From positions 1 through 53,874 of the forward strand of contig CAMCYR010000022.1 of NCBI GenBank assembly GCA_945885475.1: DNA of 53,874 bases, read 5' to 3'. The DNA is from Chitinophaga pinensis. Lineage in GTDB: Bacteria; Bacteroidota; Bacteroidia; 2-12-FULL-35-15. Both the position numbers and the translations under genes were made by a program. The notes under the pieces were generated by a model, which did not search any database, was not told where the DNA came from, and saw only the letters and a program-made list of their open reading frames with translations. Positions within the stretch are counted from its first letter, which is position 1, and each line of letters opens with the position of its first letter. Below, piece by piece: positions 1-53,874 of this stretch.

Positions 1-1287
1 GAGTTAATTGGCTCTAACCATAGAATTATTAAATCAGACAAACATTCCACAGCCTTTTATAAAAATATATGGGAAACGATAAGTAAGGGTAAAATTTGGC
101 GTGGCGAAATAATAAATACGGCTAAAGATGGTTCAGAATATCATGTAGAAAGTACTATTGTCCCTTTTATGAAAAATGGGAAACCGAAAGAGTATATAGC
201 TATTCGATATGAATCCACTGAAAAAGCAAAATTCAAAAATGAACTAGAAAAACAAAAGCTTTTTTACGAAAACATTTTGAACTACCTACCTGTTGATATT
301 GCTGTTTTTAATCGAAATCATCAATGTCTATATTTAAATAGAGAGGCAGTAAAAGATGATCAATTAAGACAATGGATGATTGGTAAAGATGATTTTGAAT
401 ATGCTGAATTTAAAAATATTTCGAATGATTTCGCGACAGAAAGAAGAACTTTTTTCAGTAAATTATTAGAAACAGGAAACGAAATAACATGGATCGACAA
501 ACAAGTTTCTGGAGAAGAATTAAAATACAAGGAAAGACGTTTTCACAATGTTGAAAGCAGTAAAATAATTATTGGCTATGGTGTAGATGTTACGAATTTT
601 AAGATACAAGAAGAGATTATATCTTCATCATTAATAGAAAAAGAGTCACTTCTTGGAGAAATACACCATCGCGTAAAAAACAATTTGGCATTAATTGATG
701 GGCTAATTGAATTAAAAAAAATATATGAAAAAGATGATTATTTCAAAAATACACTAAGCGATGTTCAGTCACGTATTAAAACAATTGCTTTAGTTCATGA
801 GGAATTATATAAAAATTCGGACTTTGAAAACATTGAACTAAAAAAATACTTAACCGATCTAACAAATTTTCATAAAACGATTTTCTATAAAGCAAATGAA
901 AGTAGAGTAGAATTCACACTCGATATAGGACATATTACAATAGATAACTCCAAATGCATCACTATCGGTCTATTAATAAATGAGTTAATTTCAAATAGCT
1001 TAAAATATGCTTTAATAAATAAAAGAGTAACTGTTGAAATTGAAATACATGATTTAATTGATAATATTATAATAAATTATAAAGATTCAGGCAATGGACT
1101 TCCTGATAAAGTGAAAATAGAAAAAGAATTTGGTTATGGACTAAGACTATTAAACACCTTTACCAAGCAGCTTAAAGGTGAATTTCATTTTAAGGATGAG
1201 AAGCATTTTGGAATACAGATAATTATTCCAAAGGAGAAACACAAAAATAGTAGATTCAATAATTCTATTAGAAATAAAACTGTTTAA
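1..1287 (+). CDS. PAS-containing sensor histidine kinase of the HisKA_2 type, 5' end missing
   Basis: The reading frame is open from base 1, so the gene begins outside the window and the ATG at 169 is internal. The first ~60 codons read as the end of a PAS domain (WRGEIINTAKDGSEYHVEST), followed by a second PAS-like segment. The HisKA_2 dimerisation motif EIHHRVKNN lies near base 660, its histidine being the expected phosphorylation site. A HATPase domain follows, with the N-box INELISNSLKYAL and a G-rich segment DSGNGLP. No transmembrane segment is visible in the part seen, so it may be a soluble sensor. The next gene starts 16 bases downstream and encodes a receiver protein, which is the probable phosphotransfer partner. 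The signal sensed cannot be told. Confidence 0.9.
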   Translation, partial: ELIGSNHRIIKSDKHSTAFYKNIWETISKGKIWRGEIINTAKDGSEYHVESTIVPFMKNGKPKEYIAIRYESTEKAKFKNELEKQKLFYENILNYLPVDIAVFNRNHQCLYLNREAVKDDQLRQWMIGKDDFEYAEFKNISNDFATERRTFFSKLLETGNEITWIDKQVSGEELKYKERRFHNVESSKIIIGYGVDVTNFKIQEEIISSSLIEKESLLGEIHHRVKNNLALIDGLIELKKIYEKDDYFKNTLSDVQSRIKTIALVHEELYKNSDFENIELKKYLTDLTNFHKTIFYKANESRVEFTLDIGHITIDNSKCITIGLLINELISNSLKYALINKRVTVEIEIHDLIDNIIINYKDSGNGLPDKVKIEKEFGYGLRLLNTFTKQLKGEFHFKDEKHFGIQIIIPKEKHKNSRFNNSIRNKTV

Positions 1288-1303
1288 TTTAATTTTTGAA
1301 AAA

Positions 1304-2473
1304 ATGCACAAAAGAATAGTTATAGTTGAAGATAATTTATTGATACAAGAACTTCACAAGCATTACCTCACAAATTTAGGGCATAAAGTAGTTGGTTGCT
1401 TTGAAAAAGGGAACGATGTCATTAATTTTTTCAATGAAGGCAATGAAGCGGATCTTATTTTAATGGATATACGCTTAGAAGATGATATAGACGGAATTCA
1501 AGCAATGGAAGAAATACAAAAATCAATTACTATTCCTGTTGTTTATGTTTCAGCAAATTCTGACGACAGTAATTATGCAAGAGCAGTAAGTACGAATATG
1601 AAAGCTTTTTTGTCAAAACCATTGTCGTCAGAGGATTTAGAAGCAGCATTAAAAAGTCTAAGTAGTTTGACCGATTCTATTTTATATGCAGAGAAAATAC
1701 AAAAATCATTATACCCACAAGTTGATGAGATCAATGGCTATTTTCATAAAAACATATATATAAATAGACCCAAAGATATTATAACTGGCGATTTTTGCTT
1801 TTTTCATAAACAAGAAGAAACAGATGAAATTATAGGTGGGATAGCCGATTGTACAGGACATGGAATCCCAGGAGCATTGTTATCGATTCTCTCCTCTCAT
1901 ATAATTACAACAATTTGTATTCAAAAAAACAATTTAACAGAAATTATAGAAACGCTCGATTTTGAATTAAAAAAAAGTTTATCGCGGGGAAAAAACACAT
2001 ATCAATTAACAGATTCTTTGGATTTGGTGATTTTTAAAATAAAAGCAGAACAATCTGAAATTGAAATTTCAGGATTAAAACGAATTTTAATATATTATAG
2101 CTTTGAAAACAAAACAAACACAGTTATTTATCTAAATGAAAAAAAATCAAAAAATAATACAGCTATTATTAATAACACTATGGACATTGCATCGCCTTTA
2201 ATAACAATTAAATTCCATGAAAATGATATTTTTTACTTTTTTTCTGACGGTATAACGGATCAATTTGGTGGACCTAATGACAAAAAATTAATGAGAACAC
2301 GTCTTTTAGAATTTTTCGATTCTGATATTAACAATCACGATCTGAAGTCAAAACAATTAAATTTAAATCTTTTTTTAAGAAGATGGCAAGGAAGACTAGA
2401 ACAGACAGATGACATGATACTTCTAGGTATTAATCCAAGTAGTTTTGCAAACAATAATAAAAAAAGTAGCTAA
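1304..2473 (+). CDS. Response regulator with SpoIIE-type serine phosphatase output
   Basis: A 389-residue protein. Residues 1-120 are a receiver domain with acidic pocket (VEDN), phospho-acceptor Asp55 in LILMDIRL and the conserved lysine in SKP near 105. From about 125 to the end it is a PPM/SpoIIE-type phosphatase: TGDFCFF (D163), the metal-binding and glycine-rich DCTGHGIPGAL (182-192) and FFSDGITDQFGG near the C-terminus. Such proteins dephosphorylate anti-sigma-factor antagonists or other Ser/Thr phosphoproteins after receiver activation. Together with the upstream kinase it forms a two-component pair. No anti-sigma factor or antagonist gene lies nearby, so the target is elsewhere. Start chosen at the first ATG, 16 bases after the kinase stop. 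Confidence 0.88.
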   Translation: MHKRIVIVEDNLLIQELHKHYLTNLGHKVVGCFEKGNDVINFFNEGNEADLILMDIRLEDDIDGIQAMEEIQKSITIPVVYVSANSDDSNYARAVSTNMKAFLSKPLSSEDLEAALKSLSSLTDSILYAEKIQKSLYPQVDEINGYFHKNIYINRPKDIITGDFCFFHKQEETDEIIGGIADCTGHGIPGALLSILSSHIITTICIQKNNLTEIIETLDFELKKSLSRGKNTYQLTDSLDLVIFKIKAEQSEIEISGLKRILIYYSFENKTNTVIYLNEKKSKNNTAIINNTMDIASPLITIKFHENDIFYFFSDGITDQFGGPNDKKLMRTRLLEFFDSDINNHDLKSKQLNLNLFLRRWQGRLEQTDDMILLGINPSSFANNNKKSS

Positions 2474-2695
2474 AATATTTTTTGTACTAAAAACTTTAGT
2501 AAGCACTGTCTAAATTTAAAAAAATTTAACATAATTAATAGTACTGAAATAAAATCTAACGATATTTTAAAAACTCAGTATTTATCATCAAAAATGTTTA
2601 AAAAAGAATGAAAGTTAGATAGGACTAATTATCAATTAAAGTAGTCGCTTTATTCCAATTTACACACCTAAAACGCAAACAAATATATTTTTTCG

Positions 2696-2703
2696 TACTT
2701 TTG
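2696..2703 (+). promoter_or_regulatory. Bacteroidota -7 promoter element for rpe
   Basis: TACTTTTG matches the Bacteroidota sigma-A -7 consensus TAnnTTTG. Transcription would start near base 2709, which places the in-frame TTG at 2701 upstream of the RNA start and supports ATG 2725 as the translation start, with a leader of about 15 bases. Confidence 0.6.
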
Positions 2704-2724
2704 TGCCTCAAACACTACCAGAAT

Positions 2725-3378
2725 ATGAGTCATTTAATAGCGCCTTCCATTCTATCAGCCGATTTCGCAAACATTCAAAGGGATGTTGAAATGATCAATA
2801 AAAGTGAAGCCGATTGGTTTCATGTTGATATAATGGATGGAATGTTCGTTCCAAATATTTCTTTTGGATTTCCAGTAATTAAAGCGATAAAAAAGCATGC
2901 AACCAAGCCTCTTGATGTGCATTTGATGATTAACGATCCTGACCGTTATTTACAAACATTCAAAGAAGCTGGTGCCGATATATTGACCGTCCATATCGAA
3001 GCATGTCCTCATTTACACAGAACAATACAGGCAATCAAAGCATTGGGAATGAAGGCTGGAGTAGCATTAAATCCGCATACATCTGTGAATCTATTGACTG
3101 ATATTATTGCCGATATCGAGCTTGTTTGTTTAATGAGCGTGAATCCGGGCTTTGGCGGGCAAAAATTTATTGAAAATACCTATCATAAAATATCTTCTTT
3201 AAAAGAAATTGTGCGTGCTACAAAATCAAAAGCCTTAATTGAAATTGATGGTGGTGTGGATCTTAAAAACTATACAAAACTACTTGAAGTTGGTGCAGAT
3301 GTGCTTGTTGCAGGCAATACCGTGTTTTCTTCATCCGATCCGTTGAAAACAATTTCGGATTTGAAGAAGGGGGACTAA
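2725..3378 (+). CDS. rpe: Ribulose-phosphate 3-epimerase
   Basis: The enzyme interconverts D-ribulose 5-phosphate and D-xylulose 5-phosphate in the pentose phosphate pathway. The 217-residue TIM barrel has the usual family length and motifs: IAPSILSADF at the N-terminus, VDIMDGMFVPN with a catalytic Asp and metal-ligand region, DVHLMI, VNPGFGGQKF for phosphate binding, and EIDGGV with the second catalytic Asp. The frame is open to an upstream TTG at 2701, but the promoter box at 2696-2703 and the conserved N-terminus (SHLIAPSIL) favour ATG 2725. It is a single-gene unit and a housekeeping neighbour to the carotenoid operon. Confidence 0.95.
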   Translation: MSHLIAPSILSADFANIQRDVEMINKSEADWFHVDIMDGMFVPNISFGFPVIKAIKKHATKPLDVHLMINDPDRYLQTFKEAGADILTVHIEACPHLHRTIQAIKALGMKAGVALNPHTSVNLLTDIIADIELVCLMSVNPGFGGQKFIENTYHKISSLKEIVRATKSKALIEIDGGVDLKNYTKLLEVGADVLVAGNTVFSSSDPLKTISDLKKGD

Positions 3379-3487
3379 TATCTCGAGAACTGTCGAAATG
3401 AATTAGAAAAAGGACTCTGTGAAATCTGATAAGCGATATGAGACATACTAAAAGATCCTAAAGAACACGATTGAAAAAGACAAACAA

Positions 3488-3524
3488 AAAAAAGAATGAC
3501 ATTGAACAACATTCGTTCTTTTTT
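3488..3524 (+). terminator. Weak AT-rich hairpin downstream of rpe
   Basis: AAAAAAGAA at 3488-3496 can pair with TTCTTTTTT at 3516-3524. An alternative inner pairing is GAATG with CATTC. The hairpin ends in a T run. It lies 110 bases beyond the rpe stop, so it may serve rpe, but its low GC content makes it weak. Confidence 0.3.
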
Positions 3525-3652
3525 AATATGAAACGAATACTGCGGTTTCAGAAACCATGATCAGGAATCGAATTGTAGCAGACAAAAATATTTTTTACAA
3601 TAACAAGATCCTTTGCTCTGGCAATGGAAAACAATAATGAGGAGAAGTTCAG

Positions 3653-5131
3653 GTGTCTAAAAAAAAAGTAATTGTTATAGGAGCTGGATTTGCAGGATTA
3701 TCGGCAGCAACATCCTTATCGCAGCAAGGTTTTGACGTAACCATATTTGAAAAAAACAAGGAATTAGGCGGTAGAGCGCGCAAATTAGAGCTTAACGGTT
3801 TCACGTTCGACATGGGACCCAGCTGGTACTGGATGCCCGATGTATTTGAGAATTACTTTTCGCAATTCAACACGACAGTAGCCGAGCAATACGACCTAAT
3901 CCGCTTAGATCCTTCTTATTCTGTTTTTTTCAGTAAGGAAGATATTATGCGTGTTCCAGCCAATCTGAATGAATTTTATGCACTTTTTGAAAAATACGAA
4001 CCGGGAAGCAGCATTGAATTGAAAAAGTTTTTGGCGGATGCTGAATACAAGTACAACGTGAGTATGAGTGATTTTGTGCACAAACCTAGCCTCAGCATTT
4101 TCGAATTTGTTGATTTGCGGATACTGAATGCGGCTTTAAAAATGGATCTATTCAAGTCGATCAGTAAATACATACACAAACATTTCAAAAGCCCACAGCT
4201 GATCCAACTTTTGGAATTTCCGGTATTATTCCTCGGTGCCAAACCAAATGAAACTCCTGCCCTATATAGCATGATGAACTATGCCGACATTGTATTGGGT
4301 ACCTGGTATCCGATGGGTGGCATGTTCAAAATTGTGGAGGCAATGGTGAATGTTGCAAAACAGCAAGGAGTATGTATTAAAAACGATGAAATTGTTGAGC
4401 GCATAAATATCGACAACGGAATTGCGAAAAGCATTATTTCAAACGGTATTACTTATGAAGCAGATATTATAATTGGTGCCGCGGATTACCATCACGTTGA
4501 ACAAAAATTATTAGAACCTCAATACCGCAATTATTCGGAAAGTTATTGGAAATCCCGCAAAATGGCTCCCTCCTCCCTACTTTATTATCTGGGCATAGAC
4601 AAAACGCTTAAGGGAATGGAGCATCATAATTTATTTTTTGATACATCTTTTGATCTGCATGCAGAAGAAATATATGACCGCCCGCAATGGCCTAGTCAGC
4701 CGCTTTTTTACGCTAAATGCACATCAAAAACAGACAGAACAGTTGCACCCGAGGGAAAAGAAAATTTAGTACTTTTAATTCCGATTGCTGTAAATATTGA
4801 AGATACCGAAGAAATCCGTGAAAAATATTTCAACATCGTCATGGATCGTATGGAACATTTGACCGGACAATCAATAAAGGAACATGTGATCGTAAAAAAG
4901 AGCTATGCTATTAACGACTTTAAGAACGATTATAATTCGTTTGGTGGTAATGCATACGGATTAGCGAATATTTTAAAACAAACAGCAATATTAAAACCAT
5001 CGCTAAAGAATAAAAAGGTACGCAATTTGTATTATGCCGGTCAATTAACCGTTCCGGGACCGGGTGTGCCTCCGAGCATTATTTCAGGGCAAATTGTTGC
5101 AAAAGAGATCGTAAAGAAGTTTGGAATTTAG
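3653..5131 (+). CDS. crtI: Phytoene desaturase CrtI
   Basis: A FAD-dependent desaturase expected to convert phytoene to lycopene. The 492-residue protein opens with a dinucleotide-binding motif (VIGAGFAGLSAATSL, about 6-20) and the GGRAR motif. It continues with FTFDMGPSWYWMPDVFENYF, a segment typical of Bacteroidota CrtI, and ends with a C-terminal FAD-binding region around YYAGQLTVPGPGVPPSIISG. The start is GTG at 3653, preceded by GGAG (3641-3644). An in-frame TGA at 3638 rules out any earlier start. It sits directly upstream of crtB, which distinguishes it from the second CrtI-like enzyme at 9339-10811 whose N-terminus is CrtD-like. It is the first gene of the carotenoid operon. Confidence 0.93.
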   Translation: MSKKKVIVIGAGFAGLSAATSLSQQGFDVTIFEKNKELGGRARKLELNGFTFDMGPSWYWMPDVFENYFSQFNTTVAEQYDLIRLDPSYSVFFSKEDIMRVPANLNEFYALFEKYEPGSSIELKKFLADAEYKYNVSMSDFVHKPSLSIFEFVDLRILNAALKMDLFKSISKYIHKHFKSPQLIQLLEFPVLFLGAKPNETPALYSMMNYADIVLGTWYPMGGMFKIVEAMVNVAKQQGVCIKNDEIVERINIDNGIAKSIISNGITYEADIIIGAADYHHVEQKLLEPQYRNYSESYWKSRKMAPSSLLYYLGIDKTLKGMEHHNLFFDTSFDLHAEEIYDRPQWPSQPLFYAKCTSKTDRTVAPEGKENLVLLIPIAVNIEDTEEIREKYFNIVMDRMEHLTGQSIKEHVIVKKSYAINDFKNDYNSFGGNAYGLANILKQTAILKPSLKNKKVRNLYYAGQLTVPGPGVPPSIISGQIVAKEIVKKFGI

Positions 5132-5155
5132 TTTTTAAAAATCAGAAGTAGAAAA

Positions 5156-5995
5156 ATGAAAGATTTATACAACGATGTGTCTTATAAATGCAGTAAGCTA
5201 GTAACAAAAAGCTACAGCACTTCTTTCTCGTTGGGAGTAAGTCTTTTGCATCGCGACTTTATTATGCCGGTGCATGCCATATATGGTTTTGTCAGATTTG
5301 CTGATGAGATTGTTGACACTTTTCACACGAATAACAAACGTGAATTATTGGATCGTTTCAAAAAAGATACACACGATGCCATCAGAGACAGGATTAGCTT
5401 AAATCCGATTCTCCATAGCTTTCAAGATACAGTAAACAAAAACAACATTGATATAGAGCTGATAGATACATTCTTGAGAAGCATGGAAATGGATCTCGAT
5501 AAAAACAATTACAATCAGGCCGGATACGAGGAATACATATTAGGATCTGCTGAAGTTGTTGGTTTAATGTGTCTGAAGATATTTGTTGAAGGGGATGAAA
5601 AAATGTACTTAAAATTAAAACCGGATGCAATGAAGTTGGGCTCCGCATTTCAAAAGATAAATTTTTTGCGTGATATAAAAGCGGATGTTCATACTTTAGG
5701 AAGGGCTTATTTCCCTGGCTTTGAAATTGAAAATTTTAATGTTGGTACAAAAAAAGAAATTGAAATAGACATACAAAAAGATTTCGATGCCGGTCTGAGA
5801 GGTATAAAAGAACTTCCGAAAAAAGCCCGACTTGGAGTCTATTTGGCATACATTTATTACATTTCGTTGTTCAGAAAAATAAAAAATACGTGTCCTGATA
5901 AAATAATGAATACACGTATTCGGATTTCTAATTCAAAAAAATACATGCTTTTTGTCGGATCTTATTTCAAACACCAATTCAATCTGATAAAATAA
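5156..5995 (+). CDS. crtB: Phytoene synthase CrtB
   Basis: Condenses two geranylgeranyl diphosphates head to head to phytoene, the first committed step of C40 carotenoids. The 279-residue protein has the all-helical squalene/phytoene synthase layout. The first Asp-rich motif is FADEIVDTF (near residue 50) and the second is INFLRDIKAD (near 170), both of which bind magnesium-diphosphate. The length is normal for the family. It lies 24 bases after crtI and its TAA overlaps the next ATG (TAATG), so these genes are translationally coupled. No geranylgeranyl diphosphate synthase is in the window, so the substrate comes from a gene elsewhere. Confidence 0.93.
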   Translation: MKDLYNDVSYKCSKLVTKSYSTSFSLGVSLLHRDFIMPVHAIYGFVRFADEIVDTFHTNNKRELLDRFKKDTHDAIRDRISLNPILHSFQDTVNKNNIDIELIDTFLRSMEMDLDKNNYNQAGYEEYILGSAEVVGLMCLKIFVEGDEKMYLKLKPDAMKLGSAFQKINFLRDIKADVHTLGRAYFPGFEIENFNVGTKKEIEIDIQKDFDAGLRGIKELPKKARLGVYLAYIYYISLFRKIKNTCPDKIMNTRIRISNSKKYMLFVGSYFKHQFNLIK

Positions 5996-6492
5996 TGAAA
6001 CACTACGCTTTGCTTTTGTTGTTGCTTTTTTGCTATGGTGTACGGGCTCAAACTATTTCTGTGGATGCACTAAGAAGAGAGTACCAACATGTGTATTCAG
6101 ATAGTGTGACATGTGCTAAACTATACAGCCGTATCAACAAAACCAGCAATTCGGATGTTATAACAAATGCATATAGAGGAGCTATTTCTATTTCAATGGC
6201 CAATCATTCAAAAGAAAAAAAGGAAAAATTAAAACTGTTTAACACAGGAAAAAAAATGCTTGAAGAATCAATTGCAGCTGACAGTTCAAACATTGAACTG
6301 CGCTTTATACGCTTCACAATACAAACCAATTGTCCGAAAGTATTAAGATACAACAAAGAAATCGCTTCCGACAAGAGTTTTATTTTAAAAAACTATTCAT
6401 CTTTATTGAATGTTGCTATAAAAAAAATGATCGTTTCCTTTTTTAATCAAAGTAACTCTGTAACAGATGCAGAAAGACAAAAACTTAAATAA
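5995..6492 (+). CDS. Small secreted protein of the carotenoid operon, function unknown
   Basis: A 165-residue protein with a signal peptide (basic start, then a leucine run, then cleavage probably after VRAQ). The mature part contains repeated helical segments with a TPR-like flavour: a YSRINKT region, residues around 65-105 with EKLKLFNTGKKMLEESI, and then ADSSNIELRFIRF. No catalytic motif is visible. It overlaps crtB by one base and abuts the CruF-like gene exactly, so it is expressed with the pigment enzymes. A periplasmic or membrane-associated accessory role is possible but is only inferred from position. Confidence 0.75.
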   Translation: MKHYALLLLLLFCYGVRAQTISVDALRREYQHVYSDSVTCAKLYSRINKTSNSDVITNAYRGAISISMANHSKEKKEKLKLFNTGKKMLEESIAADSSNIELRFIRFTIQTNCPKVLRYNKEIASDKSFILKNYSSLLNVAIKKMIVSFFNQSNSVTDAERQKLK

Positions 6493-7131
6493 ATGACAGA
6501 GCAACAAAAAGATATGCGACTTTTTGTGTCCACGATCATACTTGTTATTATTCACATAGTAGGGATTATTGGTATTCACTCACCTCTGAGGGATTTATTT
6601 TTAATGCTGACTCCTTTTAACCTGATCATGTGCATTGTGTTATTGTTTATTAATCATTCAAACTTTAATAAATCATTTTTCCTTTTTTGTTTCATTACCT
6701 TTTTTATCAGTTTTTTTATTGAAGTAGCAGGTGTTTTTACAGGTATTGTTTTCGGAAACTATTCATATGGAAAAACACTCGGACTAAAAGCATTGGATGT
6801 TCCTATAATTATCGGAGCTAACTGGATGATGCTGATCTACTGCGTTGGAATGATTTGTAACAAAATAAAAACATCTGTATTTTTAAAAAGCCTCATTGGA
6901 TCGTCGATACTCGTTATTTTTGACTATGTACTTGAGCCAGTTGCCATAAAATACAATTACTGGGCATGGCATCCAGCCAATGTACCGCTACAAAACTATT
7001 TAGGGTGGTTTGTAGTTTCCTTCTTACTACTGCTTCTTTTTAATTTTTTAAATTTCACAAAAAATAACAAATTGGCTCAGTCGTTGTTTATTATTCAATT
7101 TGTTTTTTTTATTTTACTTGCCTTGTTTTAA
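6493..7131 (+). CDS. cruF: CruF-like carotenoid 1,2-hydratase (DUF422 family)
   Basis: A 212-residue polytopic membrane protein with about six hydrophobic segments. The conserved core around residues 75-115 (EVAGVFTGIVFGNYSYG, then a glycine-rich ANWMMLIYCVG) and the later region FDYVLEPVAIKYNYWAW are typical of the CruF/DUF422 family. CruF adds water across the terminal double bond of an acyclic carotenoid end, giving a 1'-hydroxy group. The start ATG follows the previous stop codon with no gap. With the cyclase next to it and the CrtD-like desaturase nearby, it fits a route from lycopene through gamma-carotene to a 1'-hydroxylated monocyclic carotenoid. The family call is good; the exact substrate is inferred. 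Confidence 0.82.
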   Translation: MTEQQKDMRLFVSTIILVIIHIVGIIGIHSPLRDLFLMLTPFNLIMCIVLLFINHSNFNKSFFLFCFITFFISFFIEVAGVFTGIVFGNYSYGKTLGLKALDVPIIIGANWMMLIYCVGMICNKIKTSVFLKSLIGSSILVIFDYVLEPVAIKYNYWAWHPANVPLQNYLGWFVVSFLLLLLFNFLNFTKNNKLAQSLFIIQFVFFILLALF

Positions 7132-7150
7132 CGACTAAAATCCTGAATCA

Positions 7151-7828
7151 ATGCATTTCACTTATGTTTTCATACTCGCCTTCACCCTCTCCTACCCGCT
7201 TTACAAAAGTTTTGAAAGCAGAGTGCAGTTTTATAAAAAGTGGCGTTTTTTGTTCCCTGCAATATTCATCAGCGCCATTGTCTTCATTGCCTGGGACATT
7301 TGGTTTGCGGATAAATCTGTTTGGAGTTTTAACAGAGATTACCTCTTAGGTTTTTTCATTGCAGGGCTTCCCATCGAGGAGTGGCTCTTTTTCTTTATTA
7401 CTCCTTTTTCCTGTGTCTTTATTTATGAGGTACTCAACTATTTTGTAAAAAAAGATATTATAGCTCCGTATGCGAAAGGAATTTCAATTACACTTATAAG
7501 TGCCTTACTTATCCTTGGTATTATGAATACATCGCGGATGTATACCTCCATTACATTTATAACATTGGCACTTGTACTTTTTGTACTTCAATTCATTTTT
7601 AAATCAAGCTACCTCCCTCGTTTCTATCTAACATGGGCCGTTTGTATGATTCCATTTTTGATTGTAAACGGAATGCTTACAGCCTTTCCGGTGATCAGAT
7701 ACAACGAACTGCATATTTTAAATGTACGTATCTTTACAATCCCAATAGAGGATGTATTTTATGGAATGCTGAATACATTGCTGGTTATTGCCATTTATGA
7801 ATACCTTAAAACAAAAAACAATGAATAA
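7151..7828 (+). CDS. crtY: Lycopene cyclase of the fused CrtYc-CrtYd type
   Basis: A 225-residue membrane protein formed by two homologous halves, as in heterodimeric CrtYc and CrtYd fused in one chain. Each half carries the signature PxE(E/D) motif: GLPIEEWLFFF near residue 75 and IPIEDVFYGM near 200. These acidic residues are taken to be catalytic. The enzyme closes a beta-ionone ring on lycopene. It belongs to the operon, 19 bases after the CruF-like gene, and its last codons overlap the start of the next gene (ATGA). This cyclase type combined with CruF is the usual arrangement in Bacteroidota that make monocyclic carotenoids such as saproxanthin or flexixanthin. Confidence 0.88.
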   Translation: MHFTYVFILAFTLSYPLYKSFESRVQFYKKWRFLFPAIFISAIVFIAWDIWFADKSVWSFNRDYLLGFFIAGLPIEEWLFFFITPFSCVFIYEVLNYFVKKDIIAPYAKGISITLISALLILGIMNTSRMYTSITFITLALVLFVLQFIFKSSYLPRFYLTWAVCMIPFLIVNGMLTAFPVIRYNELHILNVRIFTIPIEDVFYGMLNTLLVIAIYEYLKTKNNE

Positions 7829-8417
7829 AATAGTAGTAACCATCATTTTAATCGCGAGCTGCAACGTATTGTTTTCACAAAATCCTACAGGCTCGGAGCT
7901 TTTAGAGTTCAACAAATCGAGAAATAAAAAATCGAAAATAGGTTTACAAATATTGGGTGGATGGGCATTGGCCAACATGGGAGCAAGCGCTTTTTTGTAT
8001 ACAAAGGCAGACGGTGTTGATAAATCATTCCATGAAATGAATGTGATGTGGAATGGTGTAAATGCAATTATCGTAGGTACTGGCTTATTGCCAAAAGAAA
8101 AAAACGACATCAACCTTTCAAAAACGCTGAAGTGGCAAAGTAATACCGAAGCAATCTACATTGCCAATGCAGCAATAGATCTGGTATACTGTACGTCGGG
8201 ATTATATCTTACTGAAAAAGCAAAAACAAGTACTAAATATCAAGACAAATTTAAAGGCTGGGGAAATTCGTTGGCATATAATGGAGGCTTTCTTTTTATT
8301 TTGGATACTGGAATGTTTATTGTGCACAAACGAAATGGGAAAAAGTTATCTGGAATGATGGACAAGATCAATATCACAACAGGGCTTACTTCGATTAAGA
8401 TTTCTGTTCATATTTAA
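7821..8417 (+). CDS. Secreted or membrane hypothetical protein at the end of the carotenoid operon
   Basis: A 198-residue protein whose ATG overlaps the cyclase stop (7826-7828). An in-frame start at 7788 exists, but the signal-peptide-like MNKIVVTIILIASCNVLFSQ begins at 7821 and is preferred. After the signal there are two or three moderately hydrophobic glycine-rich segments (LQILGGWALANMGASAF, then NGVNAIIVGTGLL, then a region ending in GGFLFILDTGMFIV). It could be a small helical membrane protein. No catalytic motif is recognised. Overlap with the cyclase says it is co-expressed with pigment genes, and nothing more can be concluded. Confidence 0.7.
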   Translation: MNKIVVTIILIASCNVLFSQNPTGSELLEFNKSRNKKSKIGLQILGGWALANMGASAFLYTKADGVDKSFHEMNVMWNGVNAIIVGTGLLPKEKNDINLSKTLKWQSNTEAIYIANAAIDLVYCTSGLYLTEKAKTSTKYQDKFKGWGNSLAYNGGFLFILDTGMFIVHKRNGKKLSGMMDKINITTGLTSIKISVHI

Positions 8418-8620
8418 TTTTTTTCTAACGTTGAATAAATTAGTTATTGAAGAAAAAATCTTCTATACCACAAACGCAGTTTGACATAAGAAAACCCTTA
8501 CTATGAATAATTTGTTTTGTTTCATCCTCTCAATAAAATCACTAAGTGAGGATACCATTGATTATGACCATGAAACAAAAAGACATTGCAATGACTAAAT
8601 TTTATTCTAATTTAAAAGCT

Positions 8621-9049
8621 ATGAACAAAATAACCGGATTATTATTCCTTGCACTTTTCCTGAATACATCTTTAGGATTTTCTCAAACACCTATATCAAA
8701 AACAAAACAAGTTATAAAACCAGCTCTTTCTGAAAAAGACCTGATGATGTGCGATAAAGAATGGCATACAATTTCTGTTGAAGAATGGGGTGTTGTGACA
8801 AAACCTCCTGGCGAAAAAAATGTTCAGGACATGCTTAAATTGACTGCCGATGGTTCATTTGAACTTATCCTGTTTGGAATAAAAAAATCAGGTACATGGA
8901 AAAAATCAGGAGAATATATCTATTTTACTGATGTCCTTTCGAAAGGAAAGTTTAGCTATAAAATCCTTCTTGTCGAAGCTTCAAAATTGAAAGTAGATCA
9001 TTTCAGTGAAGAAGAGGGGCATTCAATATTTGAAATGGAATCTAAATAA
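8621..9049 (+). CDS. Small secreted lipocalin-like protein
   Basis: A 142-residue protein starting at ATG 8621, where a clear signal peptide begins (MNKITGLLFLALFLNTSLGF then SQ). Earlier in-frame starts at 8546 (GTG), 8564, 8570 and 8591 would put charged residues before the signal. The mature part resembles the small lipocalin-like Bacteroidota family: KEWHTISVEEWG, a beta strand with LTADGSFELILFG, a GTWKKSGEYIYF strand, and more beta strands to the end. Ligand and function are unknown. It follows the carotenoid operon by about 200 bases and is probably a separate transcription unit. Confidence 0.6.
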   Translation: MNKITGLLFLALFLNTSLGFSQTPISKTKQVIKPALSEKDLMMCDKEWHTISVEEWGVVTKPPGEKNVQDMLKLTADGSFELILFGIKKSGTWKKSGEYIYFTDVLSKGKFSYKILLVEASKLKVDHFSEEEGHSIFEMESK

Positions 9050-9120
9050 AAAAAGTAAGTAGAGCATCTCTGATTCACAAACGACATTGAAATAAGGAAT
9101 GAAGTTCAATACAAAAAAAA

Positions 9121-9312
9121 TTAGAAAACGTTATGGATTGTATTTCTTAAATTCATTATAAAACTTATTGGTATTAATCTTCGCAACCATTTTGTTTGAT
9201 TAATTGCCAGAAAGAACAACGTTTTAGAATTTGTAGGGTTTAACTGATCTGATTTATTAAATGACACAATCGCTTCTTTATCTCTATTATTCCTCAGCAA
9301 GACAGATGTCAT
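9121..9312 (-). pseudogene. Possible remnant of a TPR protein
   Basis: A 63-residue reading frame on the minus strand contains one recognisable tetratricopeptide-like unit (NRDKEAIVSFNKSDQLNP, followed by TNSKTLFFLAINQ). It has no signal peptide, only a single repeat, and an atypical tail. It looks like a fragment left from a larger TPR gene, but a short chance frame cannot be excluded. It lies just beyond the end of the CrtD-like gene on the same strand. Confidence 0.2.
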
Positions 9313-9338
9313 TTTTCTTTTATTCCAAGACTCTGTTT

Positions 9339-10811
9339 TTATTTAACCAATTCGGTAGTAATCTTTGCACTTAATAAACACAAAGGAATACTCGGACCGG
9401 GATGTACACTACCTCCGCAAAAATACAGTCCATCAATTTCTTTAGAAAAGTTTGGGTGACGTAAAAATGCAGAAAATTTATTATTCGATGCATTGCCATA
9501 TATTGCTCCGAAAGCACTTGAAGTGCGACTTTCAATCACACGGGGATCAAAAACAAGTTCACATGCTATCAATGATCTAATATCTGTTTTTAATATCCGG
9601 TTCAACTTTTTTATCGTGTGTTCTCTTGCCTCATTTACCAATTGCTCCCAATTTTGCCCGCTATTATTGGGCGTATTTATGAATGTAAACCAATTTTCAC
9701 AACCTTCTGGAGCATCAGCAGGACTGTACTTTGAGGTGATATTCACATAAATTGTGGGATCGTTAAAAATAGTCTTTTTAGAAAAAATTGTGTCAAATTC
9801 TTCCTCATAGCTTTCACTGAAAAAGATATTGTGCAAACCCAAATTCTGAAAATTATGCTTGATGCCCCAATAAAATATAATTCCGGAGCTAGATTTAGGC
9901 TGCGACAATAATTTCATAGGCTTTTTGATAGTTGGCAATAATTTAGAATAACTATTGAACACATCCATATTACTTATAACCACATCAAACATATGATTCT
10001 CATTATCAGTCCGGATACCTTTTATTTTTTTATTTTCAACCAAAATTTCACGAACTGGTGTTGAAAAACAAAAGGTTACTCCAATATCAGTTGCCAATTT
10101 CACCAGCGAAGATGTGATACTGAACATACCACCAACAGGATAATAAGCACCTTTTTCAATTTCAAGATGCGAGATCACATTGAGGGTAGCAGGAGCTAAA
10201 TAAGGGCTCGATCCGTTATAGGTTGCGTAGCGGTTTATAATCTGAATCATTTTCTCGTCCTTAAAAGCTTTTTGATTTGCTCCGTTCATGGTATCAAATG
10301 CTCCGATCTTTCCAATGTTCAACAAACCTTTAACAACACTTTTAGTAAGGAAATTTTTAAATTTATGCAAGGAATTATGTAAAAAAACTTCGGCTGTAAG
10401 GTCATACATCTCCTCCGTTTTGCGGAGGTATCGAACAATATCCTCCTTTTTATCTTTCGTCTTTGCGGCCATTTCCGCAGCATATTTTTCCTTTCCGTGA
10501 AATGCATCTATCTCGGTACCATCCTCAAAAAAATATTTATATACAGGATCAAGAGGAATATAATTAAAATAATCTCGCGGATTTTTTCCTGACAAAGCAA
10601 TCAGTTCATCCACATATTCCGGCATTGTAAAAACGGATGGTCCCATATCGAAACGGTAGCCATTTATAGTTTCTGTCGATAATTTCCCACCTGGGAAACT
10701 ATTCGATTCAAATACGGTAACTGCATATCCTTTATTACGCATACGGATAGCAGCAGCAATACCGGAAATTCCAGCTCCGACAATGGCACAGGATTTATTA
10801 TTTTCTTTCAT
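9339..10811 (-). CDS. crtD: CrtD-like hydroxycarotenoid 3,4-desaturase
   Basis: A 490-residue FAD-dependent CrtI-family desaturase. The N-terminus has a dinucleotide-binding motif (AIVGAGISGIAAAIRM) and PGGKLS in place of the GGRAR of CrtI. It then shows YRFDMGPSVFTMPEYVDEL and GKNPRDYFNY, which match Bacteroidota CrtD rather than CrtI. The C-terminal FAD region is FCGGSVHPGPSIPLCLLSA. CrtD introduces the 3',4' double bond next to the 1'-hydroxy group made by CruF. The gene is on the opposite strand to the carotenoid operon and divergent from the flexirubin cluster, with a 324-base shared upstream region. Assignment as CrtD rather than a second CrtI rests on these motifs and on the presence of crtI next to crtB. 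Confidence 0.8.
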   Translation of the reverse strand: MKENNKSCAIVGAGISGIAAAIRMRNKGYAVTVFESNSFPGGKLSTETINGYRFDMGPSVFTMPEYVDELIALSGKNPRDYFNYIPLDPVYKYFFEDGTEIDAFHGKEKYAAEMAAKTKDKKEDIVRYLRKTEEMYDLTAEVFLHNSLHKFKNFLTKSVVKGLLNIGKIGAFDTMNGANQKAFKDEKMIQIINRYATYNGSSPYLAPATLNVISHLEIEKGAYYPVGGMFSITSSLVKLATDIGVTFCFSTPVREILVENKKIKGIRTDNENHMFDVVISNMDVFNSYSKLLPTIKKPMKLLSQPKSSSGIIFYWGIKHNFQNLGLHNIFFSESYEEEFDTIFSKKTIFNDPTIYVNITSKYSPADAPEGCENWFTFINTPNNSGQNWEQLVNEAREHTIKKLNRILKTDIRSLIACELVFDPRVIESRTSSAFGAIYGNASNNKFSAFLRHPNFSKEIDGLYFCGGSVHPGPSIPLCLLSAKITTELVK

Positions 10812-10824
10812 GATTATTGTACCT

Positions 10825-10832
10825 CAAAAGTA
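10825..10832 (-). promoter_or_regulatory. -7 promoter element for the crtD-like gene
   Basis: CAAAAGTA on the plus strand reads TACTTTTG on the minus strand, a match to TAnnTTTG. It ends 13 bases before the ATG, so the leader would be very short. Possible upstream TTTG boxes (at 10849-10852 or 10858-10861) are not at the ideal 19-21 base spacing. Confidence 0.5.
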
Positions 10833-11057
10833 GCAGTTTTTTCTATACCAAATAGTGCAAATCAAATGCATTTTTTAATAATGATATTCAAAAACAACTT
10901 TAGCATTATAATTGAGCTGAAAAGTTAGTAAGCAAAAATATTTTTTAAAACATTTATACTCAGAAAACATTCTCAAAAAAAAGTAGGCAATAAAAACTCT
11001 GAAAAAAGCATTATCTAAAAGTTATTCCTGGATGACAGTAAACATTCTTAATAAAAC

Positions 11058-11088
11058 TTTGAATATAAATGAGAAACGTCTATTTTTG
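11058..11088 (+). promoter_or_regulatory. Promoter of the flexirubin cluster
   Basis: TTTG at 11058-11061 and TATTTTTG at 11081-11088 are separated by exactly 19 bases, matching the Bacteroidota sigma-A promoter (TTTG, 19-21 bases, TAnnTTTG). Transcription would start near 11095, about 40 bases before the ammonia-lyase ATG. It is one of the two best promoter matches in the window. Confidence 0.7.
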
Positions 11089-11135
11089 CTTTCTTTTTTA
11101 TATTAGAATAAAACCTCAATTGCTCTTTATTAAAT

Positions 11136-12683
11136 ATGATTTACATAGGGAAAACGCCTTTAACGGCAAACGATTTTTATAAAATACTGTACGCCGAAGA
11201 ACGAATAGATCTTGACCCTACTGCACTTAATAAAGTAAATGAGAGCCATGATTTCCTTAAATCATTTTCCAAAAACAAGCTAATTTATGGTATAAATACC
11301 GGTTTTGGGCCAATGGCACAATACAAAATAAGCGAGCAAAATCAACTCGACCTACAATACAACCTGATACGCAGCCACTGTACTGGAGCAGGAAACCGTC
11401 TTTCCGACATACACGTGAAGTCTTCGATGATCTGCCGGTTAAGTTCTTTGATGCAAGGCTATTCCGGAATCAATTCGGAGGTTGTCCTGCTGCTGAAAGA
11501 ATTAATAAACAACAACGTATATCCTCAAATTTTTGAACACGGTGGTGTTGGTGCAAGTGGCGATTTAGTTCAATTGGCACATTTGGCGCTGAATCTGATC
11601 GGAGAAGGTGAAGTTACTTACAAAGGTGAATTGCGCTCAACAGCTGATGTTTACGAGGAAATCGGTCTAAAGCCAATTACCATTCATTTGCGTGAAGGTC
11701 TCGCGCTTATCAATGGAACTTCAGTAATGACAGGTATTGCCATGGTAAATCTGTTACATTCTAAACAACTACTGAACTGGAGTATCTCCGCCTCCATGCT
11801 GATCATTGAAATGGTTGAATCATACAGTGATCACTTTTCAGATGAACTGCACAGTGTAAAACCACACTTAGGTCAGCGCGCTATAGCAAATGCGATGAAT
11901 ATCGCTATGGGCAACAGTCAATTGATCAGAAAACGGGAAGATTATCTCTTTGATAGCGACAAACATGCTGAGGTCGATGTGTTCAAAGATAAAGTTCAGG
12001 AATATTATTCCATACGCTGTGTGCCCCAAATATTAGGTCCCGTATTTGATACGATCAACTTCACACAAAAAGTGCTGGAAAATGAAGCCAATTCGGTGAA
12101 CGACAATCCGATCATCGATAAAGCAAACAACAATATTTTTCACGGTGGTAATTTCCATGGCGATTACGTTGCATTGGAGATGGACAAGTTAAAAATTGCA
12201 ATCACGAAATTAACGATGCTGGCCGAACGTCAATTAAACTTTTTAATGAATGATAAATTAAACGGAAAACTACCTCCTTTTGTAAATCTTGGTAAATTAG
12301 GATTGAATTTAGGGATGCAGGCAGCACAGTTTACAGCCACTTCAACAACTGCTGAAAACCAAATGCTTTCCAACCCGATGTATATTCACAGTATTCCTAA
12401 CAACAACGACAATCAGGATATTGTAAGTATGGGAACCAATGCAGCCATGATCACTGCCAAAGTGGTTGAAAACGCATATCAGGTGCTTGCAATTGAATTA
12501 TTGAGCGCTGTTCAAGCAGTAGATGCACTAAAATTTGATGCTAAACTATCGACAGAAGGACAAAATACCTATAAAAAAATACGCACGATCGTTCCGCGCT
12601 TTGAAGATGACACTATACTTTATAAAAAGCTTTTAAAAGTGAAAGAATACTTACAGGCAAATAATACGGCACTAATAAATTAA
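11136..12683 (+). CDS. Tyrosine ammonia-lyase (HAL/PAL family)
   Basis: Removes ammonia from L-tyrosine to give 4-coumarate, the starter for the aryl polyene part of flexirubin. The 515-residue protein has the MIO cofactor triad A140-S141-G142 in GGVGASGDL, the catalytic tyrosine in YGINTGFGPM (Y51) and REGLALINGTSVMTG further on. The selectivity loop reads LIRSH (H81). A histidine there is the known hallmark of tyrosine rather than phenylalanine preference, as in the Flavobacterium johnsoniae enzyme, to which the sequence reads very similar throughout. Genes of this type at the head of flexirubin clusters are often mis-annotated as hutH; no other histidine-degradation gene is near. It heads the plus-strand cluster behind a strong promoter. 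Confidence 0.88.
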   Translation: MIYIGKTPLTANDFYKILYAEERIDLDPTALNKVNESHDFLKSFSKNKLIYGINTGFGPMAQYKISEQNQLDLQYNLIRSHCTGAGNRLSDIHVKSSMICRLSSLMQGYSGINSEVVLLLKELINNNVYPQIFEHGGVGASGDLVQLAHLALNLIGEGEVTYKGELRSTADVYEEIGLKPITIHLREGLALINGTSVMTGIAMVNLLHSKQLLNWSISASMLIIEMVESYSDHFSDELHSVKPHLGQRAIANAMNIAMGNSQLIRKREDYLFDSDKHAEVDVFKDKVQEYYSIRCVPQILGPVFDTINFTQKVLENEANSVNDNPIIDKANNNIFHGGNFHGDYVALEMDKLKIAITKLTMLAERQLNFLMNDKLNGKLPPFVNLGKLGLNLGMQAAQFTATSTTAENQMLSNPMYIHSIPNNNDNQDIVSMGTNAAMITAKVVENAYQVLAIELLSAVQAVDALKFDAKLSTEGQNTYKKIRTIVPRFEDDTILYKKLLKVKEYLQANNTALIN

Positions 12684-12830
12684 TACCTACGCCAACTCGC
12701 TTAATTCCTCAGCAACAGCGGAAGAAATGGATTGGGAACACATAAAGTTAAATACATGTTTATAGTTATACTGCGCTTAAAAGCCGGACATTCTAAATCA
12801 TAACAAAATAGCAAATTAAAAATAATCAAT

Positions 12831-13559
12831 ATGAGATACGCTTTAGTAACAGGAGGTTCAAGAGGAATAGGTCGCGCAATTTGTGTAAAACTTGCAGCAG
12901 CAGGTCATTATGTAATCATCAATTACACATCAAAACAAGATGAAGCTGAAAACACGTTAAAACTTGTTCGTGAAAAAGGCAGCGATGGAGAAATAATGAA
13001 ATTTGATGTTGCAAATCAATCTGAAGTAGATGCAGTTTTAGGTGTGTGGATTGAGAAAAATCCAGATAAAACAATTGAAATTTTAGTGAATAATGCGGGA
13101 ATCAGAAAAGATCAATTATTGATGTGGATGAGTAATGAGGAGTGGAATTCGGTTTTAAATATTAGTTTAGGTGGCTGGTACAACGTAACCCGCTTGATCA
13201 TCAAAGGGATGTTGGTAAAAAAATATGGTCGTGTGGTGAGTGTTGTTTCTTTATCAGGATTAAAAGGTTTACCAGGTCAAACCAACTATTCGGCAGCGAA
13301 AGGAGCTGTAATTGCAGCTACAAAAGCCTTATCGCAAGAAGTTGGACGAAGAGGAGTGACTGCAAATTGTGTTGCACCTGGCTTTATCAAAACAGATATG
13401 ACTGAAGGAATCAATGAAAAAGATTACAAACAACTTATTCCGCTAAATCGATTCGGAACTGCTGAAGAGGTTGCTGACGCTGTTGATTTTCTTGCATCAG
13501 ACAGATCCACTTATATCACAGGACAAACATTGTCGATTAACGGAGGTTTACATAGCTAA
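12831..13559 (+). CDS. 3-ketoacyl-ACP reductase, FabG-like (aryl polyene ketoreductase)
   Basis: A 242-residue short-chain dehydrogenase. The NADPH motif TGGSRGIG is at residues 7-14, NNAG at 87-90 and the catalytic Ser140, Tyr153 and Lys157 (YSAAK) are all present. The family length is normal. It should reduce the beta-keto group after each round of polyene elongation, the role called ApeQ in enterobacterial aryl polyene clusters. It lies between the ammonia-lyase (147 bases upstream) and a ketosynthase with a strong hairpin in between, so it may end a first transcript. A housekeeping FabG role is possible but unlikely from the context. Confidence 0.85.
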   Translation: MRYALVTGGSRGIGRAICVKLAAAGHYVIINYTSKQDEAENTLKLVREKGSDGEIMKFDVANQSEVDAVLGVWIEKNPDKTIEILVNNAGIRKDQLLMWMSNEEWNSVLNISLGGWYNVTRLIIKGMLVKKYGRVVSVVSLSGLKGLPGQTNYSAAKGAVIAATKALSQEVGRRGVTANCVAPGFIKTDMTEGINEKDYKQLIPLNRFGTAEEVADAVDFLASDRSTYITGQTLSINGGLHS

Positions 13560-13583
13560 AATTCAATTTATTAAACCCATTTA

Positions 13584-13620
13584 ATATGTTAAAATATTGC
13601 TATTCGATATTTTAGCATAT
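13584..13620 (+). terminator. Long AT hairpin after the ketoreductase gene
   Basis: Bases 13584-13597 and 13607-13620 form a 14-base-pair stem with one G-T wobble and a 9-base loop. The stem lacks GC pairs and is not followed by a T run, so it may be a weak terminator, an mRNA-stabilising end or an operator. Confidence 0.45.
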
Positions 13621-13639
13621 CAACATTTGCATGTTGATA
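13618..13639. promoter_or_regulatory. Palindromic site in front of the first ketosynthase gene
   Basis: A perfect inverted repeat with 9-base arms (TATCAACAT and ATGTTGATA) and a TTGC centre. It shares three bases with the preceding hairpin and overlaps the TTG that would be the -33 element of the downstream promoter. The position fits an operator for a dimeric regulator, or an alternative RNA hairpin that excludes the first one. Confidence 0.45.
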
Positions 13640-13663
13640 CATAAAAAAAATTGACTAATTTTG
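13634..13663 (+). promoter_or_regulatory. Promoter for the ketosynthase gene
   Basis: TTG at 13634-13636 and TAATTTTG at 13656-13663 are spaced 19 bases apart. The RNA would start near 13669, about 15 bases before the ATG at 13684. It provides an internal start for the cluster downstream of the hairpin pair. Confidence 0.6.
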
Positions 13664-13683
13664 ATTTCCTTTTTAGATAAAAT

Positions 13684-14910
13684 ATGAATAACAGAGTAGT
13701 TATAACAGGCTTAGGTATCTGGAGTTGCTTAGGAAATAACCTTGACGAAGTGACGGAATCATTGCGTGCCGGGAAATCAGGCATTGGAATGGATATGGAG
13801 CGGAAAGCATGGGGCTACAGATCCGGATTAACCGGAATTATTCCAAAACCAGAATTAAAAGGAATTTTAGATCGCAGAGCCCGCGTCGGGCTTTCTGAAG
13901 AAGCTGAATACGCTTACATGGCTACTTTGGATGCGATGAAAAATGCAAAGATGGACATGAGCTGGGTAGAGAAAAATGAAGTGGGGATCCTATATGGTAA
14001 CGACAGTTCTGCTAAAGCCGTCAGCGAAGCTATCGACACCATACGACTTAAAAAAGATACAACATTATTGGGTTCAGGTTCAATTTTTCAATCGATGAAT
14101 TGTACCGTTACCATGAATCTTTCAACAATTTTTAAATTAAAAGGAATTAATTTTACAATCAGTGCTGCCTGCGCAAGTGGCTCCCACTCTATCGGATTGG
14201 GCTACCTGATGATTAAATGGGGATTACAAAAACACATTATCTGCGGTGGTGCTCAAGAAGTTAATCCTATGGCATTTGGAAGTTTTGATGGTTTAAGTGC
14301 ATTCTCTATCCGTGAAAACGAACCCACCAAAGCTTCGCGTCCTTTCGACAGAGACCGTGACGGTCTTATTCCAAGTGGTGGAGCTGCATCATTGATTTTA
14401 GAAAGCTATGAAAGTGCTATGGAGCGAGGTGCACCGATATTAGCGGAAGTTGTTGGCTACGGTTTTTCATCAAATGGTGAACACATATCCAACTCAAATG
14501 TGGATGGCCAGGTTCGTTCTTTAAAAATGGCATTAAACGATGCAAAATTAGCAGCAGGTGATATCGACTACATAAATGCTCATGCTACTTCCACTCCTGG
14601 AGGAGATTTAGCTGAAGCAAGTGCAATTGATGCCGTATTTGGCGAAAGTAGACCAATGGTTAGCTCTACCAAATCAATGACAGGACACGAATGCTGGATG
14701 GCAGGAGCAAGTGAAATTGTATATTCCATGCTGATGATGCAGAATAACTTCGTCGCTCCCAATATCAATTTTGAGAATCCCGATGAGGCCTCGGCAAAAT
14801 TAAATATCGTGAGAACTACAATAGAAAAAAATATAGATGTATTTTTATCTAATTCCTTCGGATTTGGCGGCACAAATTCATCATTGATCATTAAAAAATT
14901 TAAACAGTAA
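13684..14910 (+). CDS. Beta-ketoacyl-ACP synthase, aryl polyene type
   Basis: A 408-residue KAS I/II-type condensing enzyme. The active-site triad is intact: Cys163 in SAACASGSH, His300 in NAHATSTPGGD and His335 in TGHECWMAG, with Lys330 in STKSMTG. It should catalyse decarboxylative condensation of malonyl-ACP with a growing chain, either starting the polyene from a coumaroyl primer or extending it. It is followed 28 bases later by an ACP gene. It is one of three intact KS genes in the cluster, beside two defective homologues. Which one pairs with the chain-length factor cannot be told from sequence alone. Confidence 0.88.
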   Translation: MNNRVVITGLGIWSCLGNNLDEVTESLRAGKSGIGMDMERKAWGYRSGLTGIIPKPELKGILDRRARVGLSEEAEYAYMATLDAMKNAKMDMSWVEKNEVGILYGNDSSAKAVSEAIDTIRLKKDTTLLGSGSIFQSMNCTVTMNLSTIFKLKGINFTISAACASGSHSIGLGYLMIKWGLQKHIICGGAQEVNPMAFGSFDGLSAFSIRENEPTKASRPFDRDRDGLIPSGGAASLILESYESAMERGAPILAEVVGYGFSSNGEHISNSNVDGQVRSLKMALNDAKLAAGDIDYINAHATSTPGGDLAEASAIDAVFGESRPMVSSTKSMTGHECWMAGASEIVYSMLMMQNNFVAPNINFENPDEASAKLNIVRTTIEKNIDVFLSNSFGFGGTNSSLIIKKFKQ

Positions 14911-14938
14911 ACAGTAAATATTAAATCAAAACTACTCG

Positions 14939-15196
14939 ATGACAAAGGCAGAAATAATTGAAAGAATTAATGGCTTTTTAGTGGATGAATTTGAGGTGGA
15001 TGCGGATAAAATCAATCCGGATGAAAACTTGCGTGACACTTTAGGCTTAGATAGTTTAGACTACGTAGATCTTGTTGTGATCATCGAAAGTAATTTTGGA
15101 TTTAAAGTGGTTGCTGAAGATTTCATCAACATCAGTACGTTTCAGAATTTTTACGACTACGTAGAACGTAAAGTAACTGAAAAGGCTTCAGCATAG
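14939..15196 (+). CDS. Acyl carrier protein
   Basis: An acidic 85-residue carrier protein with the phosphopantetheine attachment motif LGLDSLDYVDL, Ser39 carrying the arm. It presumably holds aryl polyene or alkyl intermediates. It follows a ketosynthase and precedes an acyltransferase. A second cluster ACP is at 27333-27587; two ACPs may separate polyene and resorcinol branches. No phosphopantetheinyl transferase gene is visible in the window, so activation depends on an enzyme encoded elsewhere. Confidence 0.92.
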   Translation: MTKAEIIERINGFLVDEFEVDADKINPDENLRDTLGLDSLDYVDLVVIIESNFGFKVVAEDFINISTFQNFYDYVERKVTEKASA

Positions 15197-15303
15197 TTCT
15201 CGATATTTTTCTTTCAATTCGCTCAATAAAAACTCGGACTGAATTTATTTTGAATTTCACTTCAAGTGATTTTCCTAAAAAGGAGTCGAACGGTATCGAG
15301 AAG
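15195..15303. repeat. REP-like intergenic palindromic element
   Basis: TTCTCGATA (15196-15204) recurs inverted as TATCGAGAA (15294-15302) about 90 bases apart, with smaller nested repeats inside (for example TCACTT and AAGTGA around 15258-15270). The edges containing CTCGATA and the inner GGAGTCGAA resemble repeated extragenic palindromes that I recall from Bacteroidota genomes. Only one copy is seen here, so the class is inferred. Confidence 0.35.
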
Positions 15304-15336
15304 TTTTAGAAAGCACAAAACTATTCATCAACCAAC

Positions 15337-16239
15337 ATGGCAAAGTGGGAAGGCAAATCAAAGGGAACCGTATTAGGTCATAAGATATTCGTTTTCATTT
15401 TAAATCATTTAGGGTTAAAACTCGCGTACATCGTTCTTCGCTTTGTAGCCTTATACTATTTCTTTTTCGCGCGCAAATCGAATAAAAACAGCTTCTACTT
15501 CTTCCATCACGTTTTAAAATACAAACGTTTTACTACCTATATTAAAATTTACAAAAATTATTATGTATTCGGTCAAACGATCCTAGATAAGGTAGCATTG
15601 CTTGCTGGTGTTAAAACAAAATTTACCATCAACCACGATGGCGGCACCAATCTGGATAAAATCGCTGAAATGGGTAAAGGAGGAATATTGGTTAGTGCGC
15701 ATGTTGGAAACTGGGAAATTGCAGGACAACTCCTCAACCGCTTAAATACGAACTTCAATATTCTCATGTATGAAAACGAACATGAGAGTATAAAAAAATA
15801 CATGGAGGAAGTAGAAAAGAAAAAAAATGTGAAAATCATTGCCATTAAAGATGGCGAAATGGGACATTTTATTGAACTTCACAATGCCTTCAGCAAGAAT
15901 GAATTAGTTGTGATGCATGGCGATCGTTTTCGCGATGGCGCTCAAACACTCGAAGCAACTTTCTTGGGAAAAATAGCCAAATTTCCTGCAGGACCATTCA
16001 TTATGGCTGCAAAATTCGGAGTACCGCTTTCGGTTGTTTTTGCTATAAAAGAAACAAGCACCCATTATCACTTTTTTGCCTCCGACCCTATTCATGTCAA
16101 CCGTACGCGTGATCCAAAGCAAACCGAACTCGCTGTTCAGGAACTTCTGAAAAAGTATTTGGAGGAAGTGGAGAAAATAGTTTACCGCTACCCGGAGCAA
16201 TGGTTTAACTATTTCGCTTTCTGGAAGGAACAGAATTAA
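15337..16239 (+). CDS. LpxL/HtrB-type acyltransferase
   Basis: A 300-residue membrane-associated lysophospholipid-type acyltransferase. One hydrophobic N-terminal region (about 15-45) precedes the catalytic HxxxxE motif, H122-VGNW-E127 in SAHVGNWEIAG. This is followed by an MHGDR segment and FLGKIAKFPAGPFIMAAKFGVPL, a typical substrate-side block. Family members use acyl-ACP to acylate lipid A or other lipids at the inner membrane. In this cluster it may attach or transfer a polyene or fatty acyl chain; it is one of three candidate acyl transferases (with the BtrH-like protein and the PlsC domain of the fusion at 34119-37964). Its stop codon directly abuts the stop of the convergent cupredoxin gene. 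Confidence 0.85.
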   Translation: MAKWEGKSKGTVLGHKIFVFILNHLGLKLAYIVLRFVALYYFFFARKSNKNSFYFFHHVLKYKRFTTYIKIYKNYYVFGQTILDKVALLAGVKTKFTINHDGGTNLDKIAEMGKGGILVSAHVGNWEIAGQLLNRLNTNFNILMYENEHESIKKYMEEVEKKKNVKIIAIKDGEMGHFIELHNAFSKNELVVMHGDRFRDGAQTLEATFLGKIAKFPAGPFIMAAKFGVPLSVVFAIKETSTHYHFFASDPIHVNRTRDPKQTELAVQELLKKYLEEVEKIVYRYPEQWFNYFAFWKEQN

Positions 16240-16578
16240 TTATTTCACTATGATCGCACCTTGCTCTAATGAATTTGAAGAGTGATAATTGCAATAGAAA
16301 TAATATGTCCCTTTTGCGTTAAAAGTAAAGGTATATGAATTTCCACTGCTGATTTTACCACTATTAAATGTACCATTATTAGACGTTACTGAATGGTCGG
16401 CATTGTCCTTGTTTATAAACACGACCGCTGACCCTGAATCGATTTGCAATTGACTGGGATTATATGCCTTATACTCCAACCATATTTCATTCGGACCGGG
16501 ACTTGCAGTCTCTTCTTTCTTGCAACTATTCCACAAAATTGTTGCTATCATAAAGAAAAAAAACAAAGGTATCTTCAT
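16240..16578 (-). CDS. Cupredoxin-like lipoprotein
   Basis: A 112-residue exported protein on the strand opposite to the cluster. The N-terminus is a lipoprotein signal with Cys19 (WNSC). The rest is a plastocyanin-like beta sandwich with copper-ligand candidates: His in NADHSVTS and Cys and His in YFYCNYH. The usual axial methionine three residues after that His is missing (the sequence there is SSNSLEQG), so the copper site may be unusual. It should act as a small periplasmic electron carrier or copper protein. It is transcribed towards the acyltransferase gene with no spacer, and has its own promoter at 16602-16609. Any link with pigment formation is unproven. Confidence 0.75.
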   Translation of the reverse strand: MKIPLFFFFMIATILWNSCKKEETASPGPNEIWLEYKAYNPSQLQIDSGSAVVFINKDNADHSVTSNNGTFNSGKISSGNSYTFTFNAKGTYYFYCNYHSSNSLEQGAIIVK

Positions 16579-16601
16579 GTTATTGATTATTTTAAAACTC
16601 T

Positions 16602-16609
16602 CAAATTTA
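16602..16609 (-). promoter_or_regulatory. -7 element for the cupredoxin gene
   Basis: CAAATTTA on the plus strand reads TAAATTTG on the minus strand, matching TAnnTTTG, about 24 bases before the ATG at 16576-16578. No good upstream TTTG box at 19-21 bases was seen. Confidence 0.4.
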
Positions 16610-16694
16610 CGAAATTAAAATTTCTTTTAAAAAAATGAAATTTATGAATAGCTTAAACATTTATGCGCATTTTTTAACTATTTTTACATAACAA

Positions 16695-18386
16695 ATGAAC
16701 ATTATGAAAAAACAATACGACGTAATTATAGCTGGTGGTGGACTTGCCGGACTGACTCTTTCCATACAATTAAAAAAAGCAAATCCCGATATATCAATAT
16801 TAATAATGGAATACCGAGATAGCATTGCGCCTGTTGCAGCTCATAAAGTGGGTGAATCCACAGTTGAATTAGCAACCCATTATTATCGCGAAGTACTTGG
16901 ATTGAAAGATTATTTAGAAGAATTTGAATTACCGAAGCACGGACTTCGTTTTTTCTTTCATTCAGATAATAAAGATGAAATTTCTAACCGCGTAGAATTA
17001 GGTCCTCGTTTGAAACTTCCTACTCCGAGCCACCAGCTTGACAGAGGAACATTCGAAAACTTCATGGAAAAATATACGAAAGAATTAGGAACAGAATTTA
17101 TGTTGTCTGCTCGTGTGAAAGATGTTGAATTTAATGATTCAGGACACACTGTTATTTTTAATCACAATGAAGAAGAAAAACAGTTAAAAGCACGTTGGGT
17201 AGTGGATGCAACGAGCAGATTCAGTTTATTGAAACGTAAATTGAAATTTGAAAAAGAGACCCCACATAATGTGAATGCGGTTTGGTACCGCTTGAAAGGT
17301 GTTGTCGATATTGACGACTGGAGTGAAAATAAGGAATGGAAAACCTTCCTTGCTCCAAAACTACGTTATTTAAGTACCATTCACTTTATGGATAAAGGTT
17401 ATTGGGTATGGATAATTCCTTTGGGCTCAGAAAATACAAGTATTGGAATTGTTGCCGATGAAGATATCCATCCGTTTAACTCAATTAATACATACGAAAA
17501 AGCTGTTGAATGGATCAAAAAGAATGAACCTCTTGCAGCAAAACATGTTTGTCCGCCCAAAGAAGAGCTCATGGATTTTCGTATTTTGAAGCACTTTGCA
17601 CACAATAGTACAAGAATGTATTCGAAAGAACGTTGGGCATGTACAGGTGAAGCCGGCGTGTTCCTGGACCCATTTTATTCTCCGGGAAGTGATTTTATTG
17701 CGATGAATAACACATGGTTGTCAGATTTAATTTTGCGCGATAAAGCAGGAGAAGATATTTCATTAAGAACCGAAGTATATGAAACCATGCATTTAAAATG
17801 GTACGATAGCTGGCTTCCAATCTATCAGGATAAATATAAATTGATGGGGAACACCCAGATCATGGTTTTTAAAATATTCTGGGATTGGGCAATTTATTGG
17901 TCGGTACCTTGTGTTTTATTCACGAATAAAGGATATACCGACTTAAAAGTACTTCGGAATTTATTTGTTTCTGAAAATGGAATCGGAACAAAGTTCCAGG
18001 CTCTGAATAAGATTATGCAAGATCTGTTTTTGGAATGGCTTCCTTACGAAAAAGCAACATTCACAGATCGTTACATAGATCCATTTGATATGATGTATAT
18101 GCGTGAATTTCAAACAGGAATCGAGTTTCAGCATGGAAGCTCAGCTGCTTTGCTTGATCAAATGAAAATAAACATGGGTAAAATCGAACTGATTGCAGCA
18201 GAAATGTTTCGCCACATCAGTCACCAGGTTAAGGGGACACCTTTAGATATGAAGGTGAATCCTTACACGATCAGCCTCAAAGAGCCCATCGATACAACAA
18301 GTGAATCAGCTTTATCAGTTGATGCTTCAATAAAGGAAGATGTGGAAGTCATGTGGTTTTATAAACAAGAAAATGTGTTTTCATAA
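16695..18386 (+). CDS. Flavin-dependent halogenase-like oxidoreductase
   Basis: A 563-residue FAD enzyme of the tryptophan-halogenase superfamily. The FAD motif GGGLAG (14-19) is followed by HKVGEST (50-56). K81 in the KHGLRFF segment fits the position of the catalytic lysine of halogenases, and WVWIIP (237-242) fits the WxWxIP signature that separates halogenases from monooxygenases. FLDPFYSPGSDF near 330 is also family-like. Flexirubins are sometimes chlorinated, so this enzyme may halogenate the aryl head, probably while ACP-bound; hydroxylation remains an alternative. A second ATG at 16704 (codon 4) is equally possible as start. It lies 12 bases before the next small gene, forming a pair. 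Confidence 0.8.
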   Translation: MNIMKKQYDVIIAGGGLAGLTLSIQLKKANPDISILIMEYRDSIAPVAAHKVGESTVELATHYYREVLGLKDYLEEFELPKHGLRFFFHSDNKDEISNRVELGPRLKLPTPSHQLDRGTFENFMEKYTKELGTEFMLSARVKDVEFNDSGHTVIFNHNEEEKQLKARWVVDATSRFSLLKRKLKFEKETPHNVNAVWYRLKGVVDIDDWSENKEWKTFLAPKLRYLSTIHFMDKGYWVWIIPLGSENTSIGIVADEDIHPFNSINTYEKAVEWIKKNEPLAAKHVCPPKEELMDFRILKHFAHNSTRMYSKERWACTGEAGVFLDPFYSPGSDFIAMNNTWLSDLILRDKAGEDISLRTEVYETMHLKWYDSWLPIYQDKYKLMGNTQIMVFKIFWDWAIYWSVPCVLFTNKGYTDLKVLRNLFVSENGIGTKFQALNKIMQDLFLEWLPYEKATFTDRYIDPFDMMYMREFQTGIEFQHGSSAALLDQMKINMGKIELIAAEMFRHISHQVKGTPLDMKVNPYTISLKEPIDTTSESALSVDASIKEDVEVMWFYKQENVFS

Positions 18387-18398
18387 TCGACATATAAA

Positions 18399-18797
18399 AT
18401 GAAAAAAGAAGACTTACCACAAGATGATTCTCCTTTAAAAAAAATGACAAGAGAGTTGCTGTACGTTAAAGACGAAAATGGCAAATACACAACAGATCTT
18501 AGTACAGGATGGGAAGTGAAAAAAAAAGCGTTAGAAAATGCTTGGGATGAGATAAAGGAGCGGTCGGAAGAGGCACGAATAGCGGTTAAAAACGGAGAGA
18601 AAAGTCCGATCTGCTATTTTATGGAAATAAAACTAATGGACGTAATGATATTATCTGCTTACACTAACTTTTGGGGATTTACTATCAAACGTCACATGAA
18701 ACCAAAGGTATTTAAGGAACTAAGCGATAAAAAATTAAACAGATATGCAAAGGCATTTGAAATAAGCCTAGAGGATTTAAAAAAATTTAAAGGCTAA
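18399..18797 (+). CDS. Small uncharacterised flexirubin-cluster protein
   Basis: A 132-residue soluble protein with no signal peptide. It is charged and helix-rich: the N-terminal half contains LYVKDENGKYTTDLSTGWE and KKALENAWDEIKER, and the C-terminal half has PICYFMEIKLMDVMILSAYTN and KRHMKPKVFKELSDKKLNRYAKAFE (split helices). I recognise no domain. It sits 12 bases behind the halogenase-like gene and 72 bases before the BtrH-like gene, so it probably works with one of them. A role as partner or stabiliser of either enzyme is a guess. Confidence 0.7.
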   Translation: MKKEDLPQDDSPLKKMTRELLYVKDENGKYTTDLSTGWEVKKKALENAWDEIKERSEEARIAVKNGEKSPICYFMEIKLMDVMILSAYTNFWGFTIKRHMKPKVFKELSDKKLNRYAKAFEISLEDLKKFKG

Positions 18798-18869
18798 CGA
18801 AGTTAAGTTGCAACTACTAAAAAAAGAGTTGCAGTCAAACATTTTTTTTACTTATCGATACAAAAAAGA

Positions 18870-19886
18870 TTGAAAAAAGAATTTAAACATATTCAGGCAG
18901 CTCATTGCGAAAATGGCGTTGGTGTAAGCCTTCTTAAATATCACGGATTGGAATTTGTAACAGAACCTTTAATTTTTGGAATGGGCTCTGGCTTATTATA
19001 CCTGCACTTACCGCTCATAAAAATCAACAACGGCCCCTTCATTACTTTCAGAACAATGCCCGGTAAAATTTTTAGTACTGCTAGTAAATCAATGGGAATA
19101 AAAGTAAGCAGAACTAAATTCGGGTCAGAAGTTAAGGCAATGAATTTTCTAGATAAAAAAGTGAAAGAGGGAGTTCCAGTTGGTTGTCAGGTTGGAGTAT
19201 TTAATCTCCCCTACTTTCCTCCCGAATACCGCTTTCATTTTAATGCTCATAACTTAATTGTTTATGGAAAAGAAAATGGAAATTATTTGGTGAGTGATCC
19301 TGTCATGGAAACAGTTACAACATTATCTGAAGAAGACATGATTAAAGTCCGTTTTGCAAAAGGACCACTTGCACCAAGAGGACAACTATATTTTCCAGAA
19401 AATGTGCATCAAATTGATACAGAAACTATTCGAAATGGAATAATTAAAGGAATAAAAAGAACTAATTTAATGATGCTTGATGCTCCAGGTGGTATAATCG
19501 GAGTAAATGGAATAAAATATACAGCCAGACAAATCCAAAAATGGCGCGACAAAATGGGACCCCGGAAAGCAGCACTCTACTTAGGACAAATTGTAAGGAT
19601 GCAAGAAGAAATTGGCACCGGTGGTGGAGGATTCAGATTCATTTATGCAGCTTTTTTAGAACAGGCTGCTGCCTACGTGAAAAATGATAGTCTTTTGGAG
19701 ATCTCGGAAGAGTTCACAAAATCGGGGGATCTTTGGCGGGAAAGTGCTATCCAGATGGGTAGGATATACAAAGGCAGAATAAATAACGAACAAGCTGATT
19801 TTGAAGTTTGTTCGGATCTATTAATGCGTATTTCAGACCTTGAAAAACAGGCATTCCTAAAACTTAGAAAGTTAAAGTTGAAATAA
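18870..19886 (+). CDS. BtrH-like acyl-ACP transferase
   Basis: A 338-residue protein with a BtrH N-terminal domain (about 1-150). The papain-like residues are visible: Cys13 in QAAHCENGV, His127 in FNAHNLIVYG and Asp143 in LVSDP. In butirosin synthesis BtrH moves an acyl group from an ACP onto an aminoglycoside. By analogy this enzyme could move the aryl polyene chain from ACP to the resorcinol hydroxyl, making the flexirubin ester. A helical C-terminal domain follows. The start is TTG at 18870; the next in-frame ATG is some 38 codons in and would remove the catalytic cysteine, so TTG is well supported. Family assignment is seen; the substrate is inferred. Confidence 0.8.
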   Translation: MKKEFKHIQAAHCENGVGVSLLKYHGLEFVTEPLIFGMGSGLLYLHLPLIKINNGPFITFRTMPGKIFSTASKSMGIKVSRTKFGSEVKAMNFLDKKVKEGVPVGCQVGVFNLPYFPPEYRFHFNAHNLIVYGKENGNYLVSDPVMETVTTLSEEDMIKVRFAKGPLAPRGQLYFPENVHQIDTETIRNGIIKGIKRTNLMMLDAPGGIIGVNGIKYTARQIQKWRDKMGPRKAALYLGQIVRMQEEIGTGGGGFRFIYAAFLEQAAAYVKNDSLLEISEEFTKSGDLWRESAIQMGRIYKGRINNEQADFEVCSDLLMRISDLEKQAFLKLRKLKLK

Positions 19887-19895
19887 TTTTTGTAA

Positions 19896-20072
19896 GCGGA
19901 GGACTTTAAAGTTTTATGGAAAAATCTACCTCCAGAATCAGGAGACATGCAAAAGGTGGATATGATGATTTTGTGGAGAGATGCTTTTAAAGAAATTACG
20001 CCTGCTAAAATTCCAATATTGGATCTTTTGATTCTTTTTGACGAAGAGACCAGCCTCATCGAAGGCCGATAA
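19896..20072 (+). pseudogene. Short coding-like stretch in frame behind the BtrH-like gene
   Basis: After the stop at 19884-19886 and another TAA at 19893, the same frame stays open for 58 codons and reads like real protein (KVLWKNLPPESGDMQKVDMM, then WRDAFKEITPAKIPILDL, ending EETSLIEGR). There is no start codon before the internal ATG at GDMQ. It may be the tail of a lost or truncated gene, or a former C-terminal extension of the BtrH-like protein. Short length makes chance possible, though the residue pattern is protein-like. Confidence 0.35.
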
Positions 20073-20097
20073 ACCGCTTAAATCTTAATTTTTGATA

Positions 20098-20135
20098 AGT
20101 CGTTTTGCATTAATGCAAAACGGCTTTTTCTTTTT
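20098..20135 (+). terminator. Strong intrinsic terminator
   Basis: A 14-base-pair perfect stem (20098-20111 with 20112-20125, one G-T pair) containing CGTTTTGCATT is followed by TTTTTCTTTTT. It is nearly a full palindrome with no loop spared, so it may work in both directions. It ends just 16 bases before the DarA start, so a transcript for darA must begin immediately downstream or read through; TACTTTTA near 20137 is a near-consensus promoter box. Confidence 0.8.
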
Positions 20136-20150
20136 ATTACTTTTACATCA

Positions 20151-21071
20151 ATGAAAAAAGTACTTGTAATTTATTATACCCAAACAGGTCAGCTTACCAG
20201 CGCAGTAAAGGCAACTCTTCAACCTTTAGAAGAAGACCCTGAAATTGAAATTTATTACGAACTAATCGTTCCGAAGGTAAAATATCCTTACCCCTGGAAA
20301 TATGTGGAATTTTTCGATATTTTTCCGGAAACGGTTCATGGAATTCCTTGCCAGCTGGAAGCTTTTTCTTTTGACCCGGACCATCATTACGACCTTATCA
20401 TTCTGGCTTACCAACCGTGGTTCCTCTCTATTTGTATTCCCATAAATTCTTTTTTACAAAGTCATGCAGCAAAAAAAGTATTGGCAAATAAACCTGTCAT
20501 TACTGTAATTGCTTGCCGGAACATGTGGCTGATGGCACAAGAAAAAATGAAACGTAGTTTAATTGAAAGAAATGCCAAACTAGTAGGTAACATTGCATTT
20601 GTGGACAAATCTGCAAACCTGATAAGCCTTATCACTGTTTTGGCATTTATTCTCGGAGGTGTAAAAGATCGCTTTTTAGGAATTTTTCCTAAATATGGTG
20701 TAAAAGAAAGTGACCTTGATAAGGCACCATCGTATGGAAAAATCATATCAAAACATTTTAAATCCAATTCTTATTCGAGCTTACAACAATCTTTGAACGA
20801 AGAGCACGCGGCAACAATCAAGCCCAATCTAATGATAATGGAAGGAAGAGGGAAAATACTCTTTCCCATTTATGCGAACTATATCTCAAAAAAAGGAATC
20901 GCAGGAAGCAAGGAGAGAAGAACACGCGTAATTATTTTTGGAATATTTCTTCCCACCGCTATTTTGATACTCTCACCAATAATTACACTATTTTCACGTT
21001 TAGCACCATTGATTTTATCAAAAAAAATGAAAAAAGAAATGGATTATTTCAGCCAAAATACACTTCGCTAA
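20151..21071 (+). CDS. darA: DarA, dialkylresorcinol-forming flavodoxin-like enzyme
   Basis: A 306-residue protein with a flavodoxin-like N-terminus (VLVIYYTQTGQLTSAVK, residues 4-20, binding a flavin phosphate), a NMWLMAQEKMK segment in the middle and a hydrophobic C-terminal region around residues 255-285. It reads like DarA of dialkylresorcinol and flexirubin clusters. In the published pathway DarB makes a cyclohexanedione by head-to-head condensation and DarA oxidises it to the resorcinol ring. The product is the alkylresorcinol half of flexirubin. Its partner darB follows 163 bases later behind its own promoter. The gene lies immediately behind a strong terminator. Confidence 0.87.
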   Translation: MKKVLVIYYTQTGQLTSAVKATLQPLEEDPEIEIYYELIVPKVKYPYPWKYVEFFDIFPETVHGIPCQLEAFSFDPDHHYDLIILAYQPWFLSICIPINSFLQSHAAKKVLANKPVITVIACRNMWLMAQEKMKRSLIERNAKLVGNIAFVDKSANLISLITVLAFILGGVKDRFLGIFPKYGVKESDLDKAPSYGKIISKHFKSNSYSSLQQSLNEEHAATIKPNLMIMEGRGKILFPIYANYISKKGIAGSKERRTRVIIFGIFLPTAILILSPIITLFSRLAPLILSKKMKKEMDYFSQNTLR

Positions 21072-21148
21072 ACCCCCAAAAGGGTGAAAATAAGTAGTTT
21101 TTTTTTCAAAAAAAGTAGCATAGTTTCCATTAAATTGATTAAATAACT

Positions 21149-21156
21149 TATTTTTG
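21149..21156 (+). promoter_or_regulatory. -7 element upstream of darB
   Basis: TATTTTTG matches TAnnTTTG; no good upstream box at the usual distance. The start site near 21162 would give a leader of about 73 bases that contains the hairpin at 21191-21221. Confidence 0.5.
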
Positions 21157-21190
21157 ACCTTTACTTTTAAATTGTGATTTTTGAATGGGG

Positions 21191-21221
21191 CATTTTGCTG
21201 TTAAAACAGCACCCAAAAATG
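21191..21221 (+). promoter_or_regulatory. Hairpin in the darB leader
   Basis: GCTGTT and AACAGC (21197-21202 and 21205-21210) form an inner stem, extended by CATTTT and AAAATG across a small bulge. The structure ends 13 bases before the darB ATG and could modulate ribosome access. No known riboswitch class is recognised. Confidence 0.3.
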
Positions 21222-21234
21222 TTTTAATAAATTT

Positions 21235-22374
21235 ATGGATAAAGCTGTATACATTAATCGAGTTGCCAAATTTTTACCCGGAGAGCCGATAGGGAACGAA
21301 GATATTGAAGAATACCTTGGTTATGTGGATGGTAAACGATCTCGCTCAAAGTCCATCGTACTCAGAAACAACAAAATTACCACACGCTACTACGCAAGAA
21401 ATAAACAAGGGCAAGACACGCATACAAATGCCGAATTAACCGCAGAAGCAGTCAGAGGACTTTGTATCGATGGCTTCAAGTTGGACGATATAGAATTACT
21501 CACAAGCGGGACAACATCACCCGATCAACTTTTGCCTGCTCACGGAATAATGGTTCACGGTTTATTAAAATCAAGACCCATCGAAACTATTTCCTTTGCA
21601 GGTTCCTGCTGCTCAGGAATGAATGCGCTGAAATATGCCTACATGTCGATCATTTCGGGTAATACAAACAATGCTGTGACAACGGGATCTGAAAAATTAT
21701 CATCTTGGATGTCAGCGCAGTCATTTGAAGAGGAAGCACAAAAGTTAAAAGAATTGGAGAACAACCCAATGCTCTCTTTCGAAAAAGATTTCTTGCGTTG
21801 GATGTTGTCAGATGGTGCTGCTGCTGCTTTGTTGAGTAACAAACCTAATCCGACAGGTATTTCATTAAAGATTGATTGGTTAGAAATATGCTCTTTTGCC
21901 AATGAGGTTGAAACATGCATGTATGCTGCAGCTGAAAAAGATGAAGCCGGTAACTTACACGGATGGAGCGAATATACTCCGAAAGAATGGTTAGAAAAAT
22001 CTATCTTTTCACTTAAACAAGATACCCGCTTACTAGACAAAAATATTGCTCGATTGGGAATAGCAAAACTTGCAAGCATATTGAAAAAACATAAGATTGA
22101 CCATAAAACGATAGATTGGTATTTACCACACATTTCATCTGAATATTTTAGATCAAAAGTAGATGATGAAATGGTAGTTCATAATATCCAGATTCCTCAG
22201 GAAAAATGGTTCATCAATCTGACCAGAGTGGGAAATGTAGGTTCAGCATCTATATTTTTGGCCATCGAAGAATTAATGAACTCAGGTAAATTGATGAAAG
22301 GGCAGCAAATTGTACTGATCGTTCCTGAAAGTGCGCGATTCTCTTTTGCTTATTCATTATTAACGGTTGTATAG
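21235..22374 (+). CDS. darB: DarB, ketosynthase III-like condensing enzyme for dialkylresorcinol
   Basis: A 379-residue KAS III-type enzyme. The active site shows the motif FAGSCCSGMNALKYA (C125-C126, one being the nucleophile), a histidine in WYLPHISSEYF and the asparagine loop LTRVGNVGSASIF. The N-terminus has the DarB pattern VDGKRSRSKSIVLRNNKI. DarB joins two fatty-acid-derived chains head to head and cyclises them to an alkylated cyclohexanedione, the precursor of the dialkylresorcinol part. The stop codon directly abuts the next ATG, so it is coupled to the dehydratase-like gene. It has its own promoter with a structured leader. Confidence 0.9.
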   Translation: MDKAVYINRVAKFLPGEPIGNEDIEEYLGYVDGKRSRSKSIVLRNNKITTRYYARNKQGQDTHTNAELTAEAVRGLCIDGFKLDDIELLTSGTTSPDQLLPAHGIMVHGLLKSRPIETISFAGSCCSGMNALKYAYMSIISGNTNNAVTTGSEKLSSWMSAQSFEEEAQKLKELENNPMLSFEKDFLRWMLSDGAAAALLSNKPNPTGISLKIDWLEICSFANEVETCMYAAAEKDEAGNLHGWSEYTPKEWLEKSIFSLKQDTRLLDKNIARLGIAKLASILKKHKIDHKTIDWYLPHISSEYFRSKVDDEMVVHNIQIPQEKWFINLTRVGNVGSASIFLAIEELMNSGKLMKGQQIVLIVPESARFSFAYSLLTVV

Positions 22375-22833
22375 ATGTCACAAGTAATAGAAAGCCCAAT
22401 TATCGAAGGCGCAGAAGTTTTTGCATTACTTCCTCAGAAACCGCCCATGGAAATGGTGGACAAATTGTGGTTTCATGATGATTCGCATTCCATCTCAGGA
22501 TTGCTGGTGAAAGAGGATAATATTTTTTGTAAAAACGGATTCTTATGTGAACCGGGATTAATGGAAAATATTGCTCAAACAGCCGGACTCCGATTAGGTT
22601 ATATTGTTTACCAGCAGCAAAAAAACGGGGAAGCGATCAAGCCTCCTTTGGGATATATTGGTGCAATCAAAAATTTGATCATTCACCAGCTTCCTCCTAT
22701 AGGCGCAGAACTAAAAACAGAAATATTTGTTCAGGCAGTTGTTTTTGATGTTACGCTCATTTCAGCAAAAAGCACAATGAAAGGTGAACCCGTTGCGAGT
22801 TGCGAGATGAAAATATTTTTGAAACAAGATTAG
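22375..22833 (+). CDS. ApeP-like hotdog dehydratase with altered active site
   Basis: A 152-residue hotdog-fold protein resembling the aryl polyene dehydratase ApeP. The segment LLPQKPPMEMVDKL corresponds to the catalytic PHRxPM..LDR region, but the expected histidine is a glutamine. The later CEPGLMENIAQTAGLRLGY keeps the conserved glutamate. On its own it may therefore be inactive. A second dehydratase (32389-32754) has the histidine but lacks the glutamate, so the two may make one composite active site. It begins right after the darB stop. It likely acts on beta-hydroxyacyl-ACP intermediates to form the conjugated double bonds. Confidence 0.78.
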   Translation: MSQVIESPIIEGAEVFALLPQKPPMEMVDKLWFHDDSHSISGLLVKEDNIFCKNGFLCEPGLMENIAQTAGLRLGYIVYQQQKNGEAIKPPLGYIGAIKNLIIHQLPPIGAELKTEIFVQAVVFDVTLISAKSTMKGEPVASCEMKIFLKQD

Positions 22834-22939
22834 CAACTAATTTCGAACTCATCACTTCTTTTTTTTTAATAAATTCATCGGTAAGTACCATTACAATTCT
22901 CTTTATGAACTTTTTTTACTTTAATATAATTACAGTCGA

Positions 22940-23689
22940 ATGAATGACAATGCTGCAATTGAAGTAAAAAATCTGCTAAAAACATACAAGGGTGCAACTG
23001 TTCCTGCTGTAAATTCAATTTCCTTTACAATCGAAAAAGGCAGTATTTTTGGATTGCTTGGACCAAATGGTGCCGGTAAAACAACAACTATTTCCATACT
23101 TTGCGGATTAAGTAAAGCCACAAATGGCGATGCTACTCTGATGGGTTTATCTCTGAAGAAACAACTTGCAGAAATCAAGCAACTTATTGGCGTAGTCCCA
23201 CAGGAAATTGCCCTCTACCCTACTCTGACCGCTTTTGAAAACCTTCGCTATGTTGGAAATATGTACGGATTAAGAGGCGCAAATCTTAGAAAAAAAATAA
23301 AAGATAATTTAGAAGTTGTCGGCTTATCTGAATTTGCTGACAAAAAAATTGAGACATTTTCAGGAGGCATGAAGCGGAGAATAAATCTCGTGGCAGGAAT
23401 ATTAAATGATCCAAAAATTTTGTTCTTAGATGAACCAACAGTTGGTGTTGATGTTCAATCGAGAAATCTTATTACCGAACATTTACATCAATTGAATAAT
23501 GCCGGCTGTACCATTGTTTACACATCACATTTAATGGAAGAAGCGGAAAATTTATGTACCGCAATAGCGATTATTGACCACGGTCAAATACTTGCACTAG
23601 GCGAACCGAAGGCCTTAATAAAAGAACATTCAACAGGTAATTTAGAGCAATTATTTTTAAAATTGACAGGTAAAAAACTACGCGACTAG
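22940..23689 (+). CDS. ABC transporter ATP-binding subunit
   Basis: A 249-residue ATPase with Walker A LGPNGAGKTT (38-47), Q-loop VPQE, signature FSGGMKRR near 143, Walker B ILFLDEP near 163 and the H-loop YTSH. It belongs to the drug and lipid exporter class that pairs with ABC-2 permeases. The permease gene starts 7 bases after its stop. Within the flexirubin cluster the pair probably exports a precursor or the pigment across the inner membrane; the substrate is inferred only from position. Confidence 0.9.
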   Translation: MNDNAAIEVKNLLKTYKGATVPAVNSISFTIEKGSIFGLLGPNGAGKTTTISILCGLSKATNGDATLMGLSLKKQLAEIKQLIGVVPQEIALYPTLTAFENLRYVGNMYGLRGANLRKKIKDNLEVVGLSEFADKKIETFSGGMKRRINLVAGILNDPKILFLDEPTVGVDVQSRNLITEHLHQLNNAGCTIVYTSHLMEEAENLCTAIAIIDHGQILALGEPKALIKEHSTGNLEQLFLKLTGKKLRD

Positions 23690-23696
23690 CGAACAT

Positions 23697-24977
23697 ATGT
23701 TACGTTTATATTCAACCATACAAAAAGAAATATTAATTCTACTTCGTGACAGAGGCGGTCTGATGATCATGTTCATCATGCCAATGGCAATGATTACCCT
23801 AATGGCATTGATCCAGGATGCTCCTTTTCGTGATTACCAAGAGATGAGAATCCCATTGTTATTGGTAAATAACGATAAAGGTAGTTTAGGAAGCACGATT
23901 GATTCCGGTCTGAATGAATCAAAAATATTTGAGATCACCAACCTCCAGCTTGATAAAGATGTTGTAAAGCAAAAAATGAAATCGGGCGATTATGAAATTG
24001 CTATTATCATTCCTGCTGGAGCAAGTACCATGCTAAATTCTAAGGTCAGTAGCTTCGTCACAAAAAAGCTCAATGAAGTAGGATTTTCCGATTCTGCAGC
24101 AATAGCAAAAACAGACTTGAATCAGGAATTGAATTTGGAGATCTTGTTTTCACCTGAAACAAAAAAAGCATTTAAGGCATCCATCTTAAGTACGTTGAAG
24201 CAAGCAACATCAAAAATTGAAACACAAACATTGCTGGAACTTTTTAATAAAGAACTCAAGCAAGATGATGAGGCGAAATCCGGGAAAGCAGAGCCGATGA
24301 GGGATTTTGTAAATTTCAGAGAAATCAATACGGTTGAAACACCTGCAGAAGCCTTAAAATTAAATTCTGTGCAGCACAATGTTCCGGCATGGACCATTTT
24401 CGGAATGTTTTTCATTGTGATCTCTATGTCGGGCAGTATCATAAGAGAAAGAGATGAAGGAAGCTATACTCGTATTCTTACGATGCCGGGCTTATATATC
24501 ACGGTTTTGGGCGGTAAAATTGCAGCCTATTTATTAATTTGTCTGATTCAATGCTTTTTGATGCTGATGGTTGGAATTTACATACTTCCTCAGTTTGGCT
24601 TGCCTCAACTGGTTATCGGGAATAGCATTCCAGCAATTTCAATTGTAGCAATTACAGCAGGTTTGGCTGCAACCGGATATGGTATTTTGGTAGGAACGAT
24701 CTTTAAGACACATCAGCAAGCATCTACCTTTGGTGCTATATCTGTCATAATTTTGGCAGCTTTAGGCGGTATTTGGGTTCCTGTATTTGTCATGCCGGAA
24801 TCAATCAAAATATTTGCTGAATTTTCTCCACTGTATTGGGGTCTGAGTGCATTCCACAAATTATTTTTAAATGAAGGAACGATAAAAAGTATACTGCCAT
24901 ACGCCTTCAAACTAGTGTTATTCTTTGTTTTTACCCTAAGTTTTGCATTACTGTATACTAAGAATAATAGGAGCTAA
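23697..24977 (+). CDS. ABC-2 type exporter permease
   Basis: A 426-residue membrane subunit. It has one N-terminal transmembrane helix (about 20-40, GGLMIMFIMPMAMITLMAL), a large extracytoplasmic domain (about 45-225) and five or six C-terminal helices. The block GSIIRERDEGSYTRILTMP around residues 245-263 is the conserved coupling region of ABC-2 permeases. It pairs with the ATPase just upstream. Probable exporter of flexirubin-related lipid. The permease class is clear, the cargo is not. Confidence 0.88.
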   Translation: MLRLYSTIQKEILILLRDRGGLMIMFIMPMAMITLMALIQDAPFRDYQEMRIPLLLVNNDKGSLGSTIDSGLNESKIFEITNLQLDKDVVKQKMKSGDYEIAIIIPAGASTMLNSKVSSFVTKKLNEVGFSDSAAIAKTDLNQELNLEILFSPETKKAFKASILSTLKQATSKIETQTLLELFNKELKQDDEAKSGKAEPMRDFVNFREINTVETPAEALKLNSVQHNVPAWTIFGMFFIVISMSGSIIRERDEGSYTRILTMPGLYITVLGGKIAAYLLICLIQCFLMLMVGIYILPQFGLPQLVIGNSIPAISIVAITAGLAATGYGILVGTIFKTHQQASTFGAISVIILAALGGIWVPVFVMPESIKIFAEFSPLYWGLSAFHKLFLNEGTIKSILPYAFKLVLFFVFTLSFALLYTKNNRS

Positions 24978-24985
24978 AAAAGTTA

Positions 24986-25012
24986 AAAACAATTCCACAT
25001 TTCGATTGTTTT
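24986..25012 (+). terminator. Weak hairpin after the ABC exporter
   Basis: AAAACAAT (24986-24993) and ATTGTTTT (25005-25012) form a perfect 8-base-pair AT-rich stem with an 11-base loop. There is no long T run, so termination would be partial. Confidence 0.3.
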
Positions 25013-25063
25013 ACCCCGTATTATTCATTAAAATTTACTACTTTAGTACCTCGCTAAACACAG

Positions 25064-25516
25064 ATGGAAACCTTGCCGCAAAAGAAAAAAGCAGACATAC
25101 ACACTTTAACTAACATTACAATTGTTCCCGTTCGCTTTAGTGAAGTTGATGCTCTGGGAATAGTTTGGCATGGTCATTATCTAAAATTTTTCGAAGATGG
25201 ACGTGAATCTTTTGGACGACAATACGAACTAGGCTATCTAGATGTTTACAAATTTAAATTTGCAACACCTCTCGTCAAAATAAATGTTGATTTCAAAAAA
25301 ACGGTAAAATATGGCGATCATGTTAAAATCATTACCACATTTATCTATTCACCTGCGGCAAAAATAGTTTTCAAATATGATATTTTCCGGGAATCAGATG
25401 GTGAATTAGTTGCAACTGGCGAATCAACACAAATATTTATGAATCTAGACTACGAACTTCACATTACCGTACCTGAGTTTTATGATGAATGGAAGAAGAA
25501 GAATTTAATAATTTGA
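25064..25516 (+). CDS. Acyl-CoA/ACP thioesterase of the 4HBT hotdog family
   Basis: A 150-residue hotdog thioesterase. The catalytic segment FSEVDALGIVWHGHYLKFFE (residues 27-46) has the aspartate of the 4-hydroxybenzoyl-CoA thioesterase motif, followed by RESFGRQY. It hydrolyses acyl thioesters; aryl polyene clusters contain a similar enzyme thought to release or edit chains. It overlaps the following ketosynthase gene by 28 bases, a strong sign of coupling. The start is the first ATG after a non-coding gap. Confidence 0.87.
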   Translation: METLPQKKKADIHTLTNITIVPVRFSEVDALGIVWHGHYLKFFEDGRESFGRQYELGYLDVYKFKFATPLVKINVDFKKTVKYGDHVKIITTFIYSPAAKIVFKYDIFRESDGELVATGESTQIFMNLDYELHITVPEFYDEWKKKNLII

Positions 25517-26685
25517 AATCACAAGCATACATACTAGCAGATAATATTATTTCACCGCTGGGTTTTAGCAGTTCAGAGAACTTTGAACAGTTAAAAAAAA
25601 TGCAAACGGGAGTAAAAAGAATCATAGATCCCAATCTTTCAGTTGAGCCCTTATTTGCAGGAATTGTTGACACCTTAAAACTGGATATTGAATTTCAAAA
25701 ATTAAATACTCAAAATGAATTCACCCGTTTAGAAAAGATGGTAATTTTGTCGGTTACCGACTGTTTAAATCAGAATCAACATATTGATATTCAAAGCCCC
25801 AAAACACTGATCATACTCTCCACTACAAAAGGGAATATCGATCTTTTAGAAAGTGACGACAGCTCTAAATTTGACAAAAAGCGCGTTTATCTTTGGGAAA
25901 CAGCAAATGTGATCGGTCGTTATTTTAATAATCCTAATCAACCTATCGTTATTTCAAATGCTTGTATTTCGGGTGTATTGGCAATTGTTTTAGGAAAACG
26001 ATTATTAGAAGAAAATCAGTATGATACGATTATTGTATCTGGTGCAGATGTTCTCAGTCATTTTGTTGTTTCAGGATTCCAATCCTTCAAAGCAATCAGC
26101 AGCGAAATTGCAAAACCATACGATACAAAACGTGATGGAATATCTTTGGGGGAAGGATGCGGAACGATCGTGTTAAGCAATAGCATTCAAAAAGTAATAA
26201 ACAAACAAGAACAATTAATTGTAAAAGGTGGGGCGAGTTCAAATGATGCGAATCATATTTCAGGACCATCGAGAACCGGAGAAGGTATGATTTTAGCAAT
26301 TAATAAAACATTAACAGAATCAAATATGCTGCCCACGGAGGTTGATTATATATCCGGACATGGTACTGCAACCCTTTACAATGATGATATGGAATCGCTT
26401 GCTATTTCAGATTCTAAACTGGATAAGGTACCTATGAACAGTTTAAAAAGTTATTTCGGCCACACCTTGGGTGCCGCTGGACTGATCGAATCTATCATCG
26501 GCTTGCATTCAATGCGTGAAAATACGTTGATCGGAACGTACAACTATTCTGAACTTGGCGTTACAATGCCCATAAATATTATAAAAAAAACACAGCCTGC
26601 CAAAGTAAACAATTTCCTTAAAACAGCAGCTGGCTTTGGAGGATGCAATGCGGCAGTTTTTTTCCAAAAAGTACAGAACAACTAA
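25489..26685 (+). CDS. Beta-ketoacyl-ACP synthase with intact triad
   Basis: A 398-residue KAS-fold enzyme. The triad is complete: Cys159 in SNACISGVL, His291 in SGHGTATLYND and His325 in YFGHTLGAAG, with Lys320. The sequence is more divergent than the other two active ketosynthases. The start lies inside the thioesterase gene, and the N-terminus includes ILADNIISPLG, the usual first strand and loop, so the overlap is real. The stop abuts the start of the half-size ketosynthase homologue, suggesting the two may assemble. Confidence 0.85.
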   Translation: MEEEEFNNLKSQAYILADNIISPLGFSSSENFEQLKKMQTGVKRIIDPNLSVEPLFAGIVDTLKLDIEFQKLNTQNEFTRLEKMVILSVTDCLNQNQHIDIQSPKTLIILSTTKGNIDLLESDDSSKFDKKRVYLWETANVIGRYFNNPNQPIVISNACISGVLAIVLGKRLLEENQYDTIIVSGADVLSHFVVSGFQSFKAISSEIAKPYDTKRDGISLGEGCGTIVLSNSIQKVINKQEQLIVKGGASSNDANHISGPSRTGEGMILAINKTLTESNMLPTEVDYISGHGTATLYNDDMESLAISDSKLDKVPMNSLKSYFGHTLGAAGLIESIIGLHSMRENTLIGTYNYSELGVTMPINIIKKTQPAKVNNFLKTAAGFGGCNAAVFFQKVQNN

Positions 26686-27315
26686 ATGGAACAAAAAAAT
26701 CATATAAATACCTTTTGTTTAGTTAAAAATGGATCGATTTCTATTGACGGAACCATTTCCTATGAAAATAGATCATTGCCCGCAGCAGACTTCATAAAAT
26801 CTGCCTATAAACATTTCCAGATCAATTATCCAAAATTTTATAAAATGGATCAATTGAGCCGTTTAGCTTTCTTGGCTTCCGAACTGATGCTGAAGAACAA
26901 CCCCATCGCACATAACAATGCGGCCGGTGATATTGCCATAATAATTGCAAATAGTGCATCCTCACTAGAGACGGACGAAGAGCACCAACGTACTATTTCA
27001 GACAAAAACAACAACGTTGCAAGTCCGGCTGTATTTGTTTATACCTTGCCAAATATTCTGATTGGTGAAATTGCTATAAGAAATAGCATAAAAGGAGAGA
27101 ATACTTTCTTTATTTTTGATAAATTTGATGCTGATTTCATGAGTGGGTATATCAACTCACTTTTGAATAGTAACAAAATAAAATGCTGCATTGCAGGTTG
27201 GGTAGATTTTTATGACAAGAACTACGATGCATTTTTATATACAGTGGAAAAAGATAAAGGCAAATTAGGTATAGAACATAATTCAGAGCAACTTAAAAAT
27301 ATTTATAACAACTAA
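26686..27315 (+). CDS. Half-size, degenerate ketosynthase homologue
   Basis: A 209-residue protein matching only the N-terminal half of a ketosynthase (DQLSRLAFLASELML, then DIAIIIANSASSLETDEEH, then NILIGEIAIRNSIKGENTFF). The place where the catalytic cysteine should be reads TFFIFDKFDAD and has none, and the C-terminal histidines are absent. It is not a recent truncation: the frame is clean, begins one base after the preceding stop, and ends 17 bases before an ACP gene. It probably acts as a non-catalytic partner of the ketosynthase upstream. Confidence 0.75.
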   Translation: MEQKNHINTFCLVKNGSISIDGTISYENRSLPAADFIKSAYKHFQINYPKFYKMDQLSRLAFLASELMLKNNPIAHNNAAGDIAIIIANSASSLETDEEHQRTISDKNNNVASPAVFVYTLPNILIGEIAIRNSIKGENTFFIFDKFDADFMSGYINSLLNSNKIKCCIAGWVDFYDKNYDAFLYTVEKDKGKLGIEHNSEQLKNIYNN

Positions 27316-27332
27316 AAACTGACCAACTAATT

Positions 27333-27587
27333 ATGGATGCATTAATCGATCAACTTAAAGGAGAAATTATTGAACAATTAAATTTAGAAGATTTAAAAAA
27401 AGAAGACATTGATGCAGATGCTACTCTATTTGGTGAAGGTCTTGGATTAGATTCTATTGATGCCTTGGAATTGATCGTGTTATTGGAAAAAAATCATGGT
27501 ATCAAAGTCGCTAATCCAGCTGACGGAAAAAAAATATTTCAGTCCATTCGCACAATGGCTGAATTTATTCAAGCTAACAAAAAGTAG
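27333..27587 (+). CDS. Acyl carrier protein
   Basis: An acidic 84-residue ACP with the attachment motif GLGLDSIDALELIVLLE, Ser41 carrying the phosphopantetheine. It lies between the half-size ketosynthase homologue and an intact ketosynthase. With the ACP at 14939-15196 it gives the cluster two carriers, in line with two product halves. Confidence 0.92.
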   Translation: MDALIDQLKGEIIEQLNLEDLKKEDIDADATLFGEGLGLDSIDALELIVLLEKNHGIKVANPADGKKIFQSIRTMAEFIQANKK

Positions 27588-27696
27588 AACCGAAGGCTAC
27601 CAATTAGAAAAACTGGAAGCTACTTTTTATTTATATTTCTAAATGACATTTCAGAAAAACAGAATAGTCTGTTTTTTCTGGTCCTGAAACGAAAAT

Positions 27697-28902
27697 ATGT
27701 CTTCAAAAATTTATATAACCGGAATGGGAATGATCTCAGCCATTGGCAACAATGTCGCTGAATCTCTTGCTTCCTTAGAGAATTCAAAATCAGGTATTGG
27801 AACTTTAGAGAACATTCGCTCACGCCACAAAACAATAATTCCTGTTGGCGAAATAAAAGCTAGCAACGAGGAGTTGACTGCAATGGCAGGTTTGCGTCCC
27901 GACCAACAAAGTACTCGTACCGCATTGCTCGGACTTATTGCAGTTCAGGAAGCATTGAGTTCTTCCGGAATAAGCGACATAAAAGAATTTCGTACCGGTA
28001 TCATTTCTGCCACCAGTGTTGGAGGAATGTGTACGACTGAAGATCTGTGGTATGATTATCTGGATAAAGAAAAAAGCGGCCCGTGGCTTAAATACATTGA
28101 AGCACACGAATGTGGTGACAGCACTGAATTTATTGCGGATCATACAGGAATCAAAGATTATTTGTCTACCATTTCAACTGCATGCTCCTCCTCTGCCAAT
28201 GCGATCATGTTCGGAGCCCGATTGATCAAACATGGCATTTTAGACAGAGTTGTAGTTGGCGGCACCGATTCGATGACTCGTTTTACTATCAACGGTTTTA
28301 TGACTTTAATGATATTAGACAAAGAAAAATGTAAACCTTTTGATGCAGAACGTCAGGGTTTAAATTTGGGTGAAGCAGCGGGATTTATTGTTATCGAATC
28401 TGAAAAAGCTTCAAAAGGAAAAGAAATTTATGCTGAGCTTTCCGGCTACGGGAATTCAAATGATGCATTTCACCAAACAGCATCTTCTCCTGATGGAGCA
28501 GGCGCTTATTTGGCAATGGAAAAAGCGTTTAAAGTAAGTGGATTGAAACCTACCGATATAGATTATATCAACGCCCATGGAACAGGAACGTCCATAAATG
28601 ACCTGTCGGAAGGTACAGCAATTGATAAACTATTTTCAAAAAATGTTCCTAGTATTAGCTCTACCAAAGCATTCACTGGTCACACGCTTGCTGCATGTGC
28701 AGCAATCGAGGGGATTTTTTCAATACTTGCCATCAAAAATAACATGATATTCCCTAATTTGAACTATGAAAATCCTATGACGGAGTTGAGTTTTAAACCA
28801 AGCACGATACAGGATAAAAGCAAAAAAATAAATCATGTTTTGAGCAACTCTTTTGGCTTTGGAGGGAACACATCAGCACTCATTTTCTCTCGACACAACT
28901 AA
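27697..28902 (+). CDS. Beta-ketoacyl-ACP synthase with intact triad
   Basis: A 401-residue KAS II-like enzyme. Triad residues are Cys163 in STACSSSANAI, His294 in NAHGTGTSIND and His329 in FTGHTLAACAA. Sequence is closest to typical FabF among the three, and the degenerate chain-length-factor-like gene follows it (159 bases later). The pair may form the KS-CLF heterodimer that sets polyene length, as ApeO and ApeC do in the enterobacterial pathway. Confidence 0.88.
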   Translation: MSSKIYITGMGMISAIGNNVAESLASLENSKSGIGTLENIRSRHKTIIPVGEIKASNEELTAMAGLRPDQQSTRTALLGLIAVQEALSSSGISDIKEFRTGIISATSVGGMCTTEDLWYDYLDKEKSGPWLKYIEAHECGDSTEFIADHTGIKDYLSTISTACSSSANAIMFGARLIKHGILDRVVVGGTDSMTRFTINGFMTLMILDKEKCKPFDAERQGLNLGEAAGFIVIESEKASKGKEIYAELSGYGNSNDAFHQTASSPDGAGAYLAMEKAFKVSGLKPTDIDYINAHGTGTSINDLSEGTAIDKLFSKNVPSISSTKAFTGHTLAACAAIEGIFSILAIKNNMIFPNLNYENPMTELSFKPSTIQDKSKKINHVLSNSFGFGGNTSALIFSRHN

Positions 28903-29056
28903 ATTTGAAAATTTGCCAATTTGCCAATTTGTAAATGAAAAAAATAGAGGGAATTAGAATTAAAAATATAAAACAGAAAAAACGAATTTAATACTTGACA
29001 TTAATTGTCGCTTAGAAATAAATTTTAAAATCGGCACATTTTCAAATTTTCAAATT
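28902..29056. repeat. Intergenic stretch bounded by a 14-base inverted repeat
   Basis: AATTTGAAAATTTG at 28902-28915 recurs in inverted form (CAAATTTTCAAATT) at 29043-29056. Next to the left arm is a short tandem CCAATTTG repeat. It fills nearly the entire space between two ketosynthase genes. It may be a small mobile-like element or simply expanded AT-rich repeats; no reading frame is found in it. Confidence 0.45.
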
Positions 29057-29061
29057 AAAAA

Positions 29062-30129
29062 ATGGAAGCATATATCAACGGTATAGGAATAATTTCACCA
29101 CAACAAACGTTTGACACAGCTGATTTTTTAACAGAGGTAGTTGAACACAATTCCAAATCACTCCCTTGCATAGAACCTTCTTATCAAGAATTTTTAAATC
29201 CTGTCTTATCAAGAAGAATGGCCCGCATTATTAAAATGAGTATTGCCGCCTCTTCTGTATGTTTTAAAGAAGCAAATATCAGCATACCCGATGCGATAAT
29301 GACAGGAACGGCATTGGGATGTTTAGAAGATACGGAGAAGTTTTTAAGCGCGATCATTGAAAATGATGAACAATTCTTAACACCTACTTCATTTATTCAA
29401 TCGACACATAACACTGTTAGCGCTCAAATTGCCTTACAGCTAAAATGTATGAACTACAACTTTACATACGTTCACAAGGGATTTTCTTTTGAGAGTGCTG
29501 TATTAGATGGTTTAATGACCCTTGCAGAAGGTGAAGCAAAAAACATACTCGTTGGTGGCCATGATGAAATGACTGATAAATATTTTCGCGTATGTGATCG
29601 TATTGGCTATTGGAAAAAGGAAGAGAATGTTCCAACAATGGAATTGATAAATATGAAATCTGATGGAAGTATTGCTGGTGAAGGTGCCTCTTTTTTTGTA
29701 CTAAGCAACGAAAAGACTGAAAGTAGTTACGCTGTTCTCCGCGGAATAAAAGCCATCTATAAACCTCAGAGCAAGCAGGAAATTGAATCTAAAATTGCTG
29801 AGTTACTTCATTCAAAAGAATTAACATTCAACGATATTGATCTGGTCGTTTATGGAATAAATGGAGATGCGCGTTTTGACAAAACCTATAACATTTTAAA
29901 AGATGGGATATTTAAGAATAGTACTTCGACCTATTTTAAACATTTATGTGGCGAATACCAAACATCTGGTGGTTTTGCAATGTGGTTAGCTTCCAATATA
30001 ATCAAGCGACAAATGGTTCCAAGTGCTGTTTTAATTGGTGAAAACAAAACAAAACAGATTAAAAACGTGCTGATCTATAATACATTTTTGGATACAAACC
30101 ACGCCGTATTTTTACTCTCCCAATGTTAA
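29062..30129 (+). CDS. Chain-length-factor-like ketosynthase homologue
   Basis: A 355-residue KAS-fold protein without the catalytic residues. The cysteine position falls in YVHKGFSFESAV and is not a cysteine; the first histidine position reads YGINGDARF and the second GEYQTSGG. Such proteins act as chain-length factors with an active ketosynthase, here most likely the one at 27697-28902. It would form the tunnel that limits polyene length. Its stop overlaps the start of the next gene by 7 bases. Confidence 0.82.
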   Translation: MEAYINGIGIISPQQTFDTADFLTEVVEHNSKSLPCIEPSYQEFLNPVLSRRMARIIKMSIAASSVCFKEANISIPDAIMTGTALGCLEDTEKFLSAIIENDEQFLTPTSFIQSTHNTVSAQIALQLKCMNYNFTYVHKGFSFESAVLDGLMTLAEGEAKNILVGGHDEMTDKYFRVCDRIGYWKKEENVPTMELINMKSDGSIAGEGASFFVLSNEKTESSYAVLRGIKAIYKPQSKQEIESKIAELLHSKELTFNDIDLVVYGINGDARFDKTYNILKDGIFKNSTSTYFKHLCGEYQTSGGFAMWLASNIIKRQMVPSAVLIGENKTKQIKNVLIYNTFLDTNHAVFLLSQC

Positions 30130-30893
30130 ATTTCAAAACAGCGAGCATCTGCTTCTTCATTGAATGTGCCGCACTATCTCTGCTGGTCTATTTTTTTGAT
30201 ATATGTTTATGGTGGTTTCTGATTCCTGTGATTAGTTATAAGGCCTTGATCATTTATGGTTCAGCGAGGATCCAATCAAATTTTTACGTAAAAACAATTT
30301 GTAATTCAACAACTGAAGAAAAAAAAATAGCCATTACATTTGATGATGGTCCGAATTCAGAATACACGAAAAAGGCCTTGGATGTATTGGTTGAATATAA
30401 TGCCCCTGCTACTTTTTTTGTCATTGGCAAGAATATTCAAGGAAAGGAAGATCTGATCAAACAGATTGATGCTGCAGGTCATACGATCGGAAATCATACC
30501 TTCTCCCACTCTTTTTTAATTGATTTTAAGAGTAAGAATGGATTTATGTATGAATTGAATACCACCTCCGACATGGTCTACGCTATCATTAAAAAAAGGA
30601 TGAAATTATTCCGTCCGCCTTATGGAGTAACAACACCAAATCTTGCGAGTGCATCAAAGGCGCTGAACTACGACATAATCGGCTGGAACATCCGATCTCT
30701 TGACACAACAAGCGATAGCGAAGAAAAAATCACAAGCCGCGTTATTTCACAAATAAAACCAGGGGCAGTCATCCTGTTTCACGATACCTCTGAAAAAACA
30801 ATAAAAGTATTAAAACAAACTCTTAATTTTGCTGCTGAAAATGGCTTCAAAGTTGTAAGTATAGAGGAACTTTTAAGAATCAAAGCGTATTAA
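30123..30893 (+). CDS. Polysaccharide-deacetylase-family (NodB-like) hydrolase
   Basis: A 256-residue protein with two N-terminal hydrophobic segments (about 8-50) that anchor it in the inner membrane, followed by a NodB domain. The motifs are ITFDDGPN (catalytic Asp and metal Asp), IGNHTFSH (metal His residues), FRPPYG and ILFHDT near the end, all intact. It would remove an acetyl or related group from a carbohydrate or lipid in the periplasm. Related enzymes occur in flexirubin clusters but their substrate is not known. It overlaps the chain-length-factor gene by 7 bases. Confidence 0.85.
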   Translation: MLNFKTASICFFIECAALSLLVYFFDICLWWFLIPVISYKALIIYGSARIQSNFYVKTICNSTTEEKKIAITFDDGPNSEYTKKALDVLVEYNAPATFFVIGKNIQGKEDLIKQIDAAGHTIGNHTFSHSFLIDFKSKNGFMYELNTTSDMVYAIIKKRMKLFRPPYGVTTPNLASASKALNYDIIGWNIRSLDTTSDSEEKITSRVISQIKPGAVILFHDTSEKTIKVLKQTLNFAAENGFKVVSIEELLRIKAY

Positions 30894-31101
30894 GTGAATA
30901 GTGATAAAGTGAATAGTGATAAAGTGATTAGGTGATAAAGGGATTAGGTGATAAAGTGATTAGGTGATAAAGTGATTAAGTGATTAGGTGATTAGGTGAT
31001 TAAGTGATTAAGTGATTAAGTGATTAGGTGATTAGGCGATAAAGTGAATAGTGATAAAGTGAATAGTGATAAAGTGAATAGTGATAAAGTAATAAAGTAA
31101 A
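30894..31101 (+). repeat. Array of short GTGATAAA/GTGATTAG tandem repeats
   Basis: About 26 imperfect units of 7-8 bases (GTGATAAA, GTGATTAG, GTGAATA) fill the whole gap between two cluster genes. Blocks are ordered: GTGAATA-GTGATAAA pairs at both ends, GTGATTAG units in the middle. The array contains frequent stops, so it is not coding. Copy number probably changes by slippage and would alter the spacing of the downstream gene, which begins immediately after it. Confidence 0.9.
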
Positions 31102-31737
31102 ATGAAAAGAATATTAGTGATTGTGCTTTTTTTTATAAGTGTTTTTTCCTTCGCACAAGTCCCTGCAGGCTACAAACCCGTTAAGGATACAACAGCTTTC
31201 AAACAAAAAATGGAAGCACAATCCAAATTGATCAACACCCTAGAAAGTGACTTTACTCAGGAGAAATATCTTAGTGTGATGTCGGAAAAAATCATCAGCA
31301 AAGGCCATTTCCATTTTAAAAAGATAAATATGTTGCGATGGGAGTATAACGATCCCTATAAATACCTGATCGCAATCAATAAAAACAAGATGTATATTAA
31401 AGATAATGGAAAGCTGAGCAAGTACGACATCAATTCAAATAAAATGTTCAAGAGCATTAATGAAATGATGGTAAATACAGTTCAAGGAAACTTATTGAAT
31501 AATAAAGATTACAAAGCAAAATTTTATGAAAATGATAAATTTTATTTATTGGAATTAACACCGATACTAAAAGGAGCAAAAGATTTTTTAAAAGTGATTC
31601 AGCTATACATCAATAAAGTCGACTATGCCGTTGACAAAGTTAAGATGATCGAACCAAGTGATGATTATACTAGCATTGATTTTTCAAACAGAAAAACCAA
31701 CCAAGCAATTGCAGATGAAAAATTTATTATTAAGTAG
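31102..31737 (+). CDS. LolA-like outer-membrane lipoprotein carrier
   Basis: A 211-residue protein with a signal peptide (MKRILVIVLFFISVFSFA then QV). The mature part has the LolA fold signature: LESDFTQEKYL, a GHFHFKKINMLRWEY strand pair, and an IDFSNRKTN C-terminal strand. LolA-like proteins bind acyl chains in the periplasm. Aryl polyene clusters carry one that likely escorts the hydrophobic pigment. The repeat array directly precedes it. The following lipoprotein gene starts inside its last codons. Confidence 0.87.
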   Translation: MKRILVIVLFFISVFSFAQVPAGYKPVKDTTAFKQKMEAQSKLINTLESDFTQEKYLSVMSEKIISKGHFHFKKINMLRWEYNDPYKYLIAINKNKMYIKDNGKLSKYDINSNKMFKSINEMMVNTVQGNLLNNKDYKAKFYENDKFYLLELTPILKGAKDFLKVIQLYINKVDYAVDKVKMIEPSDDYTSIDFSNRKTNQAIADEKFIIK

Positions 31738-32347
31738 TAGTCTTGTAGTACTTATGCTTACTGGCTGTAAATTTGGCCATTACGGGGAATTAATAAAAAC
31801 AACTGCGGGAACCGATTACCCTAAATCCCTTTTCGGTGATAACTTTAATTCATTTTTATTTAAAACCAACATTTCGGTTTACAACAAAAATTTCAGCGGA
31901 TTATTGGTTACAAAACAGTTATCAGCGAATGATTACCGTGTAATTTTTACGACAGAATTAGGAATGAAAATGTTCGATTTCGAGTTTAAAGATACCGCGT
32001 TTACGCTGCATTATTGTGTCCCTCAATTCAACAAGCCGAAACTATTGAAAGTCATTCAAAAAGACATCGAAACGCTTTTAATGAGCAACATTTCTAATAA
32101 AAGACAGACACATTATGAGGATAAAGATGGACTTTACCGCGTTCAAAAGTTAGAATTCCCGAAGACTGAAAACTATTATTTTACTGAAAAATCATCCGCA
32201 CAGCTTACTAAGATCGAATGCGCAAAAAAAAGAATAAAAAATACTACCTTTACACTATCAAATTACCAAAATAATTTTCCGGACAGTATATTAATTCAAC
32301 ATCATGATATAAAATTGAAAATCGAGTTGAATTTGCTCAAAAAATAA
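31715..32347 (+). CDS. Cluster lipoprotein, possibly LolB-like
   Basis: A 210-residue lipoprotein with signal and lipobox VLMLTGC. The start is ATG 31715, overlapping the end of the LolA-like gene; an upstream in-frame ATG at 31658 would hide the signal. The mature part is a beta-rich segment (KNFSGLLVTKQL, RVIFTTELGMKMFDFEF) like the lipoproteins that accompany LolA in aryl polyene clusters. It may receive pigment at the outer membrane. Family membership is inferred from position and strand pattern, not from a firm motif. Confidence 0.7.
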   Translation: MKNLLLSSSLVVLMLTGCKFGHYGELIKTTAGTDYPKSLFGDNFNSFLFKTNISVYNKNFSGLLVTKQLSANDYRVIFTTELGMKMFDFEFKDTAFTLHYCVPQFNKPKLLKVIQKDIETLLMSNISNKRQTHYEDKDGLYRVQKLEFPKTENYYFTEKSSAQLTKIECAKKRIKNTTFTLSNYQNNFPDSILIQHHDIKLKIELNLLKK

Positions 32348-32388
32348 CTCAACATAGAACGTTAAACTTTCAAACCTGAAACTTAATA

Positions 32389-32754
32389 ATGCTATTAAAC
32401 GACTTCTTTAAAATTACAGATATAAAAAATGCAGATAAATACACGATCAGCATTGAAATGAATCCCAAACATGACATTTACAAAGGTCATTTCCCTGGAA
32501 ATCCAATTACTCCTGGCGTTTGTTTAACACAAATGGTCAAGGAAGCAGTAGAACACATTACCAATAAAAAACTTCAAATGGTAACGGGGGATAATCTTAA
32601 ATTCACGGCCATTCTCAACCCAGAGATCGATACGAATGTAACGATGAGTTTGAGCATTAAAATAAAGGAAGAAGGCTTGCTGCATGCCGAAAGTATCATT
32701 TCTGGAGCAAATGCGAATTTCTTCAGGTTCAAGGGCAGTTTTAAAGAAATTTAA
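32389..32754 (+). CDS. ApeI-like hotdog dehydratase with altered acidic residue
   Basis: A 121-residue FabZ-like protein. The catalytic histidine is present (H34 in YKGHFPGNPITPGV) but the position of the catalytic glutamate reads Gln48 (CLTQMVKEA). The other cluster dehydratase shows the reverse. A heterodimer of the two, as known for ApeI and ApeP in enterobacterial aryl polyene synthesis, would hold one complete pair. It should dehydrate beta-hydroxyacyl-ACP during polyene elongation. Confidence 0.82.
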   Translation: MLLNDFFKITDIKNADKYTISIEMNPKHDIYKGHFPGNPITPGVCLTQMVKEAVEHITNKKLQMVTGDNLKFTAILNPEIDTNVTMSLSIKIKEEGLLHAESIISGANANFFRFKGSFKEI

Positions 32755-32823
32755 TCCTCAATTATTCTTTACTTCCCTTTCTGAAAACCAATTAAAAATG
32801 TTATTTTTACAGCTACTAAATTC

Positions 32824-32846
32824 GCCCTCTCAGGGCATTTTTTTTT
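32824..32846 (+). terminator. Intrinsic terminator between dehydratase and glycosyltransferase
   Basis: GCCCT (32824-32828), loop CTC and AGGGC (32832-32836) are followed by A and a run of nine T. It ends about 19 bases before the next ATG. A near-consensus promoter box TATTTTTA lies upstream at 32802-32809, so a transcript starting there would carry this hairpin in its leader. Confidence 0.7.
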
Positions 32847-32864
32847 GGTTAAAATACTATTGAA

Positions 32865-34118
32865 ATGATACCGGTGTTTATTGATTACGAGTTATATAGA
32901 AAAAAGATAGATACACTTAACTGCTGTGTAATTATTCCTACTTATAACAACCAACAAACCATTGCTCAGGTAATTACTGATGTACTCAAATTCACAAACA
33001 ATATTATTGTAGTAAATGACGGAGCTACCGATTCAACTCCCGAATTAATAAAAACGTTTACAACCATTCAAATCATTTCCTATTCACCTAATCGGGGAAA
33101 AGGAATTGCTTTGCGCACAGGAATAAAGGCTGCTCTGGAAAAAGGATATCGATACGCCATAACGATTGACAGTGACGGGCAACATTTTGCAGATGATATT
33201 ACCGTATTTATTGATAAAATAGAACAAGAACCAGATTCATTACTGATTGGTGCGCGTAACCTGAATCAGGAGAATATGCCGAAAAAAAATACATTCGGAA
33301 ATAAGTTCTCGAATTTCTGGTTTATGCTTTTTACAGGCATCAACTTGCCCGATACGCAATCTGGATATCGTCTTTACCCGATTCAAAAGATGAAGGGAAT
33401 GCGCTATTTTACTTCAAAATATGAATTTGAAATTGAAGTAAGTGTAAAAGCTGCATGGAGCGGAATTGAGGTTTTGCCGGTCTCCATCAAGGTGTTTTAT
33501 GCCGAAGCTGGTAAAAGGATCAGCCACTTTCGTCCAGCAAAAGATTTTACAAGAATAAGTTTATTAAATACCTATTTATTTTTTCCGGCAATGCTCTGGT
33601 ATAAGCCAATCAGGCTTGTAAAAAAACTGAATGTAAAAACGATAAAGGCAGTCGTAAAAAAATATTTTCTGGATTCAAACGAATCGATTATGAGGAAGTC
33701 TTTAGGTGTAGCGTTTGGTGTTTTTATGGGAATTATTCCTATCTGGGGATTTCAATTTGTAAGTGCACTGATATTTGCTCATTTCCTGAAACTAAATAAG
33801 GCAATAGTTGGATTAGCCGCTCAAATCAGTATACCACCGATGATTCCTTTGTTGTTATACGGAAGTTTAAAAACAGGACAGTGGGTTTTAGGAAGAGAAA
33901 TGAGTGATACGATTTCAACAGATCTACTTACTTTGGATACAATTAAACAATTGATCCACGAGTATCTTTTTAGCGGAAAAGTGTTACAGCATTTTTATGA
34001 ATACCTACTGGGAAGTATGCTTTTTGCCACCATATTGGCTGTTGTATTCGGAAGTATGACGTATATTGTCCTGAGACTAACGGGGGAAAGATTGTTAAAA
34101 CCTTCGAATAATAGCTAA
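32865..34118 (+). CDS. Family 2 glycosyltransferase fused to DUF2062 membrane domain
   Basis: A 417-residue protein. Residues 20-240 are a GT2 domain: CVIIPTYNN, IIVVNDGATDST (nucleotide-sugar site) and ITIDSDGQH (DxD-type metal site). Residues about 265-410 are a DUF2062 domain with transmembrane helices (SLGVAFGVFMGIIPIWGFQF). The enzyme probably transfers a sugar to a lipid carrier or to the pigment head at the inner membrane. A similar protein is found in aryl polyene clusters. Its stop is directly followed by the ATG of the large fusion. Confidence 0.85.
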   Translation: MIPVFIDYELYRKKIDTLNCCVIIPTYNNQQTIAQVITDVLKFTNNIIVVNDGATDSTPELIKTFTTIQIISYSPNRGKGIALRTGIKAALEKGYRYAITIDSDGQHFADDITVFIDKIEQEPDSLLIGARNLNQENMPKKNTFGNKFSNFWFMLFTGINLPDTQSGYRLYPIQKMKGMRYFTSKYEFEIEVSVKAAWSGIEVLPVSIKVFYAEAGKRISHFRPAKDFTRISLLNTYLFFPAMLWYKPIRLVKKLNVKTIKAVVKKYFLDSNESIMRKSLGVAFGVFMGIIPIWGFQFVSALIFAHFLKLNKAIVGLAAQISIPPMIPLLLYGSLKTGQWVLGREMSDTISTDLLTLDTIKQLIHEYLFSGKVLQHFYEYLLGSMLFATILAVVFGSMTYIVLRLTGERLLKPSNNS

Positions 34119-37100
34119 ATGGAATTACTTTTTACATATATCTATCGTTTTCTAAAAAAAAGAAGAGTACTTTTTTTCATTTTATTTTTAGGGACGTTCA
34201 GTATTGTAAGTTACTATGCATCAAAAATAAAACTAGAAGAAGACATCACTAAAATGATGCCCACAGATGCAAAAGTGGCAAGGCTAAACTCCATTTTCAA
34301 AAATTCTAAGTTTCTTGATAGACTTGTTGTAACGGTTTCATCAGCCGACTCAACAGTTATTCCCGAACCCGATATCTTGATCGGATATACAGACAGTCTT
34401 ATTTCTTCTCTTCAGAAAATTGATTCTTCTCTCATCAAAGAAATCACTTATAAAGTGAATGATGACGTAATGTATGATGTATACAATACATTCATTGAAA
34501 ACCTTCCGATATTTTTAGAAGAACACGATTACAAAACATTGGAGCACCTCATTACAAAAGAAAAGCTAGATACCACACTTGAAAAAAATTATAAGACCTT
34601 ACTTTCTCCCGCCAGCCTTGTTCTGAAAAAAAATATCCTGCGTGATCCGATCGGAATAACTCCCTATGCCTTGAAGCGGATGCAAAGTCTTCAATTTGAT
34701 GATAATTTCGAATTGGAAAATGGATATATCTTTACAAAGGATCGAAAACATGTATTGTTTTTCATTACTCCTCAACCAAAATCAGCTGAAACGGATAAAA
34801 ACTCGAAGTTACTGGATGCACTTGACAAATGCATTGCAGCGTCCTCGCAAAATAAACAAGTACAAGCTGAATATTTCGGAGCGAGTGCTGTTGCCGTTGG
34901 AAATGCAAAACAAATAAAGAGTGATATCATTCTCACACTTTCAATAACTATGATTGGCTTATTCCTCTTTATAGGAATGTTCTTCAGAAGAATCGAAGTA
35001 TTCTTTATTATTTTTATACCTGTACTTTTTGGTGGCGCATTTTCGTTGGCACTACTCTACTTTCTGAAGGGCGAAATCTCTGCAATTGCATTAGGGGCAG
35101 GATCGATCATTTTAGGAATCGCTATCGACTACAGCATACATTTCTACACGCATTTTAAGCACCTTAATTCTGCTGAAGAAACAATCAAAGATCTATCTTT
35201 TCCTTTAACATTAGGAAGCACGACTACCATTGGAGCACTTTTGAGTCTGTACTTTGTAAAATCTGAAGCGCTTCAGGATTTCGGATTATTTGCAGCGTTT
35301 AGCTTAATGGGGGCAGCATTGTTTACACTGATCATCTTTCCTCACCTGATGCGGAAGAAAAAGAATATTGTTCAGGAAAACTTGGAGCACAAACCCAACA
35401 TCATCGAAAAGATCGCAGCCTACAAATTTGAAAAGAATAAACTACTTATTTGGTCGATCATAATTGTATCCGCTGTCTCTTTATATACTTCACAAAAAGT
35501 AAGTTTTGAAGGAGATATGATGAATTTAAACTATATGGATCCGCAGTTGGCAAAGGCCGAACAAAACCTTAACGCGATTAGTAATGTATCGTTGCGGAAT
35601 GTGTATCTCGTTTCAAGCGGAAAAAATCTAGATGAAGCCTTGGAATACAGTGAGAAAAATATTCCATTATTAAATAAGTTAGAAAAGGAAAAAGTTTTAA
35701 ATAAATATTCAGCGATTTCGACCATTTTACTCTCAAAAAAGGAACAGGAAAAACGTATAAAACGCTGGAAAGATTTTTGGACTGCAGAAAAAAAAGCGAT
35801 ACTCAAGGCTGATCTCATCAGTAAAAGTAAAAAATATAAATTCAAAGAAAACGCTTTTTCAGATTTCTATTTAATGCTAGAGAAAGATTTTTCAACCATA
35901 AACGCCAGTGCTTTTAGTGGATTAAAAACCACTATGCTGGATAACTACATAACCGAAAAACCAAATGAAACAACGGTTGTAACCGTAATTAAAACAACAG
36001 CGGAGAATGAAGATAAAGTAGTAAATGCCTTCACAGAAGACGAACATTTGATCGTTTATGATAAAAAATTTCTAACCAACCGTTTCATTGATATTATCAA
36101 AAATAATTTCAATCTGATCCTCACGATTTCTTCTTTACTGGTGCTGATCATGCTGATTATTTCCTACGGCAGGTTTGAACTCGCCATCATCACGTATGTT
36201 CCAATGATGTTGAGCTGGCTTTGTATATTAGGAATAATGGGACTTTTTGGAATAAAATTCAACATTATAAACATAATCATTTCAACATTCATTTTTGGTT
36301 TGGGTGACGATTATGCCATTTTTATTACTGATGCCTTGATGAGTGAATATAAAACAGGGCAAAAGAATCTTACTTCTTACAAAACAGGAATTTTTATCTC
36401 TGCAACAACAACGATGATTGGTATCGGTGTTCTTATTTTCGCATCACATCCAGCTTTAAAATCAATTGGATTAATAACCATCATCGGAATGTTTTCCGTC
36501 CTAATCATCTCAAATACGATCCAACCTGCATTATTTAATTTTTTTATCACCAACAGAGCAAATAAAAAGCATGTTCCTTTCACATTCCTTAGTTTGTTTC
36601 AATCAGCATTTGCTTATTCTTGGTTTGTGCTGGGCTGCATTATACTTATTCCAACGGGATTAATAATTGTAAAACTATTGCCGATTCCAAAAAAAACAAG
36701 GTTAAAAATCTTTCATCGATTCCGTAACTTTTTTAACACGCTGATGATCTATGTGAATGTGCATGTTACTAAAAAAATCATCAATACATCAAACGAACAG
36801 TTTTATAAACCAGCCATTGTAATTGCGAACCATCATTCCGTAATCGATTCGTTACTGATGCAATGTTTGAATCCGAAAATAATACTGATGGTGAATGATT
36901 GGGTTTGGAATTCTCCAATTATCGGTCCGATCGTACAATTAGGTGGATTTATTCCTAAATCAGCCGGGGTCGAAGAAAACCTGGACAAAATTAGAGAATT
37001 GATTAATGATGGCTATTCGCTTGGAATATTTCCTGAAGGTTCTCGTTCTGAGACAGAAAAGATTGGACGCTTTCACAAAGGAGCTTTTTACATAGCGGAG

Positions 37101-37964
37101 AAACTTAATGCGGATATTGTTCCTATCGTTATTCATGGAACAGCCTTTGTTCAAGGAAAAGCAGATAGCTTCTTGTTAAAACCGGGAACTATTACTGTTA
37201 AATATTTGCCACGGATCTCTGCAAAAGACAATTCATTCGGAGAAACATACAGTGAAAAAACAAAAAATATCAGTAACTATTTTAAGGAGGAGTATTCAAA
37301 AATCAGAAAAGAAGTTGAAACAGTTGATTACTTTTTTAATCGTCTTAGTAAAAACTATATCTACAAAGGTCCGGTTTTGGAGTGGTACATGCGCATCAAA
37401 GTTAGAATGGAAGGTAACTACAAGCTGTTTGAATCGCTGTTGCCAAAAAAAGGAATCATTACAGACATTGGCTGCGGTTATGGTTTTCTTCCATACATGC
37501 TTGGATTTATGAGTGAAGAAAGAACCATCATCGGAATGGATTATGATGAGAATAAAATTGCAGTAGCGAATAATTGTTTTTCAAAAAATAAAAATATTTC
37601 TTTTTTCTCGGCGGATGTAACAGAATGTGATCTGCCAAAAAGTGATGCGTTTGTACTAAGCGATATTTTACACTATTTACCAATGGCTGATCAGGAACAG
37701 GTTATTATAAAATGTATTGAAAATTTAAATTCAGGTGGAATAATCCTTCTGCGAGATGCGGATTCTAGTTTAAAAGGTAGACATTGGGGGACACGATATA
37801 CCGAATTTATTTCAACGAATATCGGTTTTAACAAAACGAAAAATAAATTAGAATTTGTATCTTCAAACTTTATTTTTGATGTTTTAAAAAAATACAATTT
37901 AAATTACGAGAAAATCGATAATACAAAATGGACATCCAACATTACGTATATCATTAAAAAGTAA
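34119..37964 (+). CDS. MMPL transporter - PlsC acyltransferase - methyltransferase fusion
   Basis: A 1281-residue three-part protein. Residues 1 to about 830 form an RND/MMPL-type transporter in two halves, each with an N-terminal helix, a periplasmic loop and a block of helices (AIALGAGSIILGIAIDYSIH in the first, FGLGDDYAIFITD in the second). Residues about 860-1080 are a PlsC acyltransferase with NHHSVID near 905 and FPEGSRSE. Residues about 1100-1281 are a Rossmann methyltransferase with DIGCGYGFLP near 1116. It would move and modify flexirubin or its lipid parts at the inner membrane. One uninterrupted frame spans all three parts, so the fusion is genuine. Confidence 0.88.
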   Translation: MELLFTYIYRFLKKRRVLFFILFLGTFSIVSYYASKIKLEEDITKMMPTDAKVARLNSIFKNSKFLDRLVVTVSSADSTVIPEPDILIGYTDSLISSLQKIDSSLIKEITYKVNDDVMYDVYNTFIENLPIFLEEHDYKTLEHLITKEKLDTTLEKNYKTLLSPASLVLKKNILRDPIGITPYALKRMQSLQFDDNFELENGYIFTKDRKHVLFFITPQPKSAETDKNSKLLDALDKCIAASSQNKQVQAEYFGASAVAVGNAKQIKSDIILTLSITMIGLFLFIGMFFRRIEVFFIIFIPVLFGGAFSLALLYFLKGEISAIALGAGSIILGIAIDYSIHFYTHFKHLNSAEETIKDLSFPLTLGSTTTIGALLSLYFVKSEALQDFGLFAAFSLMGAALFTLIIFPHLMRKKKNIVQENLEHKPNIIEKIAAYKFEKNKLLIWSIIIVSAVSLYTSQKVSFEGDMMNLNYMDPQLAKAEQNLNAISNVSLRNVYLVSSGKNLDEALEYSEKNIPLLNKLEKEKVLNKYSAISTILLSKKEQEKRIKRWKDFWTAEKKAILKADLISKSKKYKFKENAFSDFYLMLEKDFSTINASAFSGLKTTMLDNYITEKPNETTVVTVIKTTAENEDKVVNAFTEDEHLIVYDKKFLTNRFIDIIKNNFNLILTISSLLVLIMLIISYGRFELAIITYVPMMLSWLCILGIMGLFGIKFNIINIIISTFIFGLGDDYAIFITDALMSEYKTGQKNLTSYKTGIFISATTTMIGIGVLIFASHPALKSIGLITIIGMFSVLIISNTIQPALFNFFITNRANKKHVPFTFLSLFQSAFAYSWFVLGCIILIPTGLIIVKLLPIPKKTRLKIFHRFRNFFNTLMIYVNVHVTKKIINTSNEQFYKPAIVIANHHSVIDSLLMQCLNPKIILMVNDWVWNSPIIGPIVQLGGFIPKSAGVEENLDKIRELINDGYSLGIFPEGSRSETEKIGRFHKGAFYIAEKLNADIVPIVIHGTAFVQGKADSFLLKPGTITVKYLPRISAKDNSFGETYSEKTKNISNYFKEEYSKIRKEVETVDYFFNRLSKNYIYKGPVLEWYMRIKVRMEGNYKLFESLLPKKGIITDIGCGYGFLPYMLGFMSEERTIIGMDYDENKIAVANNCFSKNKNISFFSADVTECDLPKSDAFVLSDILHYLPMADQEQVIIKCIENLNSGGIILLRDADSSLKGRHWGTRYTEFISTNIGFNKTKNKLEFVSSNFIFDVLKKYNLNYEKIDNTKWTSNITYIIKK

Positions 37965-37972
37965 ATACATAC

Positions 37973-39487
37973 ATGTCGAAATACGATATAGTCATAATAG
38001 GAAGTGGATTAGGAGGATTAGAAAGTGCTTATATTCTTAGTAAAGAAGGATATAAAGTACTTGTACTTGAAAAAAACCGTCAGTTAGGTGGCAGTCTTCA
38101 GATTTTTGTTCGCGATAAAGCTATTTTCGATACTGGAATTCATTATATAGGAGGCTTAGATGAAGGACAGAACCTGAATCAGAGTTTTAAATACTTTGAC
38201 ATTATGGACAAACTCCATTTGCATAAAATGGATATGGATGGATTTGACCGAATAAGCTTTGATGACGATCCGATAGAATACAAACACGCTCAGGGGTATG
38301 CTAATTTTGTGGAGCAACTTTCTCAACAATTTCCAAAGGAAAGAGAAGCATTAAAAACCTACATTAAACAAATACAGGAAGTATGTGACTACTTCCCTCT
38401 TTATCAATTAAAATTAGATGAAGCTCCAATACTTGGAACAAAATATCTGGATATCAATGCCCGAGATTTTATTGCCAACATCACTTCTGATCCCAAACTT
38501 CAGAGTGTATTGGCAGGCTCAAATCCATTGTATGCAGGTGATGGAAAAAAAACTCCACTTTACGTGCATGCACTTGTTGTAAATACATACATCGAAAGTT
38601 CCTACAAATGCGTTGATGGCGGTGCTCAGATTGAACGTCTTTTAACAAAAAATATCAAAGCGATGGGGGGAGAAATCCGAAATTACGCAGAGGTCACAAA
38701 GATTGTTGAAAAGGACGGTATTGTTACCCATGTTGAATTGAAAGATGGAGAAAAGATTGAAGGCAAAAATTTTATTTCAAATATTCATCCTGCTACAACA
38801 ATGAATATTCTTGAATCTACAAAAATAAAAAAAGCATTCAGCAACAGATTACAAGGCTTAGAAAATTCAACTTCAGCATTCATCGTAGACATTGTACTAA
38901 AACCGGATACATTTGAATACAGAAACAATAATTATTATCATTTTAAAAGAAACGATGTTTGGTCAAGCATGTATTTTACCGGAAACTCTTGGCCAGATTC
39001 ATATTGTTTGTTTGTTCCGAAATCATCCCGCTCCGATAAATATGCTGAGAGCATGAGCGTATTAGCATACATGCAATATGATGAATTAAAGGAATGGGAA
39101 AATTCATATGCAACAATTCCAAGAAACAGAGGCAGTCGCGGCGAGGAATACGAAGAATTTAAGAGCAACAGAGCGGAGCGTTTAATTGATGAAGTTCAGA
39201 AAAAAATTCCTAATATCAGAAATGTTATTAAATCGTATACGGTCTCTACCCCACTCACTTATCGCGATTATATTGGCGCTAGAGATGGAGGCTTGTATGG
39301 AATCGCAAAAGATTACCACGATCCATTAAGAACATTCATTTCACCGACAACAAAAATACCGAATCTGTTTTTTACAGGACAGAATTTAAATATGCATGGA
39401 GTATTGGGAGTAACCGTTGGCGCCATTCGAACCTGCGGAGTATTTGTCGGACAAAATTATCTGATCGAAAAAATAAACAAAGCCTGA
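37973..39487 (+). CDS. CrtISO/RetSat-like FAD oxidoreductase
   Basis: A 504-residue FAD-dependent enzyme of the carotenoid desaturase/isomerase superfamily. The N-terminus has VIIGSGLGGLESAYILSKEG and GGSLQIF in place of GGRAR, and FDTGIHYIGG, a segment typical of carotenoid isomerase and retinol saturase relatives rather than phytoene desaturase. The C-terminus has FFTGQNLNMHGVLGVTVGAI. It may adjust the redox or isomer state of the polyene, or form a double bond. It begins 8 bases after the fusion gene and closes the flexirubin cluster. Role is inferred from the family and place. Confidence 0.82.
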   Translation: MSKYDIVIIGSGLGGLESAYILSKEGYKVLVLEKNRQLGGSLQIFVRDKAIFDTGIHYIGGLDEGQNLNQSFKYFDIMDKLHLHKMDMDGFDRISFDDDPIEYKHAQGYANFVEQLSQQFPKEREALKTYIKQIQEVCDYFPLYQLKLDEAPILGTKYLDINARDFIANITSDPKLQSVLAGSNPLYAGDGKKTPLYVHALVVNTYIESSYKCVDGGAQIERLLTKNIKAMGGEIRNYAEVTKIVEKDGIVTHVELKDGEKIEGKNFISNIHPATTMNILESTKIKKAFSNRLQGLENSTSAFIVDIVLKPDTFEYRNNNYYHFKRNDVWSSMYFTGNSWPDSYCLFVPKSSRSDKYAESMSVLAYMQYDELKEWENSYATIPRNRGSRGEEYEEFKSNRAERLIDEVQKKIPNIRNVIKSYTVSTPLTYRDYIGARDGGLYGIAKDYHDPLRTFISPTTKIPNLFFTGQNLNMHGVLGVTVGAIRTCGVFVGQNYLIEKINKA

Positions 39488-39560
39488 TTTATGGCTTTTA
39501 CTTTGCTAAAAAAATCAAATTAAATTTAAACAGAATAATATTTTAAAACCAAAATAAAAA

Positions 39561-40097
39561 ATGAAACTATTCATTCTTAAATACTTATTCCTACTATTTC
39601 CAATGTTTCTTTTAACTGAAACTCCAACATGGAAAGTTAAATCATCAGCAATCACATTCAAAATAAAAAATGCAGGACTAAATGTTGATGGCGCTTTTAC
39701 CTTATTAGAAGCGGATATAAAATTTAACCCATTGAAGCCCGAAGAAGTCCTTATTAAAGCGGTTGTCAGCTCAAAAAGCATTAACACAGGTAATAACATG
39801 CGGGATGAACACTTGCGCAAACCAGATTACTTTGATGTAGATAAATTTCCGAAGATCATACTTCAATCGACTAAAATTGAAAAAACAGGACCAGTAACTT
39901 TCAAAGGGACATTCAACCTTACACTAAAAGGAATCACAAAAGAAGTGATCATTCCTTTTACATTCATGAAAATCCCTGAAAAAACAGAATTAAAAGGAAG
40001 CTTTTCAATCAATAGAAAAGATTTTGGAATAGGTGGAAAAAGCATATCCTTGTCAGACAATGTGACAATTGCATTAAGCGTGATTGTTACCGAATAA
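39561..40097 (+). CDS. YceI-family lipid-binding protein
   Basis: A 178-residue exported protein with an N-terminal hydrophobic signal and a YceI beta-barrel: TWKVKSSAITFKIKN, ADIKFNP, NNMRDEHLRKPDYFDVDKFP and LTLKGITKEV. The family binds isoprenoid or other lipids in a lipocalin-like cavity in the periplasm. It follows the last cluster gene by 73 bases. Carrying a pigment or quinone is conceivable, but YceI proteins are common outside pigment loci. Confidence 0.88.
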   Translation: MKLFILKYLFLLFPMFLLTETPTWKVKSSAITFKIKNAGLNVDGAFTLLEADIKFNPLKPEEVLIKAVVSSKSINTGNNMRDEHLRKPDYFDVDKFPKIILQSTKIEKTGPVTFKGTFNLTLKGITKEVIIPFTFMKIPEKTELKGSFSINRKDFGIGGKSISLSDNVTIALSVIVTE

Positions 40098-40125
40098 ATT
40101 TACTTTTTCGTTAAATAAAAACCCT

Positions 40126-40133
40126 TACCTTTG
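40126..40133 (+). promoter_or_regulatory. -7 element for tRNA-Leu
   Basis: TACCTTTG matches TAnnTTTG, ending 6 bases before the first base of the tRNA, so transcription would begin at or next to its 5' end. Confidence 0.55.
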
Positions 40134-40139
40134 CTGCAT

Positions 40140-40221
40140 ACTCGGGTGGCGAAACTGGCAGACGTGTACGCTTGAGGGGCGTATGTCGAAAGACGTGGGA
40201 GTTCGAATCTCCTCCCGAGTA
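40140..40221 (+). tRNA. tRNA-Leu (anticodon GAG)
   Basis: An 82-base class II tRNA. The acceptor stem ACTCGGG pairs with CCCGAGT; the anticodon stem TACGC/GCGTA encloses the loop TTGAGGG with anticodon GAG at 40174-40176; a long variable arm (TGTC, GAAA, GACG) marks leucine or serine type; the T loop TTCGAAT is present. It reads CUC and CUU codons. The discriminator is A and CCA is not encoded. Confidence 0.95.
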
Positions 40222-40321
40222 CTTTTTAAATTCTCCTTCTGCCGAAAATTAATTCATCAGAATTCTCTCAAGCATTTCCACTTCTTTTTTATTACTTTTA
40301 TGCAAACACTAAAATTAAATT

Positions 40322-41308
40322 ATGGAATACAGAAGATTAGGAAAATCAGGATTACAGGTTAGTGCACTTTCATTTGGTTCTTGGGTAACATTCGGTCATC
40401 AGATAGAAAATAATGTTGCCGAAGAATGTATGATAACAGCTTATGACAATGGCATCAATTTTTTTGATAATGCGGAGGCATATGCTAGTGGGAAATCAGA
40501 AACGGTGATGGGCAATATTCTAAAAAAAATGAATTGGGATCGCTCCACTTATATCATCTCATCTAAAGTTTTCTGGGGAGGAAAACTTCCCAATCAAATT
40601 GGTTTAAGTAAGAAACACGTTACTGAAGCCTGTAACAATGCGCTGAAACGCTTGCAACTTGATTACTTGGATCTGTTCTACTGCCATCGTCCGGATAAGA
40701 ATACTCCAATTGAGGAAACAGTAAGAGCAATGGACCTCTTGATACAACAGGGAAAAATTTTATATTGGGGGACAAGTGAATGGAGTGCACAAGAAGTTAT
40801 GGAAGCATATGGCATTGCCCGACAATACAATCTGACTCCACCCACAATGGAACAACCTCAATACAATATGTTCCACCGCGAACGCTTTGAAGTTGAATAT
40901 GCAAAATTATATTCCGAAATTGGTTTAGGAACAACTATTTGGTCACCTCTCGCATCGGGTATACTCTCGGGAAAATACAACAATGAAATCCCGAAAGATA
41001 CCCGAATAGGATTATCAAACATGGAATGGTTGAAAGAAGCAACTATCGGCGATGAGGGGAAAGAAAAAATTGAGAAGGCAAAAAAATTAACGTTGATTGC
41101 AAACGATTTGAATACAAATCTTCCACGACTGGCTTTAGCATGGTGCTTAAAAAATAAAAATGTCAGCACCGTTATTACCGGTGCTTCTAAAGTTGAACAG
41201 TTAAAAGATAACTTGCAAGCGCTGGAAGTTATTGAAAAATTAAGTGATGCTGTGCTGTTAGAAATCGAAACGATCTTGAATAACAAACCAAAGCAACCTG
41301 CATTTTAA
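40322..41308 (+). CDS. Aldo/keto reductase of the potassium-channel beta-subunit type
   Basis: A 328-residue NADPH-dependent TIM-barrel reductase. The start RRLGKSGLQVSALSFGSW is typical of the Kv-beta-like branch. Catalytic residues are D49, Y54 (NAEAYASG), K82 (SSKVFW) and H122 (FYCHRPD). The length is normal. It reduces aldehydes or ketones; the physiological substrate is unknown. A CoA-transferase gene follows 11 bases after its stop, so the two may be co-transcribed. It is not part of the flexirubin cluster. Confidence 0.9.
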   Translation: MEYRRLGKSGLQVSALSFGSWVTFGHQIENNVAEECMITAYDNGINFFDNAEAYASGKSETVMGNILKKMNWDRSTYIISSKVFWGGKLPNQIGLSKKHVTEACNNALKRLQLDYLDLFYCHRPDKNTPIEETVRAMDLLIQQGKILYWGTSEWSAQEVMEAYGIARQYNLTPPTMEQPQYNMFHRERFEVEYAKLYSEIGLGTTIWSPLASGILSGKYNNEIPKDTRIGLSNMEWLKEATIGDEGKEKIEKAKKLTLIANDLNTNLPRLALAWCLKNKNVSTVITGASKVEQLKDNLQALEVIEKLSDAVLLEIETILNNKPKQPAF

Positions 41309-41319
41309 ATTCCAATAGC

Positions 41320-42399
41320 ATGAATTCCATTTTCAAAAATCTGAAAGTTATTGAATTGGCTAACGTATTAGCCGGTCCAGCTGCTGGTATGTTTTTTGCC
41401 GAGTTGGGAGCTACTGTTATTAAAATTGAAAACAAATCAACAAATGGCGATGTGACACGAAGCTGGAAATTACCTTCGGAAAATCCGAAAGCCGATTCCT
41501 CCGCTTACTTTGCTTCGGTAAACTGGAACAAAAAAAGTCTCTTTCTTGACCTTAAAAAAGAATCGGATAAAGCGGTTGTTCTGGATTTAATTAAAGATGC
41601 GGATATCGTTATTTCAAATTATAAAAAAGGAGATGATGTAAAACTGGGTATGGACTACCGGAGTTTAAAGGCAATCAATCCGGGCTTACTATATGCCCAT
41701 TTATCTGGTTTTGGGGAAGACAGCAGCAGAATCGCCTTTGATATTGTGCTGCAAGCCGAAACAGGTTTTATGTTTATGAACGGAACATCCGAAAGCGGTC
41801 CCATAAAAATGCCGGTTGCTTTGATCGATATTCTTGCAGCCCACCAGCTAAAAGAAGGAATATTAATTGCGATGATCAACAAAATGAAAACTGGAAAAGG
41901 ATCAAAAGTCTCTGTTTCTCTTTATGATTCAGCTGTTACATCATTAGCAAATCAGGCAACCAACTGGCTGATGGGAAAAGAAGATCCACAGCCAATGGGA
42001 TCATTACATCCCAATATCGCGCCTTACGGAGAACTGTTTTCAACAGCTGATGACAAATTAATTGTTTTAGCCATTGGGAACGATAAGCAGTTCGAACAAC
42101 TTTGCTTGATCTTAAAAAATGAATCACTATTAAAAAATGAAAAATTTCATACAAATACTGCTCGAGTAAAAAACAGAAAAGAATTATTTGAAATCATTAA
42201 GCCACTTATCCAACAAATAAATTGTGAAAGCCTAATGAATCAATTTTATAAAAAAGATGTTCCAGCAGGGATCATCAAATCGGTAAAAGAGGTATTTATT
42301 GGTGCAAATGCTAAAAAATTAATTCTGAAAGAATCAACCATAAAGGGGGAGCATACAGAACGGGTAAGCTCCATCGCATTTAAGATAAGTACAACATAA
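41320..42399 (+). CDS. Class III CoA-transferase / acyl-CoA racemase (CaiB/BaiF family)
   Basis: A 359-residue protein with the family's N-terminal block VIELANVLAGPAAGMFFAELGA and KIENK, the GDD and DIVLQAETGFM segment near 141, and the probable catalytic Asp near 171 in ALIDILAAHQL. Members move CoA between carboxylic acids or epimerise alpha-methylacyl-CoA. Its shorter length fits the racemase-like branch, but which reaction is catalysed cannot be told. Confidence 0.87.
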   Translation: MNSIFKNLKVIELANVLAGPAAGMFFAELGATVIKIENKSTNGDVTRSWKLPSENPKADSSAYFASVNWNKKSLFLDLKKESDKAVVLDLIKDADIVISNYKKGDDVKLGMDYRSLKAINPGLLYAHLSGFGEDSSRIAFDIVLQAETGFMFMNGTSESGPIKMPVALIDILAAHQLKEGILIAMINKMKTGKGSKVSVSLYDSAVTSLANQATNWLMGKEDPQPMGSLHPNIAPYGELFSTADDKLIVLAIGNDKQFEQLCLILKNESLLKNEKFHTNTARVKNRKELFEIIKPLIQQINCESLMNQFYKKDVPAGIIKSVKEVFIGANAKKLILKESTIKGEHTERVSSIAFKISTT

Positions 42400-42445
42400 G
42401 CATAACATAATCAATACGTTACAAAAACAGATTCGCTACTTTTTT

Positions 42446-42476
42446 TTTGCTTGTTTAATTTTTTTAATTAACTTTG
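42446..42476 (+). promoter_or_regulatory. Promoter of the outer-membrane protein gene
   Basis: TTTG at 42446-42449 and TAACTTTG at 42469-42476 are 19 bases apart, a full match to the Bacteroidota consensus. The RNA would start near 42482, about 22 bases before the ATG at 42504. Confidence 0.7.
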
Positions 42477-42503
42477 CCACACTTAAAAGAAGACAGATAA
42501 AAC

Positions 42504-43484
42504 ATGTTAAAAAAGCTACTCATTTATTTGCTTGTTATCTTGCCTATTGTTGCTTCGGCTCAGTACAAACGTTATAAACCTTCTAAAAAAAGGTTTCGAA
42601 CAAGTACGTCATCCAGTTTTACTAAAAAAAGAAAGCCACGTCCGGAATTTATCATTGGTGTCGGAGCTTCTAATTTTTTGGGTGAATTAGGTGGGGCAAA
42701 CGAAATCGGTACTTTTTTTGTAAAAGATTTAGAATTTAAAGCTACCCGCCCATCAGCTCAAATCGCATATCGTTATAAAACTGCTAGCAGGCTAGCTTTT
42801 AAAGTAGGACTTTATTATCAATTATTGAATGGTTCTGATAAGTATACGGCGGAGCCTTATAGAAAAAATAGAAATCTTAGTTTCAGATCTCACGTTTTTG
42901 AAGTGTCTGGGCAAGTGGAGTTCTTCTTTACAAAACAACAACAGGGTCAACGCTACAATATAAAAAATGCAAAAGGGATGAAAAGTTATAACTTCCAAGC
43001 CTATGGATTTGTTGGTATTGGTGCTTTTTACTTTAACCCACAAGCAAAATATGGTGCCTATTGGGTAAATCTCCAGCCGCTTGGAACCGAAGGACAAGGT
43101 TTACCAGGTGGAAAAAAGAAATACTCGCGTGTAAATGTTTGTATTCCCTATGGTATTGGAGTAAAAGATGCAATTAATAAAGAATGGTCAATTGGCCTTG
43201 AAATTGGTATACGTAAAACATTTACTGATTATATTGATGATGTGAGTGGTGTTTATTATGACAATACTGCTTTAAGATCAGCTCGTGGTAATATGGCTGC
43301 AGACCTTGCAGATCCATCATTACAAAATTATCCAGCTGAATATGGGGGAAATGCAAGTGGTTCTTTTCAAACACTCGAAGGACAAGAAAGAGGTCATTCC
43401 AATCAAAAAGATTCCTATATGTTCATTAATATAACTGCTTCATATAAAATTCCTGCTAAGCGCAGAACACGTTCTAAATTCTAA
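42504..43484 (+). CDS. Probable outer-membrane beta-barrel protein (DUF6089-like)
   Basis: A 326-residue exported protein: signal peptide MLKKLLIYLLVILPIVASA, then a very basic stretch (residues 20-50) and a beta-barrel-like region starting EFIIGVGASNFLGELGG. That GxxNFLGELGG start and the tyrosine-rich strands resemble the DUF6089 group of Bacteroidota. An aromatic C-terminal strand follows. The function is unknown. It has a strong promoter of its own and a strong hairpin just after its stop. Confidence 0.75.
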   Translation: MLKKLLIYLLVILPIVASAQYKRYKPSKKRFRTSTSSSFTKKRKPRPEFIIGVGASNFLGELGGANEIGTFFVKDLEFKATRPSAQIAYRYKTASRLAFKVGLYYQLLNGSDKYTAEPYRKNRNLSFRSHVFEVSGQVEFFFTKQQQGQRYNIKNAKGMKSYNFQAYGFVGIGAFYFNPQAKYGAYWVNLQPLGTEGQGLPGGKKKYSRVNVCIPYGIGVKDAINKEWSIGLEIGIRKTFTDYIDDVSGVYYDNTALRSARGNMAADLADPSLQNYPAEYGGNASGSFQTLEGQERGHSNQKDSYMFINITASYKIPAKRRTRSKF

Positions 43485-43506
43485 AAATCTGGAAACACCT
43501 ATTTTA

Positions 43507-43941
43507 ATTATTTCTGTAAAAGAGCCTCAAACTCCTAAAGAGTTTGAGGCTTATTATTTATTACGTTTCGAATTACTCCGCAAACCTTGGAATCAATCCC
43601 CTGGCAGTGAAAAAGATAATAACGAAGATGCTTCTACCCATATCATGGCCTGCGATGATAAAGGGGACATAATAGGTGTTTGCCGATTACAAATGAATTC
43701 AGAAAGTATAGCCCAACTCCGGTTTATGGCTGTAACGGAAAATAAGCAAGGTGCAGGGATCGGAAAAAAACTAATTTCTTATGCTGAAGAAAAGGCGAGG
43801 CAACAAGGTGCAACAACAGTGATATTGCAGTCGAGGGAAATAGCACTTGAATTTTATAAAAAATGTGGCTATAGTGTTAAAGAGAAAAGTTTTTTAATGT
43901 GGAACGAAATTCAACATTATTTGATGGAGAAAAAACTTTGA
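43507..43941 (+). CDS. GNAT-family N-acetyltransferase with non-canonical start
   Basis: The conserved C-terminal GNAT core is clear: CRLQMNSESIAQLRFMAV, then the acetyl-CoA loop QGAGIGKKL and a C-terminal FYKKCGYSV. An ATG at 43645 starts too late: the same frame is open upstream and reads EFEAYYLLRFELLRKPWNQ followed by SPGSEKD, the typical N-terminus of this branch. No ATG, GTG or TTG lies there; ATT at 43507 gives the expected ISVKEP beginning and is annotated as the likely start (144 residues). A perfect 12-base-pair hairpin (43523-43551) lies inside these codons. Alternatively the ATT is a mutation or sequence error of ATG. Confidence 0.7.
   Translation: MISVKEPQTPKEFEAYYLLRFELLRKPWNQSPGSEKDNNEDASTHIMACDDKGDIIGVCRLQMNSESIAQLRFMAVTENKQGAGIGKKLISYAEEKARQQGATTVILQSREIALEFYKKCGYSVKEKSFLMWNEIQHYLMEKKL
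43523..43551 (+). terminator. Terminator-like hairpin inside the GNAT coding region
   Basis: AGCCTCAAACTC (43523-43534) pairs perfectly with GAGTTTGAGGCT (43540-43551) around a CTAAA loop, followed by a T-rich stretch (TATTATTTATTA). It lies 39 bases beyond the stop of the outer-membrane protein gene and would serve as its terminator, yet the same bases encode conserved N-terminal residues of the GNAT protein. Confidence 0.75.
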
Positions 43942-44030
43942 TATTGCAAATGACAAACATGACTTCTACCCTGCATGCAACCATTATTAAATCTTTGCTA
44001 GGACAATTGAAAAGTTAGAAAAAAATTTAA

Positions 44031-44885
44031 ATGAAAAATTACGAGGACAACCCTAAAAGTATCAAGTATCACGTAAAAAAATACCTGATAAAGAATAAGG
44101 ACAGGATCAATGGGAAAATTATAGTTGATATCCCAGCAGGAAATGGTGTAACATCCAAAATTTTAAAAGATCTGGGCGCTACTCCTGTGGCCTTTGATCT
44201 CTTTCCCGAATACTTTACTTATAAAGATATTAACTGCAGCCGTGCTAATGTTTTAGATCGAATTCCGATGGAAGATAAAGCGGCTGATTTTGTTATCTGC
44301 CAGGAAGGTATCGAACATTTTACGGATCAGTTTAAGTCGTTGAAAGAATTTAACAGAGTGCTGAAAATCAATGGCAATCTTATAATTACAACCCCAAACT
44401 ACTCAAATCTAAGAGCGAGACTTTCCTATTTTTTGTCTGAAAGCGAACGATTCAACTCTATAATGCCTCCCAATGAAATTGATTCGATCTGGATGAATAA
44501 CCAAGAATCGAGTTCTGAAATATATTTTGGTCATGTTTTTTTGATCGGGATACAAAAACTAAGAGTTCTTGCCAAATTAGCCGGTTTTAAAATAAAGCAT
44601 ATTCAATTTACAAGATTAAAAACAACCTCTCTATTCATATTCATCTTTACCTATCCGTTCGTATTTCTTTCTAACCTATTCACATACATTAAAAATGTAA
44701 ATAAAAACAAAGGATACGACCGCTCCTATCAAAAAAATATTTATAAAGAGATTTTTCTTTTAAGTATTAACCCGAAAATATTACTTGATGGTCACTTGTT
44801 TGTCGAATTTGAAAAAATAATCGACTACGACAAAGTAATGAATGAAATAAAAGGAGTACATAAGGATTTTGGAACAACTACTTAA
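44031..44885 (+). CDS. Class I SAM-dependent methyltransferase
   Basis: A 284-residue protein with a Rossmann methyltransferase domain: IIVDIPAGNGVTSKIL (motif I, residues 25-40), VAFDLFPEYF (acidic loop) and DFVICQEGIEHFTD (motif IV region, about 85-98), then EFNRVLKINGNLIITTPNY. A hydrophobic segment near 200-220 (FIFIFTYPFVFLSNLF) suggests membrane attachment, as in enzymes acting on lipid-linked sugars or quinones. The substrate is not known. Not linked to the pigment cluster. Confidence 0.85.
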   Translation: MKNYEDNPKSIKYHVKKYLIKNKDRINGKIIVDIPAGNGVTSKILKDLGATPVAFDLFPEYFTYKDINCSRANVLDRIPMEDKAADFVICQEGIEHFTDQFKSLKEFNRVLKINGNLIITTPNYSNLRARLSYFLSESERFNSIMPPNEIDSIWMNNQESSSEIYFGHVFLIGIQKLRVLAKLAGFKIKHIQFTRLKTTSLFIFIFTYPFVFLSNLFTYIKNVNKNKGYDRSYQKNIYKEIFLLSINPKILLDGHLFVEFEKIIDYDKVMNEIKGVHKDFGTTT

Positions 44886-45008
44886 AAATAATCCTAAATC
44901 ATCCATGCAATAAAAAGAATCGCCATCTAAGGTATAGTTGGCCAACCTTACAAGCTTTTTGACTTTACCTCGAAGCATTGCAATCAAAAAAGATAGTATT
45001 CCCTATAA

Positions 45009-45545
45009 TTAAATTTTATTCTTAATAAATTTAAACAAGGCATTTGCGTCAGCTTCATCTAATTGTAAACCAAATTTGATTTCTTTCCCATAGTAATCGA
45101 ATGAAATTTTTTCAGCTGCTATTACCCAATATGAATTATTCAGATTTTCAAAAAAAGAATTCTCTTTAACATCGATAAGCCGAAGATCCTTAATAAAATC
45201 AAATTCATAAACGTGTATCTTGCCTCTCCCACCAACATCACGCTTATAAAACAACTTCCTTTCTCTCAACTTAATTTTTTCAAGTCCTGAATTACGCCAC
45301 CTCACTGCTCGGAATGTTTTGTATTCAAAATATGACCAAAAGCCAAGCCATACCAAGATTGCGATGCGAGTTTGTTCATCCTTTATCAAAAAATATTGCG
45401 TAAATACAATTACTCCACCTAATGACCACAACACAAACCAAATGAATAAAATTGTTTTTTTTATTTTATCTGTTGTAGAAAGAATCACAATGCTTACCTC
45501 CTTCTCACTTCGCTTTATACTGATTCTTTTGCCTATATATTCCAT
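45009..45545 (-). CDS. Two-helix membrane protein with PH-like domain
   Basis: A 178-residue hypothetical protein. The ATG at 45543-45545 is preferred over an upstream in-frame start because the promoter box at 45567-45574 lies between them. A basic N-terminal strand region is followed by two membrane helices (about 25-70, FIWFVLWSLGGVIVF and IAILVWLGFWSYFEY) and a C-terminal beta-rich domain resembling bacterial PH-like modules. No catalytic site is seen. It diverges from the potassium-channel gene over 90 bases. Confidence 0.7.
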   Translation of the reverse strand: MEYIGKRISIKRSEKEVSIVILSTTDKIKKTILFIWFVLWSLGGVIVFTQYFLIKDEQTRIAILVWLGFWSYFEYKTFRAVRWRNSGLEKIKLRERKLFYKRDVGGRGKIHVYEFDFIKDLRLIDVKENSFFENLNNSYWVIAAEKISFDYYGKEIKFGLQLDEADANALFKFIKNKI

Positions 45546-45566
45546 TTTATATTCTCGATTAAAGAA

Positions 45567-45574
45567 CAAAATTA
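45567..45574 (-). promoter_or_regulatory. -7 element for the minus-strand membrane protein
   Basis: CAAAATTA on the plus strand reads TAATTTTG on the minus strand, matching TAnnTTTG, about 21 bases before the ATG at 45545. Confidence 0.5.
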
Positions 45575-45585
45575 TCAATTAATTC

Positions 45586-45593
45586 TATATTTG
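45586..45593 (+). promoter_or_regulatory. -7 element for the channel gene
   Basis: TATATTTG matches TAnnTTTG; RNA start near 45599, 37 bases before the ATG. Together with the minus-strand box 12 bases away this is a compact divergent promoter. Confidence 0.5.
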
Positions 45594-45635
45594 TTTAACA
45601 AAAACAAATGACTTCCAAAATTATTAGAACTAGCG

Positions 45636-46571
45636 ATGGCAAACAAAGAAGAAAATAAGGAATTGGGATTTGGGACAAAGACATCCACTCAAAAAAAACG
45701 CTTAATAAATAAAAATGGTTCATTCAACATTGACCGGATCGAAATCTCCACATGGAGTTCCATCAGTATCTATCATGCATTGGTGACCATGTCATGGAGG
45801 AAATTTAATTTCTTTGTGTTTTTATATTTTGTTTGCATCAACTTGATCTTTGCAACTTTATATTATATTACTGGGGTTGAAGGTTTAAAAGGAATTGAAG
45901 CTACCAGCGAATCAGATAAATTTTTAGAAGCCTTTTTCTTTAGCACCCAAACATTCAGCACGGTGGGTTTTGGAAGAATTAGTCCCGCCGGTCATCTAAC
46001 CAGCGCCATAGCGGCCATTGAATCGATTGTTGGATTACTTGGGTTTGCATTGGCTACCGGTCTTCTTTACGGTCGCTTTTCCAGACCTATTGCACGCATA
46101 TTATTCAGTAAAAATGCTATTATTGCGCCATTCAAAGAAGGAAAGGCTTTCCAATTCAGAGTTGCAAACAAAATGCGGAACAGTCAGATCACCGATATGA
46201 ATTGCAGAGTAACAGTAGCGAAATTCGAAAATGAAAACGGAATACTCATCAGAAGATTTAGACCACTTGACTTGGAAATAAAAAATATTATTTTTTTTCC
46301 GATGACTTGGACAGTAAATCACATTATTGATGAAAACAGTCCACTATTCGGTATGACTGAGAAAGAGCTAAAAGAAGCGGAAGTTGAATTTATGATTTCT
46401 TTAAATGGATTTGATGATACCTTTTCACAGACGGTAACATCCCGACATTCCTTTACGCATGAAGAACTTGTTTATGGAGCAAAGTGGATCAGTGTATTTA
46501 GCCAAAATGAAAACGGACAAACGTCACAAGATCTGAACAAAATCAGTGAATTTGAAAAAGTTAGTTTTTGA
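45636..46571 (+). CDS. Inward-rectifier-type potassium channel (KirBac-like)
   Basis: A 311-residue protein with the Kir layout: a cytoplasmic N-terminus, a first helix (about 57-80), a pore loop with selectivity filter T109-V-G-F-G113, a second helix (about 120-145) and a large C-terminal beta domain (about 160-300) with PLDLEIKNIIFFPMTW and SRHSFTHEEL, typical of Kir cytoplasmic domains. The filter is GFG in place of the more common GYG, as seen in several channels. It conducts potassium across the inner membrane. Confidence 0.88.
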   Translation: MANKEENKELGFGTKTSTQKKRLINKNGSFNIDRIEISTWSSISIYHALVTMSWRKFNFFVFLYFVCINLIFATLYYITGVEGLKGIEATSESDKFLEAFFFSTQTFSTVGFGRISPAGHLTSAIAAIESIVGLLGFALATGLLYGRFSRPIARILFSKNAIIAPFKEGKAFQFRVANKMRNSQITDMNCRVTVAKFENENGILIRRFRPLDLEIKNIIFFPMTWTVNHIIDENSPLFGMTEKELKEAEVEFMISLNGFDDTFSQTVTSRHSFTHEELVYGAKWISVFSQNENGQTSQDLNKISEFEKVSF

Positions 46572-46610
46572 TTTAAGGGATTTTAATGATTGCTCATTGA
46601 TAAAACGTTC

Positions 46611-47345
46611 TCAATGGCCAACTAAATAATTGCCACTTTTGTCGGTACTTATTTTAGGTACTCGTTTATTATTTTCAAAATAATCGTGTCCCGGTTTTAA
46701 ATTCTTCCAAAAATCAAGAAGGTCAGTATTCAGCTCCGATAAAAAAAGCATGCCTTTGTCGTTCATTTTAGTTGGGAATATATGAACTGGAATATTTTGT
46801 TGCCCGTTATTTTTGGCTTCTACCGCCAAAATATACACTTCCTTAATATAAGTATCAGTTAGAGGCAGACAACCAATAGTAACACAACTTCCGTGAATCA
46901 TTATGTCGCCTCCCAGATTGCCTTTTCCTTTAATTCGGTCGCTAGCATTCGGGTAACTAAGTCCTAAAGATAAATGGTAACTGCTGTAGGGATTAAAAAC
47001 GGCTATCGTATAAAAACCCTCAGGAACTTGCCCATCACCTTGTGAGCGTTTGGGACCTAATCTCCCTGATGACGCGCAAATATCATAGGATTTAAAAAGC
47101 TTATATTCACTTTCCGAGTTCGACTTAATCCACACCTCCACGAGTTTACTTTCCTTGAAAACACGAATAAAAAGTTCAAACTTTTCAGAGATCCCTTTTT
47201 TCTTTATATCTGACTTTAGGCCTTCCCACTTCTCTGAATAGGCTGATTTTACCCGTATAGCCTTCTGTTGACTTAGCTTAAATGATTGCGAAGCAAGCTG
47301 CAAGGAGATGCAAAAAAAAAGTATAAAAAAACCCGATTTCCACAT
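46611..47345 (-). CDS. Exported L,D-transpeptidase-family protein (YkuD)
   Basis: A 244-residue protein with a signal peptide (FFILFFCISLQLASQ) and a YkuD domain. The catalytic region reads IMIHGSCVTIGCLPL with His151 and Cys159 in the HGxx..xGC pattern. PEGFYTIAVFNPYSSYH at about 108-124 is a conserved lead-in. Such enzymes cross-link or modify peptidoglycan or attach proteins to it. Bacteroidota homologues of this short type are of unproven activity. It is convergent with the channel gene and divergent from the small division-protein gene. Confidence 0.85.
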   Translation of the reverse strand: MWKSGFFILFFCISLQLASQSFKLSQQKAIRVKSAYSEKWEGLKSDIKKKGISEKFELFIRVFKESKLVEVWIKSNSESEYKLFKSYDICASSGRLGPKRSQGDGQVPEGFYTIAVFNPYSSYHLSLGLSYPNASDRIKGKGNLGGDIMIHGSCVTIGCLPLTDTYIKEVYILAVEAKNNGQQNIPVHIFPTKMNDKGMLFLSELNTDLLDFWKNLKPGHDYFENNKRVPKISTDKSGNYLVGH

Positions 47346-47406
47346 ATTGTTAATTTGTTAGTTGATAACGTATTTAAACTACAGCAAATTGCAGTCGAAA
47401 ACACAT

Positions 47407-47414
47407 TATTTTTG
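47407..47414 (+). promoter_or_regulatory. -7 element for the FtsB/DivIC-like gene
   Basis: TATTTTTG matches TAnnTTTG. The RNA start near 47420 excludes the longer reading frame beginning at 47286 and supports ATG 47433. Confidence 0.55.
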
Positions 47415-47432
47415 TCTAAATTAGTAATACAA

Positions 47433-47729
47433 ATGAAGAATATTATCTCAATTATAAAAAACAAATATCTGCTAACTGTTATTGGCTTATCAATTTGGGT
47501 GATTTTTTTCGATAAAAATGACTTGAAAACGGAATTAGAGTTGAGAAGAGAAGTCATGCAACTTGAAGAAGAACGCAATTATTTTGCAAGAGAAATACAT
47601 AGTATCACATCTGATATAAAAGAGTTGTATACAAATCCGAAAACACTAGAAAAATTTGCCCGTGAAAAATACCTTATGAAACGTGATAATGAGGAAATCT
47701 TTGTGATTGTTAATGAGGAGAAACAATAA
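47433..47729 (+). CDS. FtsB/DivIC-like septum formation initiator
   Basis: A 98-residue single-pass protein: short basic N-terminus, one helix (about 12-29, YLLTVIGLSIWVIFF), then a coiled coil (about 33-65, KTELELRREVMQLEEER) and the DivIC-type end PKTLEKFAREKYLMKRDNEE. This is the FtsB/DivIC pattern; the protein stabilises the divisome with FtsL and FtsQ. The frame is open from 47286, but the promoter box and the normal family start point to ATG 47433. Confidence 0.88.
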   Translation: MKNIISIIKNKYLLTVIGLSIWVIFFDKNDLKTELELRREVMQLEEERNYFAREIHSITSDIKELYTNPKTLEKFAREKYLMKRDNEEIFVIVNEEKQ

Positions 47730-47740
47730 ATATATTACAT

Positions 47741-48112
47741 CTACTTTATAATCAAAAGTTTGCTATGTATTTTATTATTGCCAAATGCTGAAATCAAATA
47801 GGCTCCTTTAGGCAAATCACCAATCTGATTGATAGGAAAAAGTTCGTTTTTTGATTTAATATTTAAAACCTTCGAAAATAATTCTTTTCCGAGTAAGTCT
47901 CGAACAACAACCAATACATTCTGCTCATCAAAATGATTTAATTGCATATTGGTTGTTGAATTTTCGTCTGTAGGATTTGGAAACAGTTCAATGTTTGATT
48001 CTAATTTCGGATTATACCAAATATACAAATAAAAGGAATACTTAAAAAAAAGAGGTAATTCATCACTATTCTTAGGAAAATCTAAAAGAAACGTAGAAAA
48101 AACATAATATTA
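47741..48112 (-). pseudogene. Orphan type IX secretion sorting domain
   Basis: The frame of the large secreted protein continues after its stop (48110-48112) without another stop to 47741 and ends with a second sorting domain: IELFPNPTDENSTTNMQL, then VVVRDLLGKELFSKVL and the end SAFGNNKIHSKLLIIK. It has no ATG and no signal peptide of its own (the earliest possible start is a TTG at 48028). It looks like the tail of an older, deleted secreted-protein gene, or of one that was fused and then cut by a stop codon. Confidence 0.6.
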
Positions 48113-51100
48113 CCTAACAATCATCTTCATATTTAGAACCTCTTGCTTAGAAGTTGCAGATATTAGATAAATACCAGAAGCAAGTTTAGATGAAGGATCG
48201 ATCGCAAAAACATTTTCACCGCTATTTTGAGTAATAATTACTTTCGAAAAACTTTCTTTTCCAGTGGCATCAAAAACGACTACTACTATTTCTTCGCCTT
48301 CATTAGCTGATAGAGAAATGTTTATATTAGTTCCATCATTCGGATTTGGAAATAAATCAAATGAGAAATTGGTATCAAAAGAAAAATCAACTTGTTCTAA
48401 ATTTGAATAAAAAGAGGTCCCATCAAAGTCGGTTTGCTTTAATCGGTAATAAGAAACGCCTTCGTATGGTGCATTGTCAATTAAAGAATAGTTTATCAAT
48501 GAAGTACTATTTCCTGCTCCGTCTTTTGTTCCTAATACTTCAAAACTAGAACCATCTTTTGTTTTTTCTATTGTAAAAAAATCATTATTGGTTTCGGTTA
48601 ATGTAGTCCAATCCAAGCAAACATTTTTATCGCAAACATTTGCTGTAAAACGTGTAAGTTCAATAGGCAAAGGTGACGCTGCTGCGTTTATGGAAGAAAT
48701 ATAAAAATTGTTGGTAAGATTTGCCGCGGTAAGTGCGGTACGGTTTACCTGAGGAATTAGTACGGTTCCCCCAGCAGCTAAATGAGTACCAACAACACTA
48801 CCAAATAAAGTAAGTCTTAAGTCAGAAACCGCAGCAACGGCTCCTCCTGCAAAAGTTCTGTCAGCTCTAAGTGTATACGTTCCTCCGGCTAAACCATTAG
48901 CAGTAGATACGCCCCACACTTCATCGTTTCTCATTTGAATTGGAGTGGCTCCATCTAAAAAGGCAACAGGAGTAGTTGTATAAGGATCAGTGTAAGTTAC
49001 CGAGATTGTTCCTCCTGTTACCGGCGCAGTTACTGGAGCAGATACATATAAGGTAGTGTAATATTGTTGAGTTAAATCTCCCATTGGAAAAGCACCGGCA
49101 ACGTTAGCACTGGCAATTGTAGTTCCCGTTCTCAACCAACGCGTAAAAGTACCATTACCAATAAATCTTGTATTTGCAGCCCCATAGCTAAGCGTCCCAA
49201 CTGTTGCAGCAGCTGAACCTGTACCTAATGTAAAGGTAAAACCTGCAAGGTCTACCTTTCCTTGAGATAAAGTAAGGAGCAAATTCACATTCTGGCTTCT
49301 CCCAAATGTGATTTGTGGCGAAGCTGTTACAAAAGTGTTGTTTAAATTAAGATTGTCGAAAGTAGTAGGCAATGTTCCGCCTATTGTTTGAACGGCAGTA
49401 GTGCTATTAAAAAGAACAGTTCCTAAGTTTGGCGTAAAATTGCCACCATTATATGTCCAATTTCCTCTAACATTCGCTGTTGCGCCTGCTGTATAGGTCC
49501 CTGCTGTTAATAGATAATTACCGTTAATATTCATAGTTGCAGGTGCAGTGAAATTATCAGTTGTCTCAGTAAAATCCTGAGTAGTAATCGTATTCACACT
49601 ACCGCCCGTGTTTAATAGGGTTCCACCAGTTTTGGCAACATCAAAATTATAAAAAGTTTGGGAGGTAACAGTACCATTGATTTGTTGGGCAATAGAGCCA
49701 TCAAAAGTGACTCTGTTTAAGCCAGGAGTAAAAGTACCACCATTTCTAGTCCAATTTCCGCGCACAAAAATATTAGCTCCTGCAGTAACTGTTCCTGCAG
49801 TAATTAACACGTTCTTATTCACATTCATTGTTGGAGGTGCTGTGAATCCGCCTGCTGTATTTGTAAAATCATCATTAACATTTAATGTTACTGTTGGTGC
49901 AACCACAGTTAGTGTATTCCCACTTTTATTAACAATCAGATCGTAAAATGTTTGACTAATAAGTGACGCGCTTGTAAGTGATTGTGCTATATTGTTAAAA
50001 AATGTAACTGTTCCATTATTATGATTAAATGTTCCATTATTTGTCCAGTTACCTTTTACATTCATCATTGTAGCATGACCAGTAAGTGTACCAGTAATAA
50101 TTACGTTGTGAAATGCTGAATTTAACGTTGTAACAGATGCGCCAGTTAAAGTCCCTGTACCATTAAACGTAACAGTATTTGTAACAGGAAGAAAGGTTCC
50201 ATCATTGATCCAATTACCACCAACTGTAACATTCAGATTGTTGGCATTGAATGTTCCATTTGCTTTTATATTAACAGCAGATAGTACTGTAAGTGGATTA
50301 GTAACTAAAGTAGCCGTGGGAGAATTTGTTGTTTCCACTACAAGATTACCAACAGGAATATTAGTTAAAATTCGCATATTTTGACCTGCTGCTGCACTTG
50401 CATTTCCTATCTGCAAAGTTCCACCTGTTACACTATAATCAGCCAAACAGCCGGTATTATTATATCCCAAATCTTGAGCACCTGTCCCTCCCTCATTTTT
50501 AATAACAATTGTGCCGCCAGACATATTAAACGAAGAACCTATTACGTCAACCATAAAAGGAGAATTTGTTGTAGAAGTTGATCCTACTGTATTTAAATTT
50601 AATGTCCCTCCTGAGATATTTATTTTTGTAACAGCAACAAAACTTGGTCGATCCAATCTTCCCGACACATTAATAGTTCCTCCTGAAAGGGTTAGCAATG
50701 CACCATTTGAGTTTAACATTTCGTCAGCATTATCACCCACATTAACAGTACCAGAACTACAAGTTAATGCGCCTTGAAAATTCAATGTTGAGTGAGCGTA
50801 CATAATTGAATTAGGACTATTCATCCAAAGCGCACAGCTGGCAGGAATTGTAGTAATAGTTGTGAATATGTCCAAAGTTACTGCAGATGTTGGAACCGAA
50901 AATTTAAAGGTTCCATTTGTCATTACAAGAAAGTTACTTGGTGCCGAAAAATTGGAAGCTGTTACCTCTAAGGTATTAGTGGTGGTGGTTCCAAGATTCA
51001 GCGTTAATTTATTAAAATTGTTTGTTACTCCAGCCCCACTAATGGTTTGATTACCATTTTTATTGAAGACAATATTCGTTAAACTAGTCAACACTGGTCT

Positions 51101-52540
51101 CATATTAAGAGTCCCGTTATTGATTAAATTACCAGAAAGAGTCAAAGTATGTGTTGCAACAAAACCGGGATTAGAGGTTAATGATCCTCCAGAATTAATT
51201 AGTATATCACCAAGCACAGTTATCGTGCGGTTTGTTGCATTATCTCCCAGTAATAAAGTTCCACTTGTACCTTGGCCTACTGTTAAATTACTGCAACTGT
51301 ACGATCCATCCATCGTAACAACGTGACCGTTATCAATAATAACATTATCGCCTGCTGTTGGAACGGTACCCGCCAACCAAGTGGAGCCATTGCTCCAATT
51401 ACCAGTTGTAATTGAAATAAAATTTCCTGCAGTAAGAGTAGCTTGAGAACCACTAATAGGTCCGCTCAAACAACCTTCTCTTAAAGCATAAACTTTCCAA
51501 TAGTAAGTTGTTCCAAATAAGCTGCTTGCTGCAAAAGAAGTCGCATTAGCAGCTGTTTGAGTATAATAAGAATAATTAATTCCATCTGTTGACATGTAAA
51601 TGACATAACCCAGTTCAGTAGCAGAAGCATCTGTCCAATTAAGTGTCATAGAAGTATACCCAACTGCTGTAAACGTTAAAGGCCCTCCAGGAGCAGCAGA
51701 ACATCCAGAGGTAAAAGAGATTTTACTATTGGAAGTAGGTATTGTTGTATGCAATGGAGTAACAGCCGAACCAAATGTTCCCGAATTATCTGCTTGTTGA
51801 GACAAAAGGGTAGCGGCAGTAATAGGATTAACAATATTTCCATTTATTCCACAAGCATAGGAAGGAGTGGCTCCACCATTTGTCATTGTTCCGTATACAT
51901 ATTCTATCAGCCCGCTAGTTTCATATAATTTTATTTGGAAATTATAACTAGCTGGAGCACCGCCTGTAAAATCGTCCATATCAAAATATTCAACCGTAAA
52001 AACTCTGTTAGGAGCAACACCTGTAGTTTGGTATTTTATAGAATTTGCAACAGCTGCTGTTCCATTATTAACCCATAAATCACAATACATTGCTGCCAAT
52101 GCTATATATGTTCCGCCATACGACACGGGAGGAACAGCTCCTGCACATGGAATTCGAAGGAAGGCACTACCATCTTGACGATAAGAAGGACCTGCTCCGC
52201 AAGTAATATAAGAAGGTGGGGCTGGATTTGGATCTCCTAGTGGATAATTCCCATCGTAGGTTGTGGGAGAAAAATCAATAAATCCATTAATGGCAATATT
52301 GACGTAAGTATAACGAGTACCTAAATACCAAAAATCAAATCCTAATGGAACAGGAATACTTCTGTTGTCATCATTTTGATTTGCAATTTGACCCAACCAA
52401 AAAGGAATAACGCTTCCTGCAGTTCCCATTGAGGAATAAGTTATTCCTGTTGTACGAACAGCAGAATAATTAGCACAACTTTGAGAAAATACTGAAAATG
52501 AAAAAATTAAAGAAAAAAGGAGGAGTAGATGCTTTTTCAT
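48110..52540 (-). CDS. Large repetitive secreted protein with type IX sorting domain
   Basis: A 1476-residue exported protein. A signal peptide (MKKHLLLLFSLIFSFSVFS) is followed by an N-terminal domain (about 20-280), a fibronectin type III-like domain (about 285-370, LTFTAVGYTSMTLNWTDA) and a long Thr/Asn/Gly-rich region (about 380-1180) of beta-helix-like repeats. Several repeats of about 100 residues show the core GNWxxNGGxFxP, near residues 775, 828, 927 and 1030. The end (about 1395-1476) is a type IX sorting domain with FDLFPNPNDG and YLISATSKQEVLNMKMIVR. It is likely displayed on or released from the cell surface; adhesion is a guess. Confidence 0.87.
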   Translation of the reverse strand: MKKHLLLLFSLIFSFSVFSQSCANYSAVRTTGITYSSMGTAGSVIPFWLGQIANQNDDNRSIPVPLGFDFWYLGTRYTYVNIAINGFIDFSPTTYDGNYPLGDPNPAPPSYITCGAGPSYRQDGSAFLRIPCAGAVPPVSYGGTYIALAAMYCDLWVNNGTAAVANSIKYQTTGVAPNRVFTVEYFDMDDFTGGAPASYNFQIKLYETSGLIEYVYGTMTNGGATPSYACGINGNIVNPITAATLLSQQADNSGTFGSAVTPLHTTIPTSNSKISFTSGCSAAPGGPLTFTAVGYTSMTLNWTDASATELGYVIYMSTDGINYSYYTQTAANATSFAASSLFGTTYYWKVYALREGCLSGPISGSQATLTAGNFISITTGNWSNGSTWLAGTVPTAGDNVIIDNGHVVTMDGSYSCSNLTVGQGTSGTLLLGDNATNRTITVLGDILINSGGSLTSNPGFVATHTLTLSGNLINNGTLNMRPVLTSLTNIVFNKNGNQTISGAGVTNNFNKLTLNLGTTTTNTLEVTASNFSAPSNFLVMTNGTFKFSVPTSAVTLDIFTTITTIPASCALWMNSPNSIMYAHSTLNFQGALTCSSGTVNVGDNADEMLNSNGALLTLSGGTINVSGRLDRPSFVAVTKINISGGTLNLNTVGSTSTTNSPFMVDVIGSSFNMSGGTIVIKNEGGTGAQDLGYNNTGCLADYSVTGGTLQIGNASAAAGQNMRILTNIPVGNLVVETTNSPTATLVTNPLTVLSAVNIKANGTFNANNLNVTVGGNWINDGTFLPVTNTVTFNGTGTLTGASVTTLNSAFHNVIITGTLTGHATMMNVKGNWTNNGTFNHNNGTVTFFNNIAQSLTSASLISQTFYDLIVNKSGNTLTVVAPTVTLNVNDDFTNTAGGFTAPPTMNVNKNVLITAGTVTAGANIFVRGNWTRNGGTFTPGLNRVTFDGSIAQQINGTVTSQTFYNFDVAKTGGTLLNTGGSVNTITTQDFTETTDNFTAPATMNINGNYLLTAGTYTAGATANVRGNWTYNGGNFTPNLGTVLFNSTTAVQTIGGTLPTTFDNLNLNNTFVTASPQITFGRSQNVNLLLTLSQGKVDLAGFTFTLGTGSAAATVGTLSYGAANTRFIGNGTFTRWLRTGTTIASANVAGAFPMGDLTQQYYTTLYVSAPVTAPVTGGTISVTYTDPYTTTPVAFLDGATPIQMRNDEVWGVSTANGLAGGTYTLRADRTFAGGAVAAVSDLRLTLFGSVVGTHLAAGGTVLIPQVNRTALTAANLTNNFYISSINAAASPLPIELTRFTANVCDKNVCLDWTTLTETNNDFFTIEKTKDGSSFEVLGTKDGAGNSTSLINYSLIDNAPYEGVSYYRLKQTDFDGTSFYSNLEQVDFSFDTNFSFDLFPNPNDGTNINISLSANEGEEIVVVVFDATGKESFSKVIITQNSGENVFAIDPSSKLASGIYLISATSKQEVLNMKMIVR

Positions 52541-52962
52541 TTATTGTCTAATCTTTACTTTTCAAAGATTCGGCCTAAATTACACAAAAAAGGTTGAATA
52601 TCAATATAAAAATTACTACTTTAAAACTACTTAATTGTTTTTATGCGAGATTAAAAGGCGATTTACCTATAAATTGAAAAAATAATTGCGTATTGTGTCT
52701 AAAAATCTTCCAATTAATAATATATATCGTCAGAATAAAAAATTTAACAGGTTAAATTCAAGTCTGGCCTAGACCTTTCAGCTACTTTTCTAATTCTCTT
52801 GGTTCTTTTTTTGGTATTTGATTAAACGGGCTGAAATCACACACAGGCAAAGTTAAGAAATCAGGGGCAAGTATGTTTGTCACTTCTCCATATTATCTTA
52901 CTTGATTATATTAGTCTTTTGCTAATTTAGTTCACGATGCACTGTAGTATTCACACTTATAA
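52541..52962. other. 422-base gene-free region
   Basis: AT-rich sequence between the large secreted protein and the small regulator, both on the minus strand. No open frame of note, no RNA gene, no TAnnTTTG box in good position and no strong hairpin was found. Confidence 0.5.
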
Positions 52963-53268
52963 TTATTTTTTAAAGTTTAACTTCTTAATATCTAAATATT
53001 CTTTAAGGGTTTCTACATAATGCTCAAATGCAAGAATTCCTTTTTTAGTTATCCGACATTTAGTAACTGGATACTTATTTTTAAAGTCTTTTTGAATAGT
53101 AATATATTCATTTTCTTTTAGCTTATCCAATTGTAAACTTAAATTACCAGCTGATACTTTTGTGATTTCTTTTAATGCAGTAAACTCTGCTTCTTCTACC
53201 CCCATTAATACTGATATAATGGCTAGTCGAGTTTGTGAGTGTAAAATTGAATCTAAATTATTAAACAT
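52963..53268 (-). CDS. Small winged-helix transcriptional regulator
   Basis: A 101-residue single-domain winged-helix protein of the PadR/MarR-like DNA-binding class. LDSILHSQTRLAIISVLMG and EEAEFTALKEITKVSAGNLS form helices 1-3, and LSLQLDKLKENEYI with KNKYPVTKCRITKKG is the wing. It overlaps the end of the upstream membrane-protein gene by 8 bases, so the pair is one unit. Such pairs usually control their own operon; the ligand is unknown. Confidence 0.88.
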   Translation of the reverse strand: MFNNLDSILHSQTRLAIISVLMGVEEAEFTALKEITKVSAGNLSLQLDKLKENEYITIQKDFKNKYPVTKCRITKKGILAFEHYVETLKEYLDIKKLNFKK

Positions 53269-53854
53269 TGGCTCGGGTATATTTCATCATCAAACCTGGT
53301 ATTAGACAATTAAATAATACTCCAATCGCAGTGATTAGAAATTTGTAATCAATAGTATTTAAAGGAATTAATATTATTAGAAGCAAAGATAAAACTCCAC
53401 CTATTATAAGTGGTTTAAAATTAGTAACTCCACCGATAATAAAATTGATTAAACCAAAAATGAGTAAAATGCTTGTGCAAAATAATTCAATAAAATTATT
53501 TGCATTACCTTGGCCAATACACACTACTCCTATACCAATACTAGCTCCTATCCAAGCGTATTTATAAATTTTTTCATTTAAAGGCACTATAGTTTCATTT
53601 TTATCATCTTTTCTTGATTGCAAGAATGAAAGTAAGCCTCCAACTGCATATAACGAAATGCTAATATCAGCAAGCATTGCAGTGCTATCGGTTTTGAAAT
53701 GAGTATTGAAAAAGTGAACCATAAAAGTCACAGTCAATATAGTACCCCAAATTATATAGTAATTGCTGGCTCCTGTCTTTTGTTTTGAACTGTGCTTTAA
53801 AGACTTTTCAATGATAGAAATTTGTTCTTCCGAAGTTAAATTTTGATTTTCCAT
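53261..53854 (-). CDS. Six-helix membrane protein paired with a winged-helix regulator
   Basis: A 197-residue protein with a charged N-terminus (QISIIEKSLKHSSKQK) and about six membrane helices from residue 30 to the end. No catalytic motif is seen. It is translated just before the regulator with an 8-base overlap. Homologous pairs in Bacteroidota are of unknown function; the regulator may respond to the state of the membrane protein. Confidence 0.8.
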   Translation of the reverse strand: MENQNLTSEEQISIIEKSLKHSSKQKTGASNYYIIWGTILTVTFMVHFFNTHFKTDSTAMLADISISLYAVGGLLSFLQSRKDDKNETIVPLNEKIYKYAWIGASIGIGVVCIGQGNANNFIELFCTSILLIFGLINFIIGGVTNFKPLIIGGVLSLLLIILIPLNTIDYKFLITAIGVLFNCLIPGLMMKYTRANV

Positions 53855-53874
53855 TTTTTTGTTTTTTTAAATTA

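Follow-up and report, generated by a model that had tools for sequence, protein, structure and literature searches.

The window, the whole stretch of 53,874 nucleotides from Chitinophaga pinensis that we analyzed, carries a flexirubin cluster in which the NCBIfam equivalogs FlxA, FlxB, DarG, DarB, and LolA2 are all present. Our subject is the open reading frame at 18870-19886 on the plus strand, a real gene that begins with a TTG start codon and encodes 338 amino acids. The genes referred to below are as follows.

11136-12683, plus strand: flxA, tyrosine ammonia-lyase, polyene starter (NF053541, 824 bits)
15337-16239, plus strand: LpxL-type acyltransferase (PF03279), a rival candidate for ester formation
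16695-18386: halogenase-like FAD protein gene
18399-18797, plus strand: darG, small helical partner (NF053545, 189 bits, cut-off 170), directly upstream of darH
18870-19886, plus strand: darH, BtrH_N and DUF4872 acyltransferase, proposed polyene-ACP : dialkylresorcinol ester synthase
20151-21071, plus strand: darA, dialkylresorcinol-condensing protein, assigned by position and by conservation beside darB in relatives
21235-22374, plus strand: darB, ketosynthase (NF053539, 597 bits, cut-off 550)
22940-24977, plus strand: ABC transporter ATPase and ABC-2 permease (Pfam), travelling with darAB-darGH
27333-27587, plus strand: acyl carrier protein, possible polyene carrier (a second ACP lies at 14939-15196)
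34119-37964, plus strand: fusion of an MMPL exporter with acyltransferase and methyltransferase domains (domain matches), a rival candidate

The preliminary description had placed the gene between the halogenase-like gene and darA. This is right on the downstream side, where darA follows, but the direct neighbor on the halogenase side is darG, which separates the halogenase-like gene from darH. The darA product itself gave no Pfam or NCBIfam match. A 4HBT thioesterase (Pfam) also lies within the cluster. The MMPL fusion forms one open reading frame of 1281 amino acids, while its homologue in genome G118 is an 812-aa frame matching the MMPL part only. Just upstream of the cluster lies a gene (7151-7828) for a protein with a lycopene cyclase domain (PF18916), and two pigment pathways (lycopene cyclase and flexirubin) may be neighbors here.

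Two Pfam domains cover the DarH protein: BtrH_N (PF14399) at residues 12-144 with 151.5 bits (E 2e-44), and DUF4872 (PF16169) at residues 156-332 with 179.8 bits (E 5e-53). Both are far above their cut-offs. The equivalog model NF053550 (DarH_acyl, "BtrH-related acyltransferase DarH") scored 446.7 bits (cut-off 300), with residues 4-332 aligned to positions 1-324 of its 325, that is, at full length. Since the equivalog cut-off is passed, the gene itself is not new; the family is already named DarH in NCBIfam, and as an acyltransferase, so that the earlier view of the gene as uncharacterized had to be given up. The window protein is an ordinary member, in which we found no difference from the others, and it shares with them the same cluster type (DarG, DarB, FlxA, LolA2). 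The open PMC literature, which defined the scope of our search, yielded no paper assigning the flexirubin ester role to DarH and nothing on DUF4872.

Conserved residues and predicted fold of DarH

Residues 13, 127, and 143 of DarH are C, H, and D. The preliminary description had named them as the BtrH fold residues Cys13, His127, and Asp143, and this is borne out: each of them is conserved without exception in the 46 DarH proteins that were aligned. Seven relatives from Streptomyces, Acinetobacter, haloarchaea, and other Bacteroidota, about 25% identical, likewise all keep Cys13 and His127, and in these the acid of the triad shifts by one column (D at 142 or 143). A further conserved motif was found in the DUF4872 half.

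18906-18908, plus strand: codon of Cys13, proposed nucleophile, invariant in DarH and the distant relatives
19248-19250, plus strand: codon of His127, proposed general base, invariant in DarH and the distant relatives
19296-19298, plus strand: codon of Asp143, proposed acid completing the triad, 46 of 46 in DarH, shifted by one column in the distant relatives
19605-19646, plus strand: conserved DUF4872 motif, residues 246-259 (EEIGTGGGGFRFIY), from the alignment of the wider family

Within this motif, E246, G249, T250, G251, G252, F255, R256, and Y259 are invariant across the wider family.

An AlphaFold2 model of DarH, built with 46 sequences as input, reached a pLDDT of 90.6. Its full-length matches in the PDB were only the carrier-protein-dependent Cys acyltransferases CtaG (Z 24.9, rmsd 3.2, 295 residues), AziU3 (Z 24.1), and CcbD (Z 22.2 over about 305 residues), all with Z of 22-25 over 292-306 residues. 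When the PDB was searched by sequence, neither the single DarH protein nor an alignment of DarH proteins revealed a relative. A profile that included distant relatives gave a weak match to AziU3 (E 0.008), ranked below coiled-coil designs that match the C-terminal helices only.

Below the three enzymes in the structural comparison come C39 peptidase domains, which cover the N-terminal half only (ComA, 3k8u, Z 14.0, 132 residues). This partial fold, together with the annotation of a homologue in Azoarcus as a "BtrH-like peptidase", could be read to mean that DarH is a C39-type peptidase serving the neighboring ABC transporter by acting on a peptide. We consider this highly improbable. The matches that extend over the whole chain, and so take in the DUF4872 half, belong to biosynthesis (CtaG and CcbD among them), and DarH is a stand-alone protein of 338 residues that includes the DUF4872 half and is fused to no ABC exporter. 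The transporter of the window does not adjoin darH, and in genome G017 and at loci L092, L148, and L155 the darG-darH pair lies apart from it.

Relatives of DarH at 24-27% identity occur on plasmids of Acinetobacter, Streptomyces, and haloarchaea, with no dar genes beside those inspected, and all distant relatives that were scored lie well under the DarH cut-off. Therefore the broad BtrH fold is not specific to flexirubin, while the DarH equivalog, as far as these sequences indicate, appears nearly so. It is worth recording what accompanies some of these distant genes. A BtrH_N/DUF4872 gene on an Acinetobacter plasmid (L079) has genes for P450 and PaaI thioesterase in its vicinity; for one on a plasmid of haloarchaea (L081) these are genes for kynureninase and benzoate-CoA ligase. 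A second BtrH_N/DUF4872 family of Bacteroidota (L064-L067), 25-28% identical, has no dar or polyene neighbors; in genome G210 a papain-like protease gene follows it.

The darG gene adjoins darH in 79 of the 80 further loci described below, the best of at least 556 relatives. In these 79 loci the darG stop and the darH start overlap by a median of 4 bp; in the window the two genes are 72 bp apart. DarG belongs to no Pfam family, and a search for PDB relatives returned none at E 0.001 or better. Its model has a confident helical C-terminal part, and the C-terminal half bears an uncertain likeness to helix-turn-helix domains (Z 10.6, 65 residues), which may be due to chance in so small a helical protein. 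The overlap of the two genes, together with the fact that AziU3 was crystallized with its partner protein AziU2 (PDB), suggests that DarG and DarH may form a complex.

Distribution of darH among genomes

We compared two panels, one of 296 genomes from the phylum Bacteroidota and one of 247 genomes from the class, with some genomes in both. In the phylum panel DarH exceeded its cut-off in 23 genomes, exactly those with DarB at 518 bits or more. All 23 also have FlxA over its cut-off, and FlxA was found in two more, G118 and G238. The class panel gave DarH in 42 genomes, FlxA in 45 (including four matches just under the cut-off and one clipped by a contig end), and both in 40. Fisher tests gave values below 1e-31 in each panel, in statistics that ignore shared ancestry. 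DarH is restricted almost entirely to genomes with genes for both halves of the pigment. Widespread occurrence without darA and darB, the counter-argument named in the preliminary description, was not found, as DarB accompanies DarH in 23 of 23 genomes of the phylum panel.

A search of genome contigs added 80 further DarH loci, nearly all titled Bacteroidota and again the best of at least 556 relatives. Among these 80, darB lies within 10 kb of darH in 73, and the ATPase and the permease of an ABC transporter in 67 and 66, respectively. The flxA gene was present in each of the 47 further DarH genomes searched, although DarH, darA, and flxA are far apart in several of them. Where a darB-darG-darH locus had no darA nearby, darA was found elsewhere in each genome tested except G334, and in G017, G303, and G338 the darG-darH pair is separate from darA. 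This retention without linkage argues for a function of DarH rather than for hitch-hiking.

Two genomes depart from the pattern. G390 (98% complete) has darA, darB, and an intact DarH; neither a FlxA match above or close to the cut-off nor a polyene KS-like match was found in it. G334, a MAG, has darG-darH, FlxA, and a KS-like gene; no darA was found in it, and DarB is represented by a 97-bit DarB-like match only. Missing contigs could explain both.

Four other genomes, G513, G524, G477, and G504, are drafts that show gaps or what look like assembly errors. We weighed whether the apparently broken darH of G504 is a natural mutant and rejected this, as the gene has several frame shifts in an 83%-complete draft, where an assembly error is likely; no ABC ATPase gene was recognized there between the broken darH and the intact permease. 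The darH fragments of G382 were likewise dropped.

Relatives of single cluster genes were also seen in other surroundings. DarB-like ketosynthases at L068, L069, and L070 lie in open reading frames of 617-675 amino acids with no darG or darH nearby. On Prevotella and Phocaeicola plasmids (L083, L084) a DarB-family ketosynthase stands beside a TetR regulator, with no darA or darH nearby. The DarB relatives carried by gut Bacteroidales and marine plasmids have no dar or polyene neighbors and say little. In G210 and G238 the flexirubin polyene genes have genes for C45 autoproteolytic acyltransferases as neighbors (L078:7951-9651 and L060:2-892).

Joining of the two halves and comparison with known systems

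Which half of the pigment needs DarH? Genomes G118, G238, and G539 have the polyene cluster but neither darA nor darH, and no darG adjoins their polyene genes (G238 has a DarB-like protein elsewhere in the genome). For the other half, a heterologous host given only darA and darB of C. pinensis is reported to have produced the resorcinol (PMC3992019). By these two lines of evidence DarH is needed for neither half, and therefore, by elimination, it acts where the halves meet, or after. The same observations bear on another reading of the Cys-His-Asp chemistry, which could in principle hydrolyze acyl-ACP and would make DarH a thioesterase-like enzyme that serves editing or release in the polyene or the resorcinol pathway. 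Polyene-only clusters manage without it, DarA and DarB make resorcinol without it, and the cluster already has its 4HBT thioesterase, so we regard this reading as improbable.

A more serious alternative, though in our judgment still an unlikely one, is that another enzyme of the cluster makes the ester and that DarH serves the dialkylresorcinol otherwise, in its tailoring, its retention, or its handover to the ABC transporter. The candidates are FlxW, the LpxL-type protein, the acyltransferase domain of the MMPL fusion, and a C45 acyltransferase. The ligase-like FlxW was suggested for the flexirubin ester in a 2014 paper (PMC3992019); no candidate for it was identified in the window. A role of DarH inside resorcinol metabolism may be indicated by its tracking darB (identical sets, 23 of 23) more closely than flxA, by G390 with its darA, darB, and darH and no polyene gene found, and by the transporter near darH in most of the 80 best loci. 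Against this, flxA occurred in all of the 47 further genomes. LpxL-type and MMPL genes also turn up in the polyene clusters of genomes that have neither darA nor darH, and a C45 acyltransferase in one such genome (G238), so these three are not specific to the joined product and follow it less closely than DarH.

We consider it likely, but by no means certain, that DarH is a cysteine acyltransferase that brings the two branches of flexirubin synthesis together. What we infer as to its substrates, a ping-pong course of the reaction, and the role of DarG is as follows. The finished aryl-polyene would be transferred from its ACP thioester to Cys13. His127 and Asp143 would then activate a phenolic hydroxyl of the dialkylresorcinol that DarA and DarB produce; the activated hydroxyl would accept the acyl group to give the ester, with DarG probably acting as partner protein. 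The genome comparisons support, without proving, the idea that DarH would be the maker of the ester bond. The proposal of a BtrH-like ester acyltransferase in the preliminary description agrees with fold, residues, gene context, and co-occurrence, and fails to account for G390 and G334.

Flexirubins are orange bacterial pigments in wide use as markers of Bacteroidota, and for their joining step the searchable open PMC literature gave a guess only and no demonstrated enzyme. If DarH joins the halves, the pathway is complete enough to be rebuilt.

A similar gene is found in Azoarcus sp. BH72, a producer of a polyene-dialkylresorcinol hybrid. Its pigment was predicted to be a polyene-resorcinol ester, and the genes stand in the order darA-darB-X-BtrH-like-ABC (PMC3949708, the one source of our proteobacterial comparison). 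The BtrH-like gene of this arcuflavin cluster, darE, is annotated only as the peptidase mentioned above; we liken it to DarH by its description and by the dar gene order, which is the same. The name DarH in PMC3949708 denotes a different gene.

BtrH of butirosin biosynthesis makes an amide on an aminoglycoside. It has the Pfam domain BtrH_N in common with DarH, a likeness drawn from domain and description, and has been described as an ACP:aminoglycoside acyltransferase (PMC10318531). AziU3 (azinomycin biosynthesis, PDB 7wuw, 8gs1) has the same full-length fold and belongs to another pathway. CcbD (celesticetin biosynthesis, PDB 7yn1, 9dkr) resembles DarH both in its full-length fold and in a carrier-protein-dependent acyl transfer to Cys: it works by a ping-pong mechanism in which its Cys is loaded with the acyl group of a carrier protein, and fatty acyl groups are among those it accepts (PMC12945683). 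It differs in having a Cys-His-Glu triad, a prolyl donor, and an amino sugar acceptor.

CtaG (closthioamide biosynthesis, PDB 9quz and related) is like DarH in fold over the full length, at about 13% identity. Its triad C11/H128/D144, known from variants named in PDB titles, corresponds to C13/H127/D143 of DarH when compared by numbering. The transfer of 4-hydroxybenzoate from one carrier protein to another has been ascribed to CtaG (PMC6772006). Its donor is a carrier-bound 4-hydroxyphenyl acid, and for DarH, by analogy, a carrier-bound 4-hydroxyphenyl-polyene acid would be a plausible donor. The acceptors differ, being an amine that yields an amide in CtaG and, by our proposal, a phenolic hydroxyl in DarH. 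The characterized relatives are amide formers and make no phenyl esters, which counts against the ester role. We advance only tentatively, as a possibility somewhat short of even, that DarH and DarG together form a two-protein ester synthase of the BtrH/CtaG type which, unlike its amide-forming relatives, would esterify a phenol with an ACP-bound aryl-polyene. If true, this would supply the missing step that joins the halves of flexirubins and of related hybrid pigments in proteobacteria, and the chemistry known for BtrH-type acyltransferases would be extended by a member that forms phenol esters.
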